Shown one piece after another: positions 1-64,000 of a stretch of 64,000 nucleotides of DNA. The stretch spans positions 1 through 64,000 of the forward strand of contig NZ_SBJH01000110.1 in assembly GCF_004368405.1 (NCBI RefSeq), read 5' to 3'. Both the position numbers and the translations under genes were made by a program. This stretch comes from Olivibacter sp. XZL3 (lineage in GTDB: Bacteria; Bacteroidota; Bacteroidia; Sphingobacteriales; Sphingobacteriaceae). Under the pieces are notes generated by a model. It did not search any database. It saw only the letters and a list, made by a program, of their open reading frames with translations, and was not told where the DNA came from. How positions within the stretch are numbered: the first letter of the stretch is position 1; each line of letters starts with the position of its first letter.

Positions 1-115
1 TTCGGCCTCCGCTGCATCCTTCGGGCCGCCCCTCCGGTACATCGCTGTTTTTTTCACCCTCCCGGGCATCGCGCCCGTTCCCCCTCCGGGGCCTGTCTGC
101 CTCCGATTGGGAGTG

Positions 116-146
116 CAAAGGTAACAGCTTTTTTCTTTTCTCCAAA
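116..146 (-). promoter_or_regulatory. Leftward Bacteroidetes-type promoter P1
   Basis: Read on the minus strand, a -33 TTTTG (CAA complement at 143-145) is followed after 19 bp by a perfect -7 box TACCTTTG (116-123). Transcription would run left, out of the window, starting near position 109. Confidence 0.6.
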
Positions 147-283
147 ATATTTTTTAAAATATTTTTTCCTCCCTTTTCCGCTGTCCGCACCCCGCTGCCT
201 TCCCTCTTTCTCTCACTCTCCGCAGCCCTCAAAAAACGACCCCATCTCCCGTCTGCGGAATGCCCGCCTCCCTGATGGGACGG

Positions 284-314
284 CAAAGGTACGCATTATT
301 ACCGTACCTGCAAA
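284..314 (-). promoter_or_regulatory. Leftward Bacteroidetes-type promoter P2
   Basis: On the minus strand a -33 TTTG (311-314) and a perfect -7 TACCTTTG (284-291) are separated by 19 bp, the same spacing as in the promoter at 116-146. The two form a tandem leftward pair 168 bp apart. Confidence 0.6.
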
Positions 315-441
315 TATCCCGCAGCTGTTTTCCGCAGGACGGCTGCAACAGGCTAACAATCAGCCCGATTTTTTTTTGTACTCTGTATTTCCAAACGCCC
401 ACGCCCCGCAAATCGCTCCTACGGTTAACTCCTATCCGTTA

Positions 442-473
442 TTTTAACGCCTGTAGATTAAGTATTACCTTTG
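442..473 (+). promoter_or_regulatory. Promoter abutting the helicase start
   Basis: A perfect -7 box TACCTTTG at 466-473 ends 4 bp before the first ATG (478). The -33 region (TTTT at 442-445, 20 bp spacer) is weak. Transcription would start at about 479-480, so translation from 478 is doubtful; the ATG at 514 (residue 13) is an alternative. Confidence 0.5.
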
Positions 474-477
474 CGAC

Positions 478-2373
478 ATGAACTACTTTGAGAAGCTCTC
501 CACACTACTAAGTATGGAACGCGAAGAAGATAAACAACTCTTTTATAATACGCTAGCCACGACAACCATCAACCAGAGAAGAATCGACGGAAACACTTGG
601 TACCCAATAATCATTAAAACCGTTGAAATTGGTATGGGCGAATACCTCTCCATTGAAATAGAGCGTCCCAGCCATCATGAAATCATTCATCATTTCAGGT
701 TCGGTATGCAAGTAGCTATATTTTCGAATATTGATCCACTCAACCACCGCATCTGGGGTCATGTATCCAGCCTACTCGAAAACACGATGAAAATTTCGCT
801 TCGGATCGATGAACTTCCAGATTGGACACAGAAAGGCAAACTTGGTGTCGACCTTTTATTTGATGAGTACAGTTACGACCAAATGCAAAAGGCGCTTGAC
901 AACGCTTCTGATCAGCGAAATCTAAAACCACTTATTCAAGTTATTACGGGAGCGAAAAAACCGACATTTACCCCGCATGCCCCTCTTGTTTATTCACCAA
1001 GCCTAAACGACTCACAAAAGTCTGCAATTCAAAAAATAGTCTCCGCAGAAAATATTGCAATCGTCCACGGCCCTCCCGGAACCGGTAAGACTACCACACT
1101 TATAGAAGCCACTAAAGCACTACTGCAAGCAAACGCGCGCCAATTATTAATCGTAGCTCCAAGCAATACTGCTGTAGATTTACTTACCGAAAAGCTCATG
1201 GAAGCACAAGTCCGGGTCGTTCGAGTTGGAAATCCGTTACGGATTACTCCACGCTTACTGTACTCAACGTTAGATGCACAAGTTGCCCAACAGACACAAA
1301 TGACCGACGCTAAGAAAATCAGAAAACGTGCCAATCAATTTCGAGAGACGGCACAAAAGTATAAGCGTAGCTTCGGAAAAGCAGAACGGGAACAGCGCAA
1401 GGCGCTCTTTTCAGAAGCCGTCAATCTCATGAAAGAAGCAAATAGGCTCGAACAGGCAGCTACTCAATCTGTCCTTAACAGCGCACGGGTGATTACCGCT
1501 ACCCTTGTAGGTTCAAATCACTCCGCGCTCGATAAACGGACTTTCGGTACAGTGATTATAGACGAGGCCGGACAAGCGCTCGAACCTGCATGTTGGATTC
1601 CCATATTAAAAGGCGAAAAACTAATATTAACGGGAGATCATCAGCAATTACCTCCAACCGTTAAGTCAAAAAAAGCTGTTGAACAAGGTTTAACGGAAAC
1701 GCTAATGGCAAAGTGTGTACACTTATATCCAGAATCCGTAATTACGTTAACAGAACAATACCGTATGCATGCATCCATCATGCACTTCCCTTCTCTTAAA
1801 TTCTACAACGAGAACCTGACCGCACATCCTTCAGTTGCAACAGCACGATTGTTTCCCACCGACAAGCCACTACAATTTATTGATACTGCGGGATGTGGAT
1901 TCTACGAACAGCATCAAGAAAGTAGTATTTCCAATCCAGAAGAAGCATCCTTCCTCTTTCAATACTTAGCCACTTTTTTAAATGATTTAGCCCTTCACTA
2001 TTCGCCCAATGATTATCCCAGTATTGGAATTATTTCTCCATACGCTGCGCAGGTGAATCAACTCATTACACTATTTGAAACATCTCCCCTATTTCTCTAC
2101 AAAGAAAAAATCGCGATAAACACCATTGACGGCTTTCAAGGGCAGGAGAGAGATATTGTATTGATTAGTATGACAAGGAGCAACCCTCGTCGCGAGATTG
2201 GCTTTTTGGCCGATATCCGCCGCATGAATGTAGCGATGACAAGGGCAAAGAAGAAATTGGTTATAATAGGCGACAGCCTAACACTCTCATCATCATTTTT
2301 TTATGCCGAATTTATAAGATATACAGAGGAAGAACAAGCGTATCATAGCGCTTGGGAATACATCAACCTCTAA
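478..2373 (+). CDS. SF1 superfamily DNA/RNA helicase (IGHMBP2/SMUBP-2-like)
   Basis: Predicted ATP-dependent 5'-3' helicase of the UPF1-like branch of superfamily 1. Visible motifs in order: Walker A GPPGTGKTT at residues 198-206, Walker B DEAG at 362-365 followed by TGDHQQLPP (motif III), a motif V region DGFQGQE near 551-557, and motif VI RRMNVAMTRAKK near 581-592. An N-terminal region of about 180 residues matches the beta-barrel-like domain of this family. At 631 residues it is a normal length for bacterial IGHMBP2-like proteins. The cytoplasmic role is unknown; nucleic-acid repair or RNA processing are the usual guesses. The start is uncertain: the promoter sits directly on ATG478, and ATG514 (M13) would still leave every motif intact. 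It stands alone, convergent with the glycosylase gene. Confidence 0.9.
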   Translation: MNYFEKLSTLLSMEREEDKQLFYNTLATTTINQRRIDGNTWYPIIIKTVEIGMGEYLSIEIERPSHHEIIHHFRFGMQVAIFSNIDPLNHRIWGHVSSLLENTMKISLRIDELPDWTQKGKLGVDLLFDEYSYDQMQKALDNASDQRNLKPLIQVITGAKKPTFTPHAPLVYSPSLNDSQKSAIQKIVSAENIAIVHGPPGTGKTTTLIEATKALLQANARQLLIVAPSNTAVDLLTEKLMEAQVRVVRVGNPLRITPRLLYSTLDAQVAQQTQMTDAKKIRKRANQFRETAQKYKRSFGKAEREQRKALFSEAVNLMKEANRLEQAATQSVLNSARVITATLVGSNHSALDKRTFGTVIIDEAGQALEPACWIPILKGEKLILTGDHQQLPPTVKSKKAVEQGLTETLMAKCVHLYPESVITLTEQYRMHASIMHFPSLKFYNENLTAHPSVATARLFPTDKPLQFIDTAGCGFYEQHQESSISNPEEASFLFQYLATFLNDLALHYSPNDYPSIGIISPYAAQVNQLITLFETSPLFLYKEKIAINTIDGFQGQERDIVLISMTRSNPRREIGFLADIRRMNVAMTRAKKKLVIIGDSLTLSSSFFYAEFIRYTEEEQAYHSAWEYINL

Positions 2374-2383
2374 CCGCTGTACG

Positions 2384-3079
2384 TTATTTCCTACTTACAA
2401 AATCGTTGCCCTTGATATAATACCTCCAGGGCAGAAGGGCGTCTTCCTTTGCATAATCGACGCCTATACGCGTCGTAACAGCGATCTCCGACTGCACAAA
2501 CGACACCCCTCGGTCTTCGATCCATATTTCGTTCCCCTTTAAATCTTTTCCATTAAACATGCTGGTAATACCCATGGCTTGTGCTAAAACACCCGGTCCA
2601 GCCGACACTCTTGCCTGTAAACGAGACAGATTCCGCCTTTTCAGCATAATATCCACACCCGCTATGGGCTCAATTCCTCTTATCAAAACAGCTTGGGGAA
2701 CACCCATAGGTCCTGTTACCACGTTGAGCAGATAATGGATTCCATAACATAAGTATACATAGCATATACCACCTTCGGAATACATAACACGGTTTCTTTC
2801 GGTCATACGTCCACCATAAGCATGTGACGCCTTATCGCTAATACCGTTATAGGCTTCTGTCTCCACTATCATTCCTCCGGTAATTTCGCCTCCAATGCTT
2901 GTAAAAAGTGCTTTGCCCAATAATTGTGATGCAACATCCTGCACGTTTTCTTGTCGGTAAAAATCAATTGACAATCTAATTCCTTCCACCTCTGATAAAT
3001 TCAACTCCAAATAAATAATAAAACTCGCTTCATTAAGCCACCGTCGGGATAAAATTATAGATTTGTAGGTTGTATTCAA
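2384..3079 (-). CDS. 3-methyladenine DNA glycosylase (MPG/AAG family)
   Basis: Base-excision-repair glycosylase that removes alkylated purines such as 3-methyladenine. The family pattern is clear: LLGKALFT, GGMIVETEAYNG with the catalytic Glu, SHAYGGRMTERNRVMY, GGICYVYLCYGIHYLLNVVT, AVLIRGIEP and SAGPGVLAQAMGI. At 231 residues it is about 30 longer than usual, because about 40 residues precede the expected N-terminal segment SIDFYRQENV. No in-frame Met occurs between residue 1 and the core, so either the long N-terminus is real or a non-ATG codon is used. The 5' end overlaps the 5' region of the divergent lipoprotein gene. It is the only DNA repair gene here apart from the helicase, with which it is convergent. 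Confidence 0.88.
   Translation of the reverse strand: MNTTYKSIILSRRWLNEASFIIYLELNLSEVEGIRLSIDFYRQENVQDVASQLLGKALFTSIGGEITGGMIVETEAYNGISDKASHAYGGRMTERNRVMYSEGGICYVYLCYGIHYLLNVVTGPMGVPQAVLIRGIEPIAGVDIMLKRRNLSRLQARVSAGPGVLAQAMGITSMFNGKDLKGNEIWIEDRGVSFVQSEIAVTTRIGVDYAKEDALLPWRYYIKGNDFVSRK
3058..3065 (+). promoter_or_regulatory. -7 promoter box for small lipoprotein gene
   Basis: Exact TAGATTTG (TAnnTTTG consensus) on the + strand; no clear TTG at the expected -33 position. A transcript from here would start near 3072, which favours ATG3103 over ATG3070 as start of the lipoprotein gene. Confidence 0.4.
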
Positions 3080-3102
3080 ATTTATCCAGTAAAACAGCGT
3101 AT

Positions 3103-3390
3103 ATGAGAAATTGCTTTCCTTTTCAACACCTTTTTAAAGATCGTTTCGCTGTGTTGCTTTTTACGACTTGGTGCTTGTTATCCGGCTGCGAAAAAGACAA
3201 TTACACACCAGATAGCTATTGGCCTCAGGTTGGACATCGAATTGATATGGTGGAGCAGTTTTGGGGGCCGCCCGAGGATAGAGAGACGTATTATGATGGA
3301 GAGACGTTTATTGTTACGTATTACTATTATCAGGAAGGCGTATTCATCGAGTTTTATTTGGAACGTATAGATTTTATTGGCAACCTTTAA
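3103..3390 (+). CDS. Small predicted lipoprotein, function unknown
   Basis: A 95-residue protein with an N-terminal signal and lipobox (LLSGC, Cys about residue 28), so it is predicted to be lipid-anchored in the cell envelope. The mature part is rich in Tyr and acidic residues, with DMVEQFWGPPEDRETYYDGE followed by a hydrophobic/aromatic beta-type segment. The W-G-x-P turn and the overall size recall BamE/SmpA-like small lipoproteins, but no family assignment is justified. The start at 3103 is chosen over 3070 because it gives a normal lipoprotein signal and lies just downstream of a -7 promoter box. Confidence 0.6.
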   Translation: MRNCFPFQHLFKDRFAVLLFTTWCLLSGCEKDNYTPDSYWPQVGHRIDMVEQFWGPPEDRETYYDGETFIVTYYYYQEGVFIEFYLERIDFIGNL

Positions 3391-3643
3391 AAGGGCTATA
3401 TAAAACCTAGCTGGAATTCAGAAAGGTCATCAATTAATGGGCTTTCGCATGCCGACAAGAACCAAACAGCTACTCTATTTTTACAAAAAAATTATATTGT
3501 CCTTACTTTTCTCCCTCATAAAAGCGAGATATTTGCCGCGGTTATTTGTCAACCAACTTTTTTAGAATTTACAAGTAGCGAATAAAAACACTCTACAGAC
3601 TGTTTTATTTCAATATCTGCTGCTCACCTATAAATATTCATCG

Positions 3644-6600
3644 ATGAAAACTATCGGAAAGATACTTTTTTCCACCCGCACCACGGGTTTTATGCTATTA
3701 TTATATGCGCTGTCTATGGCTGTCGCAACCTTCGTTGAAAATGACTACGGCACTCCTGTGGCAAAAGCGCTGATTTATAATAGTTGGTGGTTCGAGCTGA
3801 TTATGATTATACTCGTACTAAATTTTATAGGCAATATAAGACGATATCAGCTCTTACAGCGCAAAAAATGGCCGCTATTGGTTTTTCACCTCGCTTTCGT
3901 TTTAATTTTCATAGGAGGTGCCATCACCCGATACATTAGTTTTGAGGGCTCGATGCACATTCGTGAAGGAGAATCCAATAATGAGATCATTTCAGATGCT
4001 TCGTTTTTTAAGGTACAGATTACCAATGGTGAAGATGCCTTGGCGTACAATGATGTCCCTGTAATATTAACATCCCAGCAAGTTCCGTTTTATTTGAAGC
4101 CATTCAGAAAAGAATATACCGCTGAATATGATTTCATGGGGAGACGACTGAAAATGCGGGTGCTCGATTACATTCCGAGAACGCAGGACTCTTTGGTCGC
4201 ATCTCCCAACGGGAAAGCTATTTTACACTTAGTGACCCTGATCGAGGGCAAAAGGGAGAATAAATACATTCCATCCGGCACCGTCCAACTCATACAGAAT
4301 ATGTTGGTGAGCTACAACAAGGAAACGGCGGGTGCCATTAATATAGAAGACGAAGCCGGCGAGTTAACCATCCATTCCCCTATGGCCGGAAATTACATGG
4401 TGATGGCTTCTCAGGAAAAAGGTGAAATCGAGGCGACACAGAAGCAAACGTTTCATCTTCGTAGTCTGTATACTGTAGCCGGACTTACATTTGTCGCCCC
4501 ACAAGCACCCAGCCGGGGTGAAGTGGTGCATTTCGAAGGCGATAAGCGCACACATGAGAATGATGCCGACCTCGTCACGATGGAACTGTCGACCGATAAC
4601 GCAGTCGACACAGTATCCTTTTTCGGCGGCAGAGGTATTACCAGCTTCCAACACCAATCGGAAATTGGCGGTCTAACCGTGTCCATCGGATATGGTTCAA
4701 AAATCTATTATACCCCATTTGAACTTAAACTTCGTAAATTTAAAATGGAAAAGTATCCGGGCAGTAACAGTCCTGCTTCCTACTCTTCGGATCTGGCAAT
4801 CGTAGAAGAACAATCGGAAAAACCTTATACCATTTATATGAACCATGTTTTGGACCATGCGGGATATCGTTTCTTTCAGTCGAGTTTTGATCCGGACGAA
4901 AAAGGCACGGTGTTATCCGTTAATCATGACTATTGGGGTACCACTATAACCTACATAGGCTATACTTTTCTTTTCTTAGGCATGTTTGTCACCCTCTTTT
5001 GGAAGGGAACCCGCTTCTCTAAGCTTAATGAACAACTCAAAGCACTTTCCAAGCAAAAAGCGCTCCTTTTGCTAATTTCGCTTTTGCCGCTGGGGACCAC
5101 CGCTTACGCTCAAGGGATTGACATGCACGGGCCTTCGGAGGGTAATCAGCTTATGCAAAGTAATGAACATGGCCCCCACGATGGCCATGAGCACGAGCAT
5201 GAGCATAACCATGAGCATATCGACGATTCTAGTTCCCATGCAGCGGAAATACCCCATCTTTCCATGCCCTCTTCCTCAGCTATAAAGGATCCGGAGCAGT
5301 TTGCCAAATCCATAAAGATTAGTAAAGAACATGCAGCGAATTTTGGAAGTTTATTGGTTCAAAATTTCGATGGCAGGATCGAACCGGTTAACACGTTGGC
5401 CTTAGAAATCCTAAGAAAACTTTATCATAAGGATACATTTTACAGTTTAGACGCGAATCAATTCCTTTTATCCGTTTCTACGCAACCCTTCGATTGGGCT
5501 CAAATCCCGTTAATCAAAGTAAATGCTAAGGGCGGCCCCGAATTGCTAAACCGGGTAAAGGTCGATGCGAAAGGATATACTTCGCTTATTAATTTGATTA
5601 CACTTACCGATGATAAAGCCATTTTTATTCTGGAAGACGACTACCAGAAAGCCTTCGCAAAAAAACCGGCTGACCAGAACAGTTATGACAAGGAACTTAT
5701 CGAGTTAAACGATAAACTGCAAGTAATGCAATACCTTATCAGTGGTCAATATCTTCGCGTTTTGCCCATACCAAACGACCCGAACAACACTTGGGTGGCA
5801 TGGGGCAGCGAGCACGCAAACCACAACACGGATATAAAGAACCCTTTTGCAACCTATTTAAAAGAAGTTATATACGCGCAAAGCACGCAAAGCTGGCAGC
5901 AGGCAGATCAACAGTTGGCAAGTCTGAAATCGTTACAGAAAGAAATAAGCAAGAAAATCATACCCTCTGAAGCCAAAATCGCTTGGGAGATTCGTTATAA
6001 TTCATGGAATGTCTTCTTTAAGCTAATGATTACCTACGCTTTGTTGGGAACAGTAATTTTAGCACTAGCCTTCATCAAACTTTTTTCAGATTCGAAATGG
6101 GTGAGCCGACTTATATCGGTGTTACTTGTCATTGTAACGGCTGCCGCCTGTTTGCAGGCGCTCGGTCTTGGCGTAAGGTGGTATATCTCAGGGCACGAAC
6201 CATGGAGCAACGGCTATGAAGCGGTGATGTTCATTAGCTGGATAGGTATTCTATCCGGTCTTATCTTATATCGCAACAGCAATGCTTTTATCCCAGCAGC
6301 AGGTTGCCTAATTGCCGTGATCCTAATGGGGTTTGCGCATGGTGGTTCTCAAATGAACCCCCAAATCACACCTTTGGTACCGGTGCTCAAGTCTTATTGG
6401 CTCATGATCCATGTGGCTATTATCACTTCAAGCTATGGCTTTTTCGGTTTGAGCGCCCTCATCGGTTTGGTAACACTCATCCTGCATATCATTAAGAATA
6501 AAACAATCGAAAAAAAGGTTAATTCTTCGCTAAACGAGCTGACAATTGTAAATGAGATGTCGCTCACAGTCGGCTTATTTTTGTTAACCGTAGGAACCTT

Positions 6601-6988
6601 TTTGGGCGGTATATGGGCAAACGAAAGTTGGGGCCGCTACTGGAGCTGGGACCCGAAAGAAACTTGGGCCTTTATCTCCATTATTATTTACGCGTTCGTT
6701 TTGCATACGCGTTTAATACCGGGGTTGAACGGCAAATTCTTGTTCAATTTATTGTCTCTTCTTAGCTTTTCCAGCGTCATCATGACCTATTTCGGCGTGA
6801 ATTATTACCTTTCCGGCCTCCATTCCTATGCAAAAGGAGATCCGGTTCCAATTCCGTCGTGGGTATATATCACGGTGATCTCTATATTTGTGGTCGCGCT
6901 TATTTCCTATATTCGATACAAACAGTTTGCTAAAAAAAAGAACGGGAATAAAGCCGCTAAAAATACGATGGCATTAGAGCACGCATAA
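3644..6988 (+). CDS. ccsBA: Fused ResB/CcsA cytochrome c biogenesis protein
   Basis: System II heme handling and ligation to c-type apocytochromes at the outer face of the inner membrane. The N-terminal third is ResB/CcsB-like (membrane helices near residues 10-30, 40-60, 80-100, then a large periplasmic beta domain and a helix near 430-450). The C-terminal part is CcsA-like, with several helices and the Trp-rich heme-binding WWD motif WGRYWSWDPKETW at 996-1008. A His/Glu-rich loop lies at about residues 505-535, between the fourth helix and a soluble middle domain of about 230 residues. The 1,114-residue fused form is usual for Bacteroidetes. No cytochrome or thioredoxin gene is adjacent. 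The H/E loop is a plausible metal- or heme-binding insert. Confidence 0.92.
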   Translation: MKTIGKILFSTRTTGFMLLLYALSMAVATFVENDYGTPVAKALIYNSWWFELIMIILVLNFIGNIRRYQLLQRKKWPLLVFHLAFVLIFIGGAITRYISFEGSMHIREGESNNEIISDASFFKVQITNGEDALAYNDVPVILTSQQVPFYLKPFRKEYTAEYDFMGRRLKMRVLDYIPRTQDSLVASPNGKAILHLVTLIEGKRENKYIPSGTVQLIQNMLVSYNKETAGAINIEDEAGELTIHSPMAGNYMVMASQEKGEIEATQKQTFHLRSLYTVAGLTFVAPQAPSRGEVVHFEGDKRTHENDADLVTMELSTDNAVDTVSFFGGRGITSFQHQSEIGGLTVSIGYGSKIYYTPFELKLRKFKMEKYPGSNSPASYSSDLAIVEEQSEKPYTIYMNHVLDHAGYRFFQSSFDPDEKGTVLSVNHDYWGTTITYIGYTFLFLGMFVTLFWKGTRFSKLNEQLKALSKQKALLLLISLLPLGTTAYAQGIDMHGPSEGNQLMQSNEHGPHDGHEHEHEHNHEHIDDSSSHAAEIPHLSMPSSSAIKDPEQFAKSIKISKEHAANFGSLLVQNFDGRIEPVNTLALEILRKLYHKDTFYSLDANQFLLSVSTQPFDWAQIPLIKVNAKGGPELLNRVKVDAKGYTSLINLITLTDDKAIFILEDDYQKAFAKKPADQNSYDKELIELNDKLQVMQYLISGQYLRVLPIPNDPNNTWVAWGSEHANHNTDIKNPFATYLKEVIYAQSTQSWQQADQQLASLKSLQKEISKKIIPSEAKIAWEIRYNSWNVFFKLMITYALLGTVILALAFIKLFSDSKWVSRLISVLLVIVTAAACLQALGLGVRWYISGHEPWSNGYEAVMFISWIGILSGLILYRNSNAFIPAAGCLIAVILMGFAHGGSQMNPQITPLVPVLKSYWLMIHVAIITSSYGFFGLSALIGLVTLILHIIKNKTIEKKVNSSLNELTIVNEMSLTVGLFLLTVGTFLGGIWANESWGRYWSWDPKETWAFISIIIYAFVLHTRLIPGLNGKFLFNLLSLLSFSSVIMTYFGVNYYLSGLHSYAKGDPVPIPSWVYITVISIFVVALISYIRYKQFAKKKNGNKAAKNTMALEHA

Positions 6989-7115
6989 AATAGACCTGCG
7001 CCTAAAAGCTCTTAGCAAATAGAATCATTGAGAATAGATTGCGACATCAATATAGCCAGCTTATGGTATCCTTTGGCTGTAGCTAACAAAGAACTAAGCG
7101 CCTCATCAGTCAAGA

Positions 7116-8120
7116 TCATCTGGACCTTATTTCTGTCCTCATGAAACAATAATAGGAAACCGCAAAGCACAGTATGGTAGCTGCCGTGAGGCCTGTAAGC
7201 TGTGGCCATACAATCATTAGACTCTCTTTAAACGGTAAAGGAGCTGGTATTGCACCGTAAACCTGTTCCATGGTGAGCGGACCTAAGCTGCGAACGGACG
7301 GCATCAATAACGTCGTTGTAGCATCGCTGTACAACTGACTAGGCACGATGCGAAGCAAATTGCTGATGATTTTTTGGTAAGTTAAAACCTGATACGCATC
7401 GGCGGACGCCGTAGGTAATAGTGCCTTAGCCACAACATTGATAATAATTTGATAAAAGACCGTGAAAAATAGCCAAACAGCGATTGCGGTTAACGCAGAT
7501 GTAGCCGCTTGCTTAAATCGCAAAGAAAAGAATATAGATAGATTTAGCCAAAAGGCAACATACACGATGCTGAAAAATAAAAAAGACATAATTCTCAGCA
7601 ACTCCTCTAGCGTTGGCGGTATACCGACAATTATGATTCCGAAACCCGTTACCATCATCCCCAAAGCAAGAAAAAGCACACTTATTACAATCAGTGCCCC
7701 CATAAATTTTGCGTTAATAAGGTAATCACGATGAATAGGCTGAGCCATGACTCGACTAAGCGTACCACCGTTTTGCTCGGAATTAATTGCGTCAAACCCC
7801 AAACTGATGCCTAAAAGTGGGCCCAAAAAGCCAACGAATACATGAAATGGTGGCAATGAACCGTCTGAGTGCGTAAACAACCTTAAAAATAAAAAAGCGT
7901 CATCTGGATTACCTGGTTTCACCGCCGCTTTACTTATGCTGCTTAGGGACGTATATAAGGAACTAACGCAAGTTAAAAGAATCAAGAAAAGTAAAATGAT
8001 AAAACGCCAACTCTTGATGTGATCGGCAATTTCTTTTGCCACCAGTATCCAAAAAGGATGAGAAGAGCTTGTACGATCTTTGTCCATCGAAACAAAAACA
8101 GAATCAGGTAACTTAAACAT
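7116..8120 (-). CDS. ABC-2 type transporter permease
   Basis: Membrane subunit of an ABC exporter with about six helices. It has the NosY/ABC-2 pattern: AKEIADHIKSWRF before helix 1, a large extracytoplasmic loop (about residues 55-100), and SEQNGGTLSRVMAQPIHRDYLINAKF, the coupling segment typical of ABC-2 permeases. The start at 8120 is preferred over the upstream ATG at 8162: it has a good Shine-Dalgarno (GAAGGAGA, 8 nt upstream) and overlaps the ATPase stop by only 8 nt (ATGTTTAA), indicating translational coupling. It forms one operon with the ATPase and NEW3 protein. The substrate cannot be deduced. Confidence 0.85.
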   Translation of the reverse strand: MFKLPDSVFVSMDKDRTSSSHPFWILVAKEIADHIKSWRFIILLFLILLTCVSSLYTSLSSISKAAVKPGNPDDAFLFLRLFTHSDGSLPPFHVFVGFLGPLLGISLGFDAINSEQNGGTLSRVMAQPIHRDYLINAKFMGALIVISVLFLALGMMVTGFGIIIVGIPPTLEELLRIMSFLFFSIVYVAFWLNLSIFFSLRFKQAATSALTAIAVWLFFTVFYQIIINVVAKALLPTASADAYQVLTYQKIISNLLRIVPSQLYSDATTTLLMPSVRSLGPLTMEQVYGAIPAPLPFKESLMIVWPQLTGLTAATILCFAVSYYCFMRTEIRSR

Positions 8121-9072
8121 GCTTGTGTTCTCCTTCAAAATAACGCTGATAAATTTCATCAAGTCCGTATTCCCGCGGTGATAAATAGGTTAAATCTAAG
8201 TTAGCGTCGACAATAGCGCGCGCTATCGCCGCAGTTTTTTCTATAGCACAACTGATTAGTAATCGTCCCTGCTCGTATTTAACGTGACTAACCCCCTGCA
8301 TATCCTCCAAAGTGGAGGACAGCTTTTGTATAATCCCGGCGTCCGCCGGAGTTATAGCCGCTTCCACTGTGAAAGCCTCATTACTAAAAAGTTGTTCTGA
8401 CAACTCGGATATAGTACCGTTGGCTATCAATTTACCGCTGACAAAAATTCCTACGCGATCGCAGACCTGTTGCACCTGATGCAGGTGATGGGATGAAAGC
8501 AAAACAGTCAGTCCCTCTTCCCTACTCAATTGAACAATTAAATCTAGAAATGCTTTGACACCGCTCGGATCAATGCCGAGCGTAGGCTCGTCTAAAATAA
8601 TCACCGCGGGCTTCTTAATCAAAACATCTGCCAAGCCGAGCCTTTGGCGCATGCCTCTCGAATAGGCACCTACTTTTTTATTTGCTACCCCCGATAGTCC
8701 AACGCGACTTAATAGCTCCAAGGCCCGCCGCCTTGCCTCCGTCTCGCGAACGCTATTGAGTCGGGCAATAAAGACCAAATTATCAAGTCCGCTTTGATTG
8801 TCGTAGAACCCCACATTATCGGGCAGGTAACCTACCCGCCTTTTGACTTCAATTGGATTAAGGGTCGAATCAATATTGCATACCCGAATAAGGCCTTCAG
8901 TTGGTTCCGTTAAGCCCAACATCATTAATATGGTGGTAGACTTGCCCGCACCATTGGGGCCTAATAAGCCATATATTTCGCCTTTACGGATATTCAGGTC
9001 TAACTTGTCGACCGCCTTTAGCGAGCCGTAACACTTTGTAACGCCCCGAAGTTCGATAACGTCTTCCACCAC
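8113..9072 (-). CDS. ABC transporter ATP-binding protein
   Basis: ATPase of the CcmA/NosF type, 319 residues. Walker A GPNGAGKST at residues 38-46, signature region YSRGMRQRLGLAD near 136-148, and Walker B VIILDEPTLGID near 156-167. A C-terminal region of about 100 residues follows, as in drug/antibiotic-type ABC ATPases. The start is GTG at 9072, preceded by a strong Shine-Dalgarno AAGGAGG that overlaps the end of the NEW3 gene. It drives the permease encoded downstream. The operon order NEW3 protein, ATPase, permease suggests that the surface protein and the exporter act together. Confidence 0.93.
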   Translation of the reverse strand: MVEDVIELRGVTKCYGSLKAVDKLDLNIRKGEIYGLLGPNGAGKSTTILMMLGLTEPTEGLIRVCNIDSTLNPIEVKRRVGYLPDNVGFYDNQSGLDNLVFIARLNSVRETEARRRALELLSRVGLSGVANKKVGAYSRGMRQRLGLADVLIKKPAVIILDEPTLGIDPSGVKAFLDLIVQLSREEGLTVLLSSHHLHQVQQVCDRVGIFVSGKLIANGTISELSEQLFSNEAFTVEAAITPADAGIIQKLSSTLEDMQGVSHVKYEQGRLLISCAIEKTAAIARAIVDANLDLTYLSPREYGLDEIYQRYFEGEHKHV

Positions 9073-9075
9073 AGT

Positions 9076-10245
9076 TTACCTCCTTCCATACTTGCGAATC
9101 AAGTAATATACACTTCCAAGAGCGCCTATAATGATAAGAATACCTACCCAGCCCCATAATAAGGAAGTTTCGACAGAAACACGGAATGACGCTTTCGACG
9201 AAATTTCCGGCGTTTTTGCTTCCAAGTCTGTCACATAATCGCCAGCGATCGCCTTTTTGTCGGCTTTAATGGTGGCAAAGACATCCAATGTGGCCCCCGG
9301 CCTAAGTAGTGGGATCTTAGCTGGTTCGAAAACCACGTCCCAATTGGTTGGTGCTGAGAATTTCATCTCAATGTTTTGTAAATCTGCGGAACCGGTATTT
9401 TTCAACGCCAACTGTATCCTTTTATCGTCCCCTGCGGTAACTTTCGTGCTCAATAGACCGGATGGCGTGGACAATTCCATTTTGTATGAACCCTTGATTA
9501 CGACCTCAAACTCCAAATTGGCCGACGTATTCGCGGTACGCGCCAATACCGGTATTTTGTAAGCGCCTGCCTTCATCTCGTCTGGCGGGTCTATCTCTAC
9601 AGTAACATTTTGGGTCTGCCCTGCCACCATATCTACAGACGAAATCTGCTTGCCGTTAACTTTAAAAGCCACATTCCATCCAGGAGGCGCCTGCGCTGTT
9701 AAGGCGTAAACCTGATTCTCTGCTGTCTGATTTCGCAAGGTTGAGTTGAAAGTAAACAGCGAATTGGCGGCCCCTTCCATATTTCGTTGATCAGACGAAA
9801 AACCGGTTTTATACGTTCCTTGTTCTGAAACCAGCACGGTTAATGGCAAAGAACTATAGCCGCGCGCCTGTACTTGGAAACGAAAAGCCCCTTTGTCAAC
9901 TTTAGCGGGTACATTCACTTTCAGCGTTAGATTCTTTTTTTCTTTCGGGAGAACCGACAGCTGGACGATATCCCAATTGCCGGATTTAAGATCATAAGTC
10001 CAGTCCTTTGGTAGATCAACAACAGTAATATCGCTTGTTTTTATTGCGTTGCTGTTATTGATCAAATCAATGGAGTACTCAATCGATTCACCTGGCGGAA
10101 CGGAAACCTTCGTATACGGTGTATACAACGAGAGACTTTGAGCTAGACAAGCTTCATAAAAGCTAAAGGGCAACAAGCCCAACACAAAAGATAAACTAAT
10201 TAAAAACGGATAGAATCGTTTTGCACGCGCTAACATAAAAAACAT
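9076..10245 (-). CDS. Membrane-anchored NEW3-domain protein
   Basis: Predicted extracytoplasmic protein of 389 residues with an N-terminal signal peptide (hydrophobic stretch about residues 12-36, LAQS cleavage-like site) and a C-terminal helix (LLWGWVGILIIIGALGSVYYLIR) ending in a short basic tail. The ectodomain has repeated immunoglobulin-like folds with the NEW3 pattern: PPGESIEYSIDLINNSN, VTVEIDPPDEMKAGAYKIPVLA, and GDDKRIQLALKNTG with NWDVVFEP. It is a family of COG1470 type. It lies 3 bp upstream of the ABC ATPase GTG start, whose Shine-Dalgarno is inside this gene, so the three genes are one operon. It may recognise or guide whatever the exporter moves. Confidence 0.82.
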   Translation of the reverse strand: MFFMLARAKRFYPFLISLSFVLGLLPFSFYEACLAQSLSLYTPYTKVSVPPGESIEYSIDLINNSNAIKTSDITVVDLPKDWTYDLKSGNWDIVQLSVLPKEKKNLTLKVNVPAKVDKGAFRFQVQARGYSSLPLTVLVSEQGTYKTGFSSDQRNMEGAANSLFTFNSTLRNQTAENQVYALTAQAPPGWNVAFKVNGKQISSVDMVAGQTQNVTVEIDPPDEMKAGAYKIPVLARTANTSANLEFEVVIKGSYKMELSTPSGLLSTKVTAGDDKRIQLALKNTGSADLQNIEMKFSAPTNWDVVFEPAKIPLLRPGATLDVFATIKADKKAIAGDYVTDLEAKTPEISSKASFRVSVETSLLWGWVGILIIIGALGSVYYLIRKYGRR

Positions 10246-10438
10246 TTTATAATTTTTAACACTAACAGTACAAAGTGGTTAGGCCTTCAAATCGTTGATA
10301 CTAAGTGTTGGTCAACTGATCAGCCAAGCTTAGTAAATGACTGAGATTCGAAATGCGGGAGCAAATTTATTAAAAAGATGTATTTTTCATAAAAAGAAAC
10401 AAAAAAATTCTGATCGCAAGCAGGGCGTGTGAAGAAGA

Positions 10439-11260
10439 TCAACGATGAACCTTTATGATCTTATTGTTGATTTTCGAGATATGCGCTGAAGAGAAATTTT
10501 CGACATTCGAAAGCACGTATCTCATGATTTCCAGTCTAGCTTCTTTCTTATCGTCTGTAACTATTTCAATCCATGGAGATTTCTCCGTGCTGCTTTTTTT
10601 CAGCATTTGTCGAATATAATAGGTATAATCATCCCATTTCTCCTGTGCCTTTTCATCTAGATCGCCAACTTTCCACTGTTTCGATGGATCTTCCCGTCTA
10701 TCTGTCAACCGATCCCGCTGCTCTTCTTTAGAAATGCTTAGAAAAAATTTCATCATAATGATTCCCTCATCTATGAGCAAATGTTCCAAAGGGTTGACTT
10801 GCTCCATAAACAAGGTATATTGTTGATCGGAACAAAAGCCAAAGACCGGTTCTACTGTCGCCCGATTGTACCAGCTACGATCAAAAAACACGATCTCTCC
10901 CCTATTTGGCAGCTGCTTTATATATCGCTGAAAATACCATTGACCAAGTTCCTCATCCGTCGGCTTAGGGAGCGCGACTATCCTCGTCTTTTTGGGATTC
11001 AATTTAGCAATCATCCTACTAATGGCCCCTCCTTTACCAGCGGCGTCACGCCCTTCAAAAATCAGCAGCAAACGCTTTTTATTTTCAACGATGTGCTGTT
11101 GCAGTCGAAGCAGTTCAAGCTGTAAAGCTGAAAGCTCCTTTTCATAAGCGAGTTGCTTACGAAACTTCTTTTCTTTGATGATGTCTTTGGCTACGAGAAA
11201 ATCTAGTATCTCTTCGCTTTTATCAATTTTCTCTAAGTCACTCAGGTCAAATTCTGCCAT
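10439..11260 (-). CDS. ppk2: Polyphosphate kinase 2 family protein (PPK2)
   Basis: Transfers phosphate between polyphosphate and nucleoside (di)phosphates. Hallmarks: Walker A GRDAAGKGG at about residues 71-79, lid-type segment TRIVALPKPTDEE, GEIVFFDRSWYNRA (Walker B-type FDRSWYN), and FFLSISKEEQRDRL followed by RREDPSKQWK. The one-domain length of about 273 residues fits class I PPK2. The start is placed at ATG11260; an upstream TTG at 11311 would add 17 residues but has no Shine-Dalgarno. It is probably monocistronic; the NEW3 operon starts 193 bp beyond its end. Confidence 0.9.
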   Translation of the reverse strand: MAEFDLSDLEKIDKSEEILDFLVAKDIIKEKKFRKQLAYEKELSALQLELLRLQQHIVENKKRLLLIFEGRDAAGKGGAISRMIAKLNPKKTRIVALPKPTDEELGQWYFQRYIKQLPNRGEIVFFDRSWYNRATVEPVFGFCSDQQYTLFMEQVNPLEHLLIDEGIIMMKFFLSISKEEQRDRLTDRREDPSKQWKVGDLDEKAQEKWDDYTYYIRQMLKKSSTEKSPWIEIVTDDKKEARLEIMRYVLSNVENFSSAHISKINNKIIKVHR

Positions 11261-11418
11261 ATGTATCGGTGCTACGGTCAATAATCGTTCTCTTAACAAT
11301 TCGGGCGGCAATAAGTTTCAGCTATTTTCTACCAGCTTAGGTCTTAATTTACATTTTTCTTCTTTATAAAATTTTTGGTTTAGTACCTTCGTTAAGGCCA
11401 GCACTAAATTAAACATAT

Positions 11419-12189
11419 ATGATTCCGTTTGGTACCTCGACTCAGCCGTTTTCATCCTCTTTTAGCATTCATTTCTTATCAGAAAATGCAATAACGATCG
11501 AATTTGGTCAGAAAATAGACGAAGCCACCTTTGACAAGGTGCATCAATTTAATAAACTGCTAAATGCCCGACCCTTCGAAGGTCTGCTCTGCACGGTGCC
11601 GGCATATGTTTCTTTAACTGTTTTCTACGACGCAACAATCGTTATAAACGCCAAAAACGGCCTTATCGGTATTAGCGGTTTTGAGCGGGTTTCAGGCTAC
11701 CTGGTTCAGCTCCATACACAAATGACAGCAATTGAAAAGAATACCAGAAAAACGATCCGATTACCGGTATGTTACGAAGGTAAGCTGGCCCCCGATCTAA
11801 ACTATGTAGCCTCTTATCACAATATCTCACCGGCTGAAGTGATCCGCTTGCATAGCAGCGTTCCCTACAAAGTCTATATGATCGGCTTCGTTCCAGGTTT
11901 TGCCTATTTAGGGGGTATGAACTCGTTATTGGAAACTCCACGAAAAGCCGTCCCACGTAAAAAGGTTCCGGCCGGTTCTGTAGGCATCGCCGGAGCACAA
12001 ACCGGAATCTATCCCTTCCCTATTCCCGGAGGTTGGCAGATCATAGGATGCAGTCCCCTACGGCTGTTCGACATTGAACGACCGTCCCCCGCCTTATTGA
12101 GCGCCGGCGATGAAATCATGTTCGAAGTAATTGACCTCGAAGAGTTCGAAGCAATCAAAAATAGCAATTCATGGAAATCACTGTCATAA
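11419..12189 (+). CDS. pxpB: 5-oxoprolinase subunit B (KipI family)
   Basis: One of the three subunits of ATP-dependent prokaryotic 5-oxoprolinase, which opens 5-oxoproline (pyroglutamate) to glutamate. The KipI pattern is present: the N-terminal half ends in LPVCYEG, then YKVYMIGFVPGFAYLGG, PRKKVPAGSVGIAGAQTGIYPFPIPGGWQIIG and SPLRLFD. At 256 residues the length is normal. It overlaps pxpC by 19 nt, so both are cotranslated. The usual third subunit, pxpA (LamB/YcsF), is not in this cluster. Cytoplasmic. Confidence 0.93.
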   Translation: MIPFGTSTQPFSSSFSIHFLSENAITIEFGQKIDEATFDKVHQFNKLLNARPFEGLLCTVPAYVSLTVFYDATIVINAKNGLIGISGFERVSGYLVQLHTQMTAIEKNTRKTIRLPVCYEGKLAPDLNYVASYHNISPAEVIRLHSSVPYKVYMIGFVPGFAYLGGMNSLLETPRKAVPRKKVPAGSVGIAGAQTGIYPFPIPGGWQIIGCSPLRLFDIERPSPALLSAGDEIMFEVIDLEEFEAIKNSNSWKSLS

Positions 12190-13193
12190 AACCCGGCATA
12201 CTAAGCACCGTACAAGACCTCGGCAGACACTTTTACCGCCATCAAGCAATTCCGGCCGCTGGCGCGATGGACCCACTTTCCATGCGAATCGCCAACCTCA
12301 GCCTCGGCAATAGCCCGACGGAGGCCGTCATTGAAATCACTTACGCCGATGTATCGATATTCGCTGAAACGGACTTATTAATCGCTTATTCCGGAGAAAG
12401 CTGCCTCCTTTATGCCGGTAAGCAGGCATTGCCCGCTAACCGCCCACTCTTTATTCCGGCAGGACAATACTTAGACTTTAGCCACCTGGAGTCAGGCTCG
12501 CGAACTTACTTGGCCATTCTCGGTGGATGGGACGTACGACCCGTTTTAGGAAGCAAAAGCACCTATTTAGAAGCGCAATTTGGAGGTCTGTCAGGCCGTT
12601 GCTTAAAAAAGGGCGATAAGCTGCGTAGCTCAGAAAACTTGACCCAAAGCAATAAGCGTATCCTGGCATCCTTAAAAGGCCTATATATCAACTTTCCGTC
12701 CTGGAGCGTCCATAAGGAACGCTTTACGGCATTAGCGAAGAAAACCATCAGGGTCGTTCCAGGGAAAGAGTTTACCTGGTTCCGTGCGGATTCGCTGCTT
12801 AGTTTTTTATCGTCGTCGTACACATTGAGCCGCGATTGCAATCGTATGGGCTATCGTTTTAACGGGCAAGGATTGTCACGCTCTGTACAAACCGAGCTGC
12901 TGTCCACAGCCGTTGCGCCTGGCACTATACAGGTCACCAACGATGGTTCCTTGATGCTATTAATGGCCGATAGCCAAACTACCGGTGGTTACCCTCGTAT
13001 TGCGCAGGTGGCTCAAATCGACATTCCGCTATGCGCCCAATTAAAGCCCGGCGATGTGATTCATTTTTCGGCCATTAGCCGCATTGAGGCTGAAAAACTT
13101 TACCTTAACCAAGAAAAAGAGCTAAAAAGGCTTGCCGTTGCAATAAATATACTATGTTCGACCACCTCAATCCCTGGAAAGGGATCTCAATAA
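12171..13193 (+). CDS. pxpC: 5-oxoprolinase subunit C (biotin-dependent carboxyltransferase-like, KipA)
   Basis: Second 5-oxoprolinase subunit, 340 residues, of the KipA/AHS2 fold. Typical segments: KPGILSTVQDLGR near the N-terminus, PAAGAMDPLSMRIANLSLGN, an AYSGE region, AILGGWDVRPVLGSKSTYLEAQFGG, and a late SDGS/ADSQTTGGYPRIAQV. It overlaps pxpB by 19 nt and is followed after 12 bp by the Nramp-like gene. In most genomes pxpA lies next to these two; here the space between pxpC and the transporter is too short for it. Confidence 0.93.
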   Translation: MEITVIKPGILSTVQDLGRHFYRHQAIPAAGAMDPLSMRIANLSLGNSPTEAVIEITYADVSIFAETDLLIAYSGESCLLYAGKQALPANRPLFIPAGQYLDFSHLESGSRTYLAILGGWDVRPVLGSKSTYLEAQFGGLSGRCLKKGDKLRSSENLTQSNKRILASLKGLYINFPSWSVHKERFTALAKKTIRVVPGKEFTWFRADSLLSFLSSSYTLSRDCNRMGYRFNGQGLSRSVQTELLSTAVAPGTIQVTNDGSLMLLMADSQTTGGYPRIAQVAQIDIPLCAQLKPGDVIHFSAISRIEAEKLYLNQEKELKRLAVAINILCSTTSIPGKGSQ

Positions 13194-13205
13194 AGGCTTC
13201 GTAAA

Positions 13206-14381
13206 ATGAAGAAAACTAAATGGCAAGCGCTCTTAGGTGCCGCATTTCTCATGGCCACTTCAGCCATCGGCCCAGGCTTTCTAACGCAAACCGCTGTTTT
13301 TACAGCACAACTGGGCGCCAGCTTTGGCTTTATCATCTTAACCTCTATTGTTCTGGACATTATTGTCCAACTCAATATTTGGCGCGTTATCGTCGTAGCA
13401 GGGCTGCCAGCACAACAAATCGCCAACAAACTGGTGGGCGGATTAGGCTATTTTATCGCATCTTTAGTCTTTCTTGGTGGGTTAGCATTCAATATAGGGA
13501 ATATCGGCGGTGCTGGTCTCGGGCTAACAGCCTTGCTGAACATCGATACAAAATATGGAGCGGCGCTGAGTGCGGTCGTAGCACTTGCCATATTCGCATA
13601 TAAAGAAGCTACAAAAGCGATGGATCTATTCACAAAAATTCTCGGGCTGCTTATGATTGTCCTGATGCTCTATGTAGCGCTTACAAGTAATCCGCCTTTA
13701 AGGGAAGTTGCTGTAAACGCTATTATCCCTGCAAAATTTGATTTTAATGCTTTACTGACCATCGTAGGCGGAACCGTGGGCGGCTACATCACCTTCGCTG
13801 GCGCACACCGGCTACTAGATGCAAATATCTCCGGTACTGATGAACTTAAGGCGGTAAACAAAGGGGCGGCTAGTGCCATAGGCATCGCATCGCTCATGCG
13901 CACCTTGCTATTTTTGGCCGCTATCGGCGTGGTTAGCAAAGGATTAATGCTAGACCAAAGTAATCCCCCCGCATCTGTATTTAAGTTGGCTGGTGGCGAA
14001 TTCGGATACAGACTCTTTGGACTGGTCATGTGGTCGGCAGCCATCACGTCGGTCATTGGTTCGGCCTATACGTCTATTTCCTTCATAAAGAGCTTCCACC
14101 CTAAAATCGATCGATTTCATAACCTTTTCGTCATCATCTTCATATTAACCTCCGGCGCGATTTTCCTGGCGGTCGGGCAACCGGTAAAGACACTGATTAT
14201 TGCTGGTGCACTGAACGGCCTTATACTGCCTATTTCACTTAGCCTAATGCTTATTGCCGCATATAAAACGCGTATCGTAGGCGAGTATAAACAGCCGACC
14301 TGGCTTACGGCCGCAGGCGTGGTCGTAATTATATTCATGTCGTGGATCGGTTATAAGACCATTTGGCTGCTACTGAACTAG
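13206..14381 (+). CDS. Nramp-like transporter of the 5-oxoprolinase-linked type (YcsG-like)
   Basis: Inner-membrane transporter with about 11 helices and an Nramp-like fold (IGPGFLTQTAVF in helix 1, then GNIGGAGLGLTALL). The Nramp metal-binding DPGN in helix 1 and the MPH motif in helix 6 are absent; helix 6 reads GGYITFAGAHRL instead. A similar Nramp-like gene, ycsG, sits in the Bacillus subtilis ycsF-kipI-kipA region, so this member probably moves a substrate or ion connected with 5-oxoproline use rather than manganese. It starts 12 bp after pxpC, probably in the same operon. 391 residues. Confidence 0.82.
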   Translation: MKKTKWQALLGAAFLMATSAIGPGFLTQTAVFTAQLGASFGFIILTSIVLDIIVQLNIWRVIVVAGLPAQQIANKLVGGLGYFIASLVFLGGLAFNIGNIGGAGLGLTALLNIDTKYGAALSAVVALAIFAYKEATKAMDLFTKILGLLMIVLMLYVALTSNPPLREVAVNAIIPAKFDFNALLTIVGGTVGGYITFAGAHRLLDANISGTDELKAVNKGAASAIGIASLMRTLLFLAAIGVVSKGLMLDQSNPPASVFKLAGGEFGYRLFGLVMWSAAITSVIGSAYTSISFIKSFHPKIDRFHNLFVIIFILTSGAIFLAVGQPVKTLIIAGALNGLILPISLSLMLIAAYKTRIVGEYKQPTWLTAAGVVVIIFMSWIGYKTIWLLLN

Positions 14382-14431
14382 TTTTCCAAGGTACAAAGAT
14401 GCGAACCCCGACCGGTAACGCGGAGGAATTA

Positions 14432-14451
14432 GTGAAAAAAGCTTTTTCCAC
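14432..14451. repeat. Imperfect 20-bp palindrome
   Basis: GTGAAAAAAGCTTTTTCCAC, symmetric around AAGCTT with one mismatched pair. It lies between the Nramp-like gene and the following unknown gene. It could be a hairpin or an operator; no T-run follows. Confidence 0.35.
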
Positions 14452-14620
14452 AGGCACAGTCTTTCGCGTTTTACACTTTTTAAGCTACAAGATAAAGAAA
14501 CCTTGAGATTACAATCTTTAATTATCGAGATTTGGTACGTCAAAATCAAAAGCTCTATAACGAGCTTGCTTTGGCTGAAAATCGATTCGAAAAAGAGAAA
14601 TAAGTTTAACAATTAAAAAC

Positions 14621-15109
14621 ATGAAATATAAGGAAATAGCCGATATATTATACGGCCAAGACCTTAACCAAATATATCACATCATAAACCAATCTTTGGA
14701 AGCCCCGGAGTTTGAACAAAGAATAAATTCAATGGTCATCCATACCGGCTTCGTTTTTATCACCAAGCAAGATAAGCGGATTATCCTGCTATACGACCTC
14801 AGCACGGAGACAGTTATCCGACAACTGAGTGATGACCATCTGCCCCAGTTGAATGGCCTGTTGGTAGTAAAAATAAATGCAAAGAACTTTAACATTGCAA
14901 TTCCGCTGTTTTTCTCGCATATCAAAGCGAACAATGAGGTCTATCGGTATCATCATGTTGAAATTAACAATAACCTGGAATCCAACCAAATACTTATTTC
15001 TGAAAAAGGCGAAACGACGACCATCAATTCTGTAAGCGTATTGGAAGCAGCCGATTTAAGCGCGCTTACAGAATACCCACTAAGAAAGACTCTTACACCC
15101 TTCCCTTAG
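14621..15109 (+). CDS. Conserved-looking unknown protein
   Basis: A soluble 162-residue protein with no recognised domain and no signal peptide. It has an alternating alpha/beta appearance (FVFITKQDKRIILLYDL, LLVVKINAKNFNIAIPLFF), which supports it being a real protein. It sits alone between the 5-oxoprolinase cluster and a lipoprotein gene. The upstream 240 bp hold the palindrome at 14432-14451 but no clear promoter. Function unknown. Confidence 0.6.
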   Translation: MKYKEIADILYGQDLNQIYHIINQSLEAPEFEQRINSMVIHTGFVFITKQDKRIILLYDLSTETVIRQLSDDHLPQLNGLLVVKINAKNFNIAIPLFFSHIKANNEVYRYHHVEINNNLESNQILISEKGETTTINSVSVLEAADLSALTEYPLRKTLTPFP

Positions 15110-15380
15110 ATCTACCAAGAGGCAATCTTACTCGCGTATCCGTAAATAAAAAATCGGCAAAATAAGTTTGCTATTAACAACTTTGCGTATCTTTATCCCG
15201 ATGATTACACTTTTTCATGTTTAAAGAAACGTTCAGGTTACACAGAGCAAAAGCGCTTCAAAAACCGCCATATAACAAACGATTGTAGCAACTCCTCATT
15301 TAATTTGCTCGTTTTGCAGTCAACAACCGGCATATACGCATAAATCGTTAACCTATAACACTATTAAATATGCAATTGAT

Positions 15381-15875
15381 ATGCATACAGTGATATCGTT
15401 CAAAACAATATTTATTTTAATCCTGACTTCGACCGCGTTTGGCTCTTGCCAGAAAAAAGACAATACCATCCGACAAAAGATTGTTGGATCATGGCAGAGC
15501 ACCAACACCATCACCGAGCTATATGAAGACGGAGACATGAAGGAGTCTTACATGCATACTGCTGACGACAATAATGTCAGCATAATGGAATTCTATGCCG
15601 ACGGACGCTTTACCTCTAAAGGCAGGTATGCTACAACAGAGGCCGACTCAATCACTGTTGTAAGACTTGAAGATCAACAAGGCCGTTATCAGATTACCGA
15701 CAGTAAACTGATTACTAAAATAGACAACATAGATGCCGAAGCCGAAATGACGATAGAATTCAAAGGAAAAAACGTTTTGACGATTTTTTCCGGTCCCTTG
15801 CCACTGCCTGATTTAGATGAATTAAACGACAACAAATATTTCACCTCAACCGTTACCTATGTAAGGGTAAACTAG
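15381..15875 (+). CDS. Lipocalin-like lipoprotein
   Basis: A predicted envelope lipoprotein of 164 residues with a signal ending in FGSC (Cys22). The mature part starts with the Bacteroidetes lipocalin-like signature IVGSWQST and continues through alternating beta strands (IMEFYADGRFTSKGRY, GRYQITDSKLITKI, MTIEFKGKNVLTIF), the pattern of DUF4488/DUF5004-like lipocalin folds. Ligand unknown. The next open frame starts 18 bp further on and may be cotranscribed. Confidence 0.72.
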   Translation: MHTVISFKTIFILILTSTAFGSCQKKDNTIRQKIVGSWQSTNTITELYEDGDMKESYMHTADDNNVSIMEFYADGRFTSKGRYATTEADSITVVRLEDQQGRYQITDSKLITKIDNIDAEAEMTIEFKGKNVLTIFSGPLPLPDLDELNDNKYFTSTVTYVRVN

Positions 15876-15893
15876 ATTTTTTTAGTTAACATC

Positions 15894-16403
15894 GTGGACA
15901 AGACAATCGACTATATCGCCATAAATAAAACGGACGGAACCTATCTTCAACGTACCGACCACCATGACCTGCCCTGCCTATACCAGGGTAACTTAAAATT
16001 GACTGACGGAGACACCGTTGGATCCGAACAGGTTTTCAAAGTGTTGCAAGCAGAAGTAAATGAAGAATGGGTGGATATCGATGATTTTAACCCGTTTCTT
16101 TCCCGGTCTTTGCCCTACCGGACTCGGTACATTTTTCGTGACAAAAAAGAAACGCCGCTCCGGAGCGAAATAGGTCCATGGATAGCGTTAAATGAACGTA
16201 TTCCGAAAGAAATGCAAGAATGTTTATTCACCAAACTGGACAACCCTGCAGACGAGCGCATACCTCGCACGGGCCAGCCGCCCATCATTCATGGCGTACA
16301 TATTAAGGACGGTCTTTTTCGCCCGTTTCGGGCCAAAGCGACTCACCTTTTTAGGCCGACTCACTGGATGCCTGCTCCGGATGTCCCAACAATGACTACT
16401 TAG
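15894..16403 (+). CDS. Unknown soluble protein with GTG start
   Basis: A 169-residue open frame starting at GTG15894, with no signal peptide or recognised domain. The composition is protein-like (many acidic residues; the segment DDFNPFLSRSLPYRTRYIF), and no competing frame is better. There is no convincing Shine-Dalgarno, so the start is tentative. It follows the lipocalin-like lipoprotein gene by 18 bp. Confidence 0.5.
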   Translation: MDKTIDYIAINKTDGTYLQRTDHHDLPCLYQGNLKLTDGDTVGSEQVFKVLQAEVNEEWVDIDDFNPFLSRSLPYRTRYIFRDKKETPLRSEIGPWIALNERIPKEMQECLFTKLDNPADERIPRTGQPPIIHGVHIKDGLFRPFRAKATHLFRPTHWMPAPDVPTMTT

Positions 16404-16460
16404 ATGGCAAACTTTCGACAGAAATTACGATCTTAGCATAACACTTATTGCTAATTCGCT

Positions 16461-16688
16461 ATGAAAACCCATTCATCCATCGTTCAAGAAGGACCGATCA
16501 ATATCCGCTGTTCCCCATCCTACTCACAGCAAGTCGCTCGATTGCGTAAAGAACTATATACGGCGTACCGAAAAGAACACGCACATAAATACTGGTTCAT
16601 CAGATTGTGGCATTATGTTGGGATGCGCTTTGCCCTCTATAAAGCAATAAATGCGATATCTTCTAATCGAAAACTGTATTTTACTTAA
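16461..16688 (+). CDS. Small basic protein of unknown function
   Basis: 75 residues, basic, with amphipathic helix-rich character (QQVARLRKELYTAYRKE, FIRLWHYVGMRFALYKAI). Short proteins of this look are common in Bacteroidetes. There is no domain call. The opposite strand carries a longer but less protein-like open frame that overlaps the DUF2007 gene and is not accepted. Confidence 0.45.
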   Translation: MKTHSSIVQEGPINIRCSPSYSQQVARLRKELYTAYRKEHAHKYWFIRLWHYVGMRFALYKAINAISSNRKLYFT

Positions 16689-16809
16689 CAGGTATATCCA
16701 TACTACGCTAATGTCATATCGTAATAAAACACTGAACATAGCTACGCCTCCTATTTGCCGCTGATGCCTGTTCAGTTTTTTAATCAAGCTAAGTTTCCTA
16801 TCTTTATGG

Positions 16810-17226
16810 ATGGACTTTTTAATCTTGAAAGCTTTTGACAATCCCATAGAAGCCCACTTGCTCAAGACAAAGCTTGAAAGTGAGGGAATCCCTTGCTTTC
16901 TTAAAGACGAACACATCGTTTCCCTTAATCCTTTATATAATTACGCCGTCGGAGGAATTAAACTGATGATCCGGTCAGCCGATTTAGAAGCGGCGCAAGC
17001 GATCATCCAAGAAGTCGACAGAGCTCCCTCCCTTGATGAAAATGATCAACAAATTACTTGCCCCCAATGTGGGTCGCCCGACCTATACGATCACTACAAG
17101 TCCATGAAGGGTACAAAAGGATTGTTATCGGCTATCGTCTCATTCTTGATGACTACCTTTCCTATCTATTACAAAAGCGTTTATAAGTGTAAAAACTGTG
17201 GCAATGAATTTAAAATAGACAGGTAA
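16810..17226 (+). CDS. DUF2007 domain protein with zinc ribbon
   Basis: 138 residues. The N-terminal about 70 residues match the DUF2007 (putative signal-transducing protein) pattern: AFDNPIEAHLLKTKLESEGIPCFLKDE, YNYAVGGIKLMI and LEAAQAIIQE. The C-terminal part has two CxxC knuckles (CPQCGSPDL near 79-82 and CKNCGNEF near 129-132) flanking a short hydrophobic stretch (LLSAIVSFLMTTFPIYY). It may be membrane-associated through this stretch. Its role is unknown in the family. It lies upstream of the universal stress gene with a palindromic intergenic region between them. Confidence 0.8.
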   Translation: MDFLILKAFDNPIEAHLLKTKLESEGIPCFLKDEHIVSLNPLYNYAVGGIKLMIRSADLEAAQAIIQEVDRAPSLDENDQQITCPQCGSPDLYDHYKSMKGTKGLLSAIVSFLMTTFPIYYKSVYKCKNCGNEFKIDR

Positions 17227-17255
17227 TGCAAACCAACAGTTAAGACAGAAAGCTG

Positions 17256-17287
17256 CGGAATGTTATTCCGAAGTAATATTCCGGAAT
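17256..17287. promoter_or_regulatory. Repeated CGGAAT/ATTCCG palindromes upstream of the stress gene
   Basis: CGGAATGTTATTCCG (17256-17270) is a perfect inverted repeat with a 3-bp spacer, and ATTCCGGAAT (17278-17287) is a second perfect palindrome of the same half-sites, 7 bp further on. It could be a paired operator, or a terminator-type fold of the DUF2007 transcript, since no T-run is obvious. Confidence 0.45.
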
Positions 17288-17341
17288 AAAAGTGCTGTAA
17301 ACCGTTCTAACGTGTAAATTTAACGTATAAATATGTTAAAT

Positions 17342-18157
17342 ATGAGAACAATTATTGTCGCGACAGATTTTTCTGATATCGCTGAAAATGCCGTTGAATA
17401 TGCCGCCGCCGGTGCAAGTATTATTAAGGCGAAAATTATTCTTTTCAATTCCTTTAAGTTACCATTACACGCATCCAACACGATTCTTTCTGTAGAAAAC
17501 GTGCAGCATTTAGTTGACAAAAGCATAGCTGCCTTAAAGAAAAGGGCCTCTGAACTACAACAAAAATACGCTATAGAAGTGCACACAGAATCGAGCTTAC
17601 TGAATGTAGAGGACGAGATTGAACGGCTTATAACACATCATGATGCAGAAATGGTTGTTATGGGCATGGCGCAACGTTCGTTAGAACAGGATTTACTAGG
17701 CAATACCACAACCAACGTCATTCAAAAACTCAAGTTCCCTGTTCTAGCTGTACCATTGGGCGTTAGTTTCAACGGAATAAAAAGAATTTTATATGCTTGC
17801 GATGTGGTACGAGGTATCCAAAAACAGATTTTAGATCGAATTAAGGATACCGCGGGCCTTTGGAATGCCGAGGTGGAGGTTTTTAATGTCCAGGAAAAGA
17901 TCGCCGACTTGCAGGATGCAGAAATGCACCCGTCTCACCTTTTAGAAGGACAGATGGAAAACATCCAGTACTTTTATAAAAACGTTGAATCAAACGCTAT
18001 CATTAAAGAGATAAAAAGTGAAATTGAAAGCTATCGACCCGATTTACTGGTTATGGTTCCCAATCGGTATGGTTTTTGGGCTTCCATTGTGCATAGAAGT
18101 AAAACGAGGATGATGGCCGCGGGCTTGGACATCCCATTGTTGTCTATACCTCTTTAG
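17342..18157 (+). CDS. Universal stress protein (two UspA domains)
   Basis: About 270 residues with an N-terminal UspA domain (IIVATDFSDIAENAVEYA at the start, VVMGMAQRS then a nucleotide-loop region LLGNTTTNVIQKLKFPVLAVP near 125-145) and a second, degenerate half (ILYACDV to LLVMVPNRYGF). Such proteins bind ATP or act as stress-response modulators in the cytoplasm. The start is placed at ATG17342 (MRTIIVATDF), three codons after ATG17333, because this matches family N-termini. The SDR gene follows after 11 bp, so both are likely in one transcript. Confidence 0.88.
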   Translation: MRTIIVATDFSDIAENAVEYAAAGASIIKAKIILFNSFKLPLHASNTILSVENVQHLVDKSIAALKKRASELQQKYAIEVHTESSLLNVEDEIERLITHHDAEMVVMGMAQRSLEQDLLGNTTTNVIQKLKFPVLAVPLGVSFNGIKRILYACDVVRGIQKQILDRIKDTAGLWNAEVEVFNVQEKIADLQDAEMHPSHLLEGQMENIQYFYKNVESNAIIKEIKSEIESYRPDLLVMVPNRYGFWASIVHRSKTRMMAAGLDIPLLSIPL

Positions 18158-18168
18158 TTACGTAGTTT

Positions 18169-18957
18169 ATGATGAATATTTCACTGAAAGATAAAAACGC
18201 ATTAGTTTGCGGCAGCAGTGACGGCATCGGGTTAGCTGCAGCGCAAGTTTTGTCGGGTTTAGGGGCCAATTGCATTCTTTTTGCCCGCAACGAAGAGAAA
18301 TTGAAGACAGCTGTGGCCAGTCTTCATAAGGTACCCGGTCAGGAACATCGGTATGCCTTGGCGGATTTTAATAAACTGGCTGAAGTTGAACTTGCCATTG
18401 ATCAATTGGTAGCAGATTCAGATATACACATTCTAATAAACAACAGCGGCGGGCCTTCTCCGGGCCCGCTCTTAAAGGCCTCCTCCAAAAATTTTCTCGA
18501 AGCTTTCCATAGACATCTTTTATGCAACCAGCTTCTCGCTCAAGCAGTGCTGCCAAGCATGAAGAAAATTGGCTACGGCCGAATTATCAACATCATATCA
18601 ACCTCGGTAAAAACGCCTCTCCCCGATTTGGGTGTTTCAAATACGATCCGGGCGGCGGTGGCGTCTTGGGCCAAAACACTCGCTAATGAATTAGGCCCAT
18701 TTAACATCACGGTAAATAATGTTTTGCCCGGCGCAACAAAAACCAACAGGTTATTAGATTTGATAAAGGACAGCGCCCAAGTGCAGGAGAAAACGAGCTT
18801 ACAGATTGAAGAGGAAATGCTTAAAAGCATCCCGATGAAAAGATTTGGCACAGCCGAGGAAGTAGCCAATGTGATTGCCTTTCTTGCCACGCCGGCAGCA
18901 TCTTATATAAGCGGCACCAATATTCCTGTGGATGGTGGCAGAACGCCGTCTTTGTAA
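18169..18957 (+). CDS. SDR-family oxidoreductase with altered active site
   Basis: 262 residues, Rossmann-fold short-chain dehydrogenase: cofactor motif ALVCGSSDGIGLA near residues 11-23, NNSGG at 91-95, the active-site strand IINIISTS (Ser144/146), and the C-terminal ISGTNIPVDGG. The usual YxxxK catalytic pair is replaced by SNTIR (157-161), with Ser in the Tyr position and Arg in the Lys position. Family relatives with this variant exist, so it is not necessarily a defect, but chemistry by the classical mechanism is in doubt. Probably cotranscribed with the upstream stress protein. Confidence 0.88.
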   Translation: MMNISLKDKNALVCGSSDGIGLAAAQVLSGLGANCILFARNEEKLKTAVASLHKVPGQEHRYALADFNKLAEVELAIDQLVADSDIHILINNSGGPSPGPLLKASSKNFLEAFHRHLLCNQLLAQAVLPSMKKIGYGRIINIISTSVKTPLPDLGVSNTIRAAVASWAKTLANELGPFNITVNNVLPGATKTNRLLDLIKDSAQVQEKTSLQIEEEMLKSIPMKRFGTAEEVANVIAFLATPAASYISGTNIPVDGGRTPSL

Positions 18958-18994
18958 CGCTGAGGGCTATACTGAACGCAGTTATTTTTTTATT

Positions 18995-19037
18995 AGCGCT
19001 TCTCCCGGGCTTCCTGATGTAACCGGGGAGAAGTGCT
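18995..19037. terminator. Hairpin between convergent genes
   Basis: AGCGCTTCTCCCGG (left arm) can pair with CCGGGGAGAAGTGCT (right arm) around a loop of about 14 nt, in the 85-bp gap between the SDR and GH16 genes. Neither side has a proper T-run on the transcript side, so termination is likely but not certain. Confidence 0.5.
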
Positions 19038-19041
19038 CCGT

Positions 19042-19848
19042 TTAGTCATGTACGTAATACCGCACGTAATCAACTTTCATAGTGGCTGGAAAAATAGCTT
19101 CATCTACCCCCATTTTTCCACCCCAGTTTCCACCGACAGCAATATTTAACAACAAACGAAAAGGCTGATCAAAAGGCCATTCGTCATGCCCCTTTTTGCT
19201 ATTGTCAAATCGGTAATAGCATAGGTTATCTACAAAAAACTGAACACCTTGCTCATCCCACTCGATGGCGTAGGTATGAAACTCGGTATAGGGATCTTTG
19301 ATAAAAATTCCTTTCGTCTTTTGCGTACCGATAACATGATTAAATCTTTTGGTATGTACGCTTCCGTAAACCGTATCCGGAGTGAAGCCTACATGTTCCA
19401 TAATATCTATCTCGCCACTACTCGGCCAACCGCCATACCATGATTCTGTTGGCAGCATCCATATGGCCGGCCATAGACCTCGGCCCACTGGCAAAACAGC
19501 TCGAATTTCCAGTTTCCCATACTTTATCCCCACCTGTTTCTTTGTGAGCATACGGGCCGAAGTGTAATTTTTCCCTTCCAAATCTTCTTTTCTTGCGGTG
19601 AGTAAAAGGCAGCCATTTTCCACTTTAACATTCGATGTATCCGCCTGCGTATAATATTGAAGTTCATTATTACCCCATCCATGTCCCCCTACGTCGTACG
19701 TCCAGAAATTGCTGTCGGGCAAGCCTATCCCATTAAACTCGTCCTGCCACTGGAGCTTCCATGCCAACTGGGCCTGCGCTTCTAAAGAAGCACTACAATA
19801 GAGTACTACTAGAACCCAGGTACCGATAAATTCGTTAAGGTATTTCAT
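19042..19848 (-). CDS. GH16 family secreted glucanase
   Basis: Beta-1,3(-1,4)-glucan hydrolase (laminarinase-like) with a signal peptide (residues 1-25, AQA cleavage). The catalytic GH16 motif GEIDIMEHVG gives nucleophile Glu146, Asp148 and acid/base Glu151. Supporting segments: LQWQDEFNG near the start, YGKLEIRAVLPVGRGLWPAIWMLP, FHTYAIEWDEQGVQFFVD and a C-terminal VDYVRYY. At 268 residues it is a single-domain enzyme without a carbohydrate-binding module. It probably acts in the periplasm or outside the cell. Its neighbours GH18 and the SusC/SusD pair are not contiguous, so it is not in a classical PUL. Confidence 0.92.
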   Translation of the reverse strand: MKYLNEFIGTWVLVVLYCSASLEAQAQLAWKLQWQDEFNGIGLPDSNFWTYDVGGHGWGNNELQYYTQADTSNVKVENGCLLLTARKEDLEGKNYTSARMLTKKQVGIKYGKLEIRAVLPVGRGLWPAIWMLPTESWYGGWPSSGEIDIMEHVGFTPDTVYGSVHTKRFNHVIGTQKTKGIFIKDPYTEFHTYAIEWDEQGVQFFVDNLCYYRFDNSKKGHDEWPFDQPFRLLLNIAVGGNWGGKMGVDEAIFPATMKVDYVRYYVHD

Positions 19849-19948
19849 GTCTTTAGGTTTATTAACTGGTCCACAATGAATAGCGAATATACGAATTCGT
19901 CATTAACATTTTTCCACCCACTTGTGCTGACATGCAATGCGTACAACA

Positions 19949-21481
19949 TCAGAGTTTATCAGAAGGGACCCGGTAGGTCGGATCTTCCCAGATGTTCACG
20001 GCGATCACATCTTGGGCGTTGTTCAAAAGCGCTCTGCAATCTTCGCTTAAATGCTTCAACTGAAGCCTTTTTCCGGCTTGCTTATATTTTTCGGTTAATT
20101 TATCTAAAGCAGTAATGCCCGACATGTCGGCAATACGGCTTTCTTTGAAGTCGATTACCACTTCCTCCGGATCATTATGTATGTCAAACTTCTCCATAAA
20201 AGCCATTGCAGAGCCAAAAAACAACGGTCCGTACAGCTCATAATGTTTTACGCCGTGGTCGTCCAGGTACTTTCTCGCCCGGATTCGCTTGGCGCTTTCC
20301 CAAGCAAAAACCAAAGCAGAAATCACAACGCCAATCAAAACGGCTAAAGCCAGATTATGCAAAAGCACGGTAATGACGGCCACTAACACGCCTACGAATA
20401 TATCCGACTTAGGCATCTTGTTTACAATACGCAAGCTCACCCATTCAAAAGTTCCAATGGCAACCATCATCATAACCCCCACTAAGGCCGCCATAGGAAC
20501 CCGCTCTATAAGCGGCGCTCCAAATAAAACAACCAACAGGATGGTCAAAGACGCGATGATGCCGGCGAGTCGCGTACGCGAGCCTGCCGACAGATTTACA
20601 AAGGTTTGTGCAATCATGGCGCAACCGCCCATTCCGGAAAAGAAGCCGTTTAACATATTCGCCGCTCCTTGCGCAACGCTTTCTTTATTGGCCTTCCCTC
20701 TATTACCAACGATTTCATCAACCACATTGAGGGTCAATAAGGTCTCTATCAAACCTACACCGGCCATTACCAACGAATAGGGAAAAATCACCTTCAATGT
20801 TTCCATATTGAACGGTACGGCGGGAATATGAAAAGGCGGAAAGCCACCACTGATTGAAGCGATGTCTTTTACCGTTTTCGTGTCAATATGAAACCCCAAC
20901 ACCAATAAAAATACAACCACAATAGCCACCAGCGAGGCCGGAACGGCCTTCGTTACTTTGGGAAAAAGCCAAACAATTGCAATGGTAAGCAGCACCAAAG
21001 CGAGCATAATATACAAGCTCGCTCCGCTGAGCCAAACGTCTACAGGTCCGTCGCTGACTTTAAATTGCTCCACCTGTGCCATAAAAATGATAACGGCCAA
21101 ACCGTTTACAAACCCATACATAACAGGTTGCGGCACCAGTCGAATAAACTTACCAAGCTTAAATACGCCTACAAGGATTTGCAGCAGACCTGCTAAGCTC
21201 ACCGCAGCAAAAACATAGTCGATTCCATGTAACTGCATTAAGGCGATTAGCACCACGACGGTAGCTCCGGCCCCACCCGAAACCATACCGGGCCGTCCAC
21301 CGAACACAGCGGTCACTAAGCCCATTATAAAAGCTGCGTACAGACCGGTTAAAGGAGAAAAACCGGCCAGGATAGCAAAGGACAACGACTCTGGAATCAT
21401 GGTCATAGCAACCGTTAAACCAGCTAAAATCTCGTTTTTATAGTCGACCTTCTGATTAAAATTAAATAAACTCAGAAACAT
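19949..21481 (-). CDS. SulP-family anion transporter with STAS domain
   Basis: Inner-membrane sulfate/bicarbonate-type permease. It has about 11 helices with the SLC26/SulP pattern (AGLTVAMTMIPESLSFAILAGFSPLTGLYAAF at the N-terminus, FFSGMGGCAMIAQTFVNLSAGSRTRLAGI near 265-293) and a C-terminal STAS domain (about residues 400-505; VVIDFKESRIADMSGITALDKL). The start is taken at ATG21481 (MFLSLFNFNQ), because the longer form from 21523 adds an unusual hydrophobic extension. Substrate not assignable: sulfate, bicarbonate and others are possible. It is separate from the DUF3037 operon upstream (about 200 bp). Confidence 0.9.
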   Translation of the reverse strand: MFLSLFNFNQKVDYKNEILAGLTVAMTMIPESLSFAILAGFSPLTGLYAAFIMGLVTAVFGGRPGMVSGGAGATVVVLIALMQLHGIDYVFAAVSLAGLLQILVGVFKLGKFIRLVPQPVMYGFVNGLAVIIFMAQVEQFKVSDGPVDVWLSGASLYIMLALVLLTIAIVWLFPKVTKAVPASLVAIVVVFLLVLGFHIDTKTVKDIASISGGFPPFHIPAVPFNMETLKVIFPYSLVMAGVGLIETLLTLNVVDEIVGNRGKANKESVAQGAANMLNGFFSGMGGCAMIAQTFVNLSAGSRTRLAGIIASLTILLVVLFGAPLIERVPMAALVGVMMMVAIGTFEWVSLRIVNKMPKSDIFVGVLVAVITVLLHNLALAVLIGVVISALVFAWESAKRIRARKYLDDHGVKHYELYGPLFFGSAMAFMEKFDIHNDPEEVVIDFKESRIADMSGITALDKLTEKYKQAGKRLQLKHLSEDCRALLNNAQDVIAVNIWEDPTYRVPSDKL

Positions 21482-21680
21482 AAGAAAAATTATAAAGGAA
21501 GAACAAAAATAAAAGGGAAACATAAGGCGAGAATAGAAACTTTCTGCCTATTGCAACACACAAATTAACCATGAAAAACTCTTGGTGAAAATCAAGGTGG
21601 TGTAAGCGGACTGCTGGTAACAAGTCGAATCATGGCACGCAAAAATAGATCTTTTTCTGTTCTTTTCAAAAAAGGGCCTG

Positions 21681-22064
21681 TTATAAAACCAGTTGCTCAA
21701 ATAGTTGATCCAATTTTTCTTCCGGATTGGCGCATAAACCCAAATGCACTTTTGAGGTCTGCAAGATGGTACTGCGTGCCGCTGTTAACCACCTAAACCG
21801 CTCGGCTGGCTCTAACGTACCAATTATACCGGCAGTTTTACCTCCTAAGCAAACCCGATTAAATGCTTCCAAATAGCACTTTAGGTCCTCAACATCCACT
21901 TCCCTATCCAGCATATGCCATTTTGCATCGTTCACATGAAAGCGCATCTGTAAAAATTTGTGTTTTGCACAATACAGTACTACACCGATATTTAGAAACT
22001 CCTCCCGTTCAACGCGCGGCACTAAACGTATCACTGCGTATTCAAACACGTGCCGCTCTTGCAT
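21681..22064 (-). CDS. DUF3037 domain protein
   Basis: 127 residues of the DUF3037 type: FEYAVIRLVPRVEREEFLNIGVVLYC, MRFHVND, and LGGKTAGIIGTLEPAERFRWLTAARSTILQTSKVH. The function is unknown. Two possible ATGs (22076, 22064) exist; ATG22064 has a GGAG Shine-Dalgarno 6 nt away. The gene overlaps the end of the HipA-like kinase by 23 nt with this start. In many genomes DUF3037 follows a HipA-like kinase gene, as here, suggesting that the two proteins act together. Confidence 0.78.
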   Translation of the reverse strand: MQERHVFEYAVIRLVPRVEREEFLNIGVVLYCAKHKFLQMRFHVNDAKWHMLDREVDVEDLKCYLEAFNRVCLGGKTAGIIGTLEPAERFRWLTAARSTILQTSKVHLGLCANPEEKLDQLFEQLVL

Positions 22065-22833
22065 CGTTAGCTCCATTTATAAAAATTGCTGAGTTTTCTA
22101 TCCGTGAATGTAAGAAGTAAGCGTAGGCCGAGCGATGTTCGTCTGCCGACTGAAAGGTAGGTTCGTTTTCCAACCAGTCTTCTGGAATGAGCGATACCAC
22201 TTGTTGAATAAATTCTGCATTCAGCACTTCCTTTGCAAAGGCGTCTACACTTTTCAGTTCCGTTGCCTGTTTCAATAACACATGATCTTTAATTTGTACA
22301 AATGGCTTAAGAGCCTGCTCCTTCCAATTGTGCCAACTATGGTGAAAATACAAAGAAGCGCCCTGATCAATCAACCAGAGCTCCTTATGCCACATTAACA
22401 TGTTGGTATTTTTAGCCGTCCGATCGACGTTCATAAGTAACGCATCTAACCACACGATCTTCGAGGCCAGCTGGGCATCCACCGTATAGGCAATGGGATC
22501 ATAGGTGATGGCACCCGACAGATAATGTACTGCCAAATTGAGTCCCACACTAAATTTCAGCAGATCTTGAATTTCTTCGTCCGGCTCCAATCGCCCAAAG
22601 TCAGGTTCCAGATGGGCAAATACCAGTTCGGGTACTTTTAGCTGTAGTGCCCTGGCAATTTCGCTGCCGATCAATTCCGCAATCAGCGCTCGTGTACCTT
22701 GCCCCGCCCCTCGAAATTTAAGGACGTATAGAAAGTCGTCATCTGCCTCAATAATAGCGGGCATGGATCCACCCTCGCGTAAAGGCGTTACGTATCTTAC
22801 TACGTTGACATTCCTTAAGTGTATTTCTTTCAT
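22042..22833 (-). CDS. HipA-like kinase (short form)
   Basis: A 263-residue relative of the HipA Ser/Thr kinase that lacks the usual HipA N-terminal subdomain. Visible kinase features: Lys39 in the YVLKFRG strand (ATP lysine candidate), acidic EL in the following helix, catalytic loop NVDRTAKNTN with N135/D137/N142, and an LIDQG metal-binding motif with D156. Its start codon overlaps the stop of the GH18 gene (ATGA), and its end overlaps DUF3037, so the three are translationally coupled. Full-length HipA is a toxin acting on GltX. The target and effect of this short form are unknown, and no HipB-type HTH gene is nearby. Confidence 0.75.
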   Translation of the reverse strand: MKEIHLRNVNVVRYVTPLREGGSMPAIIEADDDFLYVLKFRGAGQGTRALIAELIGSEIARALQLKVPELVFAHLEPDFGRLEPDEEIQDLLKFSVGLNLAVHYLSGAITYDPIAYTVDAQLASKIVWLDALLMNVDRTAKNTNMLMWHKELWLIDQGASLYFHHSWHNWKEQALKPFVQIKDHVLLKQATELKSVDAFAKEVLNAEFIQQVVSLIPEDWLENEPTFQSADEHRSAYAYFLHSRIENSAIFINGANDARAARV

Positions 22834-23918
22834 TGTTTTACGACCTCATCAATACCTTTAAGCAGTCCATCTCGATGGGTATCCAATGTAAGTTCCCAAA
22901 ACATGATACCACCCAGTTTGTTATCCAGCGCATACTTCGTTTTAGCCTTCACCGAACGCAGATCGTCGCCCGTAGCAAAAAGTTTCTCTTCTTTGTTGTA
23001 CCAATAAGGCGCTTTCGCTTTCTTGTCCCAAAAATATGCCCATCCATTCGCTGAAGTCAAGTTCTCAGCATAGGATTTAAAGTCGTATCCGCTTCTATGT
23101 TTACCGGCTTGGTATAATCCATTACTGAGGCTGGAAACATTTTCCCAAACCCGCGTATAAAAAGCAGCCCCGATCACCAACTTATTGGCTGGAATGCCCT
23201 TTCCCAATAAAAACTTCACCGCTCTGTCGGTTGATTCTTCCTCGTCTCGCGTGCTGAACAGCGGGGTATGGTGTCCGGTCACCGTAGCATATCCGTTTAC
23301 CAGATCATAACTCATGATATTTACACGGTCGACCAGCGGCATGATTTTCTCCCATTCTACGGATTCGTCTAAATACTTTTGAAAGCCCCCTGCAGCAAAG
23401 CTTAACTCATTTTCAGAACCGAGCGTCTGCCTTAACACTTGAATTAAGGCGGTAAAGTTCTCCTTATCTTGAACTTGAAATAAATGCCCGGGATGCCCTT
23501 CTATAGTAGGGTATTCCCAATCCAAATCAATTCCGTCCGTTTTGAAATAATCATTTACTTCCTTTACCGAACGAGCAAATTTATTTCGGCCGTCCGCCGT
23601 TGAAAACGCTTCCGAGCATGGAGCACAACCTCCCCATCCACCTAATGAAAGCATAATCTTCAATTTTGGATGGGTCTTTTTTAAAGAAACGAGGTATTTA
23701 ATGGTTGTAGAATCTTGTGCGTTATCCACATGTAATTCACCATCCTTGAGGTGACAAAAGCTAAAAATGATATGGGTCAATTTATCGACCTCAAAACGAT
23801 CTATCTTTTGATCATCTCCCGTGTAATAAGCAATAACCGAGAATTCGTTTTGCCCTCGAGCCGATAGATGGCCAAACAATAGTAAAACAGCAAATACGCT
23901 AAGTAATTTATGGTACAT
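22830..23918 (-). CDS. GH18 family chitinase-like hydrolase
   Basis: Secreted single-domain GH18, 362 residues, with a signal peptide of about 22 residues. The catalytic motif DGIDLDWEYP places the acid/base at Glu135 with Asp128, Asp131 and Asp133, the complete DxxDxDxE set. Other family parts: IAYYTGDD (strand 1), LSLGGWGG (strand 3), MSYDL and a terminal GIMFWELTLD. It likely acts on chitin oligomers or related N-acetylglucosamine glycans. ATG23918 is preferred over an upstream start near 23948, which would overlap a -7 promoter box. It is coupled to the HipA-like kinase by an ATGA overlap, an odd partner for an exported glycosidase. Confidence 0.88.
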   Translation of the reverse strand: MYHKLLSVFAVLLLFGHLSARGQNEFSVIAYYTGDDQKIDRFEVDKLTHIIFSFCHLKDGELHVDNAQDSTTIKYLVSLKKTHPKLKIMLSLGGWGGCAPCSEAFSTADGRNKFARSVKEVNDYFKTDGIDLDWEYPTIEGHPGHLFQVQDKENFTALIQVLRQTLGSENELSFAAGGFQKYLDESVEWEKIMPLVDRVNIMSYDLVNGYATVTGHHTPLFSTRDEEESTDRAVKFLLGKGIPANKLVIGAAFYTRVWENVSSLSNGLYQAGKHRSGYDFKSYAENLTSANGWAYFWDKKAKAPYWYNKEEKLFATGDDLRSVKAKTKYALDNKLGGIMFWELTLDTHRDGLLKGIDEVVKQ

Positions 23919-23945
23919 ATGGATTAAGTTTAAACAATTAAGTAA

Positions 23946-23953
23946 CAAACTTA
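23946..23953 (-). promoter_or_regulatory. -7 box upstream of the GH18 operon
   Basis: CAAACTTA on the + strand, i.e. an exact TAAGTTTG on the minus strand, 27 bp before ATG23918. No clear -33 TTG. It is the only promoter match upstream of this three-gene operon. Confidence 0.4.
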
Positions 23954-24018
23954 GCCAAAATGCACAGTATTCGCGAACAGAATCGGAACAAATATTTACT
24001 GGAAAAGGCGAAAAACAA

Positions 24019-24050
24019 TTGTAAAAGCAAAAACCAAAATTGTAGATTTG
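24019..24050 (+). promoter_or_regulatory. Promoter of the GNAT gene
   Basis: TTG at 24019-24021, a 21-bp spacer and a perfect -7 TAGATTTG at 24043-24050. The spacer is 1-2 bp longer than ideal. A transcript starting near 24057 supports ATG24171 as start, with a leader of about 114 nt. Confidence 0.5.
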
Positions 24051-24170
24051 TTAAAGAACTTGGAAGGTGGAGTATCGAGTGATATAGCCCAGATATGGAC
24101 GATAAAAAATGATCTAAAAAAAAAAAGCGTTTATCTTATCAAATCAGCCCATTACATAATACACAAACGA

Positions 24171-24482
24171 ATGAAAGCAGAATTCAGCACCCTCGAACTA
24201 ACCAAAAATACGGCAAACAGCCGTTTCGAGCTTTTGGTAGAAGATCAACAACCTTTTATCGAATACAAGGAACGTAATAAAAAGGTCTATTTGATACACA
24301 CAGAAGTACCCAAGGAGCTTGAAGGAAAAGGTGTGGGCGCTGCGCTCATTGAAAAAACACTCACCTATTTGGACCAAAACGGCTATAAATTGGTTGCCCT
24401 CTGCCCCGCCGTCGTCGCTTTCATCAGAAGACACCCGGAATGGAAGCGGCTACTCGATTTGGAGCAGACAGATATAGTATAA
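24171..24482 (+). CDS. GNAT-family N-acetyltransferase (small)
   Basis: 103 residues with the YidJ-like short GNAT fold: FELLVEDQQPFIEYK, a beta-hairpin KVYLIHTEVPKELEGKGVGAALIEKTL in which EGKGVGAAL is the acetyl-CoA binding loop, and KLVALCPAVVAFIRRHPEW near the C-terminus. The Cys/Pro segment LCPAVVAFIR is typical of this short subfamily. Translation from an upstream TTG at 24048 would add 41 residues but would start inside the promoter -7 box, so ATG24171 is used. Substrate unknown. Convergent with the HAD gene. Confidence 0.8.
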   Translation: MKAEFSTLELTKNTANSRFELLVEDQQPFIEYKERNKKVYLIHTEVPKELEGKGVGAALIEKTLTYLDQNGYKLVALCPAVVAFIRRHPEWKRLLDLEQTDIV

Positions 24483-24569
24483 TCAACTTTTCGTTCTTTT
24501 CTTTTTATCGCGGGTTCAACCGCTAGCGCCGCCTAATGCAAAGGCAACAGAAAGAAAGGCTTAAAAATG

Positions 24570-25289
24570 TTATAGCGAAAAGGCATTGCTCATCTTTTGC
24601 AGCGCTTTAGGAAGCGCTCCGAAATCGTCGATCTGTATATCCGCAGACCCGTTTCCCGCTAATACCAAATCTTCTTCAATACCGTCCACGTTAAGCCAAA
24701 TCGTTTTGCAACCGACTTCTTTAGCAGGAATAATATCCTTCTTGAACGAATCGCCAATTACTACACATGCAGCAGCATCCAGCCCGATCCGATCCACTCC
24801 GAGCTGATAAATCGCAGGATTCGGTTTGCGCACGCCTACCACAGCAGATTCCACAATATCGTTAAAATAACCAATCAACCCCAAATCGGTCAGCACCGAC
24901 TGAATATTACCATAAAAATTCGAAACCAACACCATCGGATAACGATCGGCCAGTACATCAAGGCTTTTTTTCGCATTCTCAACAGTAGAGAGAACAAGCT
25001 TCATGCAATGACCGACAATCGCTGCTATTTTCGATTCAAAATCCGCATCCAGTTTTAGATACAAAAATTGCTGCTGAATTTTCAAATGCAATACTTCGCT
25101 AAAAATATGGTGCGGTTTGATAATCGGATTAATGGCCAAAGACTTTTCGCCAAACGTGTAGGCCTCCAAAAACTGTTCGTAAGTCAGCATGATGCCTACC
25201 GCTTGATAAGCCTCCCAAATAACATTCGCCCAATGCCTACCATTTGTGTCGATAGTACCGCCGTAATCGAATAACAAGCCTTTAATCAT
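24570..25289 (-). CDS. HAD-family hydrolase (last gene of lipid-headgroup-like operon)
   Basis: 239 residues with an IA-type HAD fold. Motif I is LLFDYGGTID (Asp8, with Asp10 replaced by Gly: DYGGT not DxDGT), motif II VLVSNFYG, motif III around VGVRKPNPAIY (Lys) and motif IV VVIGDSFKKDI. The acid/base Asp of motif I is replaced by Gly, which is seen in some HAD proteins. It is 3 bp from the flippase-like gene upstream and is the last of five co-oriented genes. The likely job is hydrolysis of a phosphomonoester in the same pathway, but no substrate is visible. Confidence 0.82.
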   Translation of the reverse strand: MIKGLLFDYGGTIDTNGRHWANVIWEAYQAVGIMLTYEQFLEAYTFGEKSLAINPIIKPHHIFSEVLHLKIQQQFLYLKLDADFESKIAAIVGHCMKLVLSTVENAKKSLDVLADRYPMVLVSNFYGNIQSVLTDLGLIGYFNDIVESAVVGVRKPNPAIYQLGVDRIGLDAAACVVIGDSFKKDIIPAKEVGCKTIWLNVDGIEEDLVLAGNGSADIQIDDFGALPKALQKMSNAFSL

Positions 25290-25292
25290 ATT

Positions 25293-26336
25293 TTAACGTA
25301 TATTCATATTATCATTAACTTCTTCCAATACTTCGCCTGATTTGTCAACATTGCTTTTCGAAATTCGCATCAGCGCAAGGCCTATAATAATCCAAAAGAC
25401 CTCCCGGATCCGCATAATAATTCCAATAAAAATACCGGACGAAGCTGGCATGCCAACGCTTTTCAATGCCAAGGCCAAACCACCTTCCCGCGTTCCGAGC
25501 TGCATAGGAAAGAAAAATATTAAATTAGCGAATAACGACGAACCGGAACTGATAATAAGCGACTGAACAACACTCATATTCAACCCTATAGCCTTTGCCG
25601 TACAAAAAATTTCGATGCAGCCCACTACCCTTGCGATAAACTCGAAGGTCAAAGCTTTAAAAAACCGTTCCCTTCGTCTCGCGTACAATTCGGTGATCTG
25701 ATAATCGATCTCTTCAAGACTTTGCCGTTTTTCCGCCACAAAAACGCTCACCTTTTTCCTCAGGCCAGGAATTTTAGCCAATACCCTAAAGGTGCTTAAC
25801 GTAAATCCTTTTTTATAAACGCGACTAAACCAGTAACAAAGAACCACGCCGGTAACAAACATAATCGCACATCCCGTTACCATAATGGCATTAACCGGTA
25901 CATATATTAAAATCAAGACGATGGATGCGAGCCAAAACAATACATGCGAGAACATGTGCATAAGGCTATATAGCAAAACCGAAGAACTGGCCTTTTGGAT
26001 GCCCAAGTAAGGTTTCAGTTCCATAATTCGATACGGTTCACCCCCCAGTGCAACAAAAGGTGTGATATAATTGATAGCATAACCAGTGATGGTCAACTTT
26101 AGCACGGAGCCGAACGGCAAATTGCTGGCTGGTATAGCGGGCTCCTGAATGATCGCTTTAAAAGCAATCGCGTTAAAGAGGTAGATAACAAGCCAACTCC
26201 CAAGTACTGGTAAAAACCACCAACCTGTTTTCTTTATATTATCCCAAATAACGTCTATGCCCAAGGCGTATACCATGTAGCATAAGGTAGCTATCCCAAT
26301 AACGAAAAATAAAAGTTTATATAACTTGCTAGCCAT
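25293..26336 (-). CDS. Flippase-like LPG-synthase-type membrane protein
   Basis: 347 residues, about 8 helices, of the lysylphosphatidylglycerol synthase transmembrane (UPF0104) family. Pattern: NAIAFKAII at helix 2, ITGYAINYITPFVALGGEPYRIM as the conserved G-G-E-P-x-R segment (about residues 92-114), and PMQLGTREGGLALALKSVGM near residue 280-300, the second family signature. Such proteins flip or modify lipids, or donate headgroups. The start ATG follows the TAG of the upstream gene immediately. It is in the operon with the CDP-alcohol phosphotransferase and may move that enzyme's lipid product across the membrane. Confidence 0.82.
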   Translation of the reverse strand: MASKLYKLLFFVIGIATLCYMVYALGIDVIWDNIKKTGWWFLPVLGSWLVIYLFNAIAFKAIIQEPAIPASNLPFGSVLKLTITGYAINYITPFVALGGEPYRIMELKPYLGIQKASSSVLLYSLMHMFSHVLFWLASIVLILIYVPVNAIMVTGCAIMFVTGVVLCYWFSRVYKKGFTLSTFRVLAKIPGLRKKVSVFVAEKRQSLEEIDYQITELYARRRERFFKALTFEFIARVVGCIEIFCTAKAIGLNMSVVQSLIISSGSSLFANLIFFFPMQLGTREGGLALALKSVGMPASSGIFIGIIMRIREVFWIIIGLALMRISKSNVDKSGEVLEEVNDNMNIR

Positions 26337-27281
26337 CTACACCTTGTACTCGTTAATGCGCTCATAAAAATGTGCACTCACTTTTTCCTGCCTATTGCAC
26401 ATATAAATCAGGATCGGATTCAGCACAAATAAATCGAAAAAGAAATAAATCCAGGCATAATCGATAACGAGCCACAAAAAAAGGAAAATCACACGCGTAT
26501 TAAACTGCACGATATTGGTATACTTCATAAGGGGTTTATTCATATACCGAAAGTCCTTGATTAAATTGGCAGGCAAGCCGTCTTTAAATTCACTACGAAT
26601 AACACCTAAAAGCTTTTGTAACTTAGGCGAAAAACGTTCTTGCATTTTCGTATAATTCAAGTAGCCCTTGGAAACAAATTTCGTCCAAGCATGCTGCGAC
26701 CATGTTAAACGATCATATTCTTCCTGTAAATCCTTGCTGTTATCCAACTCACTTCCACTTGTTCCCTTAATAAAGAACAGATGTACATTTCGGTAATAGT
26801 CGGCCATCGCTGATTGAACCATATGTGAGATACCAGCGAGGATACCGAAGATCCAGATGGCGGCAGTCCAGCCTTCGTTCATAGCGCGTAAACAAATAGC
26901 GATATGAATAGAAGCAAACCAAAAATCGCCCGCGAAGCCATCTAAAATCCTACCAAATCTACTTTTGTTGTTTGTGAGGCGTGCCAGCTGGCCGTCCGCA
27001 CTATCAAGTGAGTTGGCGAACATTAATAACAACATACCAACGAAGTTGATACTCAAAGACGGATAATAAAAAAGAACACCTGCCGCTACACCGAAAAAGA
27101 TGCTGATAATAGTTACCGCGTTTGGTGTTAAGCCTACTTTTTGGCAAAAAAATGCAATCTGAAGACCTATGGGACGATAAAAATGAATGTCGATCTTCTC
27201 CTCCGTATCATTAGACTTCAACGAATTTTCAAAGATTTCTTTGTTCTCTTGCTTCTTATTTTTCACTTGCAATGATTCCAT
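26337..27281 (-). CDS. CDP-alcohol phosphatidyltransferase family protein
   Basis: Membrane enzyme of 314 residues that transfers a phospho-alcohol from a CDP-alcohol. The whole family signature D(x)2DG(x)2AR(x)8G(x)3D(x)3D is present (DSADGQLAR then GRILDGFAGD, residues about 93-119). About 30 polar residues precede the first helix. The start is placed on the ATG at 27281; a TTG just before (27284) is also possible. It overlaps the ATP-grasp gene by 26 nt. No Phe/Ser/inositol marker is visible, so the alcohol is unknown. Next to a nucleotidyltransferase, an uncommon CDP-linked headgroup is likely. Confidence 0.88.
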   Translation of the reverse strand: MESLQVKNKKQENKEIFENSLKSNDTEEKIDIHFYRPIGLQIAFFCQKVGLTPNAVTIISIFFGVAAGVLFYYPSLSINFVGMLLLMFANSLDSADGQLARLTNNKSRFGRILDGFAGDFWFASIHIAICLRAMNEGWTAAIWIFGILAGISHMVQSAMADYYRNVHLFFIKGTSGSELDNSKDLQEEYDRLTWSQHAWTKFVSKGYLNYTKMQERFSPKLQKLLGVIRSEFKDGLPANLIKDFRYMNKPLMKYTNIVQFNTRVIFLFLWLVIDYAWIYFFFDLFVLNPILIYMCNRQEKVSAHFYERINEYKV

Positions 27282-28152
27282 CAATCTGTTTCTGAAATGT
27301 GTTTATTAATAGCTGCGCAATAGAAGAAGCGGCACTTTCCCTGCAAGGCGCAAAACTCGGCCAGTCGTTCAAATCTATAATGGTAATGTTGCCCTCGGGA
27401 TCGATTATCGCATCTCCTCCAAAAATATGGACATCCAAAACGCGCGCAGCATTCAATGCTATTTGTTTCAGCCCGTTTTCTTCAAACTGGTTATAAACCA
27501 GTTTACTGTTTATCTGCTCGTAATGTGCATATTTGTGATGATTGTGTTCATACGGATAAAACCAAAAGAAAAAATCGGTTCCCCTTACACCGTAGAACTT
27601 TACCAGATCGCCAACCAAATGCTTCGAGATCACCGCATCTGGAATTCCCCTCAAGGCGTATTCCCTTAAAATTCCCAACCCTTCCTCGCGTGAAGAAACG
27701 AAGGTTACGTCTTCTTTATGGATAGCGTGAAAATCACCTCGTTTTATCCAGACACCCGGCTGTGGGAACTCATTAAATAGTCGTTCATCCCGACAATCGG
27801 TAGATACAATAATACTTTTTGGATAAGGAATTTGATTTTTCACCAATAAATTGGTCATATTGGTACGGAAACAATTTTCTACGCCAAAAGCTGAATTGAT
27901 CACACAGGCGCCCTGCGCTTCCAGCTGTTGCAATTTTTTAATCACCGTCTTCTCTCTCGCCATGGAAACAACGCATGAATCCGCGCTAACCGCATCATCT
28001 TGCAAAAACTCTTCCTCACTGTAGATACGAACATCACAGCCCTCCCTTTTTAAAGCGTCCATGCTCAGCAAAAAGATTGCTTCGTCATTTCCTATATGGT
28101 TTGGAGAAAATGTCCGCCCGCGGCGAACACCGATTATCTTGATCTTTTTCAC
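27256..28152 (-). CDS. ATP-grasp-type ligase-like protein
   Basis: 298 residues. The C-terminal half resembles an ATP-grasp domain of the RimK/glutathione synthetase type: WIKRGDFHAIHKEDV (nucleotide-binding Lys region), a FGGDAIIDPEGNITIIDLNDWPSF catalytic segment with metal-binding Asp/Asn, and the loop RESAASSIAQLL. The N-terminal part has a Rossmann-like fold with NHIGNDEAIFLL. It has no DxD glycosyltransferase motif. It would ligate an amino acid or acid to an amine in the same pathway. Starts 7 bp after the nucleotidyltransferase gene and overlaps the next gene by 26 nt. Confidence 0.75.
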   Translation of the reverse strand: MKKIKIIGVRRGRTFSPNHIGNDEAIFLLSMDALKREGCDVRIYSEEEFLQDDAVSADSCVVSMAREKTVIKKLQQLEAQGACVINSAFGVENCFRTNMTNLLVKNQIPYPKSIIVSTDCRDERLFNEFPQPGVWIKRGDFHAIHKEDVTFVSSREEGLGILREYALRGIPDAVISKHLVGDLVKFYGVRGTDFFFWFYPYEHNHHKYAHYEQINSKLVYNQFEENGLKQIALNAARVLDVHIFGGDAIIDPEGNITIIDLNDWPSFAPCRESAASSIAQLLINTFQKQIDGIIASEK

Positions 28153-28159
28153 TTGCTGT

Positions 28160-28879
28160 TTATTGCGATATCTTTTCTTCGTTTAACCACTCTTCCGCTA
28201 AGTGCAGATCCGCTAAATGGTCGATATCTATTATTTTATTAAAAATAAACGCTTTCACGCTCAATCGTTCTGTTAATAACAGCCGTTGATAGTTTCGCAT
28301 GCGTTCTACCTTGTTATTAATCGCCTTATCCACGCATTGTAACGCCTTCCTTCGCAAGGCATAAATCCCTCCCGAAACAAGGATACCGGCTTCTCCTGCT
28401 TTCGTATCGGTAAAGGCAACAACGTCACCGGTTTCGTTCACTTCTACATATAGGGGGCTTTCATCTTCTACAAAGGGCGTCACCGCCATTAGGGCGTCGA
28501 GTTTTTTATCGCCTTGAAAAGCTTGCAAATAGCTTCTAAACTCCTCTTCCCTAAAAATAGTATCCACAGTAGTCGCACATAACTCGTTAACGGTCGGTAT
28601 GTCCTTTAAAAGTTCATAGAAGCTATGCAAAGAACTTTCCGTACTTTTTTGCACCACACGAATAGGCACTTTGCCGCCGTAGGAAGCTAAGAAGTCTACC
28701 AATGACGCCGATTCTTCATTAACGATAATATGGATTGTTTCCGCCCCGTTTGCTGCAAAAATGGCGATTAACCGCTCTATTAAAGGGATGCCGTTTAACC
28801 TAGCCAAAGGTTTCGGATAGGGGTAACCACTCTTCGCCAAGCGCGACCCTTCACCGGCAGCAATTATTGCAAAGTCCAT
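28160..28879 (-). CDS. Sugar/alcohol-phosphate nucleotidyltransferase
   Basis: 239 residues with the NTP-transferase N-terminal motif AIIAAGEGSRLA near residues 3-15 and PYPKPLARLNGIPLIERL at 20-38, which binds NTP. The following parts fit the LicC/CTP-type or MobA-like cores: GAETIHIIVNEES, TTVDTIFREEEF (Mg-binding Asp) and a late GGIYALRR. It heads the five-gene operon. The likely product is a nucleotide-activated alcohol that feeds the CDP-alcohol phosphotransferase encoded two genes on. A sugar-1-phosphate is an alternative substrate. Confidence 0.85.
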   Translation of the reverse strand: MDFAIIAAGEGSRLAKSGYPYPKPLARLNGIPLIERLIAIFAANGAETIHIIVNEESASLVDFLASYGGKVPIRVVQKSTESSLHSFYELLKDIPTVNELCATTVDTIFREEEFRSYLQAFQGDKKLDALMAVTPFVEDESPLYVEVNETGDVVAFTDTKAGEAGILVSGGIYALRRKALQCVDKAINNKVERMRNYQRLLLTERLSVKAFIFNKIIDIDHLADLHLAEEWLNEEKISQ

Positions 28880-29260
28880 ATTCTTTCTATAAATTTCTTA
28901 AGCGCACAAACTTAGATAAACTTTCCTTTAAATGAAAACCTGTAAATTTTGGTACGGAAACATTATTCCGTCAACTTCGACCGCAAAGAAACGCCATACA
29001 ACGCTTATTTTGGCACGCAAATCGGTCAGAAAACCATAAATGCTTAACAATAACCTAACAGAGCGAGCTTACCGATAAATCATCATAGACGTCTTAATCC
29101 TTTTATAAAGACGGTCGAAAAGTCAAATTCATATTTTTTTTACACAAAAAAAACAATGGCGAACCTGCTATAGGCTGTTGGTTTTCCCTTTCTCGTTAAA
29201 GTGTATAATAAGATAGTTAAAAACTTTCACTACTTTAGAAAACTAAACAGAAAGACCTAC
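28880..29260. other. Divergent intergenic region
   Basis: 381 bp of AT-rich DNA between the nucleotidyltransferase operon (leftward) and the MFS gene (rightward). It holds the -7 box at 28907-28914. An open extension of the MFS gene from GTG29201 is not accepted: it lacks membrane or signal features. No RNA gene or repeat seen. Confidence 0.5.
28907..28914 (-). promoter_or_regulatory. -7 box before the five-gene operon
   Basis: CAAACTTA on the + strand, i.e. an exact TAAGTTTG on the minus strand, 28 bp before ATG28879. The -33 region is TTTTC-like only. It would set a short leader for the operon. Confidence 0.4.
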
Positions 29261-30505
29261 ATGAATTTTTCCCTGCGCTTCAAGCTGTCTTTTATGATGT
29301 TTTTTGAATATTTCATAAAGGGCGCCTGGTTTGTAACCTTAGGAACTTACTTAACCCATAATTTACAAGCCTCCGGTTTCGAAATTGCCAATATATTTTC
29401 CACCCATTCATTGGGAGCCGTTGCCGCCCCCTTCTTTATAGGACTCATTGCCGACAAGTACTTTAATGCCGAGAAACTTCTGGGGGTCCTTCACTTGTTT
29501 GGTGCATTATTATTGTTTCTGATGTATCGATCCGACAGTGCTGCCGACTTCTACCCTTATGTATTGGCCTATTTCATTGCGTATATGTCATCACTCGCAC
29601 TAAGCAACGCTATTTGCTTTCGGCATTTAGCGGAGCCTAGAAAACAATTTCCAGCCATCCGCGTATGGGGAACCGTCGGATGGATCATCGCCGGCATTGC
29701 GATTAGCTACGTCTTTCATTGGGACAAAAGTGAGGCAATTGCTGCCGGCGCATTAAAAAAGACCTTTTTATTGGGCTGTTTTTCATCACTGCTTTTAGCT
29801 ATATTCAGTTTCACCTTGCCTCAGACACCCCCCGTCAACACCGGTATAAGGGCTAAAAACGACGTGTTGTCATTACTCGGATTTGACGCCCTCGGCTTAT
29901 TAAAACAGAAAGACTTTTTAATTTTCTTTGTTTCAGCTATATTAATCTGTATACCTTTAGCCTTCTATTATCAAAATGCCAATCCTTTTTTAACGGCCGT
30001 CGGTCTATCCAACCCCACCGCTAAAATGGCATTAGGCCAATTCTCGGAGGCGCTGTGCTTACTCTTTATTCCTTTCTTCTTTGCTAAATTAGGTTACAAA
30101 AAGACGATTCTTGTAGGCATTGCGGCCTGGGTTATCCGTTACCTCCTTTTTGCCTATGGCGACGCAGGAAGTCTATCTTTTATGTTCATTACAGCTATAC
30201 TCTTACACGGAGTCTGTTATGATTTTCTATTTGTAGTAGGACAAATCTATACGGACACCATTGCGGGAGAACGCTATCGGTCGTCCGCACAGGGCTTAGT
30301 AACGATCGCCATGTACGGTATAGGCATGTTGATCGGTTTCTGGGTAGCCGGTTTTATTGCTGAATACTTAAAAGTACAACAGGTTGTTAACTTTTGGAAA
30401 TATTTATGGATATCTCCTGCAATTATTGCTGCAGTGGTTTTCGTCCTGTTCCTGGTCTTCTTTAAAGATCAAAGACTCCAAAAGGAGCGAGCGGATGTCT
30501 CTTAA
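29261..30505 (+). CDS. Nucleoside-type MFS symporter (NHS family)
   Basis: 414 residues, 12 helices, close in pattern to the nucleoside:H+ symporter (NupG) family: FKLSFMMFFEYFIKGAWFVTLGTYL in helix 1, FIGLIADKYFNAEKLLGVLHL after helix 2 (the A-like loop GLIADKYF), and FPAIRVWGTVGWIIAGIAIS in helix 5. The second half ends with GMLIGFWVAGFIAEYL and a terminal helix. ATG29261 is chosen over GTG29201 because the family starts with this short Phe-rich N-terminus. It probably imports nucleosides or other polar metabolites at the inner membrane. A hairpin (30506-30538) follows directly. Confidence 0.88.
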   Translation: MNFSLRFKLSFMMFFEYFIKGAWFVTLGTYLTHNLQASGFEIANIFSTHSLGAVAAPFFIGLIADKYFNAEKLLGVLHLFGALLLFLMYRSDSAADFYPYVLAYFIAYMSSLALSNAICFRHLAEPRKQFPAIRVWGTVGWIIAGIAISYVFHWDKSEAIAAGALKKTFLLGCFSSLLLAIFSFTLPQTPPVNTGIRAKNDVLSLLGFDALGLLKQKDFLIFFVSAILICIPLAFYYQNANPFLTAVGLSNPTAKMALGQFSEALCLLFIPFFFAKLGYKKTILVGIAAWVIRYLLFAYGDAGSLSFMFITAILLHGVCYDFLFVVGQIYTDTIAGERYRSSAQGLVTIAMYGIGMLIGFWVAGFIAEYLKVQQVVNFWKYLWISPAIIAAVVFVLFLVFFKDQRLQKERADVS

Positions 30506-30538
30506 AAGGGGCATTCGTTCATATCGAACCCGCCCCTT
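30506..30538. terminator. Bidirectional hairpin between convergent genes
   Basis: AAAGGGGC pairs with GCCCCTT, and the inner TTCG with CGAA. On the minus strand the stem is followed by CCTTTTAAG, so it best serves the leftward gene at 30544; on the + strand it lies directly after the MFS stop. Confidence 0.6.
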
Positions 30539-30543
30539 CCCGG

Positions 30544-30744
30544 CTACCGCTTGGTAAAGGTGTTCAGCCATGCTATGATAGCCGAATCGTCTACGGAAAA
30601 AAGAGCAACCAGTACCACTATAACGAAAGAAAAAAGTAGAATACTGGAAAAATCCAAGGCATTTTGCTTTTCAAGTAACGAAACACCATGTCTTGATCTC
30701 CTTCTGGTATTTCGTTGATGGTGGTTTATTCTTCTTGTATACAT
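30544..30744 (-). CDS. Small single-helix membrane protein
   Basis: 66 residues with a basic N-terminus (RRINHHQRNTRRRSRHG), then a hydrophobic helix (ILLFSFVIVVLVALFSV) and a short tail. This positive-inside arrangement suggests an inner-membrane anchor with the basic part in the cytoplasm. No family recognised. The hairpin at 30506-30538 is well placed as its terminator. Existence is plausible but not certain. Confidence 0.45.
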   Translation of the reverse strand: MYTRRINHHQRNTRRRSRHGVSLLEKQNALDFSSILLFSFVIVVLVALFSVDDSAIIAWLNTFTKR

Positions 30745-31084
30745 AATAGGTTATTTTAATACTGACAAACTAAATTAACAATTTTTCGCGCATCGAGCTT
30801 TTAACAGGCAGCGAATGAGGCCTTTTTGTCGATTTTACACACAATTACACACCGCTTTGATAAACAATGCCCATGATAATACCATAAAAAATAAAAAGGA
30901 TTCCCGAACAAGTCTGCATGAAGATCGGGCTAATCTCCGAAGCCATCTTCGGGAGAGGCAGAAGCCGACAGCCCATTAAAAAGCAGTTTAGAACTACTGT
31001 AGCGAAAATTCGTCAACCAACGTTAAAACGACGAACTTAAACTCACTTGCAGTAACACAAGAGAAAAATTTAACCTTCAGACAA
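30745..31084. other. Intergenic region with possible structured RNA
   Basis: 340 bp with no gene. It includes repeated CCGAA/TTCGG segments (30901-30956) that can form a hairpin, TCTCCGAAG with CTTCGGGAGA (30934-30956), and alternatively a longer pairing of TTCCCGAA (30901-30908) with TTCGGGAG. It lies upstream of the frameshifted FKBP lipoprotein gene. No promoter with both boxes was found. Confidence 0.35.
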
Positions 31085-31590
31085 ATGAAACACGCAAACA
31101 AAATTTTATTTTTACTTTTCGGGGCGCTTATTGTTTTTTCAGCATGCGATAAGAACGATTTCGATGAAATCCAGCGAGAAAACGCACGACAGGATTCAAT
31201 CACCAGAGCACGTATACAAAAAGCCCTTGCTGAACAGGAACCGATCTTACGGGCTTATGTTCAAGACCCAGGCAATGGGTGGATCAACCCGAGACGCAAT
31301 GATAGCACGGGTATTTGGTACGAGGTCTTGGCTGCCGGGCAATCTGATTCATATACGTACAAACTGAACTCCCTTGGCCAGATTGTTGCGCCCACGGTAG
31401 AAGTCAAATATAAAGGACGCAAAGCATTCCCACCTTTGGGTTGACGAATTCCGGATTGAAAAAGGGTTCTAAGATCCGTTTTGTTACGCCCTCGCCTTGG
31501 GGCTATGACGATAAAGCTAATGAAAAAATTCCAGCCAATTCTCCTTTGGTATTTGAAATTGAAGTGATCGATATTAGCGATAATCTTTAG
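31085..31590 (+). pseudogene. FKBP-type peptidyl-prolyl isomerase lipoprotein, frameshifted
   Basis: The first frame (31085-31444, 119 codons) has a lipoprotein signal with lipobox VFSAC, then DSTGIWYEVL and PTVEVKYKGR, the pattern of Bacteroidetes FKBP lipoproteins. It runs into TGA at 31442. The C-terminal FKBP segment GLKKGSKIRFVTPSPWGY ... IPANSPLVFEIEVIDI continues in another frame and ends at TAG 31588-31590. One inserted T in the short T-run near 31435-31437 would join the frames as FPPFGLTNSGLKKG. About 25-35 residues expected between KYKGR and this segment also seem to be missing. Either a decayed gene or a sequencing error in a homopolymer. Confidence 0.7.
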
Positions 31591-31693
31591 CAGAAAATCT
31601 CAAAACATGACGAACAGCGCCGAAATTAAACACAAATTTAGGCGCTGTTTTTCCTGCTTGTAACTTTTTAAATAAAAAACAAAGCCTACAGGC

Positions 31694-31888
31694 TTACTCG
31701 TACTGTTTTGCTTTATGTTTAAAATCTCGCCCCACATCGTCTTTAAACCGCATTATCTTTTCTTTCCATTCAGGCGCTTTGTCCTTTATATCGTCTACCA
31801 TAGACCGGCCGTTTGCATCTTTTTTCGTCGCATATTTATAGGCACCGTACGCCGCTGCACCTAATAACAGTGTTCTAAATAGTCCCAT
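31694..31888 (-). CDS. YtxH-like small membrane protein
   Basis: 64 residues: a short hydrophobic segment (LFRTLLLGAAAYGAYKYA) then a charged, helix-forming tail rich in Lys/Asp/Glu (IKDKAPEWKEKIMRFKDDVGRDFKHKAKQ). This layout is like YtxH/general stress-type small proteins. Function unknown. Between the FKBP pseudogene and the MBL hydrolase gene. Confidence 0.6.
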   Translation of the reverse strand: MGLFRTLLLGAAAYGAYKYATKKDANGRSMVDDIKDKAPEWKEKIMRFKDDVGRDFKHKAKQYE

Positions 31889-31970
31889 TTTTTTCTGATT
31901 TACACGTTTAACTATTTGTCAACAGTTAGGCCGCGAGATTGTTTCAAAGAAAACGATTTACTTTCCGGCA

Positions 31971-33068
31971 TCAATTCACTCCGTTCCACCATTCCTGGAA
32001 CGACTGTAAACGATCGCCGAGGTATACAACTTCGCCTATTTTGGGAGTAAGCAAAGGAAGCTTTGCGGCTTTCGCAAGTGCACTTATCCTTTTCAAAGGC
32101 TCATCCCAAGGATGCAATGAAAGCGCAAATTTTGACGAGTGCACTGGAAAAAGCTGCTTTGCCCGCAGCGCTTCGGCTGCTTTAATCACCTCTTCGGGCA
32201 GCATATGTATAGCTTGCCATGCTTTGTTATATTGGCCATTATCGAGGATCGCTAAATCAATCGGCCCAAATTGCTCACCTATGGCAGCAAAATGTGTATC
32301 GTAACCGCTATCACCTCCCATGTAAATCCGTCGTTTGGGGGTTTCCAGCAAAAACGAAAGCCAAAGGGTATTATTCCGGCTAAAACTTCTACCTGCAAAA
32401 TGCCGTGAAGGTGCTGTGTATAACACCGCATGGTTGCTTAGCTCCATCCGTTCATTCCAATCCTTTTCAATAATCTTATCGGCATCAAATCCCCAATGTT
32501 CCAAATGCGACCCCACCCCCAAACCGCAAATCACCTGTGCCACCTTGCCTTTCAACGCCAACACAGTTTCGTGATCAAGATGGTCGTAATGATCATGCGT
32601 TATCAGTAGATAATCAATGGCCGGCATGTCGGCCGCTGTATAGCGGTCGGCTCCTCTAAAACTGATGTTCGAACGAGGGATCGGCGATGCATTACCGCAA
32701 AATACCGGGTCTATTAAGTATCGTTTACCGTCCAACTGTAACAGGTAGGAAGAATGTCCAAACCAAACCAAAAGATCATTTTCAGCCTTCAGCTGAACTA
32801 AATCTGTTTTAATGGATGGAATTTCGTCAACGGGTCTATTTCTTGGATCCCTTCGGAAAAGAAAATTATAAAGCACGCCGATAAAAGAATACCCTTTAGT
32901 AAGATTGGGAGTGAAATGTTCATTCTGAAACTTTCCATCCCGATAATTGGGCGATCGTTTTAGCCGTTCCAAGCGCTCGCCGGACGGCGCCTTACCAAAC
33001 TTATCCTGTCGGACATAAAGAAAAACTGCGACAGTCAGCAGCAATGCCGCACTGAGAATAAATACCAT
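31971..33068 (-). CDS. Membrane-anchored MBL-fold hydrolase (NAPE-PLD/UlaG-like)
   Basis: 365 residues with an N-terminal membrane anchor (residues 2-20). It has a metallo-beta-lactamase fold: WFGHSSYLLQLDGKRYLIDPVFCG, the metal-binding motif THDHYDHLDH (HxHxDH), APSRHFAGRSFSRNNTLWLSF, YMGGDSGYDTHF with a metal Asp, and a late FPVHSSKFALSLHPWDEP. These segments match the NAPE-PLD/UlaG-like long branch rather than beta-lactamases. Substrate not deducible; phospholipid or lactone hydrolysis is a family possibility. It is transcribed leftwards and alone. Confidence 0.88.
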   Translation of the reverse strand: MVFILSAALLLTVAVFLYVRQDKFGKAPSGERLERLKRSPNYRDGKFQNEHFTPNLTKGYSFIGVLYNFLFRRDPRNRPVDEIPSIKTDLVQLKAENDLLVWFGHSSYLLQLDGKRYLIDPVFCGNASPIPRSNISFRGADRYTAADMPAIDYLLITHDHYDHLDHETVLALKGKVAQVICGLGVGSHLEHWGFDADKIIEKDWNERMELSNHAVLYTAPSRHFAGRSFSRNNTLWLSFLLETPKRRIYMGGDSGYDTHFAAIGEQFGPIDLAILDNGQYNKAWQAIHMLPEEVIKAAEALRAKQLFPVHSSKFALSLHPWDEPLKRISALAKAAKLPLLTPKIGEVVYLGDRLQSFQEWWNGVN

Positions 33069-33221
33069 AAGGCCTTTTATTATTTTTTAATCGTTTCTTA
33101 CTTGTTCACTTTGTTACCATTCCCGTATTCCGCTTCAAGCAACTGGAATAGCCTTCATCACAAAGATATTTAATAGTTACGATGAAAACGCAAAGCTAAA
33201 ACCTATAAAGCGATAATTTTG

Positions 33222-34412
33222 CTATACGGGAAGCCGTATCCTTCTCAAAACGATTAACAAGGCGAAGGTTAGCGAAGCCATAACGAAGTAGCAGATTGCG
33301 AGCGTGCTTTGGTTGCTCACTTTTACCAGACTTACCATACCATAACTTAGTACAGAGGTTATTAAATAAGACCCCCCGCTGGTTATACCGCTCGATATAC
33401 CGGCATTTTGCGGGAAACGTGTTAAACAAAAAGTAAAATAAACATTGTACATAAAACCCGAACAAACATGCATGCTAAACACAAACAACATGAGCACATA
33501 GATATCGGCCGTAAACATGCCCACCAAAAACATGAACAGGGCAATAAAACATTGGGAAAAATTAGCAATACGCAATTTAGTCAATAAAGGCCGACTTGTT
33601 AGTCGCTTCGCTACCATGCCGCCCGTAAAAAGCCCGAGGCCCGAAATGAGCGCGCAATAACCGGTTACTACCGATGAAAAGTGAAACTGCTCTTCAATAA
33701 TAAAAGGCGCAGTCATACCGAAAATCAAGACCATCGCGTAGGTCGCTCCCAACACAAAGAGTCCGAGCGAAAAGTCGGGCGTTCCAAGCACCTTACGATA
33801 ATTCCTCACAACCGCGGACATCCGAAAGGCCTGTATGTGGCGCATCGCTTCCCCACAATAACGGTATTCTAACATAAAGGATAACAGCGCATACAAGCCT
33901 AAAAAAATAAAATTGGATGTCCAGCCCCAATACGATTGCAAATATCCCCCTAAAAAGGGCGCGGTGATCGGGCCAAGCGCCCATACTACCGACAACAAGC
34001 CCATATAATGTTTTAACTTTTCGCCGGTATAAATGTCTACCAAAAAAGCACGCTTCGCAACTACTATAAGGGCTGTCAGTATTCCTTGCAGGATGCGTAC
34101 GATATAAAGGAAATACAGATTTTGCATATAAGCTATCGAAAAATTACTCAATGCAAAAAGCAATAACGCACCCAACACAATTTTGTATCTTCCAAAACTG
34201 TCCACTATGCTTCCGGCGACAAACATCGTAATACCATAGCTGATCAAAAAGCATGAGAGGGTAAACTGGATGCCCGCAGCACTCGTTTGAAAAACCGACT
34301 GCATCTCGGGAAACGAGGGAATGTAAATATCGGTAACCAAACCCGATAAAGGAACTAAAACAAAGGTGGAAACGGTGCTTATTTTCTCATACTTATTATT
34401 ATATAGCTTCAT
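33222..34412 (-). CDS. MFS drug/metabolite exporter (DHA1 type)
   Basis: 396 residues with 12 predicted helices. Family features: LVTDIYIPSFPEM in helix 1 (DHA1/Bcr-like), SIVDSFGRYKIVLGALLLF at helix 2-3 (the A-loop), ILQGILTALIVVAKRAFLVDI in helix 4, and VWALGPITAPFLGGYLQSYWGW in helix 5 (motif C). Likely an efflux protein for small molecules. Substrate unknown. It starts with a short soluble N-terminus and is monocistronic by position. Confidence 0.85.
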   Translation of the reverse strand: MKLYNNKYEKISTVSTFVLVPLSGLVTDIYIPSFPEMQSVFQTSAAGIQFTLSCFLISYGITMFVAGSIVDSFGRYKIVLGALLLFALSNFSIAYMQNLYFLYIVRILQGILTALIVVAKRAFLVDIYTGEKLKHYMGLLSVVWALGPITAPFLGGYLQSYWGWTSNFIFLGLYALLSFMLEYRYCGEAMRHIQAFRMSAVVRNYRKVLGTPDFSLGLFVLGATYAMVLIFGMTAPFIIEEQFHFSSVVTGYCALISGLGLFTGGMVAKRLTSRPLLTKLRIANFSQCFIALFMFLVGMFTADIYVLMLFVFSMHVCSGFMYNVYFTFCLTRFPQNAGISSGITSGGSYLITSVLSYGMVSLVKVSNQSTLAICYFVMASLTFALLIVLRRIRLPV

Positions 34413-34574
34413 CGTACCTCTCGCTTTTTAAGATTAGAAAACTAATACGGAGGCACCGAATGGTCTATCCCCCATACGCGGCTTGGTGGTTGTGTAGGTA
34501 ATCAATGGCAAGAAGTGATCGTCGGGCATTTTCCTGCACGTTCTTTTATAGTATTCCTGTAAGGTCGCTACCCT

Positions 34575-34826
34575 ATGCATTATAAAGAGAAGTTAATCGG
34601 CTCCAAAGATATGAAAATCAATAAGCCCTTAAAACGCTATTTCAAAAGCGTTGCTAAAATCCTACTACATTATTATCCAAATAGCCTTGATAAAAAAACT
34701 GCGTCGAGGATAGCCTTCTCTTCGGTTGCCACCGCATACCTTTGCCGGCACGAACCCTTAAAAAGTCACCCACTTTCGCGTTTTAAAAAAATGCGCAGGC
34801 CAATCGCGATTTCAGTTGTGGATTAG
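34575..34826 (+). CDS. Doubtful small basic open frame
   Basis: 83 codons, rich in Lys/Arg/Ser, with no recognised feature. An inner ATG (34611) is possible. Listed because no other gene occupies 34413-34974, but the composition is not clearly protein-like. Confidence 0.2.
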   Translation: MHYKEKLIGSKDMKINKPLKRYFKSVAKILLHYYPNSLDKKTASRIAFSSVATAYLCRHEPLKSHPLSRFKKMRRPIAISVVD

Positions 34827-34974
34827 CGATATACCGAACGACTTTTTAGCACCCCACGCTTGGCCACTATAAATTAAAATAAACAAAGCATGGATAAAAT
34901 TGTAACTGATAATAAGTAATGACCGACTAAAAAAGAACGCTGGTCGGCCACCTTAGCACCTACAATAAAACATC

Positions 34975-35493
34975 ATGAAAATAGGTCAAGTACATGCAAC
35001 CTTTCTCCTATTTATCTGTCTGAGCTTCTTTGATGTCAGCTCATCGCTTGCGCAAGAGAAGGATTCGACACTGCGGTACACTAAAGTACAAAGCGGTTAC
35101 TTAATGGTGTTGAGACAAGGAGACAATGTGATCGAACAGCTCGAGCGCTTCGCCCAAAAAGAGCACATCCCATCTGCCAACTTTACCGGTATGGGCTTTG
35201 TGAACATCACCTTTGGTTTCTTCGATTCAGCAAAGAAGAAATTCGACCCGCAACATTTTAAAGATGTGGAATTGGCCAGTATGCAGGGAACTATCGCTTG
35301 GCAGCAAGGCAAGCCTAGCATACACTTACACGGTGTGGTAGCGGGCAAAGATTTCAAGGCCTATGGAGGCCATATTCTCGACGGAACAGTCGGTACAGGA
35401 TCTTTGGAAATTATGATTATCCCGCACGAAAAAAAATTTGAAAGGGTATTTGAAGAGGATTTGGGCGCCGACGTACTCCATTTGAAACCCTAA
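34975..35493 (+). CDS. Exported PPC (DUF296) domain protein
   Basis: 172 residues: a signal peptide (FLLFICLSFFDVSSSLAQ, about residues 10-27) followed by a complete PPC/DUF296 domain. Family segments: YLMVLRQGDNVIEQLERFAQKEHI, ANFTGMGFVNITFGFF, and the metal-binding HLHGVVAGKDFKAYGGHILDG, with His residues in the positions usual for Zn binding. PPC domains normally occur in cytoplasmic DNA-binding or metabolic proteins, so the signal peptide is unusual and suggests a periplasmic role. Monocistronic by position; the intergenic operator follows. Confidence 0.82.
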   Translation: MKIGQVHATFLLFICLSFFDVSSSLAQEKDSTLRYTKVQSGYLMVLRQGDNVIEQLERFAQKEHIPSANFTGMGFVNITFGFFDSAKKKFDPQHFKDVELASMQGTIAWQQGKPSIHLHGVVAGKDFKAYGGHILDGTVGTGSLEIMIIPHEKKFERVFEEDLGADVLHLKP

Positions 35494-35963
35494 GGGCAGA
35501 TGTAGCGCAAACACACCCACTAAAATAGAACTTCCTACAAGAAATGGGCCGTTTTCTATAAATCGGCTTACGATAACGTTATCGTAAAAAAACTGGGGAT
35601 CAGATACCCCAATCCAAACATATTCTTTGCACTTTGCCGTTGATTATGTAACAGTAGCTATGGCGAAACCCTATAGTGAAACCAGAGACCAATTTTGAAC
35701 GTAAACTTAAATAAAGTAATTATGAACCGTAAAATAATTAAATTCTTAGATGAAAGCTTCTATTGTTTGATACTCTACAGACCTAAAGAGCCAATGTAAT
35801 ACTTGTTAATCAACATCAAACGATATATCAAGCGAACCATTCAGTTCCGCAAAAAGTAAGCGTTAAATAATATTAACCGCTTCCTACCCATTTTTGCGTG
35901 GTGTTCCGTGCATCCGAGATATTGATAAACCAGTCAATTATAAACAATAATAAATTATTTTCA
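35494..35963. other. Upstream region of the SusC/SusD operon
   Basis: 470 bp. It contains the perfect palindrome at 35568-35587, an inverted repeat TGGGG/CCCCA shortly after, a possible 25-codon open frame at 35722-35799 (MNRKIIKFLDES then ILYRPKEPM) and an A/T-rich stretch. No promoter with both boxes is convincing. Confidence 0.5.
35568..35587. promoter_or_regulatory. Perfect 20-bp palindromic operator candidate
   Basis: TTACGATAACGTTATCGTAA is its own reverse complement. The central AACGTT within a symmetric AT-rich frame resembles LacI/GalR-family sites. It lies about 380 bp before the SusC gene and downstream of the PPC gene. No LacI-type regulator is encoded in this window. Confidence 0.5.
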
Positions 35964-38900
35964 ATGAAAACCAGTTTAGCCAAAAAACAACTTAAGCAGG
36001 GGATACTGCTCATGTCCCTACTGTATTCACCCTGGCTGGCGTCCAGCTCATTCGCTGCCTTTCATGCTCCACCCCACAGCAAGCTATCGAGCGATTTTCA
36101 GGAACGTGAAATCAAGGGCCGGGTACTAGACGAAAACAAAAAGCCTCTGCAAGGAGCTACTGTGGCGATTAAAGGGACAACAAAAAAAGTTTCAACCAAT
36201 GAAAGCGGCGCATTCGTTATCCAGTCTAGCGCCCCAACCGATGTATTAATCATCTCTTTTATCGGATACGAACCGGCCGAACAGATACTAAGAGCGGGCC
36301 AATCGGAACAGATCGTTATCACGTTAAAACCTGATGACGATACCGCGCTCGATGAAGTCGTTGTAGTGGGCTACGGTAGTCAGCGTAAGCAGGATGTAAC
36401 CGGTGCCGTTTCTTCGGTCAGCGCACAATCCATTGCCGAGGTACCGGTAACACAACCGTCTCAAGCGCTGCAAGGTCGGGCAGCAGGTGTGTTTGTAACC
36501 AACACAAACAATAAACCAGGGGGTGCCGCAACCGTGCGTATCCGCGGAAACCGCTCTTTTTCTGCGGGCAACGACCCCCTCTATGTAATAGATGGTATTC
36601 CGATTACAGGCGGACTGGAAGATATCCCCCCACAGGATATCGCCTCTATGGAAGTGCTGAAAGATGCCTCTGCTACCGCCATCTACGGCTCGCGTGGAGC
36701 GAACGGCGTCGTTATCATCACAACAAAGCGCGGAACCGCAGGTAAAACCACCGTTAGCTACGACAATTGGTTTGGCTTTTCCAGTGCGTATAAACAGATT
36801 GAGATGATGAATGGCGAGCAATTCGCCGAATTTAAAAGGGAATCCCGACGGGCAACCGGGAATTATGACGATAATGACCCAAATGCCGATCAAAATACAC
36901 CAGGGCTATTCGACCCGGTAGAACTCACCTCCATTGCACAGGGCCGAAGCACCGATTACCAAGATCTCATGCTCCAAACAGGGCACAGCATGAACCATTC
37001 GCTAAGCATATTGGGTGGATCAGAAAAGACCCGCTTCAATGTAAGCTTCAATTACATGAACGACAAAGGGATTATACCCATCCAAGACTTTAGCCGCTAT
37101 GCCATGCGGGTCAACCTCGATCACCAGATCGGTGACCGGATACGCATTGGTACTTCCATGTTGGGCAACTATAGCATCACAAATGGTCAAGATCTGAATC
37201 CTTATGACGATGCACTGCTAGAAAACCCGCTAGGTGTTCCCTACGATGAGCAAGGTAATCTTATATTTTTGCCCACAACCGACGGACTGCGTAGCAATCC
37301 CTTAAGCGAATTGGTCCCGGGCGCCCTGCTCAATAAAAACAAACGCATGCGTCTATTCAGCAGCATCTACGGTGAAGCTACCTTGGCCGAAGGACTCACG
37401 TTTCGCCTCAACTTCGGTCCGGATCTCATTCAAAATCGCGTCGGCAATTTTCAGGGCCGGTATACGAATACGCGTTTGGGAGGATCCGCTGCTGCGCAGG
37501 GAAACGAAGACTTAGTGTTCAATTATACGCTGGAAAACATCTTAAAATACAATAAAACTTTTGCCGAAAAGCACGCCTTGGAAGTTACGGGGCTATTTGG
37601 TTTGCAACACCGGCAGTTCGAAGCCACCGATATCAGCGTCAGGGGCATTCCGGTTGAAGAAATGCAGTATTTCAATTTTGGTGCGGCAGAAGAAATATTG
37701 GGCACGGGAAGTGATTTTCAACGATGGGATATCATTTCTTATATGGGCCGTGTAAACTACATTTTTGACGATCGCTTTCTGGCCACGATAACTACCCGGA
37801 TCGATGGATCCTCCCGCTTCGGAAGAAACCATCGTTATGGATTTTTCCCTTCGCTCGCTTTAGGCTGGACAATGAGCAACGAATCCTTTATGGAAGGTAA
37901 TAAAATCTTTGACCTCTTAAAGCTACGCGCATCATACGGTGAAACGGGCAACACCGGTATCGACCCATACGGCACACAAGGGCTCTTACGGCGCACCACT
38001 TACGCCTTTGACGAGACAGCGGGATTTGGCTTCCGGCCCAACCAGTTACAAAACGATAATCTGAAATGGGAAACGACGCGTCAATTCAATATTGGTTTAG
38101 ACTATGCAATCCTCGGAGGTCGCGTGTCGGGCGCGGCTGAATTCTATACTCAACAAACCCGCGACCTGCTTATGGAACGCCAACTACCGTTCACAACCGG
38201 CTTTGGATCCATTATGGAAAACGTAGGATCAACCAAAAACACGGGTTTTGAATTTAGTATATCGTCCACGAATATTAAACCGAAAGATGAGAACGGTTTT
38301 AGCTGGAACACAGATCTCAACTTTGCAACAAACAAAGAAAGCATCACCGAATTGTACGGTGGAAAACAAGACGATGTAGGTAACCGCTGGTTTATTGGAC
38401 AACCGATACAGGTCTATTACGACTTTGAAAAGACGGGCATCTGGCAAAGCAACGAAGCAGAAGAAGCCGCCCGTTATGGCCGCGTACCGGGCGAAATAAA
38501 GATCCGAGACCAGAACGAGGACGGTGTCATTAACGACCTGGATCGGGTTATTCTGGGTAATAACAGACCCTCTCTTACCGGAGGATTAACCAACCGCTTT
38601 GCTTATCGTGGCTTCGACCTATCAGTTTTCCTTTATTTCAATTTCGGAAACATGATTTATAGTTCCTTTCACGAAGTACACAACACCCTTTTTGGGCGAT
38701 ATAATAACCTGAATGTCGACTATTGGACGCCCAATAATCCGACTAATGCTTATCCAAGGCCCAATCAAAACCAAGAACGGCCTGTGTATAACACCACCAT
38801 GGCCTACTTTAGCGGCTCCTTCGTCAAAATCAGAAACGTTAATCTGGGTTACAATTTCCCGAAAAGCTGGGCGTCAAAAATAGGTGCCGAATCGCTCCGC

Positions 38901-39062
38901 CTCTATGTGAGTGCCCAACAGCCATTAATTATCTCCTCGTATGTCAACAAACACCAAGGCGTTGACCCCGAAGGGATCGATTTCAATGCAGATGCCGAAA
39001 ACCTACCGGTAGATACACCCCCCACCCGTACTTGGCTTTTTGGTTTAAACGTTAAATTTTAA
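35964..39062 (+). CDS. SusC/RagA-type TonB-dependent outer membrane receptor
   Basis: 1,032 residues from ATG35964. It starts with a signal peptide (about residues 1-33), followed by a carboxypeptidase-D-like regulatory domain (REIKGRVLDENKKPLQGATVAIKG), the conserved ALDEVVVVGYGSQRKQDVTGAVS, a TonB plug (APVTQPSQALQGRAAGV, VRIRGNRSFSAGNDPLYVIDGIPI) and a long 22-strand barrel ending in TRTWLFGLNVKF. It imports glycans or other oligomers with its SusD partner. The longer frame from 35898 adds 22 residues without signal character. No sigma/anti-sigma pair is adjacent, and the N-terminus lacks a secretin/STN domain, so transenvelope sigma signalling is unlikely. Confidence 0.95.
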   Translation: MKTSLAKKQLKQGILLMSLLYSPWLASSSFAAFHAPPHSKLSSDFQEREIKGRVLDENKKPLQGATVAIKGTTKKVSTNESGAFVIQSSAPTDVLIISFIGYEPAEQILRAGQSEQIVITLKPDDDTALDEVVVVGYGSQRKQDVTGAVSSVSAQSIAEVPVTQPSQALQGRAAGVFVTNTNNKPGGAATVRIRGNRSFSAGNDPLYVIDGIPITGGLEDIPPQDIASMEVLKDASATAIYGSRGANGVVIITTKRGTAGKTTVSYDNWFGFSSAYKQIEMMNGEQFAEFKRESRRATGNYDDNDPNADQNTPGLFDPVELTSIAQGRSTDYQDLMLQTGHSMNHSLSILGGSEKTRFNVSFNYMNDKGIIPIQDFSRYAMRVNLDHQIGDRIRIGTSMLGNYSITNGQDLNPYDDALLENPLGVPYDEQGNLIFLPTTDGLRSNPLSELVPGALLNKNKRMRLFSSIYGEATLAEGLTFRLNFGPDLIQNRVGNFQGRYTNTRLGGSAAAQGNEDLVFNYTLENILKYNKTFAEKHALEVTGLFGLQHRQFEATDISVRGIPVEEMQYFNFGAAEEILGTGSDFQRWDIISYMGRVNYIFDDRFLATITTRIDGSSRFGRNHRYGFFPSLALGWTMSNESFMEGNKIFDLLKLRASYGETGNTGIDPYGTQGLLRRTTYAFDETAGFGFRPNQLQNDNLKWETTRQFNIGLDYAILGGRVSGAAEFYTQQTRDLLMERQLPFTTGFGSIMENVGSTKNTGFEFSISSTNIKPKDENGFSWNTDLNFATNKESITELYGGKQDDVGNRWFIGQPIQVYYDFEKTGIWQSNEAEEAARYGRVPGEIKIRDQNEDGVINDLDRVILGNNRPSLTGGLTNRFAYRGFDLSVFLYFNFGNMIYSSFHEVHNTLFGRYNNLNVDYWTPNNPTNAYPRPNQNQERPVYNTTMAYFSGSFVKIRNVNLGYNFPKSWASKIGAESLRLYVSAQQPLIISSYVNKHQGVDPEGIDFNADAENLPVDTPPTRTWLFGLNVKF

Positions 39063-39067
39063 CAACA

Positions 39068-40744
39068 ATGAGAACACTATTCATGCTATCCATACTGACG
39101 CTTACCTTGTTTAGTTCTTGCAAGCGTATGCTTGATGAAGAAATCCGCTCGCAAGTAAGCGACGATTACCTTTCTACCCCTGAAGGCTTTGAAGATGGCG
39201 TTAAAGCCGCTTATTCAACCCTTCGTACTTTTCATGCCAACGAACTGGGTATGACCATGACCGTTTTTGGCACCGATACCTACACCATGGGCTCCGACGG
39301 ATCGTATAAATTTATCAATGAGTATACTTCTCAATTTGATCCCCGTACAGCTTATGTACGCGACTTATGGAATAATTTATATGTAGGCATCAATACATGC
39401 AATGCCGTCATCGGCCGTGCCGACGGCATTACCGAGCTAGCCGAAGAGCAGCGCAATATCCGCAAAAGCGAAGCTCAGTTTCTGCGCGCCTATTATTATT
39501 TCACCTTGATCCAACAGTACGGTGCGGTACATCTCACCACCACCGAAACGACCGAGGCAACTACTGTAGCTTCGCGGGCGCCACTGCCCGACATCTACCA
39601 ACTTGTAGAAGACGACTTACGGTCGGCCATCCAATACCTGCCTGTTGAGCAGAGCGACTATGGCCGCGCTACCAAACCTGCTGCCGAGCACCTATTGGCC
39701 AGGGTGCTGCTTACAAGAGCAAGCTCCGAAGCGGCGCAGGACAGCGATTATCAAGAGGCCGCCACCTTGGCCGAACAGGTCATCACTGGCTATAATTTCC
39801 GCTTACTCGATGACTTTGCCTCGGTTTTTGAACAAGGTGCCGGTGAGCGCAACGACGAAGTGATCTGGGCCGTTCAGTACACTAAAAATGCCATTACCAA
39901 TGGCGCCGACTCAGATGCCGATGGAACCGGCAATGCGGCACATCGCTATTTTTTAATGGAATACGACGTATTACCAGGCATGAACAGGAACATTCGGGAC
40001 GGCCAACCCTGGAAACGTTTTATGCCTACCAACTATACACTGGATGTGTTGTTTGCCGATCGGGTGAACGATACCCGCTATAAAAAGAGCTTCAAAGATG
40101 TATTTTATTGCAGCAGGCCGGGAACTTACAATGTAAACGGCAAGGAAGTCACCTACGCCCTAGGAGATACCGCCGTTTGGCTCCCCGGTTATCAATTAGA
40201 CCCCGCAGTGAAAGCTTCGAAAAACTTTATGGTAATCGAGCCACAGGCTTATACAAAAAAACTATATCCTACCTTGATTAAGTTTTTAGATCCGGAACGC
40301 CCCGATATCAATTATGAATTCGGATCCCGCGACTTTCTGGCGTTTCGACTCGCCGAAACCTGCCTAATCGCCGCCGAAGCGTTTATGTATGCCGGAGATA
40401 CGGATAAAGCCGTTACTTATATGAATAGGGTACGGGCACGGGCCGCTTATAACGGCCTGGATGAAACGGAAGACGCAGCACACCGTCAAGCCATGTTGAT
40501 TACGGCGGCCGACCTAAACATCGATTTCATACTGGAAGAGCGCGGCAGGGAGCTACTCGGCGAGCAGCTCCGCTGGTATGATTTGGTACGAACCGGTCAA
40601 CTCGTCACCCGGGTACAAGCTTATAACCCTGACGGCGGGCGAAATGTAAAAGAATATCATTCTTTACGTCCCATTCCCCAGGATCAGATCGACCGAACAG
40701 AAGGAGGCACAGGCAGCTTTCCTCAGAATCCGGGTTACAACTAA
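39068..40744 (+). CDS. SusD/RagB-type outer membrane lipoprotein
   Basis: 558 residues. It has a lipoprotein signal with lipobox FSSC (Cys18), then the SusD N-terminal TPR-like region (DDYLSTPEGFEDGVKAAYSTLR, LWNNLYVGINTCNAVIGRAD, EAQFLRAYYYFTLIQQYGAVHL) and the SusD-like C-terminus ending in FRLAETCLIAAEAFMYAGD and ILEERGRELLGEQLRWYDLVRTGQL, RPIPQDQID. It forms the substrate-binding lid on the SusC barrel. It starts 5 bp after SusC, so the two are one operon. No glycosidase is in the same transcript, so the substrate cannot be named. Confidence 0.95.
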   Translation: MRTLFMLSILTLTLFSSCKRMLDEEIRSQVSDDYLSTPEGFEDGVKAAYSTLRTFHANELGMTMTVFGTDTYTMGSDGSYKFINEYTSQFDPRTAYVRDLWNNLYVGINTCNAVIGRADGITELAEEQRNIRKSEAQFLRAYYYFTLIQQYGAVHLTTTETTEATTVASRAPLPDIYQLVEDDLRSAIQYLPVEQSDYGRATKPAAEHLLARVLLTRASSEAAQDSDYQEAATLAEQVITGYNFRLLDDFASVFEQGAGERNDEVIWAVQYTKNAITNGADSDADGTGNAAHRYFLMEYDVLPGMNRNIRDGQPWKRFMPTNYTLDVLFADRVNDTRYKKSFKDVFYCSRPGTYNVNGKEVTYALGDTAVWLPGYQLDPAVKASKNFMVIEPQAYTKKLYPTLIKFLDPERPDINYEFGSRDFLAFRLAETCLIAAEAFMYAGDTDKAVTYMNRVRARAAYNGLDETEDAAHRQAMLITAADLNIDFILEERGRELLGEQLRWYDLVRTGQLVTRVQAYNPDGGRNVKEYHSLRPIPQDQIDRTEGGTGSFPQNPGYN

Positions 40745-40792
40745 CAGGCTAACGACATCGATGCAAAGATCACGCCGTTATGCCATCCAGTG

Positions 40793-40828
40793 GAAGTATT
40801 GGTAGGTTATTACACCTACTGATACTTC
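40793..40828 (+). terminator. Hairpin after the SusC/SusD operon
   Basis: GAAGTATTGGTAGG pairs with CCTACTGATACTTC (14 bp including two G-U pairs) around an 8-nt loop. No long T-run follows, but its position 49 bp after the SusD stop fits a terminator. Confidence 0.55.
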
Positions 40829-40907
40829 TATTACCGATGCCGTATGCCTGCTAATCGTCATCAATGGCAAGATAGTGAAATGCCTGTGGCGGCAGGAAAA
40901 CGCCGTA

Positions 40908-41474
40908 CTACGCCCCAGCCAACATTCTTCTTTTCGCTTCGATACACCACAATAATTCGTTCACGAAATGGTGTGCTCTTTTGTCTGTCTGAGCCTTATC
41001 AAGTGGTTCACCCTCTTCATTGAAAGCCTCTTGCACCTTCGCTACGGGAAACATTGCCGGAACCAGCATCACGCCTATTTTCCATAGACTGAACACCAAG
41101 GAAGTCGTAACCTGCGCTCCGCCGAAATTTCCGGCAGACGCGGTAGCAATGGCTATAGGCTTCTTACGCCATTCATCATACAACAAGTCAATTACGTTTT
41201 TTAAACTCGCGGGATAGCCCCCATTGTACTCCGGAGTTACCAACAAAATGCCGTCCGCCGTCCGAATTTTTGATGCAAAATCCAGTATCTTGTCGGACGG
41301 ATCTTTCAAGAAACGTAAACGCTCTTCAAAAAGAGGGAAATTATAGGCATTTAAGTCGACCATCTCCACCTCAGCCAACTGATTGTTTTCGATATAACGC
41401 TGAAAATACAAGGCTACACGATGACTATTGCGACCTTGTCTGATACTTGCAGAAAGCAGAACAATTTTTGCCAT
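40908..41474 (-). CDS. NAD(P)H-dependent FMN reductase family protein
   Basis: 188 residues, flavodoxin-like fold: KIVLLSASIRQGRNSHRVA (FMN phosphate loop near residues 3-19), DLNAYNFPLF, and GILLVTPEYNGGYPASLKNVIDLL (residues about 77-100), the FMN-binding and dimer segments of the NADPH-dependent FMN reductase family. Cytoplasmic, likely a reductase of quinones, azo compounds or chromate-like acceptors. The start is placed at ATG41474; the upstream form from 41510 adds 12 residues absent from the family N-terminus. Confidence 0.9.
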   Translation of the reverse strand: MAKIVLLSASIRQGRNSHRVALYFQRYIENNQLAEVEMVDLNAYNFPLFEERLRFLKDPSDKILDFASKIRTADGILLVTPEYNGGYPASLKNVIDLLYDEWRKKPIAIATASAGNFGGAQVTTSLVFSLWKIGVMLVPAMFPVAKVQEAFNEEGEPLDKAQTDKRAHHFVNELLWCIEAKRRMLAGA

Positions 41475-41677
41475 ATTTTTTAATTTAAAGATATACGAAG
41501 TTAAAGGCATTCCCGGTTAACACCAACTTCTCTACCCATTTTAACAAAAAATGTGGATAAACGGTCTTCTCAGCAAAAGCTACCCCTACTTAAAATATAG
41601 GAAGCGCCGATCTTTATTTCTAAAATCAAAATTAAATGGTTAAAATTGTATTAAATAATTGATAATCTAATGTTAAT

Positions 41678-41926
41678 ATGAATAAAGCAAGCAGTATACA
41701 GGCGCCTGTTTTTGTGATTCATGAGCTGATTATTCGTTTGCAGGAGATAGATTCCCTCATTGGCGAATATCAAAGTCACTATTTTAACAAAGATGAAGCG
41801 GTGGTTCAAACTACAAACAGCGTGTTACATTTTCCACTGGAACTCATTCAAATGCAATTCCAAGCCCCTCATTTAATCGGAGAAGACGAGTTACGGCAAC
41901 AGTTACCGATGTATCGCCCCGTGTAA
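41678..41926 (+). CDS. Small unknown protein
   Basis: 82 residues, no signal or helix, acidic and Gln-rich (LIIRLQEIDSLIGEYQSHYF, PHLIGEDELRQQLPMYRPV). The composition is protein-like and the ATG is preceded by AT-rich DNA. No family recognised. Confidence 0.5.
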   Translation: MNKASSIQAPVFVIHELIIRLQEIDSLIGEYQSHYFNKDEAVVQTTNSVLHFPLELIQMQFQAPHLIGEDELRQQLPMYRPV

Positions 41927-42047
41927 ACCGCGCCGTAGCCCATGTAAATAGCTAAACCACATCACAAGCTCTGAAGAACAGAAATCGCAAAATGATCTGA
42001 TTAACAGATATTTATAAACATATATCAGCTAAAAAATTAACCAATAG

Positions 42048-42078
42048 TTGTTTATTTTTCCTAAAACCCGTATATTTG
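42048..42078 (+). promoter_or_regulatory. Promoter of the gpsA/glucosylglycerol operon
   Basis: TTG at 42048-42050, 20-bp spacer, perfect -7 TATATTTG at 42071-42078. Start of transcription about 42085, leader about 55 nt to the gpsA start. Confidence 0.6.
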
Positions 42079-42139
42079 CATCCCGTCTGGCCGTATGACT
42101 ACATGGCTTTGTTATTCTTTAATTTAAAAAACCAATAAT

Positions 42140-43126
42140 TTGATTGAATTTGGCGTTTTTGGCGGTGGCAGCTGGGCTACTGCACTTGTAAAAATTTTAA
42201 CAGACAATAAAATAACAGTTAATTGGTATTTGAGAAGGGCGAAGCAAGCAAACGCAATCCAAGAAACTGGCAGCAATCCCGATTACTTAAACTTCGTCCA
42301 CTTAGATACCCAATATATCCGATGTAGCTCCGACAAGCAAACGGTAGCACGAAAGAGTCCGGTAATACTCTTCGCCGTGCCGAGCGGTCAACTGGCCAAC
42401 TTGTTGGAAGATTTTGATGCAGCATGGATCAACGGAAAAATCGTCTTAAATTCCATAAAGGGAACCGTCGGCGATCAGCATGAAATACCGAGCGCCTTCA
42501 TTTCCACACAACTGGGTATACCGGAAAAGCTTCAGGGCATTCTTGCCGGCCCTTGCCACGCCGAAGAAATTGGCCATCGAAAAAAAACTTATCTAACAGT
42601 CGCCGCTCCGGATGTCGAGGTACAACAGCTATTACGAGGCTGTTTTGTCAGCGACTACATCGAGGTCCGTTTGGCCAATGATATAGCTGGAATAGAATAC
42701 GCAGCCATTTACAAAAATGTAGTGGGTTTAGTCTGCGGAATGGCAAAAGGACTTCATTATGGCGACAACTTCCTCGCTGTGTTAGTTGCCAATGCCTTGC
42801 AAGAACTGAAAGACGTCCTCCAACAGATGGGCCGCTCGTCGGAGCTCCTTAACTCTTCTTATGCCGGCGATCTTTTGGTGACCGCTTATTCAGCGCACAG
42901 CCGCAACCGCAGTTTCGGCGAGATGATCGGTAGAGGTTACAGTGTAGACAAGGCAAAAGGCGCGATGCAGATGGTGGCCGAAGGTTACCGGGCCACACGT
43001 GGGCTCTATCAGCTCACAAAAGAGCTGCCTTGCCAGTTGCCGATTTTGCAAACCGCCTATCGCGTGTTATTCAAATATATGCCCGTATTAACTGAGTTTA
43101 AATTATTAGAACAAAAACTGAAATAG
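42140..43126 (+). CDS. gpsA: Glycerol-3-phosphate dehydrogenase (NAD(P)+)
   Basis: Makes sn-glycerol-3-phosphate from dihydroxyacetone phosphate. The Rossmann motif GVFGGGSWATALVK is at residues 5-18, followed by VILFAVPSGQL, LAGPCHAEEI with the GPxxA-type substrate loop, and KNVVGLVCGMAKGLHYGDN containing the catalytic Lys near 195, then GRSSELLNSSYAGDLLVTAYS. 328 residues. The start codon is TTG at 42140, because the family N-terminus begins immediately there; an ATG alternative does not exist. It is followed after 1 bp by the sugar-phosphate synthase fusion, so both are cotranscribed, and its product is probably the acceptor for that enzyme. Confidence 0.92.
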   Translation: MIEFGVFGGGSWATALVKILTDNKITVNWYLRRAKQANAIQETGSNPDYLNFVHLDTQYIRCSSDKQTVARKSPVILFAVPSGQLANLLEDFDAAWINGKIVLNSIKGTVGDQHEIPSAFISTQLGIPEKLQGILAGPCHAEEIGHRKKTYLTVAAPDVEVQQLLRGCFVSDYIEVRLANDIAGIEYAAIYKNVVGLVCGMAKGLHYGDNFLAVLVANALQELKDVLQQMGRSSELLNSSYAGDLLVTAYSAHSRNRSFGEMIGRGYSVDKAKGAMQMVAEGYRATRGLYQLTKELPCQLPILQTAYRVLFKYMPVLTEFKLLEQKLK

Positions 43127-43127
43127 C

Positions 43128-45362
43128 ATGATATTAGCAACAGACTTAGACGGAACATTCTTAGGTGGAGATATGGATAAAAGAATGGAGCTCTATCGGC
43201 TCATTAAGGAAGCAAAGGGTTTTACCCTTGTATTCGTTACTGGACGGGGACTTGAAACGGTTATCCCTTTACTGAACGACCCCCTTATCCCTACTCCCGA
43301 TTACATCATTGCCGATGTAGGCGCCACCATAGTTAACGGACACACACTGGATAAAATCGAACCTATTCAATCTGAAATTGAGCGTAATTGGACCGAAGTT
43401 TTCGATTTACAGAAACAACTTTCGCAGGTTGAGGGCATTCAAGTGCAGGAAGTTCCGCAGCAACGCAGAAGGTCATTTTACTATTCGAAAGAAACCGATT
43501 TAGAAATGGTGATGGACATTGCAGAAAAGAAGAATCTGGACGTCATCACCTCCGTCGATAAATACTTGGATTTCCTTCCCAAAGGGGTAAACAAAGGAAG
43601 TACGCTCCGTAAATTGATCAACCTGTTAGGCGTAGCTGACGAAGAGGTTTTAGTAGCGGGCGATACCATGAACGATCTGGCAATGTTCCAAATAGGTTGT
43701 AAGGGCGTCGCCGTTGGCGCTTCCGAAGCGGCTTTGACCGAAGCAACGAGCAACAATAAGGATGTATACCACGCGAAGCAACAAGGGGCCGGTGGTATTA
43801 TCGAGGCAATGCAACGGCTAGATGCTTTTCGTAAACTGTTTTCACAGCAGAACATAGCAAAAGCAAAACCGAAAACAGCAAAAAACCAATTGGTTATCGT
43901 ATACCACCGATTGCCCTATGAAAAGTCCGTCATCAAAGGCCAGACTGTACGGCATGCACCTAAAAGCCCGAATGGCATCATCCCTTCACTATTGGGACTT
44001 TTTGAGAACGGACGATCAGGGATCTGGATCGGCGAAGAAGTACAGCAGAAAGACGACAAAGAAATCGCCAACCAGCTTATCGACGAACAGAAGTATCCGA
44101 AGCTTTGGAGTGCTACCATCTCCTTGTCGAAGAAAGATATCGATCAATTTTACCGCGTATTTTCAAAAGAAGCCTTCTGGCCCACCATCTTCTCCTTTGT
44201 GGATAAAGCGAAGTTTAATCATGAGGACTGGAACCACTACCTGCACATCAACAAAATTTTTGCCGAGCGCATTGCGCGCGAAGCCGACCATGGCGCGCTC
44301 GTTTGGATACACGAGTACAATCTATGGATGGTTCCTGCCTATTTAAAACCCCTACGGCCCGATTTAAAAATCGGTTTTTTCCATCACACCTCGTTTCCAG
44401 GTGCGGATGTATTCAATATCCTGCCCTGGCGAAGGGAAATAGTGGGCTCCCTGCTGCTTTGCGATTTTATCAGTTTCCATATACCGCGTTATGTCGAAAA
44501 TTTCATCGATGTACTCAGGAGCCACGTCCCCTTCCGAGTGGTAAAATCGATCAAAGCCGCTAAACAGTTCCTCACCTATAGCTGTGCTTTAGGGGTAGAG
44601 AGCATGACCAAAATCATTGAAGTAGAAGGTCGAAAAATCCGCTTGGGCGCCCAACCCGTTGGCGTCAATATGGCGAGCATCAAACGCTCATTGGCTGTGT
44701 CTAAAGTCAAACAGAACATCAAGCGCATGCAAGAAAACAAGCAAAACAAAGGCATAAAAACCATTCTTTCGGTGGAGCGCTTGGATTATGTAAAGGGTCC
44801 GTTGGAAAAAATAAAGGCTTTTGGCCAGTTCCTGAAAGATTATCCCGAATACAGAGGTAAAATTGAACTGATCAATATCTGTACACCTCCTTCGCAAGGC
44901 ATGAAAATCTATGATCAAATCGGAGACCAACTGAATCAGGCCATAGGTGAAATCAACGGTAAATACGCTACAATGGATTGGCTACCTATCCAATATTTCT
45001 ACCGCTCGTTACCCTTTGACGAAGTCGTAACTTACTATGGAATCAGTGATATTGCTTGGATCACTCCCTTACGGGACGGCTTAAATTTGGTCGCAAAAGA
45101 ATACATCGCTGCAAAGGGATTGCTGAAGGATTTCGACGGCGCACTGGTATTATCCGAATTCGCCGGAGCCTCAGTAGAACTACCTTATGCCATCCTTACT
45201 AATCCTTACGACCGGAAAAGCATGATCGAATCACTACTAAAAGCCCTGATGATGGATGTACAGGAAAAAGAAATCCGGATACAACGTTCCTTCGAAGCCG
45301 TATCTCACTTTGACGTAAGCTACTGGGGAAAAGACTTTGTGCAGGAACTGGAAAAATCATAA
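43128..45362 (+). CDS. ggpPS: Phosphatase-glucosylglycerol-phosphate synthase fusion
   Basis: 744 residues. The N-terminal about 230 residues are a HAD sugar-phosphatase: motif I DLDGTFLGG (residues 6-14), then VFVTGRG and motif IV GDTMND (178-183). The C-terminal about 480 residues are a GT20 synthase: FHHTSFPGADVFN (around His419), WRREI ... FISFHIPRYVENF, SVERLDYVKGPLEKI, TPLRDGLNLVAKEY and LSEFAGASVEL. The WRREI/HIPRYVENF signature fits glucosylglycerol-phosphate synthase better than trehalose-phosphate synthase OtsA. With GpsA next door, the pathway would be G3P plus an NDP-glucose to glucosylglycerol phosphate, then dephosphorylation, giving the compatible solute glucosylglycerol. Trehalose synthesis is the alternative. 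Confidence 0.8.
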   Translation: MILATDLDGTFLGGDMDKRMELYRLIKEAKGFTLVFVTGRGLETVIPLLNDPLIPTPDYIIADVGATIVNGHTLDKIEPIQSEIERNWTEVFDLQKQLSQVEGIQVQEVPQQRRRSFYYSKETDLEMVMDIAEKKNLDVITSVDKYLDFLPKGVNKGSTLRKLINLLGVADEEVLVAGDTMNDLAMFQIGCKGVAVGASEAALTEATSNNKDVYHAKQQGAGGIIEAMQRLDAFRKLFSQQNIAKAKPKTAKNQLVIVYHRLPYEKSVIKGQTVRHAPKSPNGIIPSLLGLFENGRSGIWIGEEVQQKDDKEIANQLIDEQKYPKLWSATISLSKKDIDQFYRVFSKEAFWPTIFSFVDKAKFNHEDWNHYLHINKIFAERIAREADHGALVWIHEYNLWMVPAYLKPLRPDLKIGFFHHTSFPGADVFNILPWRREIVGSLLLCDFISFHIPRYVENFIDVLRSHVPFRVVKSIKAAKQFLTYSCALGVESMTKIIEVEGRKIRLGAQPVGVNMASIKRSLAVSKVKQNIKRMQENKQNKGIKTILSVERLDYVKGPLEKIKAFGQFLKDYPEYRGKIELINICTPPSQGMKIYDQIGDQLNQAIGEINGKYATMDWLPIQYFYRSLPFDEVVTYYGISDIAWITPLRDGLNLVAKEYIAAKGLLKDFDGALVLSEFAGASVELPYAILTNPYDRKSMIESLLKALMMDVQEKEIRIQRSFEAVSHFDVSYWGKDFVQELEKS

Positions 45363-45405
45363 ATCCCAAGGCATGCTACAATGCAGCCTAATAAATATAA
45401 AAAAA

Positions 45406-45444
45406 GCTGTCACCGAGTTTGTCTTCGACAAACATGGTGACAGC
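45406..45444 (-). terminator. Strong hairpin after the Tld operon
   Basis: GCTGTCACC pairs with GGTGACAGC, and the inner GTTTGTC with GACAAAC. On the minus strand it is followed by a T-run (TTTTTTTATA), so it is an intrinsic terminator of the leftward Tld/MoxR operon; it may also end the + strand transcript. Confidence 0.75.
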
Positions 45445-45470
45445 GCCCTTTACCTCCTGCCGGTTATTCC

Positions 45471-46814
45471 TTAAATCGCATCCGATAAAGAAGTAAAGGT
45501 AAAGTCGCGGATTTTCATTGGCGGAACCAATATATTGCCGCTACGCACGGTTTTTCCGAGCTCCTCCACATTGTTCAACATAATCACGGGACTTTCGTTG
45601 AAACGGAAATTCTTTACCGGAAACTGTATTTTACCGTTTTCAATGTAAAAAGTACCATCGCGGGTAAGCCCGGTAAGTAAAAGCGTCTGCGGATCAACGG
45701 ATCGGATATACCAGAAGCGGGTAACTAAAACGCCACGTTCTGTCGTACTGATCATTTCTTCCAAGGAAGCGCTGCCTCCCGGAATAATTAGTCCACCGCC
45801 ACCACCAAAACCACGTCCGCCAGCACCAAAAGGAAGCGGTTCAACGCCCTGTTGTGCAGCCCAATACCGGGAGTATTCCAAGTTTTTCACCACGCCATTT
45901 TCAACCCAAGTCGTTTTCTTCACAGGCACGCCCTCCATATCCCAAGTCGCCGATGGCAATTCAGGGTTCGTCGGATCGGTGTAGATCGATATTTTCTCAT
46001 CAAAAAGTTGCTCGCCCAAGCGGGTGCCGCCCCCTTTTTTACTCATATAGCTGCGCCCCTCGTCGGCACTACGGGCATCAAAGCCTCTTGCCAGCCAGCC
46101 CACCATATCACTAACCGCTAACGGCTCAAGAATCACTGTATATTTTCCGGGCTCAATAGCACGCGCGCCCGCCGATGTTTTTGCCTTGGTGGCCGCGATT
46201 TTACTCAAAGCTCCCGTATCCAGCTTAGCCACATCGTTGAAGCTATTGCTTACATAACCTGAACCGGTTCCCTCTTGATTTCGTATCGTTACCGAGAAAG
46301 AAACGTCTGTGCTTTTATTATAGGCAAAAAGACCTTTTGAATTCATAATAGCGCGAAAGCCCTTGCTATTGTTCAAAAAACCTGCAGCTTCCAAACTGTC
46401 GGCCTTGGATACGGCCAGACTGTCCCCCACCATTTCCGCCCTTTTTAAAGGATCGATAGCCGCCGTACTTTCCACATATGTCGGCGACTCTTCATATTGT
46501 TGCGGATCGAGCGCCGGCATATATTCCGGATTTTCCGGAGCCAATTTAGCAAGCTCTTCGGCCCGTTTCACCACCTTCTGCAAAGACTCATCATCAAACT
46601 CATTGATAGAAGCCGTTCCCACACGTTTGCCATATACAGCACTGACCGACAAATCCATGGTACTGGACTCACCCGCTGTAGAAACGGCATTCCGCGCATA
46701 TCGAATGTTGCCTTCCTGTGCACCCCTTAATGAAACCATACATTCATCAGAAGTGGAATAGCCAATCACTTTCTTTAAGATTGCTTGCGCTTCTTCTTTA
46801 CTTAAAATAGCCAT
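45471..46814 (-). CDS. tldE: TldE/PmbA-type metalloprotease subunit
   Basis: 447 residues of the TldE/PmbA family, the partner of TldD. Family segments: NIRYARNAVSTAGESSTMDLSVSAVYGKRVGTA near the N-terminus, FNDVAKLD, PGKYTVILEPLAVSDMVGWLARGFDARSADEGRSYMS, and RDGTFYIENGKIQFPVKNFRFNESP. No signal peptide, unlike the two TldD genes. A Gly-rich loop (FGAGGRGFGGGGG near 327-339) is unusual. TldE stabilises TldD and forms the closed protease chamber; it has no active-site metal motif. Four base pairs separate it from the TldD ATG-stop side, so it is the last gene of the operon. Confidence 0.9.
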   Translation of the reverse strand: MAILSKEEAQAILKKVIGYSTSDECMVSLRGAQEGNIRYARNAVSTAGESSTMDLSVSAVYGKRVGTASINEFDDESLQKVVKRAEELAKLAPENPEYMPALDPQQYEESPTYVESTAAIDPLKRAEMVGDSLAVSKADSLEAAGFLNNSKGFRAIMNSKGLFAYNKSTDVSFSVTIRNQEGTGSGYVSNSFNDVAKLDTGALSKIAATKAKTSAGARAIEPGKYTVILEPLAVSDMVGWLARGFDARSADEGRSYMSKKGGGTRLGEQLFDEKISIYTDPTNPELPSATWDMEGVPVKKTTWVENGVVKNLEYSRYWAAQQGVEPLPFGAGGRGFGGGGGLIIPGGSASLEEMISTTERGVLVTRFWYIRSVDPQTLLLTGLTRDGTFYIENGKIQFPVKNFRFNESPVIMLNNVEELGKTVRSGNILVPPMKIRDFTFTSLSDAI

Positions 46815-46818
46815 GATA

Positions 46819-48456
46819 TTAAATATTTCTTGCTGTATTAATTACGTTAACTCCTGTAAATCGTGTTGTTGCACTTCCATGCGACACGGCACTGCTCTGT
46901 GATGGCTGTCCCTTCCCGTCATTAAACGAACCACCTAAGCGATAATCTGATTCATCGCAGATTGCTGCGCATGAATTCCAAAACTCCTGGGTATTCGATT
47001 GATAGGCAACATCGTTAAGCATGCCTACAACCTTACCATCCTTGATTTCATAGAACAGCTGTCCGCCAAACTGAAAATTATAGCGCTGCTGATCAATCGA
47101 GAAACTACCGTTCCCCACAATATAAATTCCTCTTTCCACATCCTTGATCATATCATCGACCGACAATTTTTCCTTGCCCGGCATCAAGGATACATTCGGC
47201 ATACGCTGGAATTGAACATCGTCCCAGCCCTGACTGTAGCAACAACCGTTCGATTCTGTGCCACCCAGTATATGCACCTGATCACGAATAGCTTGGTAAT
47301 TCACTAAAATACCGTTCTTGATCAAGTCCCACTGCTTGCACTTCACCCCCTCATCATCATAGCCCACAGCACCGAGCGATCCTACTTGCGTTTTATCCGC
47401 TACTATATTCACTTTTTCGTTGCCGAAATTAAAATTGCCCGACTTCCATTTATCAAGAGTCAGAAAGCTCGTTCCGGCATAATTCGCCTCATAGCCCAAT
47501 ACCCGATCCAATTCAGTGGGATGGCCAACCGATTCATGGATGGTTAACCATAAGTGCGAAGGGTCGAGCACGACATCATATTTACCAGGCTCTACCGATT
47601 TGGCCTTAATTTTTTCAGCTACGTTCTGTGCCGCCTCCCTTACATCGCCCAACATATCGTACCGTCCCTTGTAGCGGGTAACCAAACCCGCCACCTTATC
47701 TTCCGGCCGTGGTTGCAGATACTCATAACCCATACCCATGGGGGAGCTTAAGGCATTTCGCGTCTGAAATTTACCCGATTGCCGATCTACACGGGTGACA
47801 TTGAAATTCGGATAAATACGGTGAATATCCTGATCAATATAGGATCCTTCGGTACTGGCGAAATATTTTTGCTCGTTTACCGCCGCAATCATCGAATTCA
47901 CAAAATTCGCCCCGTTTTGCATGGCTGTATCATTCACCTGCATCAATAGATCTACTTTGTCCTTAATGGGCACCTCAAACGTATTGACCGCTATGGGAGC
48001 CTTCCAACTCACTTCCCCATATCCTTCCTGCGGTGCCAACTTTACTGGCTCTGTTTGTAGTTTTGCATTCGCTTTTGCTACCGCCACCGCCAGCGCGGCA
48101 GTTTGCGCAATGTCATCCTTGGTGACGCGGTGACTGGCCGCAAAACCCCAGCAGCCGTCGGCAATCACGCGGATGCCTACGCCGTAGGACTCCGTATTCG
48201 AAATGCCCTGAACACGCTTCTCGCGCGTAAATACGTACTGATTCAGGTAACGGCCAATCCGCACATCGGCATAAGTAGCTCCTTTCGCTTTAGCAGCATT
48301 TAGCGCCACATCCGCCAGTTCCTTTTTTGTAGCAACATCGATCCTTTCATTCAGGGCCTCCAAAGGATCAATAGGCCGTGCAAAAAGACTCGAGTTGGGC
48401 AACAACAGGGAGCCCATGCCCAAGGCAGAGTAATAAAGAAAATCTTTCCTTTTCAT
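46819..48456 (-). CDS. tldD: TldD-type metalloprotease with signal peptide (paralog 1)
   Basis: 545 residues, about 70 more than Escherichia coli TldD, because of an N-terminal RK-type signal (RKDFLYYSALGMGSLLL). Active site HESVGH (H307, H312) matches the TldD HExxxH zinc motif; the third ligand Cys is probably in the late GCCYS segment. Other blocks: TYADVRIGRY, ESYGVGIRVIADGCWGFAA, LGYEANYAGTSFLTLDKW. TldD/TldE pairs degrade or process peptides such as microcin precursors. It overlaps nothing and precedes tldE by 4 bp. The signal-like start implies a periplasmic form, while TldE has none. Confidence 0.9.
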   Translation of the reverse strand: MKRKDFLYYSALGMGSLLLPNSSLFARPIDPLEALNERIDVATKKELADVALNAAKAKGATYADVRIGRYLNQYVFTREKRVQGISNTESYGVGIRVIADGCWGFAASHRVTKDDIAQTAALAVAVAKANAKLQTEPVKLAPQEGYGEVSWKAPIAVNTFEVPIKDKVDLLMQVNDTAMQNGANFVNSMIAAVNEQKYFASTEGSYIDQDIHRIYPNFNVTRVDRQSGKFQTRNALSSPMGMGYEYLQPRPEDKVAGLVTRYKGRYDMLGDVREAAQNVAEKIKAKSVEPGKYDVVLDPSHLWLTIHESVGHPTELDRVLGYEANYAGTSFLTLDKWKSGNFNFGNEKVNIVADKTQVGSLGAVGYDDEGVKCKQWDLIKNGILVNYQAIRDQVHILGGTESNGCCYSQGWDDVQFQRMPNVSLMPGKEKLSVDDMIKDVERGIYIVGNGSFSIDQQRYNFQFGGQLFYEIKDGKVVGMLNDVAYQSNTQEFWNSCAAICDESDYRLGGSFNDGKGQPSQSSAVSHGSATTRFTGVNVINTARNI

Positions 48457-48507
48457 AATTGTTCATTTGTATTGTGATGGTAATTTCCGTTGGAAGCTTT
48501 CATTCAG

Positions 48508-50148
48508 TTAACCAATACTACGCGCCGTATTGATGACATTAACCCCGTTGAACCGAGCCGTTGACGAGCCATGTGATACAGCGCTCGCTTGCGAGGGCTG
48601 CCCTTTTCCGTCCGAAAAGGTTCCGAAAAGACGATAATCTTCCTTATCAGCAATATCCACCATCGAGTTCCAGAATTCCTGTGTATTAGATTGATAAGCC
48701 ACGTCCTTCAACATGCCTACAATTTTTCCTTGACTGATCTCGTAAAACAGCTGTCCGCCAAACTGAAAATTATAGCGCTGCTGATCGATGGAATAAGAGC
48801 CTCTCCCCATGATGTAAATCCCTTTCTCTACGTCCTTGATCAGATCTTCCACAGAACGCTGCTGAGGATTCGGCTGTAACGACACATTTGGCATACGTTG
48901 AAACTGGATGCTATTCCAGCTATCTGCATAGCAACAACCTTGTGAGGCTGCTAAGCCAATGATATGAGCCTGGTCTCTAATGGTTTGGTAATTAACCAGA
49001 ATACCATCTTTAATAATGTCCCACTGCTGCGCCGGCACACCTTCATCATCGTATCCAACTGCGCCCAAAGATCCCTTCTGAGAGCGATCAGCAACAACGT
49101 TTACCAACTTGCTTCCGTAATTGAACTTGCCCGACTTCCATTTATCAAGCGTCAAAAAGCTCGTACCTGCATAATTCGCTTCATAACCCAGCACCCTGTC
49201 CAGTTCTGTCGGGTGGCCGGTTGATTCATGGATAGTAAGGCCCAGATGGGTAGGATCCAAAACCAAATCATATTTCCCTGGCTGTATCGATTTGGCGTTG
49301 AACTTTTCTTTCACCTGCTTAGCCGCCGCTACAGCATCGGCCACCAGATCGTAGTGATCTTTATAAAGCGCCACCGGACTGCCACCGACTTGGTAAGGCC
49401 GACCGGCAGTGAGGTACTCATAGCCCATACCGCGCGGAGCACTGAGTGCGTCCCTACTTTCAAACTTTCCCGACGCCTTATTGACACCCGTCACTGTAAA
49501 GGTTGGCCAAATACGGTGAATGTCCTGATCGATGTAGGAGCCGTCTGTATTTGCAAAATACTTTTGCTCGTTCACCATCATCAAGGTAGAGGTCACAAAA
49601 CTGGCGCCGTTACTCATGGCCGCCGCATTTGCCTCCATCAGTAAGTCAATTTTATCCGCAATAGGCACTTCAAACGCGTTCCGTTCGATAGGCGTATTCC
49701 AAGAGACGTCCCCCACTCCCTTCTGCGGCGCTAATTGCACCGGTTCGGTCATAAAACGCGCATTGCCCTTGGCTATGGCAACTGCTAATCCGGTCGTCTG
49801 GGCAATGCTCTCTTTGCTCATCCTGTCGGTCGCTGCAAAACCCCAACAGCCGTCTACCAACACCCGGATACCGATTCCATAAGACTCGGTATTCGCCATG
49901 TTTCTAACCTGTTTTTCTCGTGTAAAAATTGCCTGATTCAGGTAACGACCAATTCGTACATCGGCATAACTGGCGCCCTTCGCCCGAGCCTCCTGCAGCG
50001 CAATATCTGCCAACTCCTTCTTTTTACCAACTTCTAATCGCTCTAACGCAGCTTCCGGCGCAATTGTTCTTCCAAAAGCAGGCAAATCTCCTAACAGGTA
50101 AGCACCTAGGCCTAGTCCTGATGCCCTAATAAAATTTTTTCTATTCAA
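48508..50148 (-). CDS. tldD: TldD-type metalloprotease with signal peptide (paralog 2)
   Basis: 546 residues, a close paralog of the protein encoded at 46819-48456: the same HExxxH motif (HESTGH), the same ADVRIGRYLNQ block, and the same LGYEANYAGTSFLTLDKW. It also has an RK-type signal (RKNFIRASGLGLGAYLL). The two genes are tandem and co-oriented, with a 51-bp gap, which indicates local duplication. Divergence is spread over the whole length, so both are probably kept under selection. The GCCYADSW segment carries the likely Cys ligand. First of the three Tld genes in the operon. Confidence 0.9.
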   Translation of the reverse strand: MNRKNFIRASGLGLGAYLLGDLPAFGRTIAPEAALERLEVGKKKELADIALQEARAKGASYADVRIGRYLNQAIFTREKQVRNMANTESYGIGIRVLVDGCWGFAATDRMSKESIAQTTGLAVAIAKGNARFMTEPVQLAPQKGVGDVSWNTPIERNAFEVPIADKIDLLMEANAAAMSNGASFVTSTLMMVNEQKYFANTDGSYIDQDIHRIWPTFTVTGVNKASGKFESRDALSAPRGMGYEYLTAGRPYQVGGSPVALYKDHYDLVADAVAAAKQVKEKFNAKSIQPGKYDLVLDPTHLGLTIHESTGHPTELDRVLGYEANYAGTSFLTLDKWKSGKFNYGSKLVNVVADRSQKGSLGAVGYDDEGVPAQQWDIIKDGILVNYQTIRDQAHIIGLAASQGCCYADSWNSIQFQRMPNVSLQPNPQQRSVEDLIKDVEKGIYIMGRGSYSIDQQRYNFQFGGQLFYEISQGKIVGMLKDVAYQSNTQEFWNSMVDIADKEDYRLFGTFSDGKGQPSQASAVSHGSSTARFNGVNVINTARSIG

Positions 50149-50264
50149 TTTTTATGTCTAGTATATAGTTTAAACCATAAATTCCCGTTCAAGGCAATAA
50201 ATTTCAAAATCTATCCCAATATATTGCTTTTTTATCACAATAAGTACACAATAAAAATAACATT

Positions 50265-52046
50265 TTAGTTGTAATTACGCGAAGCATACCACAAAAACGC
50301 CACCGCAACAAAGAAAATCACATAAAAAATCCATTTTGGCACCTCCTCATCGACAATGTTCACCGAATTTTCGGTCGACCCTTCTTCATAACGTTTAAAA
50401 AAGTAATTCTTATTCTGCTTAATCTGCTCACTGTATTGCCAAGCCTGCCAGTCGTCATCCTTAAACACGTAGAAAGCAAGCGTATCCTTTCCGACAGCCA
50501 ATTCTTGCCACCCGCTACCGTTCGACCAAAAGGCAAATTCGCGTGTGCTTGGAATCCAGGGGTCCGAAACCATGGGCGCGTTATAGCTCTCCAGGCTAGC
50601 CAAACTTGCCTTTTCCACGCCCTTTACCACCAAGCGCGCCCAGTCTTGGCTCTTCGGTAAGGCAGGCCATTGTATATAGTTTACAACATTCTTTTGCTCG
50701 GGCAAACTGGAAGACAACAGCTGACTCCAAAACTTTGTATACGTTCTTTCTTCCCCCTGCAACCACCAGCTGTAGGTATCGCGCAAGGTGAGTGCCGTAA
50801 CGCGGGCCGCCCCCTGCATGCGCGCAGCTGCCACTATGTGTCCATCAGCATAAAATAAAGGCAGCGCCCGTCCATCGTTAGATAAAGCCACTATGTCGCT
50901 GGTCGATAAAGGGCGCGTTTCAACTCCATTCCGATCTTTTAGACGCAACCGCTGTTCGCCGGCTTTCACTAAACCCTTCCAAGCAAATAATTTTCCCATT
51001 TTCGTCTGCGGCGATTCCTCTCCGATCATCAAGATAATCCCCATGCCCTTCGCCGCAGCCCGTCCTACCGCCGCTTGCTCCAAAGCCCCCAGCTGCTGCC
51101 ATTCCGTCTCATCGATCACCAGCAGATCCGTCTTTTCCAACATACGGGCGTCTATCTTTCTCTCCCGTTCAGGCAGCACCGCAGTAGACGCATACAAGAA
51201 TTTATCCTTACTGATTCTAGCTCTGTAGATCACTTCATACCGGCTATCGCGAAGCCAGTTATAGAGAAATTTATACTCAAACGATGGCGAAGACGCCATT
51301 AAGAGAACCGAAACCGCCTGCGGCGCCTTCACAAGCAGCGGCACCTGTTCATGCTGTAAGGTGTCCTTTCCCACAACCGCAACAAGATCTAACAAGGTCC
51401 GTCCTTCCTGTTTGGGCTGGTAAGACAAGTCAAAGACGCTTTCCTGTCCTTGAGGTAATATCACCGAATCCACCGCCTGCGCTGCGCTGAACAGATAGAG
51501 TTTCGCCTGCTCTCCAGTAGCATTCCGATACCTCCCATGTAACACCCAATCACCACCGCTAGGTATTTCCTGATCCCACTGCGCAAAAAGCAAGCCTGCC
51601 GGTGACGGCCCGTCCCGATAGTCTCCATGTTCCGGATGGATACGCCGTAATCTTGTAAGCGGCAATCCGAAGCCATGTATGGAAATATGAGCATTTTTAT
51701 GCGCAGCCGTCCATTCCTGCCAATCGGCAACAAAGGGCAAAGCCTTTTCCTTAGCCAGTATTGCATCGGTGGTATAGCAATCTCCCAACGCCTTCAGGCT
51801 ATCCACAAGAGACACATCGGTGCCGGTTGTAAGCAATTGTACCCGATGGTCAGTCGCCTGTGATACCCGCTTCTGATACCGAAAAGGAAGTGCAAGCCCT
51901 ACTAAAGAAGCCAAAGCCACCGCGGCCGCAGCATAGCGCACGGCCAGCGGAACGCGGCTCACCATTGTCCGCTCCTTCAACACGATATAAACGAGGAGGA
52001 CGACGACAAGAGCTATAAAAAGGATGGCGGGCAGCGTCAAGGTCAT
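50265..52046 (-). CDS. Membrane protein with GATase1-like domain (BatA-associated)
   Basis: 593 residues. Two N-terminal helices (about residues 5-22 and 38-56) and one C-terminal helix (WIFYVIFFVAVAFLWYAS) with short tail. The central ectodomain contains LLMASSPSFEYKFLYNWLRDSRYEVIYRARI and TDLLVIDETEWQQLGALEQAAVGRAAAKGMGIILMIGEE, the pattern of class I glutamine-amidotransferase-like domains found in BatA-linked membrane proteins. The Cys nucleophile of true GATases is not seen, so it is probably a structural relative. The start overlaps the DUF4175 stop by an ATGA. It belongs to the MoxR/DUF58 gene array. Function unknown. Confidence 0.68.
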   Translation of the reverse strand: MTLTLPAILFIALVVVLLVYIVLKERTMVSRVPLAVRYAAAAVALASLVGLALPFRYQKRVSQATDHRVQLLTTGTDVSLVDSLKALGDCYTTDAILAKEKALPFVADWQEWTAAHKNAHISIHGFGLPLTRLRRIHPEHGDYRDGPSPAGLLFAQWDQEIPSGGDWVLHGRYRNATGEQAKLYLFSAAQAVDSVILPQGQESVFDLSYQPKQEGRTLLDLVAVVGKDTLQHEQVPLLVKAPQAVSVLLMASSPSFEYKFLYNWLRDSRYEVIYRARISKDKFLYASTAVLPERERKIDARMLEKTDLLVIDETEWQQLGALEQAAVGRAAAKGMGIILMIGEESPQTKMGKLFAWKGLVKAGEQRLRLKDRNGVETRPLSTSDIVALSNDGRALPLFYADGHIVAAARMQGAARVTALTLRDTYSWWLQGEERTYTKFWSQLLSSSLPEQKNVVNYIQWPALPKSQDWARLVVKGVEKASLASLESYNAPMVSDPWIPSTREFAFWSNGSGWQELAVGKDTLAFYVFKDDDWQAWQYSEQIKQNKNYFFKRYEEGSTENSVNIVDEEVPKWIFYVIFFVAVAFLWYASRNYN

Positions 52047-54190
52047 GGGTTACTGATTAAATTTAAATAGCTATTATATATATTTTCTCGTTGTGTTACC
52101 TTTTTCATGGCAGGCTGATACGGCATCAAGGGAAGAAGTTCCTGTATGGCAGTGGCCAAAACCCGTATATCGCCAAGGGCATACACCCCCTCCTTTTCAT
52201 CGATCTCGCGTAGCACTTTCAGTGCACTGAGGTATTTTCCCGGTGCCCTGCTGGCGCCATCGATCAGTTCACCTTGAACAGCATGAAGCAAAGCAAGCCC
52301 TTCCCTATCCAATACACCAGCCTCTCGCCGGTTACTGAGATAAGCCAAGGCTTTTCTCAAGCGCTGTTGCACCAAAGTGCTTTCGTCCTTAGGCGGCAGC
52401 CCTTTATTAACCATCGGTTCAACAATATCCACCAAATCGCCCGTTAATCTTTTCTCCGGTTTCAAAGCGGTTGGCTTGGAGGGAGCCTTTGCGACGTAGG
52501 TGCGCGATTGCTGTTGCAGATCCTTTAACAGACGCAGCGCCTTATAAGCATAAGGCAAGGCCTCTTGCGGCTCATAGGTGCGCAATTTAAGTTCGGCATT
52601 CCACATTTCAGTCAAGGTAGCCTTCAATTGCGTCTTTTGGCCGGGCGTAAAAAAGGTCGCATCCTCTGCACGGTCGTGATGATGCGTAAACTGGTCCTTC
52701 AAGGTTTCAATATCCTCCGGCACAGCCTGTTGGCCATGCGCTTCCTCATGTCCTTCTCCCTCCGCACCATGGTCATGTTCGTGCTCATGCTCACCCCCGC
52801 CGCCTTCTTCCGCTTCCTCCCCTAAAAATTGTCCATAGCGCAAACGCAGCAACTTCTGGTCGATTCCGATGTTATTGCTCCGCTGCTGCGCGACGACTTT
52901 ACTAAGCTTTGGAGCTTCGGCCAAGAGCTTCTCAATATCGATGATAATCTGCCTTTGGCTTCTGAAATATTCCGGCTGCACATCCGACGCCGAGACCATA
53001 CCCGATAAACTCATCAGTTCCGTAGTATCCTGCCAAGTCACGACATACATATCCGATCGGCTTTCCTGATCAGCCAGGTCTTTTGCCCGGATGTAAAAGT
53101 AAAGTTCATCGCCCGGTTTCATTCCCAAGGCTTGCAGTCCAATCGTCTGTTTGGCGCGCAACTGCTTTCCACCCGCGCCCTTCAGTGCAATCTCCCTGGA
53201 GCTAAAACGAACACTTTCACCTTTACCGCTGGATGTGGTGGCCACCAATGCTGCATCTTTAATGCCATAATCGTCTGTTAACAAGGCCTCCAATCCCACC
53301 TTAGCCGGATAGCCCGGTTCAATGGTTGTATGTGCGTTCGGCTGCGTCACCTGTATACTCACCGGCCGGTCGGGTATCACGTCAATGGGATAGAGTGCAG
53401 AAGCCTTCCCTTCGTACTGTATCTGGTAAAAGCCGCTTGCTTCCATCTTAAAGGAAGTCTCCCAATGCAGGCTATCCTTTTGATGAAGCAACACCTCCTT
53501 CTTCGCATTAAACAATAACTTAACGGTTTTCATCCGTTTATTTGCCCGCAAGCGCAACGTCACTACAGATCCTTTCAGAGCCGAAACGCCAAAATCATGT
53601 TGCCTTTGTTCCGGCAGTCCCGTATAAAGGGGAAAGCGAATTTGCAGCGAAGCATCGGTAAAAGCCGCCGGCGCCGGCATTGCCCGCCTTTTTGGCACGG
53701 CCAATTCCCGCTCGGCAGCAACTTGCTGCGTTTTCTGCTGAAAAGAGCTACCCAGGGCATACAGGCCAATTGCCACTAAAGCGATCAGCAAGGGAACCTT
53801 CAGCATTTTATAATCATCCTCCGGCCGCTGCGACAGCGCAGGGATGCGCTCCTCCAGGCGCTGCAACTGGAGACGCTGCAAGAGTCCCAAAGAGGAGCCT
53901 GGCTTCAAGAAAAGGGAGGCGCTGTATTCCAGCTCCGGAAACTTGGCGTCCAGATAAAAAGCTACCTCCAATAATGTTGCTTTCCACAGGCGCGAAAAGA
54001 AGAGGCAGCGCCCAAGCGCCAGCAAAAACATAAGTGACACCGTCCACCAAGGCAATGGATAGACAAAACCAATAACACTGGCTAACAACAAAGCAGCACC
54101 TAAAGCGTAGAGCGCTTGCGCCAGCAGCAGATAGATCCGCCGCCGCCCTCGATAGTGTTCAAGCCACTGTTTACCCAGCGTGTATTCCAT
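52043..54190 (-). CDS. DUF4175-type membrane protein with His/Glu-rich loop
   Basis: 715 residues. Two N-terminal helices (about residues 20-37 and 42-59) and a third near 125-145, then a large extracytoplasmic beta domain with FPLYTGLPEQRQHDFGVSALKGSVVTL and DDYGIKDAALVATTSSGKGESV, the family pattern of DUF4175. A His/Glu run of about 28 residues lies near 459-487, followed by a helical, Gln/Lys-rich region. The start is well set by an AAGGAGG Shine-Dalgarno. It overlaps both flanking genes (4 nt and 20 nt). The His-rich loop suggests metal binding; the role is unknown. Confidence 0.75.
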   Translation of the reverse strand: MEYTLGKQWLEHYRGRRRIYLLLAQALYALGAALLLASVIGFVYPLPWWTVSLMFLLALGRCLFFSRLWKATLLEVAFYLDAKFPELEYSASLFLKPGSSLGLLQRLQLQRLEERIPALSQRPEDDYKMLKVPLLIALVAIGLYALGSSFQQKTQQVAAERELAVPKRRAMPAPAAFTDASLQIRFPLYTGLPEQRQHDFGVSALKGSVVTLRLRANKRMKTVKLLFNAKKEVLLHQKDSLHWETSFKMEASGFYQIQYEGKASALYPIDVIPDRPVSIQVTQPNAHTTIEPGYPAKVGLEALLTDDYGIKDAALVATTSSGKGESVRFSSREIALKGAGGKQLRAKQTIGLQALGMKPGDELYFYIRAKDLADQESRSDMYVVTWQDTTELMSLSGMVSASDVQPEYFRSQRQIIIDIEKLLAEAPKLSKVVAQQRSNNIGIDQKLLRLRYGQFLGEEAEEGGGGEHEHEHDHGAEGEGHEEAHGQQAVPEDIETLKDQFTHHHDRAEDATFFTPGQKTQLKATLTEMWNAELKLRTYEPQEALPYAYKALRLLKDLQQQSRTYVAKAPSKPTALKPEKRLTGDLVDIVEPMVNKGLPPKDESTLVQQRLRKALAYLSNRREAGVLDREGLALLHAVQGELIDGASRAPGKYLSALKVLREIDEKEGVYALGDIRVLATAIQELLPLMPYQPAMKKVTQRENIYNSYLNLISNP

Positions 54191-55679
54191 CTTCTACCTC
54201 CTTTCTTTTTTTACGATACGTTCGGATGCGCTCGCATCCGAATAAAAACAAAGCTATCCAGACCAAGGCTCCGCGGAGTGACACCCAGCTAGGAGGCGGA
54301 TTCCGCTTAGCAGTAGCCGTCGGCAGATTAATATGTCCCTGATAAGCCCCCAAATCGTACCGACTTATCCTCTTATCTTCGGGAACACCAGCCAGCACAC
54401 TTTCGGGAAATAACAGCGGGATGAGGTAGTCCACCAGATCCTTCGACCAAACCAAGCTGGTCCATTGCGGATCAAGGCGACCGTAAAAAGTCAGCATCAA
54501 TTGGCCTTTCCGTTCCGTGGCGGTAAGCACGGGGCGATCATATACATCGCTCCAAAGTGCCTTCGCTGTATCAGCATGCGGGATAAATTTGTATAAGTCA
54601 GGAAAATCACTGTTCCCGCTGCGATTTGCGTAAAGCAGTTTATTGCCAAGCCGCGGCTCTTGCTCTTCCGCTCCCCTCGCATAACGAAACACTGTTTTGG
54701 CCTCTTCATATTCTGCCGAGGAGTCGGCCTCCGTTCTTAAATCAAAAAGAAAATCGCACGCTTCTCCTGATGCGTAGGCTGATAGTGTAATCGGCATAAA
54801 CGTATAAGCCTCGAAGGAGGCCACCAACGCTTCAATATAACGGCGGTCGGATCTATCGGCCTCCGTCAGGAGCTGTATCCGCATGGGTTCTTGCGCCACA
54901 GCGATCCACTCGTTCTGTATAGCCGACTTTACTTGCGGCGTTCCGTTCGTTACCTGCAGGTCGATTCCCTGGTGACGGCCATCCTCCTGAAGCGCCTGCA
55001 ATTCAAAGGAAGTCCCAACAACAGACGAACGGCCCAGCAGCAGCATAATCGTGTCGTTGACCCCCTGCCAAGCCCTCTGCACCCAGATACGTTCCGCAGT
55101 GTCCGGGCGCCCAAAACTTTGCCAAGTGAGGCCTACACTTACCGCAGGTAGCGGCGACTGTAAATCCTTTGCCCTAGCTGCTGTAAACAGCGATACCGCA
55201 TGGCCTCGCGGCAGGCGATCGTCCAACTTTTGGATCAGCGCAAATTCATCGTGCACCCCTTTTACCGTATCCTTATCAATCTCTTCAAGGGATCGGAAAC
55301 CGTCTTCAAAGGCCCTTAATTCGTATCCCAATTCCCGCAAAGAATCCACCTGCTTCCGCTGCCTTTCGTCCAGTCCTTGTTGGTATCCCTTTCCTAAAAG
55401 CACCCAACCTTTTCCGCCGCTCCATTGCTCATCGCGACTAACTCTCGGATCGCTCAATAGCAAGCTCAGACACAAAAGCAAGGCGCAACGCAATAGAAAG
55501 AGAGGCCAGTCCTTAATATACCACTTCTTAACCTGTTGCTTTTTCCCTTCCTGTAAATATTTCACGCTTCCCACCACCAAGACCTTATGCAGCTTCCTAT
55601 TCCAAAGATGAATCAGTATGGGCAATAGGATACCGAAAGCTGTGAGAAGCGCCAAAGGATATGTAAACTCCATAAGCAT
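54171..55679 (-). CDS. BatA-type N-terminal aerotolerance-like protein
   Basis: 502 residues. N-terminal BatA domain: FTYPLALLTAFGILLPILIHLWNRKLHKVLVVGSVKYLQEGKK (residues about 5-47) with a helix, a second helix (LFLLRCALLLCLSLLLSDPR) and then an ectodomain ending in a C-terminal helix (LRGALVWIALFLFGCERI). The ectodomain contains EALVASFEAYTFMPITLSAYASG and a FDLRTEADSS segment but no MIDAS. It sits between DUF58 and DUF4175 genes and overlaps the latter by 20 nt. BatA-like proteins usually form membrane complexes with the VWA proteins next to them. Confidence 0.8.
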   Translation of the reverse strand: MLMEFTYPLALLTAFGILLPILIHLWNRKLHKVLVVGSVKYLQEGKKQQVKKWYIKDWPLFLLRCALLLCLSLLLSDPRVSRDEQWSGGKGWVLLGKGYQQGLDERQRKQVDSLRELGYELRAFEDGFRSLEEIDKDTVKGVHDEFALIQKLDDRLPRGHAVSLFTAARAKDLQSPLPAVSVGLTWQSFGRPDTAERIWVQRAWQGVNDTIMLLLGRSSVVGTSFELQALQEDGRHQGIDLQVTNGTPQVKSAIQNEWIAVAQEPMRIQLLTEADRSDRRYIEALVASFEAYTFMPITLSAYASGEACDFLFDLRTEADSSAEYEEAKTVFRYARGAEEQEPRLGNKLLYANRSGNSDFPDLYKFIPHADTAKALWSDVYDRPVLTATERKGQLMLTFYGRLDPQWTSLVWSKDLVDYLIPLLFPESVLAGVPEDKRISRYDLGAYQGHINLPTATAKRNPPPSWVSLRGALVWIALFLFGCERIRTYRKKRKEVEDGIHAG

Positions 55680-55682
55680 TGC

Positions 55683-56567
55683 TTATCGCCTTGTTAGACT
55701 ATTTCTATAAATTAAAAATTCGCGCAGTGCTTTCTCGGGCGGATCGTTGGCATTAACCATACAGTAATGTACCTTGTTTTCCAGCAACGTTTGCCGACTT
55801 CGACTCAGGTAGGATTCCACCAATTGCTTATGCTTCTCAGGAGAAATCGAACCCAGAACCACAATTTCACCGGTCTCAGCGTCTTCTAACGCGTCATAGC
55901 TTTTAAAGCTGCCGTCCAACTCATTCGCAGCCATCAGGTGCAGCATAACCACCTCGTGCCCAAGGGCAACAAAGAGTTTGATTAAGCGCATAATCTCGTC
56001 ATCATGCTCATAAAAATCAGTAATAAAAACCATGAGCTCTTTCTGTTTTGCCCCTAGCAACCATTTAAAACCCTCGCGGTTTTCAAAGCGCCCATTTGCC
56101 TGCAGGGCAGACAGCGACTGATAAATGATCTGCAATTGCTGCGCATGTTGTTGTGGCATGATCCGCTTTATCTCGGTTTCATTAAAAAAGGACAGTCCAA
56201 TTTTATCTCCCTGCCGATAAGCCAACAGCGCCAAGCAAGCAGCAAGATACCGTGCATAATCAATCTTTTGGTAGCTGCCACAATCATGCTTCATGGAAGC
56301 ACTGGCGTCGAGCATCAGGTGTACGGCGATATTCTGTTCCGGTTCAGACTGCTTGATATAGTGCCGGCCTGTCCGGGCCAGTACCTTCCAGTCCAAATTA
56401 CGCAAGTCGTCTCCAGACATGTACTGACGGTACTGACTAAACTCCGTTCCCTCTCCCTTCACCCGACTCCGGTTCAATCCCGCCATGAAATTATCCAAGG
56501 TCATCTTTGCCGCTAAAGAGAGATCCTTTATGGCCACCATGGTTTTTGGTTCTGGAATATACTTCAT
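55683..56567 (-). CDS. DUF58 domain protein with VWA-like fold
   Basis: 294 residues. DUF58 hallmarks: GEGTEFSQYRQYMSGDDLRNLDWKVLARTGRHYIKQSE at residues about 38-75, then a VWA-like MIDAS DASASM near residue 87 and ITDFYEHDDE near 185. It is cytoplasmic, and partners with a MoxR AAA ATPase. Start ATG56567 is used; the upstream frame from 56606 would overlap the MoxR gene by 29 nt and is not family-like. Its place between MoxR and BatA-like genes is the classical arrangement. Confidence 0.88.
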   Translation of the reverse strand: MKYIPEPKTMVAIKDLSLAAKMTLDNFMAGLNRSRVKGEGTEFSQYRQYMSGDDLRNLDWKVLARTGRHYIKQSEPEQNIAVHLMLDASASMKHDCGSYQKIDYARYLAACLALLAYRQGDKIGLSFFNETEIKRIMPQQHAQQLQIIYQSLSALQANGRFENREGFKWLLGAKQKELMVFITDFYEHDDEIMRLIKLFVALGHEVVMLHLMAANELDGSFKSYDALEDAETGEIVVLGSISPEKHKQLVESYLSRSRQTLLENKVHYCMVNANDPPEKALREFLIYRNSLTRR

Positions 56568-56577
56568 AACAGCGCTA

Positions 56578-57573
56578 TTAGGATAATGCCGACTTGGCCA
56601 CTGCACCTAGTAACTGTTCGGTTAAGTAATCGCTGCTTTTATTTTCTGAAGCTGCGCGAAAATTCATTAGCACGCGATGACGCAACACCGGGTAAGCCAT
56701 CGCATCGATATCAGCCGGACTTACTGCATAGCGCCCATGGAATAAGGCGCGGGCCTTAGCCGTCAGAATCAATGCCTGCCCTGCCCGTGGCCCCGCACCC
56801 CACTCGACCCACTCCTTTACAAATGGGACGGTTGTAGTTGCAGGGCGCGTTGCCCGAATGATCTCACTTACATAGCCAATCAGCTGATCGCTTATACTTA
56901 CCTCCCGCACCAACTGCTGCAGTAATTTGATTTCCTCTTTACCGATAATTGCCCGTATTTCGGCCTTTTTCGTACCGGTTGTATTGCTCAATATCCTCAC
57001 CTCCTCTTCGGCCGAGGGATAACCAATTTTAACATATAATAAAAAGCGGTCAAGCTGCGCTTCCGGCAAAGGATAGGTACCTGCTTGTTCAATAGGGTTT
57101 TGCGTAGCCAAAATAAAGAAAGGCTTGTCCAGCGGATAGGTTTTGCCTGCGTTGGTGACTTCAAACTCCTGCATCGCTTCGAGCATGGCCGACTGGGTTT
57201 TAGGTGGTGTTCTATTGATTTCGTCAGCTAACACGATATTGGCAAAAAGCGGCCCGGGAACAAACTTAAAAAAATGCTTTCCCGTTTCCCGCTCTTCTTC
57301 CAATATTTCAGTGCCCACAATGTCTGCGGGCATCAGGTCGGGCGTAAACTGTATCCGCCGAAAAGAGAGATCCATCGCCTGTGCCATTGTTCGGACCAAT
57401 AGCGTCTTGGCCAAACCTGGCACACCCTCCAAAAGGCAGTGGCCGCCCGCCAGCATACCAATTATAATTTCTTCAATAATTTCATCCTGTCCGACAATAA
57501 CCTTTTGGATTTCGTCTTTCAATAAAGGAAGTCTCGCTACGGCGTCTTTGATGGCTGATTCTGATACGTTCAA
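56578..57573 (-). CDS. MoxR-family AAA+ ATPase
   Basis: 331 residues. Walker A EGVPGLAKT (residues 49-57), FTPDLMPADIVG, Walker B VLADEINRTPPKTQSALLEAM (about 113-133), sensor region ILATQNPIEQAGTYPLPEAQLDRFLL, and a C-terminal lid with VLRHRVLMNF. MoxR ATPases act as chaperones that insert metal or help assemble VWA-bearing complexes. It is the first gene of the leftward array. Divergent DUF4159 starts 160 bp away, so both may share a regulatory region. Confidence 0.93.
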   Translation of the reverse strand: MNVSESAIKDAVARLPLLKDEIQKVIVGQDEIIEEIIIGMLAGGHCLLEGVPGLAKTLLVRTMAQAMDLSFRRIQFTPDLMPADIVGTEILEEERETGKHFFKFVPGPLFANIVLADEINRTPPKTQSAMLEAMQEFEVTNAGKTYPLDKPFFILATQNPIEQAGTYPLPEAQLDRFLLYVKIGYPSAEEEVRILSNTTGTKKAEIRAIIGKEEIKLLQQLVREVSISDQLIGYVSEIIRATRPATTTVPFVKEWVEWGAGPRAGQALILTAKARALFHGRYAVSPADIDAMAYPVLRHRVLMNFRAASENKSSDYLTEQLLGAVAKSALS

Positions 57574-57733
57574 GGCTCAAAAATTTAAGTATGAGCTAAA
57601 ATTATCGAAAAGAAGCTTTAATCCCACAACATATTCTCAAAAAAATCGATTTTTTGTCAATTTTATCAAAAAAATTACAGTTAAACGTTAAAAAAATATC
57701 GACTTTTAATCAGTTTTACCAAAAAACATATAA

Positions 57734-58357
57734 ATGCTGCAATCTAAGTTCACCTTTGTTCGCCTCAAATACCAATCCGGAGACTGGGACACCGATCAGA
57801 GAATGCCTGCCAATATCCTCAACTCCTTGTTGGAATATACCACCATTCCCATTGATCTGGAAGAAAAGGTGATCGATCTGAGCAGCGATGAGCTCTTCCG
57901 TTATCCCTTTTGCTATCTGAGCGGTCATAAACTGGTGCAATTCAATCAGGCTGAAGGCCGTAATTTCAAACGCTATGTTGAACAGGGCGGATTCGTATTC
58001 GTAGACGATTGCAATCACGACATCGACGGTCTTTTTGCGCAATCCTTCGAAAAACAGATGGAAAGCCTATTCGGACCGGGGTCGCTCAAAAAAATCCCCA
58101 ATGATCATCCTTTATATTCCTGTTTTTTCCAATTTAAGGACGGCCCGCCCAACACGAGTTTTGAGTTAAATGGTTGGGGTGATGATCTGATACACGATTA
58201 CCTGAAAGCCATTTCCATTGACGATCGAATGGGCGTGCTATACAGCAATAAAGATTACGGATGCGAGTGGGATTACGACTTCCGAAACAAACGATTCTTG
58301 GCAAAGGACAATACCCAGTTCGCCATGAATATTATTACCTACGCCCTGGGCATTTAG
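57734..58357 (+). CDS. DUF4159 domain protein
   Basis: 207 residues without a signal peptide. DUF4159 features: FTFVRLKYQSGDWDTDQRMPANILNSLLEYT at the N-terminus, YPFCYLSGHKLVQF, RYVEQGGFVFVDDCNHDIDG, with the GATase-like fold of the family, and NGWGDDLIHDY near the end. It is divergent from MoxR and forms the same locus. Family members are often linked to MoxR, BatA and Tld genes. Function unknown. Confidence 0.85.
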   Translation: MLQSKFTFVRLKYQSGDWDTDQRMPANILNSLLEYTTIPIDLEEKVIDLSSDELFRYPFCYLSGHKLVQFNQAEGRNFKRYVEQGGFVFVDDCNHDIDGLFAQSFEKQMESLFGPGSLKKIPNDHPLYSCFFQFKDGPPNTSFELNGWGDDLIHDYLKAISIDDRMGVLYSNKDYGCEWDYDFRNKRFLAKDNTQFAMNIITYALGI

Positions 58358-58373
58358 GGAATCGAGTAAGTAA

Positions 58374-58586
58374 GGGAAGATCATAGCCGCGCACTGCGAA
58401 TATATTGCGCACAAAAAGTGCTTCTTTCGCAACCAAAAGCTACAGGCTAGTGTTACTACCTATATACGCAAATTAAACCCAGATTACGCGTTAGGAATTA
58501 AAACGAAAGGGAATGATCCAAACAGGCATGAAATAGAGAACGAGACATACCGGGGTATGGCGAATGAGCTATTGAAATGGATATAA
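58374..58586 (+). other. Open frame without start codon (possible gene remnant)
   Basis: A 70-codon frame between two stops with no ATG, GTG or TTG until MANELLKWI near its end. It translates to a protein-like, charged sequence (NPDYALGIKTKG ... HEIENETYRGMA). It lies between DUF4159 and the O-acetyltransferase gene. May be the 3' end of a lost gene; chance is also possible. Confidence 0.3.
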
Positions 58587-58654
58587 AGGAGCATTTCATT
58601 GCAGTTCATCAGCTAATGCGTGTTCTGGGTTAAACACCAAAACAAACCGTTTTT

Positions 58655-59230
58655 ATGCAAACAGAAAAACAAAAAATGCTTAATGGCGACCTCTACAACG
58701 CGCTTGATGAGGAGCTGGTGGCCGCACGGACCCGCAGCCGTTTATTGCTACTGGAACTGAACAACAGCCGGGAAGATGAACCCGAAAAAAGACAGGAAAT
58801 ATTAAGCAAGCTGATACCAAACGCCGGAGCGAACCTGTGGTTACAGCCGCCCTTCTACTGCGATTACGGTGAAAATATGATTGTGGGAGAAAATGTGTTT
58901 TTCAATTTCAATTGTGTCGTACTGGATGTAACCTACGTTCGCATAGGCAACAGAACCCTTTTCGGACCAAATGTTCAGCTGTACACAGCTACACATCCCA
59001 CAGATTATGCAGTACGCGCTTCCGGATTAGAGTCGGCCAAGCCGATTTCAATTGGCGACGATGTTTGGATCGGCGGAAGTGCCGTCATTTGCCCCGGCGT
59101 AAGCATTGGCGACCGGACCATTATCGGCGCCGGCAGTGTCGTAACCAGAGATATTCCTTCCGATGTTTTTGCTGCCGGGAACCCTTGTCGCGTAATTCGG
59201 TCACTCAAAGAAGAAAAGACTTCGCAATAG
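58655..59230 (+). CDS. Maltose/galactoside O-acetyltransferase-like protein
   Basis: 191 residues of the LacA/Maa/NodL family. The N-terminal segment MLNGDLYNALDEELVAARTRS is the usual helical cap. The left-handed beta-helix follows: NMIVGENVFFNFNCVVLDVTYVRIGNRTLFGPNVQLYTATHPTDY with the catalytic His in TATHP, SIGDDVWIGGSAVICPGVSIGDRTIIGAGSVVTRDIP and FAAGNPCRVIR. Acetylates sugars with acetyl-CoA in the cytoplasm. Monocistronic; the small-RNA unit lies after it on the other strand. Confidence 0.92.
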   Translation: MQTEKQKMLNGDLYNALDEELVAARTRSRLLLLELNNSREDEPEKRQEILSKLIPNAGANLWLQPPFYCDYGENMIVGENVFFNFNCVVLDVTYVRIGNRTLFGPNVQLYTATHPTDYAVRASGLESAKPISIGDDVWIGGSAVICPGVSIGDRTIIGAGSVVTRDIPSDVFAAGNPCRVIRSLKEEKTSQ

Positions 59231-59296
59231 TGGTCGGTCAGTACTTTGGAGGATCAAAAGAAAAAACCCTCGGTCGCAAGTGAGTATACCGGAATA

Positions 59297-59362
59297 AGCA
59301 AAAAAAGGCTTCAACCGGGGAGATTGAAGCCTTTAACTAACCAATTATAAACCTAAATTATG
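59297..59362 (-). ncRNA. Candidate intergenic small RNA
   Basis: A self-contained transcription unit in the gap between convergent genes. On the minus strand a promoter (59369-59400) would start a transcript near 59362. It would contain an AU-rich single-stranded 5' part with TTTAGGTTTATAATTGG, and end in a hairpin (AAAGGCTTCAA with TTGAAGCCTTT, 59304-59334) followed by TTTTTTT. Length about 65 nt. No open frame of meaningful size. The sequence is of a type that I recall seeing in intergenic DNA of related bacteria, but this cannot be checked here. Confidence 0.55.
59304..59334 (-). terminator. Intrinsic terminator (minus strand)
   Basis: An 11-bp perfect stem with a 9-nt loop; on the minus strand it is followed by seven T. 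It ends the small-RNA unit. Confidence 0.7.
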
Positions 59363-59368
59363 ATGACA

Positions 59369-59400
59369 CAAAGATAGTGTACAAGACACACTTTGCCAAA
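59369..59400 (-). promoter_or_regulatory. Promoter of the candidate small RNA
   Basis: Minus-strand TTTG (59397-59400), 20-bp spacer, perfect -7 TATCTTTG (59369-59376). It lies about 100 bp past the P-type ATPase stop and drives no annotated gene. Confidence 0.65.
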
Positions 59401-59495
59401 CACTTTTTACCGATTAGACATTCGAATGACAATCCCTGTTTCACAATCGCCCCTAAGTGCGGGAGCTCCCGCATACACAGTATAAAAGGAATAAA

Positions 59496-62126
59496 TTAAA
59501 ACAACTTCTTAGTTAACTTTCTCAACTCACTCAACAACATAGGTAATATAGAAAATCCGACAATAAGCCATCCATCTTGGATGCTGATCATTTGCAGCTT
59601 AAAGGCTTCTCTTAAAAACGGGACAAATAAAACGAGCATTTGCAGTGAAAAGCCTAAAATAACGGATCCGATTAGGTATTTATTAGAAAAGAGGCCAATT
59701 TGAAATACAGATTTTGTCGAACTGCGCACGGTAAAAGCTAAAAACAATTGACAGCCTACCAACACCATAAAGGCAATCGTTCGTGCGTAACGCAGTACTT
59801 CCTCCGGCACCGAAGAGTGAAAGGGACTTTCACCGCGACTATAGTGCCCATACCAAAAAGCCGCTGCTGTGACCGTACCCGTCAATAATCCACCTATCAA
59901 AACCCGCAGGCCGGCGCCACCGGCAAAAAAATTTTCTTTCGGACTACGCGGCTGTTCTTTCATCACATCGTGGTCGATGGGATCCATACCTAGGCTAACG
60001 GCGGGTAACGAATCGGTCAGCAGATTAATCCATAACAATTGGGTAGCGATTAAAGGAGCCTGCCATCCAACAAAAAAACTCAAAAACATCACGATCACCT
60101 CGCCTAAATTACACATCAATAAAAACACCACCGACTTTTTGATATTACTGTAAATATTCCGTCCAAGCTCAATCGCTTTAACGATCGTTGTGAAGTTATC
60201 GTCGGTGAGAATGATATCGGCAGCGCTTTTAGCCACATCGGTTCCGGTAATTCCCATCGCTACGCCGATGTCTGCTTCTTGCAGCGACGGCGCATCATTT
60301 ACCCCGTCGCCCGTCATGGATACAATATTTCCATTCGCTTTCAAGGCCCGCACAATGCGCACTTTATGTTCGGGCGACACCCGCGCAAATACACGATAAT
60401 TATTCACTTCCTGAACAAAAGTGTCTTCCGCCATCTCCTCCACCTCTTGACCGGTTATGGCTTGCTCTTGACGGGAAGCAATTCCCAACTCTTTCGCAAT
60501 AGCAAAAGCGGTGGCTTTATGATCGCCCGTGATCATGACCGTCGAAATACCCGCGCTGCCCGCTGTGGCAATCGCTTCTTTTACGCCTTCCCTCGGCGGG
60601 TCGCTCATGCCAACCAAGCCCAATAACACCAATCCTTCCTCCATCTCTCCGGGTCCGATCGAAGCATTGGTCACCTTAAACGCAGCCCCTAACGTGCGCA
60701 AAGCACTCGCCGACATTTCGGATGTCGCTTTTTCTATTTGCGCTCGATGTTTATTTGTTAAAGGCAGCACCTCTCCCTCCTCAAGCACGTGGCTGCAATG
60801 CAAAATCAGGTTATCAATCGCCCCTTTTGTATAAACCGTGTAATCATTGCCATTTTTATAGAGCGTGGACATGAGCTTTCTATCCGAATCAAAAGCCCGC
60901 TCAGCAATCCGCTCATTATCGGCAGCCAGCTCCTTTCGATTTAGTCCAAGCGTATCCGCCCATAACAGCAAAGCCACTTCCGTTGGATCGCCGGTCGCTT
61001 TTTCGTTTGCAAGCGTCGCGTCATTACAAAGGACCATTGCTTTAGCCAGCTCAGCGGGCACTTTTCCATCTTCAGCAAAGGCAAAGTGCCGACTGACGGT
61101 CATTCGGTTTTGCGTTAAGGTACCCGTTTTATCCGAACAGACAACGTTTACCGAACCGAGCGTTTCAACTGCCGGCAGGCGACGAATAATTGCATTCCTC
61201 CTCGACATCAGCGTCACACCTATGGAAAGCACAATAGCCACGATAGCCACCAGGCCTTCGGGGATAGCCGCAACTGCCAGCGACACCGATAGCAGAAACA
61301 TATCTACGACGTCCCGCTGTTGCAGTAGCGCAATGATGAAAATCGTTACACAAATGGCAATTGCTATTTTACCCAGCATTTTACCGAGGTGATCGAGCCG
61401 TTTCTCCAAAGGCGTTTTTTCATCGCTTTGCGCTGTTATAAGTTTGGCAATTGCCCCCATTTCCGAATGCATGCCCGTCGCAACCACCACACCCGTACCA
61501 CGGCCCGCGCTTACTAAAGTGGACATATAAGCCATATTAATCCGGTCGCCGAGGGGAGTATCCGCCGCTGTCAGCCGTTCAGAGGCCCTCTTTTCACTCG
61601 GCAAAGATTCGCCCGTGAATGCCGACTCTTCTATCTGCAAGTGCACACTCGTTAACAGACGCAAATCGGCAGGAACCACACGCCCAGCATCCAATACCAC
61701 TATATCGCCGGGCACCAGTTCCTTCGCTTCTACCTCAACTGTCACACCATCGCGCCTAATCAATGCTTTCGGCGCTGCAATCCGTTGAAGAGCTTCAATT
61801 GCATTACCCGCCTTCACCTCCTGAAAAACACCTAAAGCGGCGTTCAATAGAATAACCACTGTAATGATAATAGCATCGATATACTCGCCCATAAAAAGCG
61901 TGATCAGCACGGCAGCCATCAGCACATAAATTAACCAGTCCTTTAACTGGTCAACAAACAATTTAAAAACGCTTTTCTTACGATGCTGCTCTATTTCATT
62001 AGGTCCATATTCCGCTAACCGGCGCTTTGCCTCGGCAGCAGAAAGCCCCACGTCGGGCTTAACCCTTAATTCATGAAGAACATCTTCTATCCCTCGTGAA
62101 TACCACATAATTGGATCTTTTGACAT
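59496..62126 (-). CDS. Calcium-type P-type ATPase (SERCA/PMCA-like)
   Basis: 876 residues, ten membrane helices. Motifs: LVPGDIVVLDAGRVVPAD, TGES (residues 171-174) in the actuator domain, PEGL (289-292) in helix 4, phosphorylation motif DKTGTLTQN with Asp332, KGAID in the nucleotide domain, TGDGVNDAPSLQEADIGVAMG, and a helix 6 LLWINLLTDSLPAVSLGMDP. These are type II (calcium/cation) features, with the SERCA-like PEGL and N...TD ion-site residues. It probably exports Ca2+ or a similar cation from the cytoplasm. Its gene is leftward and alone. Confidence 0.93.
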   Translation of the reverse strand: MSKDPIMWYSRGIEDVLHELRVKPDVGLSAAEAKRRLAEYGPNEIEQHRKKSVFKLFVDQLKDWLIYVLMAAVLITLFMGEYIDAIIITVVILLNAALGVFQEVKAGNAIEALQRIAAPKALIRRDGVTVEVEAKELVPGDIVVLDAGRVVPADLRLLTSVHLQIEESAFTGESLPSEKRASERLTAADTPLGDRINMAYMSTLVSAGRGTGVVVATGMHSEMGAIAKLITAQSDEKTPLEKRLDHLGKMLGKIAIAICVTIFIIALLQQRDVVDMFLLSVSLAVAAIPEGLVAIVAIVLSIGVTLMSRRNAIIRRLPAVETLGSVNVVCSDKTGTLTQNRMTVSRHFAFAEDGKVPAELAKAMVLCNDATLANEKATGDPTEVALLLWADTLGLNRKELAADNERIAERAFDSDRKLMSTLYKNGNDYTVYTKGAIDNLILHCSHVLEEGEVLPLTNKHRAQIEKATSEMSASALRTLGAAFKVTNASIGPGEMEEGLVLLGLVGMSDPPREGVKEAIATAGSAGISTVMITGDHKATAFAIAKELGIASRQEQAITGQEVEEMAEDTFVQEVNNYRVFARVSPEHKVRIVRALKANGNIVSMTGDGVNDAPSLQEADIGVAMGITGTDVAKSAADIILTDDNFTTIVKAIELGRNIYSNIKKSVVFLLMCNLGEVIVMFLSFFVGWQAPLIATQLLWINLLTDSLPAVSLGMDPIDHDVMKEQPRSPKENFFAGGAGLRVLIGGLLTGTVTAAAFWYGHYSRGESPFHSSVPEEVLRYARTIAFMVLVGCQLFLAFTVRSSTKSVFQIGLFSNKYLIGSVILGFSLQMLVLFVPFLREAFKLQMISIQDGWLIVGFSILPMLLSELRKLTKKLF

Positions 62127-62290
62127 TGCTTATTTGTTCAAGACTCGATAACACTTGAGTCGTAATTCCACGCAAGTGCAATCTGCGAACCACGTTTTTT
62201 AAACCTACTTGACACCCTATTTGTTCACAACAAATTGATAATAAGAAGCGAGAATGACGGTAGTCTGGCCGTCTTTAGTCGTTTTTATCT

Positions 62291-62298
62291 TAATTTTG
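62291..62298 (+). promoter_or_regulatory. -7 box upstream of the paired membrane genes
   Basis: Exact TAATTTTG on the + strand; the -33 region (TTT at 62274-62276) is weak. Transcription would start near 62305 and leave about 18 nt before ATG62323, which supports this start for the first membrane gene. Confidence 0.45.
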
Positions 62299-62322
62299 CA
62301 CCGCAATAAAACAAATCCTTTA

Positions 62323-62880
62323 ATGAACTGGAAGAAAATCATTAGAATATCGTTCATCCTCTTTCTATTAACGCTTCAAAGCCTATTCCTTATCGCCATT
62401 CTTCTCGAGCATAATCAGACCGTCTTTATCCCCGTCTTCATAATATTGATTTCCTTAGCCCTTATTCTCAGCTACTTTAAAGCGCCCCTTCATCACGATG
62501 AACATGCATACGAACACGTTTTTGTGGTGCTTTGGATCCCTGTAGGCGCCTTGTGCGCTTATTACCTCAACAATATACTCCACCTGGGGCCGGTCCTGGC
62601 AGCAAGTATTGTTGGCACGAGCGCCTCATTTCTACCAATCCTGAATAAACGTTCGCACTATTTAAAGCAGCTTCCTCCCGCTTTCTATTGCGGAGCCTTT
62701 ATTGGCATGTCGAGCACCAGCGTAGCATCCGGCATGCTCTTTATATTGGCGGCAAGCGTTTTCACTGCTATGCTTATGATCCTTTCCAAAAGCCTTTTTT
62801 CCGGACTTGGAGGCAAGTTGGGCGTGCTGGCTTTCGCCGGCGTTACCATTACATCATTACTGTTTTTTCTATTATTCTAA
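62323..62880 (+). CDS. Unknown membrane protein A (tandem paralog)
   Basis: 185 residues with about five helices, no charged soluble domain. C-terminal half: GPVLAASIVGTSASFLP, YCGAFIGMSSTSVASGMLFILAASVF and FSGLGGKLGVLAFAGVT. The next gene encodes a protein with the same order of segments, so the two are paralogs. ATG62323 is chosen because the -7 box lies just upstream and the longer frame from 62254 covers it. No family recognised. The stop TAA touches the ATG of the next gene, a tight operon. Confidence 0.7.
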   Translation: MNWKKIIRISFILFLLTLQSLFLIAILLEHNQTVFIPVFIILISLALILSYFKAPLHHDEHAYEHVFVVLWIPVGALCAYYLNNILHLGPVLAASIVGTSASFLPILNKRSHYLKQLPPAFYCGAFIGMSSTSVASGMLFILAASVFTAMLMILSKSLFSGLGGKLGVLAFAGVTITSLLFFLLF

Positions 62881-63330
62881 ATGAACCTTTTGCTATTATT
62901 TATCGTGAGCTTTACAGCATCCCTAAGCACCTTTTACCTCAATGAGCGTTTAAAACAGGGGCCGGTACGTTCATCCGCCTTACTTTCCTTGGTGGTTGCC
63001 GTATTCTTCTTTTTCTTTCCGAATCTTCTGTCGCCTTACCTCACTAAAAACATCCCGCTGGTTTTCATCGGATCTTCATTTATAGGCATGGTTTCCGCAC
63101 GCCTTATCTCGAACTACCTGTTAATTGGGGCGGCCGGAATCGTTTTTTGCACCGTGTATCTTAATACCAGTAATTTTTTCAACGGATACGGCGGCGCTTT
63201 AGGCACCGCTGCTGCGATCTCCTTACTCGCTGTGCTCAGCCTGCCTGTCTTAAGAAAAAGCGGAAAGCTAACAAACGGCTTTCATCTCCTGCGCAAAATT
63301 CTTTTTAGCAGAAAATTAAAAAAAGAATGA
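62881..63330 (+). CDS. Unknown membrane protein B (tandem paralog)
   Basis: 149 residues with about four helices and a basic tail (RKSGKLTNGFHLLRKILFSRKLKKE). Segments shared with the upstream protein: GPVRSSALLS, FIGSSFIGMVSARLISNYLLIGAAGIVF, FNGYGGALGTAAAISLLAVLSLPVL. The pair probably forms a heteromer. Each has a Gly-rich FxGxGGxLG helix. Function unknown. Starts directly at the stop of the first gene. Confidence 0.7.
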   Translation: MNLLLLFIVSFTASLSTFYLNERLKQGPVRSSALLSLVVAVFFFFFPNLLSPYLTKNIPLVFIGSSFIGMVSARLISNYLLIGAAGIVFCTVYLNTSNFFNGYGGALGTAAAISLLAVLSLPVLRKSGKLTNGFHLLRKILFSRKLKKE

Positions 63331-63381
63331 GGCACCGTTAATCATCAAAAATAATAACTAGGTATACGATTTTAAAAACAA

Positions 63382-63413
63382 TTGAGGAAAAACTCAGGAA
63401 AAAATTATTTTTG
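63382..63413 (+). promoter_or_regulatory. Promoter of the 63424 gene
   Basis: TTG at 63382-63384, 21-bp spacer and a perfect -7 TATTTTTG at 63406-63413. The spacer is slightly long. Because this region would lie inside a start at 63382, ATG63424 is the better start. Confidence 0.5.
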
Positions 63414-63423
63414 TGCTTGCTTT

Positions 63424-63684
63424 ATGGAAGATACTATATTACCTGACGAGACATACGCTTACAAAAGTCAACCCCTACGGGTAACTTTCAAAAACATCGA
63501 CTACGAAGTCAGAATACTGAACAAAGACATCAAAAAGACGGATACGTCGGTCAAAATCCTATTGGACGGAATCGTACAAACCTTAGAAAAAGCGCCATCG
63601 CATTGGCGGTTTAGCGGCTCAGACGACGATCCGGCTTTCGCCCAGGCCATTTGGCATTCCATCTCACTGCGCTATCGTCTGTAA
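63424..63684 (+). CDS. Small unknown soluble protein
   Basis: 86 residues: MEDTILPDETYAYKSQPLRVTFKNIDYEVRIL, DTSVKILLDGIVQTLEKAPSHWRFSGSDDDPAFAQAIWHSISLRYRL. No signal or helix. The second half looks helical and acidic. The start at 63424 is fixed by a promoter just upstream; 63382 would be inside its -33 box. No family recognised. It precedes the cold-shock gene on the same strand. Confidence 0.6.
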   Translation: MEDTILPDETYAYKSQPLRVTFKNIDYEVRILNKDIKKTDTSVKILLDGIVQTLEKAPSHWRFSGSDDDPAFAQAIWHSISLRYRL

Positions 63685-63787
63685 GGTGGCAGCAAGCTTT
63701 ATAGCTGGAAGGAACAGCACGCGATGCAAAATCGCTTGCAATCAAGCCGATCTCATTTGCCCGGCCAAAATAAAAAGTCAAAAAAAC

Positions 63788-63817
63788 TTGTATATCAAAT
63801 ATTTATACCTATCTTTA
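63788..63817 (+). promoter_or_regulatory. Promoter of the cold-shock gene
   Basis: TTG at 63788-63790, 19-bp spacer and a near-consensus -7 TATCTTTA (63810-63817), 7 of 8 matches. Transcription starts at about 63824, leaving a very AT-rich leader of about 34 nt. Confidence 0.5.
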
Positions 63818-63857
63818 TAGCAATTAATATTATTTTTTTATTTTATTTTATTACACC

Positions 63858-64000
63858 ATGCAAAAAGGCATTGTAAAATTTTTCAATGAAACCAAAGGAT
63901 TCGGTTTTATTACTCCACAAGATGGCGGACGTGAGATTTTTGTTCACAGTTCCGGATTGAAAGACCGTATTCGTGAAAATGACGACGTTTCATTCGAAGT
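63858..64000 (+). CDS. Cold-shock-domain protein (partial, cut by window end)
   Basis: The first 47 codons are visible. The cold-shock domain starts directly: MQKGIVKFFNETKGFGFITPQ, with RNP1 KGFGFI and RNP2 IFVHSS, the RNA-binding surface. It would be about 63-70 residues if complete. Single-stranded nucleic-acid chaperone of the CspA family. The upstream DNA is exceptionally AT-rich (about 60 bp), as for many cold-shock genes. The 3' end lies outside the window. Confidence 0.9.
   Translation, partial: MQKGIVKFFNETKGFGFITPQDGGREIFVHSSGLKDRIRENDDVSFE

Follow-up and report, generated by a model that had tools for sequence, protein, structure and literature searches.

A conserved five-gene operon of Olivibacter sp. 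XZL3 is a probable inositol-lipid headgroup pathway with a kinase-like ATP-grasp protein

The window analyzed here is a 64,000-nucleotide stretch of contig NZ_SBJH01000110.1 from Olivibacter sp. XZL3. Five tightly spaced open reading frames lie on its minus strand at 24570-28879, with coordinates checked in the window. The first gene (28160..28879) encodes an NTP-transferase (NTP_transf_3, 46.6 bits), the proposed CTP:inositol-phosphate cytidylyltransferase, and is followed after a 7 bp gap by a GTG-initiated gene for an ATP-grasp protein (27256..28152), the proposed inositol-phosphate kinase. A gene for a CDP-alcohol phosphotransferase homologue (26337..27284; PF01066, 45.6 bits) overlaps the ATP-grasp gene by 29 bp, and those for an LPG_synthase_TM or flippase-like membrane protein (25293..26336; PF03706, 94.8 bits) and a HAD-family protein (24570..25289; PF00702, 58.9 bits) follow at gaps of 0 and 3 bp. 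This layout agrees with the initial annotation of the locus, which described five co-oriented genes with gaps of 8 bp or less or overlapping ends. The matches to NTP_transf_3, CDP-OH_P_transf, LPG_synthase_TM and HAD are above the Pfam cut-offs, upholding the nucleotidyltransferase and flippase-like calls made there. Ahead of the first gene, at a distance of 27 bp, a pattern search found TAAGTTTG (28907..28914, minus strand), which fits TAnnTTTG, the -7 promoter pattern of Bacteroidetes; matches to this pattern occur in the window at chance frequency, and only position supports this candidate element.

The order of the five genes is kept in 11/11 genomes of the family that carry the CDP-alcohol gene, and the NTP-transferase, ATP-grasp, CDP-alcohol and HAD genes co-occur in 74-80 of 80 named loci; the arrangement is therefore not due to chance. 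Relatives of the ATP-grasp gene number at least 566. A search for the same gene set across Bacteroidetes had been suggested in the initial annotation, and the linkage of these genes elsewhere in Bacteroidota supports its proposal of a dedicated lipid-headgroup pathway. In many Bacteroidales the LPG_synthase_TM gene is missing between the CDP-alcohol and HAD genes. Distant relatives carry enlarged clusters, with MlaE/F/D lipid-transport genes added, and these enlarged clusters appear to be new.

The gene for myo-inositol-phosphate synthase (MIPS) lies inside the operon in most relatives' genomes. MIPS is present in 7/11 family genomes, every time in the same gene neighbourhood as the cluster, and beyond the family in 15/17 cluster genomes, adjoining cluster genes in 13; it falls within the fetched stretch in 49/80 named loci. 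It is absent from four family genomes, that of the window included, and no MIPS remnant adjoins the window's operon. Among 40 Sphingobacteriaceae genomes with MIPS, the gene was found beside this cluster in 7, beside a PIP-synthase-like gene with an intact D4 (the catalytic base of CDP-alcohol phosphotransferases) in 31, and beside both in none. The two clusters replace each other and are mutually exclusive in Sphingobacteriaceae. Both modules share MIPS, flippase-like, c11, DUF4833 and epimerase genes as context, and a 70% identical copy of the LPG_synthase_TM protein occurs in a PIP-synthase-type cluster with MIPS (locus L282). The window's operon contains no D4-bearing PIP synthase, PgpA or AUR1-like gene; genes of the PIP-synthase-like, D4-intact kind occur instead in other members of the family. 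None of 19 further MIPS loci had the NTP-transferase, CDP-alcohol and HAD genes beside MIPS without the ATP-grasp gene. A PfkB kinase encoded within the cluster in Dyadobacter and Runella, of which the window's genome has a 41% identical copy elsewhere, was considered as an inositol 3-kinase and set aside, its substrate not being assignable.

Heaver et al. (2022) predicted a putative alternative inositol-lipid cluster in the gut bacteria Bacteroides vulgatus and Prevotella, comprising three enzymes, and noted moderate homology to it in Sphingobacteria (PMC9246714). Two species with the alternative cluster, B. vulgatus and P. veroralis, produce phosphoinositol dihydroceramide (PI-DHC), and S. 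spiritivorum produces ceramide phosphoryl-inositol (PMC9246714). Like that cluster, the operon brings together NTP-transferase, CDP-alcohol phosphotransferase and HAD genes, usually with MIPS adjoining in relatives, and the numbering of the published locus tags (BVU_RS13095/13105/13115) would allow a single further gene between neighbours, which agrees with the gene order in the window. From the gene content of related Bacteroidales loci (Parabacteroides, Prevotellaceae, Muribaculaceae and metagenomic "Bacteroides sp.") we infer that the two are the same cluster. They differ in that the window's genome lacks MIPS and that no ATP-grasp enzyme figures in the published pathway, the main text of that paper never using the term; the CDP-alcohol gene of that pathway was found by a pattern that includes D4 (PMC9246714). 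Because the cluster co-occurs with MIPS and matches this prediction, inositol is the likely headgroup, and the earlier description of the pathway as undescribed, with its product unknown, no longer holds. We put the probability that the operon encodes an inositol phospholipid or phosphoceramide headgroup pathway at about 80%, with phosphoinositol dihydroceramide and/or phosphatidylinositol as the proposed products.

The ATP-grasp protein matches no Pfam or NCBIfam family above cut-off. Its AlphaFold model, built from a 46-sequence input (pLDDT 91; the single-sequence model, at pLDDT 42, was not usable), shows the ATP-grasp fold, and the first part of the earlier name "ATP-grasp ligase" is thus retained, while the residues do not support the second. 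K137, H142, H145, K185, D247, D260 and N262 are invariant in 79/79 loci. The D247..D260-x-N262 ligands correspond to the metal ligands D321/D333/N335 of Asp1, and K185, matched by inspection, to its K260 (PMC9765450), which gives the protein the D..D-x-N ligands and phosphate-bridging lysine of ATP-grasp inositol-phosphate kinases. HMM alignments place D-x-N in three ITPKs and E-L-N in the ligase PsnB. The E-x-N metal ligands and Gly-rich loop of RimK/LysX-type ligases, both present in the RimK of the same genome (loop GTQGIG), are not found in the ATP-grasp protein, in which a His loop, KRGDxHAxH, replaces the Gly-rich loop. Alignment to RimK by hhalign matched the C-terminal metal motif with the middle misplaced, and that to Ddl was not useful. 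The residues follow inositol-phosphate kinases, not amino-acid ligases, and the overall fold does not decide: the closest folds are RimK/LysX/ArgX (Z ~22), with D-Ala ligases also among them and PPIP5K2 at 19.4, and neither Foldseek nor VIA-align separated ligase from kinase on this model. Profile matches are similarly divided, with the graspetide ligase PsnB (6e-6) best but level with AtITPK4 (9e-6), followed by EhITPK (1e-4); matches to the ITPK family PF05770 stay below its curated cut-off, with 4/30 of the ATP-grasp sequences matching weakly (best E 0.0048). On these residues, the enzyme is probably an inositol-phosphate kinase.

The leading alternative, though we consider it unlikely, would make the protein a ligase of the carboxylate-amine or carboxylate-alcohol type, joining an acid or amino acid to the inositol headgroup to yield an aminoacyl- or amino-inositol lipid. 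Besides the ligase-like folds and the PsnB match, it draws on the class III aminotransferase and inositol-dehydrogenase-like GFO/IDH/MocA protein found in 8/10 distant (f17/f35) clusters, and on the four tandem ATP-grasp clusters, all of the aminotransferase type, a gene content that would suit synthesis of an amine to be acylated. However, D-x-N rather than E-x-N and Lys185 occur in all 30 + 79 sequences, there is no Gly-rich loop, the ATP-grasp protein is equally constant where the aminotransferase is absent, and the lipid reported from alternative-cluster species is PI-DHC, which carries no amino acid (PMC9246714). The addition of an amino acid or acid proposed in the initial annotation would be accommodated by the fold but finds no support in these kinase-like residues.

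The class I CDP-alcohol phosphotransferase signature comprises eight residues, D1xxD2G1xxAR...G2xxxD3xxxD4, and seven (D1, D2, G1, A, R, G2 and D3) are present in the homologue encoded here. HMM alignment to 4o6m sets D4 on the column of Gly119 (codon 26928..26930, minus strand), which is glycine in 24/24 and 79/79 CDP-alcohol sequences, while control CDP-alcohol enzymes retain Asp; the signature is therefore not the full one first reported. To our knowledge, this catalytic base has been thought absolutely conserved. In a mycobacterial PIP synthase, the change of D4 to N nearly abolishes activity (PMC4634129). The loss raises the question of how a CDP-alcohol phosphotransferase can work with no base, or else may point to an acceptor other than an ordinary alcohol. 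Paralogous D4-less genes lie beside SDR and PlsC-like acyltransferase genes without an ATP-grasp gene (L182 and L185; L183 is similar), and the missing D4 alone is therefore no marker of the pathway. The best solved relative of the protein is AF2299, with DIPP synthase also close, and as these do not process lipids (PMC4634129) the product could be no lipid at all but a phosphodiester in solution, for example di-inositol phosphate or glycero-phospho-inositol. We regard this as improbable given the membrane flippase-like gene in the operon, the MlaE/F/D genes of distant clusters, the mutual exclusion with the PIP-synthase module and the PI-DHC of alternative-cluster species (PMC9246714).

The HAD protein is also altered in its active site. 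Motif I reads DYGGT instead of DxD, the second Asp being Gly10 in 23/23 and 72/72 sequences; D8, S123, K155, D180 and D185 are kept and motifs II-IV are present. Its HAD family assignment stands, while phosphatase activity, as first annotated, is uncertain given this glycine, although activity can persist when the second Asp is missing (PMC7614388). The missing catalytic residues in two enzymes of one cluster, as read from the alignments, appear to be new. In the NTP-transferase, R13, K23 and D106 are conserved in 77-78 of 78 loci, in the same order and with similar spacing as R16/K26/D112 of the T. maritima inositol-1-P cytidylyltransferase (PMC12275187). Its profile matches 4jd0 over almost the full length, but sugar-nucleotide enzymes score equally well, and the search did not single out inositol phosphate over sugar phosphates. 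The matches to heptose, mannose and glucose nucleotidyltransferases, and the inositol in the B. thetaiotaomicron capsule (PMC9246714), could suggest decoration of a cell-surface glycan with sugar phosphate, which is very improbable as the conserved set has no glycosyltransferase and its recurrent partner is MIPS, not sugar genes.

From gene content, linkage among the genes and to MIPS, the replacement of the PIP-synthase cluster and residue conservation, we infer the catalytic steps, their order, the acceptor and the kinase assignment as follows. Inositol phosphate would be supplied by MIPS in most relatives and, MIPS being absent here, presumably by imported inositol and a kinase. Activation of this inositol phosphate with CTP would fall to the NTP-transferase. 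The CDP-alcohol phosphotransferase homologue would pass phosphoinositol on to ceramide or diacylglycerol as the membrane acceptor, and the LPG_synthase_TM protein may aid lipid translocation. The ATP-grasp protein would most likely phosphorylate inositol or inositol phosphate, and the HAD protein, as its partner, would take the additional phosphate off again. A scheme that gives every enzyme a role would run from Ins(3)P through Ins(1,3)P2, CDP-inositol-phosphate and lipid-PIP to lipid-PI. We rate this overall explanation, an "alternative" CDP-inositol-type route with a kinase-like ATP-grasp step, only slightly better than even. Against it stand the ligase-like nearest folds and PsnB match, the four family genomes without MIPS, the absent D4 base and second HAD Asp, and an NTP-transferase sequence that does not discriminate inositol from sugar phosphates. 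More tentatively, the operon may represent a widespread bacterial inositol-lipid pathway that combines an unrecognised ATP-grasp inositol-phosphate kinase, functionally equivalent to ITPK/PPIP5K, with a base-less CDP-alcohol phosphotransferase and a HAD protein of changed active site.

The near-universal ATP-grasp partner appears to be a new part of the pathway, a fourth enzyme as constant across Bacteroidota as the published three, and attempts at reconstitution that omit it may be unsuccessful. Few bacteria have inositol lipids, which in gut Bacteroidetes influence both interaction with the host and resistance to antimicrobial peptides (PMC9246714). The B. thetaiotaomicron BT_1522-1526 cluster has the same MIPS and likely the same end product, and clusters of this kind in relatives have the same flippase-like, c11 and DUF4833 neighbours, but it relies on a D4-intact PIP synthase, a PgpA-type phosphatase and an AUR1-type transferase. 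The di-myo-inositol-phosphate pathway (inositol-1-P cytidylyltransferase/DIPP synthase, AF2299) supplies the closest solved relatives and likewise proceeds by CTP activation of an inositol phosphate and then a CDP-alcohol phosphotransferase, but its domains are fused, its product is soluble and D4 is present; we know of no ATP-grasp partner for it. In the Caulobacter ceramide diphosphoglycerate pathway, a related cytidylyltransferase (CpgD) activates the phospho-alcohol used to form the headgroup of a ceramide, but that headgroup differs and no ATP-grasp or CDP-alcohol partner is mentioned (PMC12275187). ITPK and PPIP5K share with the ATP-grasp protein the D..D-x-N ligands, a lysine near the K185 position and the lack of a Gly-rich loop. 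The window's protein differs in being bacterial, in falling far under the PF05770 cut-off, and in its expected substrate, inositol or a low inositol phosphate. Should it prove to be a kinase, the phosphorylation of inositol phosphates by ATP-grasp enzymes would reach into bacteria as well.

The operon comprises five minus-strand genes, co-oriented and tightly spaced as the initial annotation had described, encoding an NTP-transferase (28160-28879), an ATP-grasp protein (27256-28152), a CDP-alcohol phosphotransferase (26337-27284), a flippase-like LPG_synthase_TM protein (25293-26336) and a HAD protein (24570-25289), with gaps of 7, -29, 0 and 3 bp. Four of the products were matched by Pfam above cut-off; the ATP-grasp protein had no Pfam match above cut-off. 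Orthologs of the CDP-alcohol gene, at 70-100% identity, were found in 11 of 151 Sphingobacteriaceae genomes, and each of these 11 carries the full five-gene set. A profile scan covering one genome per species recovered at least 566 relatives of the ATP-grasp protein. Among the best 80, from Sphingobacterium, Olivibacter, Parapedobacter, Dyadobacter, Runella, Parabacteroides, Prevotellaceae, Muribaculaceae, Dysgonomonadaceae and others, the locus includes the CDP-alcohol gene in all 80, the NTP-transferase in 78, the HAD gene in 74 (some contigs are incomplete) and the flippase-like gene in 32, with HAD directly following the CDP-alcohol gene in many Bacteroidales. The operon is genuine and conserved, and the search for the same gene set elsewhere, proposed initially as a check, found it linked. 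In one genome (G534) the cluster is split, with the NTP-transferase and ATP-grasp genes (L085) 1.1 Mb from the CDP-alcohol, HAD and myo-inositol-phosphate synthase (MIPS) genes (L181). Typical Bacteroidales versions also occur in assemblies titled Pseudoflavonifractor, Lachnospiraceae and Clostridium (L116, L135, L150), which are probably mislabelled or contaminated bins. Elsewhere in the window, overlapping genes for a HipA-like kinase (HipA_2) and a DUF3037 protein (21681-22833), which stay together in two relatives (L036, L037), look like a kinase-based toxin-antitoxin-type or regulatory system.

The recurrent partner of the cluster is MIPS. Seven of the 11 cluster-bearing Sphingobacteriaceae genomes have it, near the cluster every time, as do 15 of 17 cluster genomes outside the family, where it adjoins cluster genes in 13. 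MIPS is missing from the window's genome, which is 100% complete, and no MIPS remnant lies next to the operon. In G052, another genome without MIPS, the place beside the operon that MIPS takes in related genomes is occupied by a second, MobA-like NTP-transferase (L035:4807-5427). Across the family MIPS occurs in 40 of 151 genomes, beside the window-type cluster in 7, beside a different CDP-alcohol gene in 31 and beside both in none, with two left unassigned. The gene in those 31 encodes a PIP-synthase-like motif with the fourth aspartate of the signature (D4) intact; such a neighbour was found at 14 of 19 further MIPS loci from the class, and the window-type cluster at none of the 19. Genes for c11, DUF4833 and an epimerase also accompany the PIP-synthase type, as does, in one case, a flippase-like gene that shares 70% identity with the one in the window. 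Because MIPS adjoins either type and never both, with common accessory genes, the module of NTP-transferase, ATP-grasp, CDP-alcohol and HAD genes substitutes for the PIP-synthase module, and an inositol lipid is therefore the likely product. We place the probability that the operon serves inositol-lipid synthesis at about 0.8.

MIPS is also present in ten distant clusters (families f17 and f35). MlaE/F/D genes, a class III aminotransferase and a GFO/IDH/MocA oxidoreductase (best named match inositol 2-dehydrogenase, below its cut-off) each occur in eight of the ten, in overlapping but not identical sets, which suggests modified inositol headgroups. Four of the ten (L076, L077, L082, L083) have a tandem ATP-grasp pair, and all four hold both the aminotransferase and the dehydrogenase gene; in a tree, three of the extra copies group in a single supported clade and the fourth lies elsewhere. 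With MlaE/F/D, these four clusters possibly make an amino-inositol lipid with a dedicated transporter. At the Dyadobacter, Runella and Rhabdobacter clusters (L087-L098, L104, L109, L110, L124), MIPS is not found within 10 kb, and most have instead a PfkB-family kinase, perhaps an inositol kinase, with DUF4833 and an epimerase; G335, a genome with this cluster type, has no MIPS anywhere. A PfkB homologue is encoded in the window's genome (G000:C83:15856-16701).

The ATP-grasp protein could be a kinase, or a ligase adding an amino acid or acid to the inositol headgroup. Its predicted structure has the ATP-grasp fold (pLDDT 91, 46-sequence alignment) and compares with RimK/LysX/ArgX at Z ~22, D-Ala ligases at ~20 and PPIP5K2 at 19.4; the fold therefore leaves the choice undecided. 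A profile search of PDB sequences matched the ligase PsnB (6e-6), AtITPK4 (9e-6) and Entamoeba ITPK (1e-4), and more weakly human ITPK1 (1.5e-3), ArgX (0.06) and RimK (0.84). D247, D260 and N262 (79/79 loci) and K185 are invariant. In the PPIP5K Asp1 the residues used are D321, D333 and N335, and K260 forms a bridge between the ATP gamma-phosphate and the inositol phosphate (PMC9765450); by inspection, K185 appears to sit in the corresponding strand motif. HMM alignments give D-L-N, D-V-N and D-I-N in three ITPKs versus E-L-N in PsnB, and RimK proteins from the window's genome and from related ones carry E-x-N, with a Gly-rich loop at the place where the family of the operon protein has KRGDxHAxH. 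At the level of residues the protein thus leans towards a kinase, which we moderately favor; a ligase, best supported by the modified headgroups suggested for the distant clusters, is less likely given the invariant D-x-N and KRGDxHAxH.

The CDP-alcohol protein does not have the full signature initially ascribed to it. Class I enzymes share a signature of eight absolutely conserved residues, of which D4 is the likely base; replacing D4 by N leaves almost no activity in a mycobacterial PIP synthase (PMC4634129). The operon protein keeps seven, and Gly (position 119) replaces D4 in all sequences of two sets, 24/24 and 79/79, that have a few genomes in common; the residue after it is usually Asp or Asn, and HMM alignment to AF2299 backs the register. 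D4 is kept in two other CDP-alcohol enzymes of the window's genome and in the PIP-synthase-like genes of relatives. Another residue may deprotonate the acceptor, or the acceptor may need no base. Paralogues at L182-L186 have Gly or Ser at D4; those at L182 (4242-9298), L183 and L185 lie beside a PlsC-like acyltransferase, a sigma-54 activator and LptE, with an SDR in L182 and L185, perhaps another ceramide headgroup pathway. The HAD protein, initially called a phosphatase, keeps D8, S123, K155, D180 and D185, but its motif I is DYGGT, the second Asp being Gly in 23/23 and 72/72 sequences. As this loss does not necessarily abolish HAD activity (PMC7614388), phosphatase function is plausible rather than established. 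In the NTP-transferase, R13, K23 and D106, conserved in 77-78 of 78 loci, correspond to R16, K26 and D112 of inositol-1-phosphate cytidylyltransferase (PMC12275187). With 4jd0 and 4mnd its profile alignment runs over almost the full length, with the best-scoring sugar-nucleotide enzymes only up to residue ~181-187, the two groups not being separable by score. The complete scheme, in which the NTP-transferase would activate inositol phosphate, the CDP-alcohol enzyme transfer it to lipid, the ATP-grasp protein act as a kinase and HAD remove the extra phosphate, is slightly favored.

BT_1522-1526 synthesise PI-DAG and PI-DHC, and an alternative cluster of NTP-transferase, CDP-alcohol phosphotransferase and HAD near MIPS was predicted in B. 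vulgatus and Prevotella (Heaver et al. 2022, PMC9246714). PI-DHC is produced by two species that carry it, B. vulgatus and P. veroralis; the authors describe homology in Sphingobacteria as moderate, and for S. spiritivorum they cite ceramide phosphoryl-inositol (PMC9246714). Judged by gene content, rather than by B. vulgatus sequences, the window's cluster probably corresponds to that of B. vulgatus. The pathway initially called undescribed is thus largely the predicted one, with the addition of an ATP-grasp component that the prediction omits and PMC9246714 does not mention. One caveat is that the authors' search pattern included D4, whereas the window's CDP-alcohol family lacks it. The operon represents a variant of a known pathway, itself so far only predicted; the novel points are the constant ATP-grasp partner, the loss of D4, the changed motif I of the HAD protein and, in distant relatives, clusters with additional genes.
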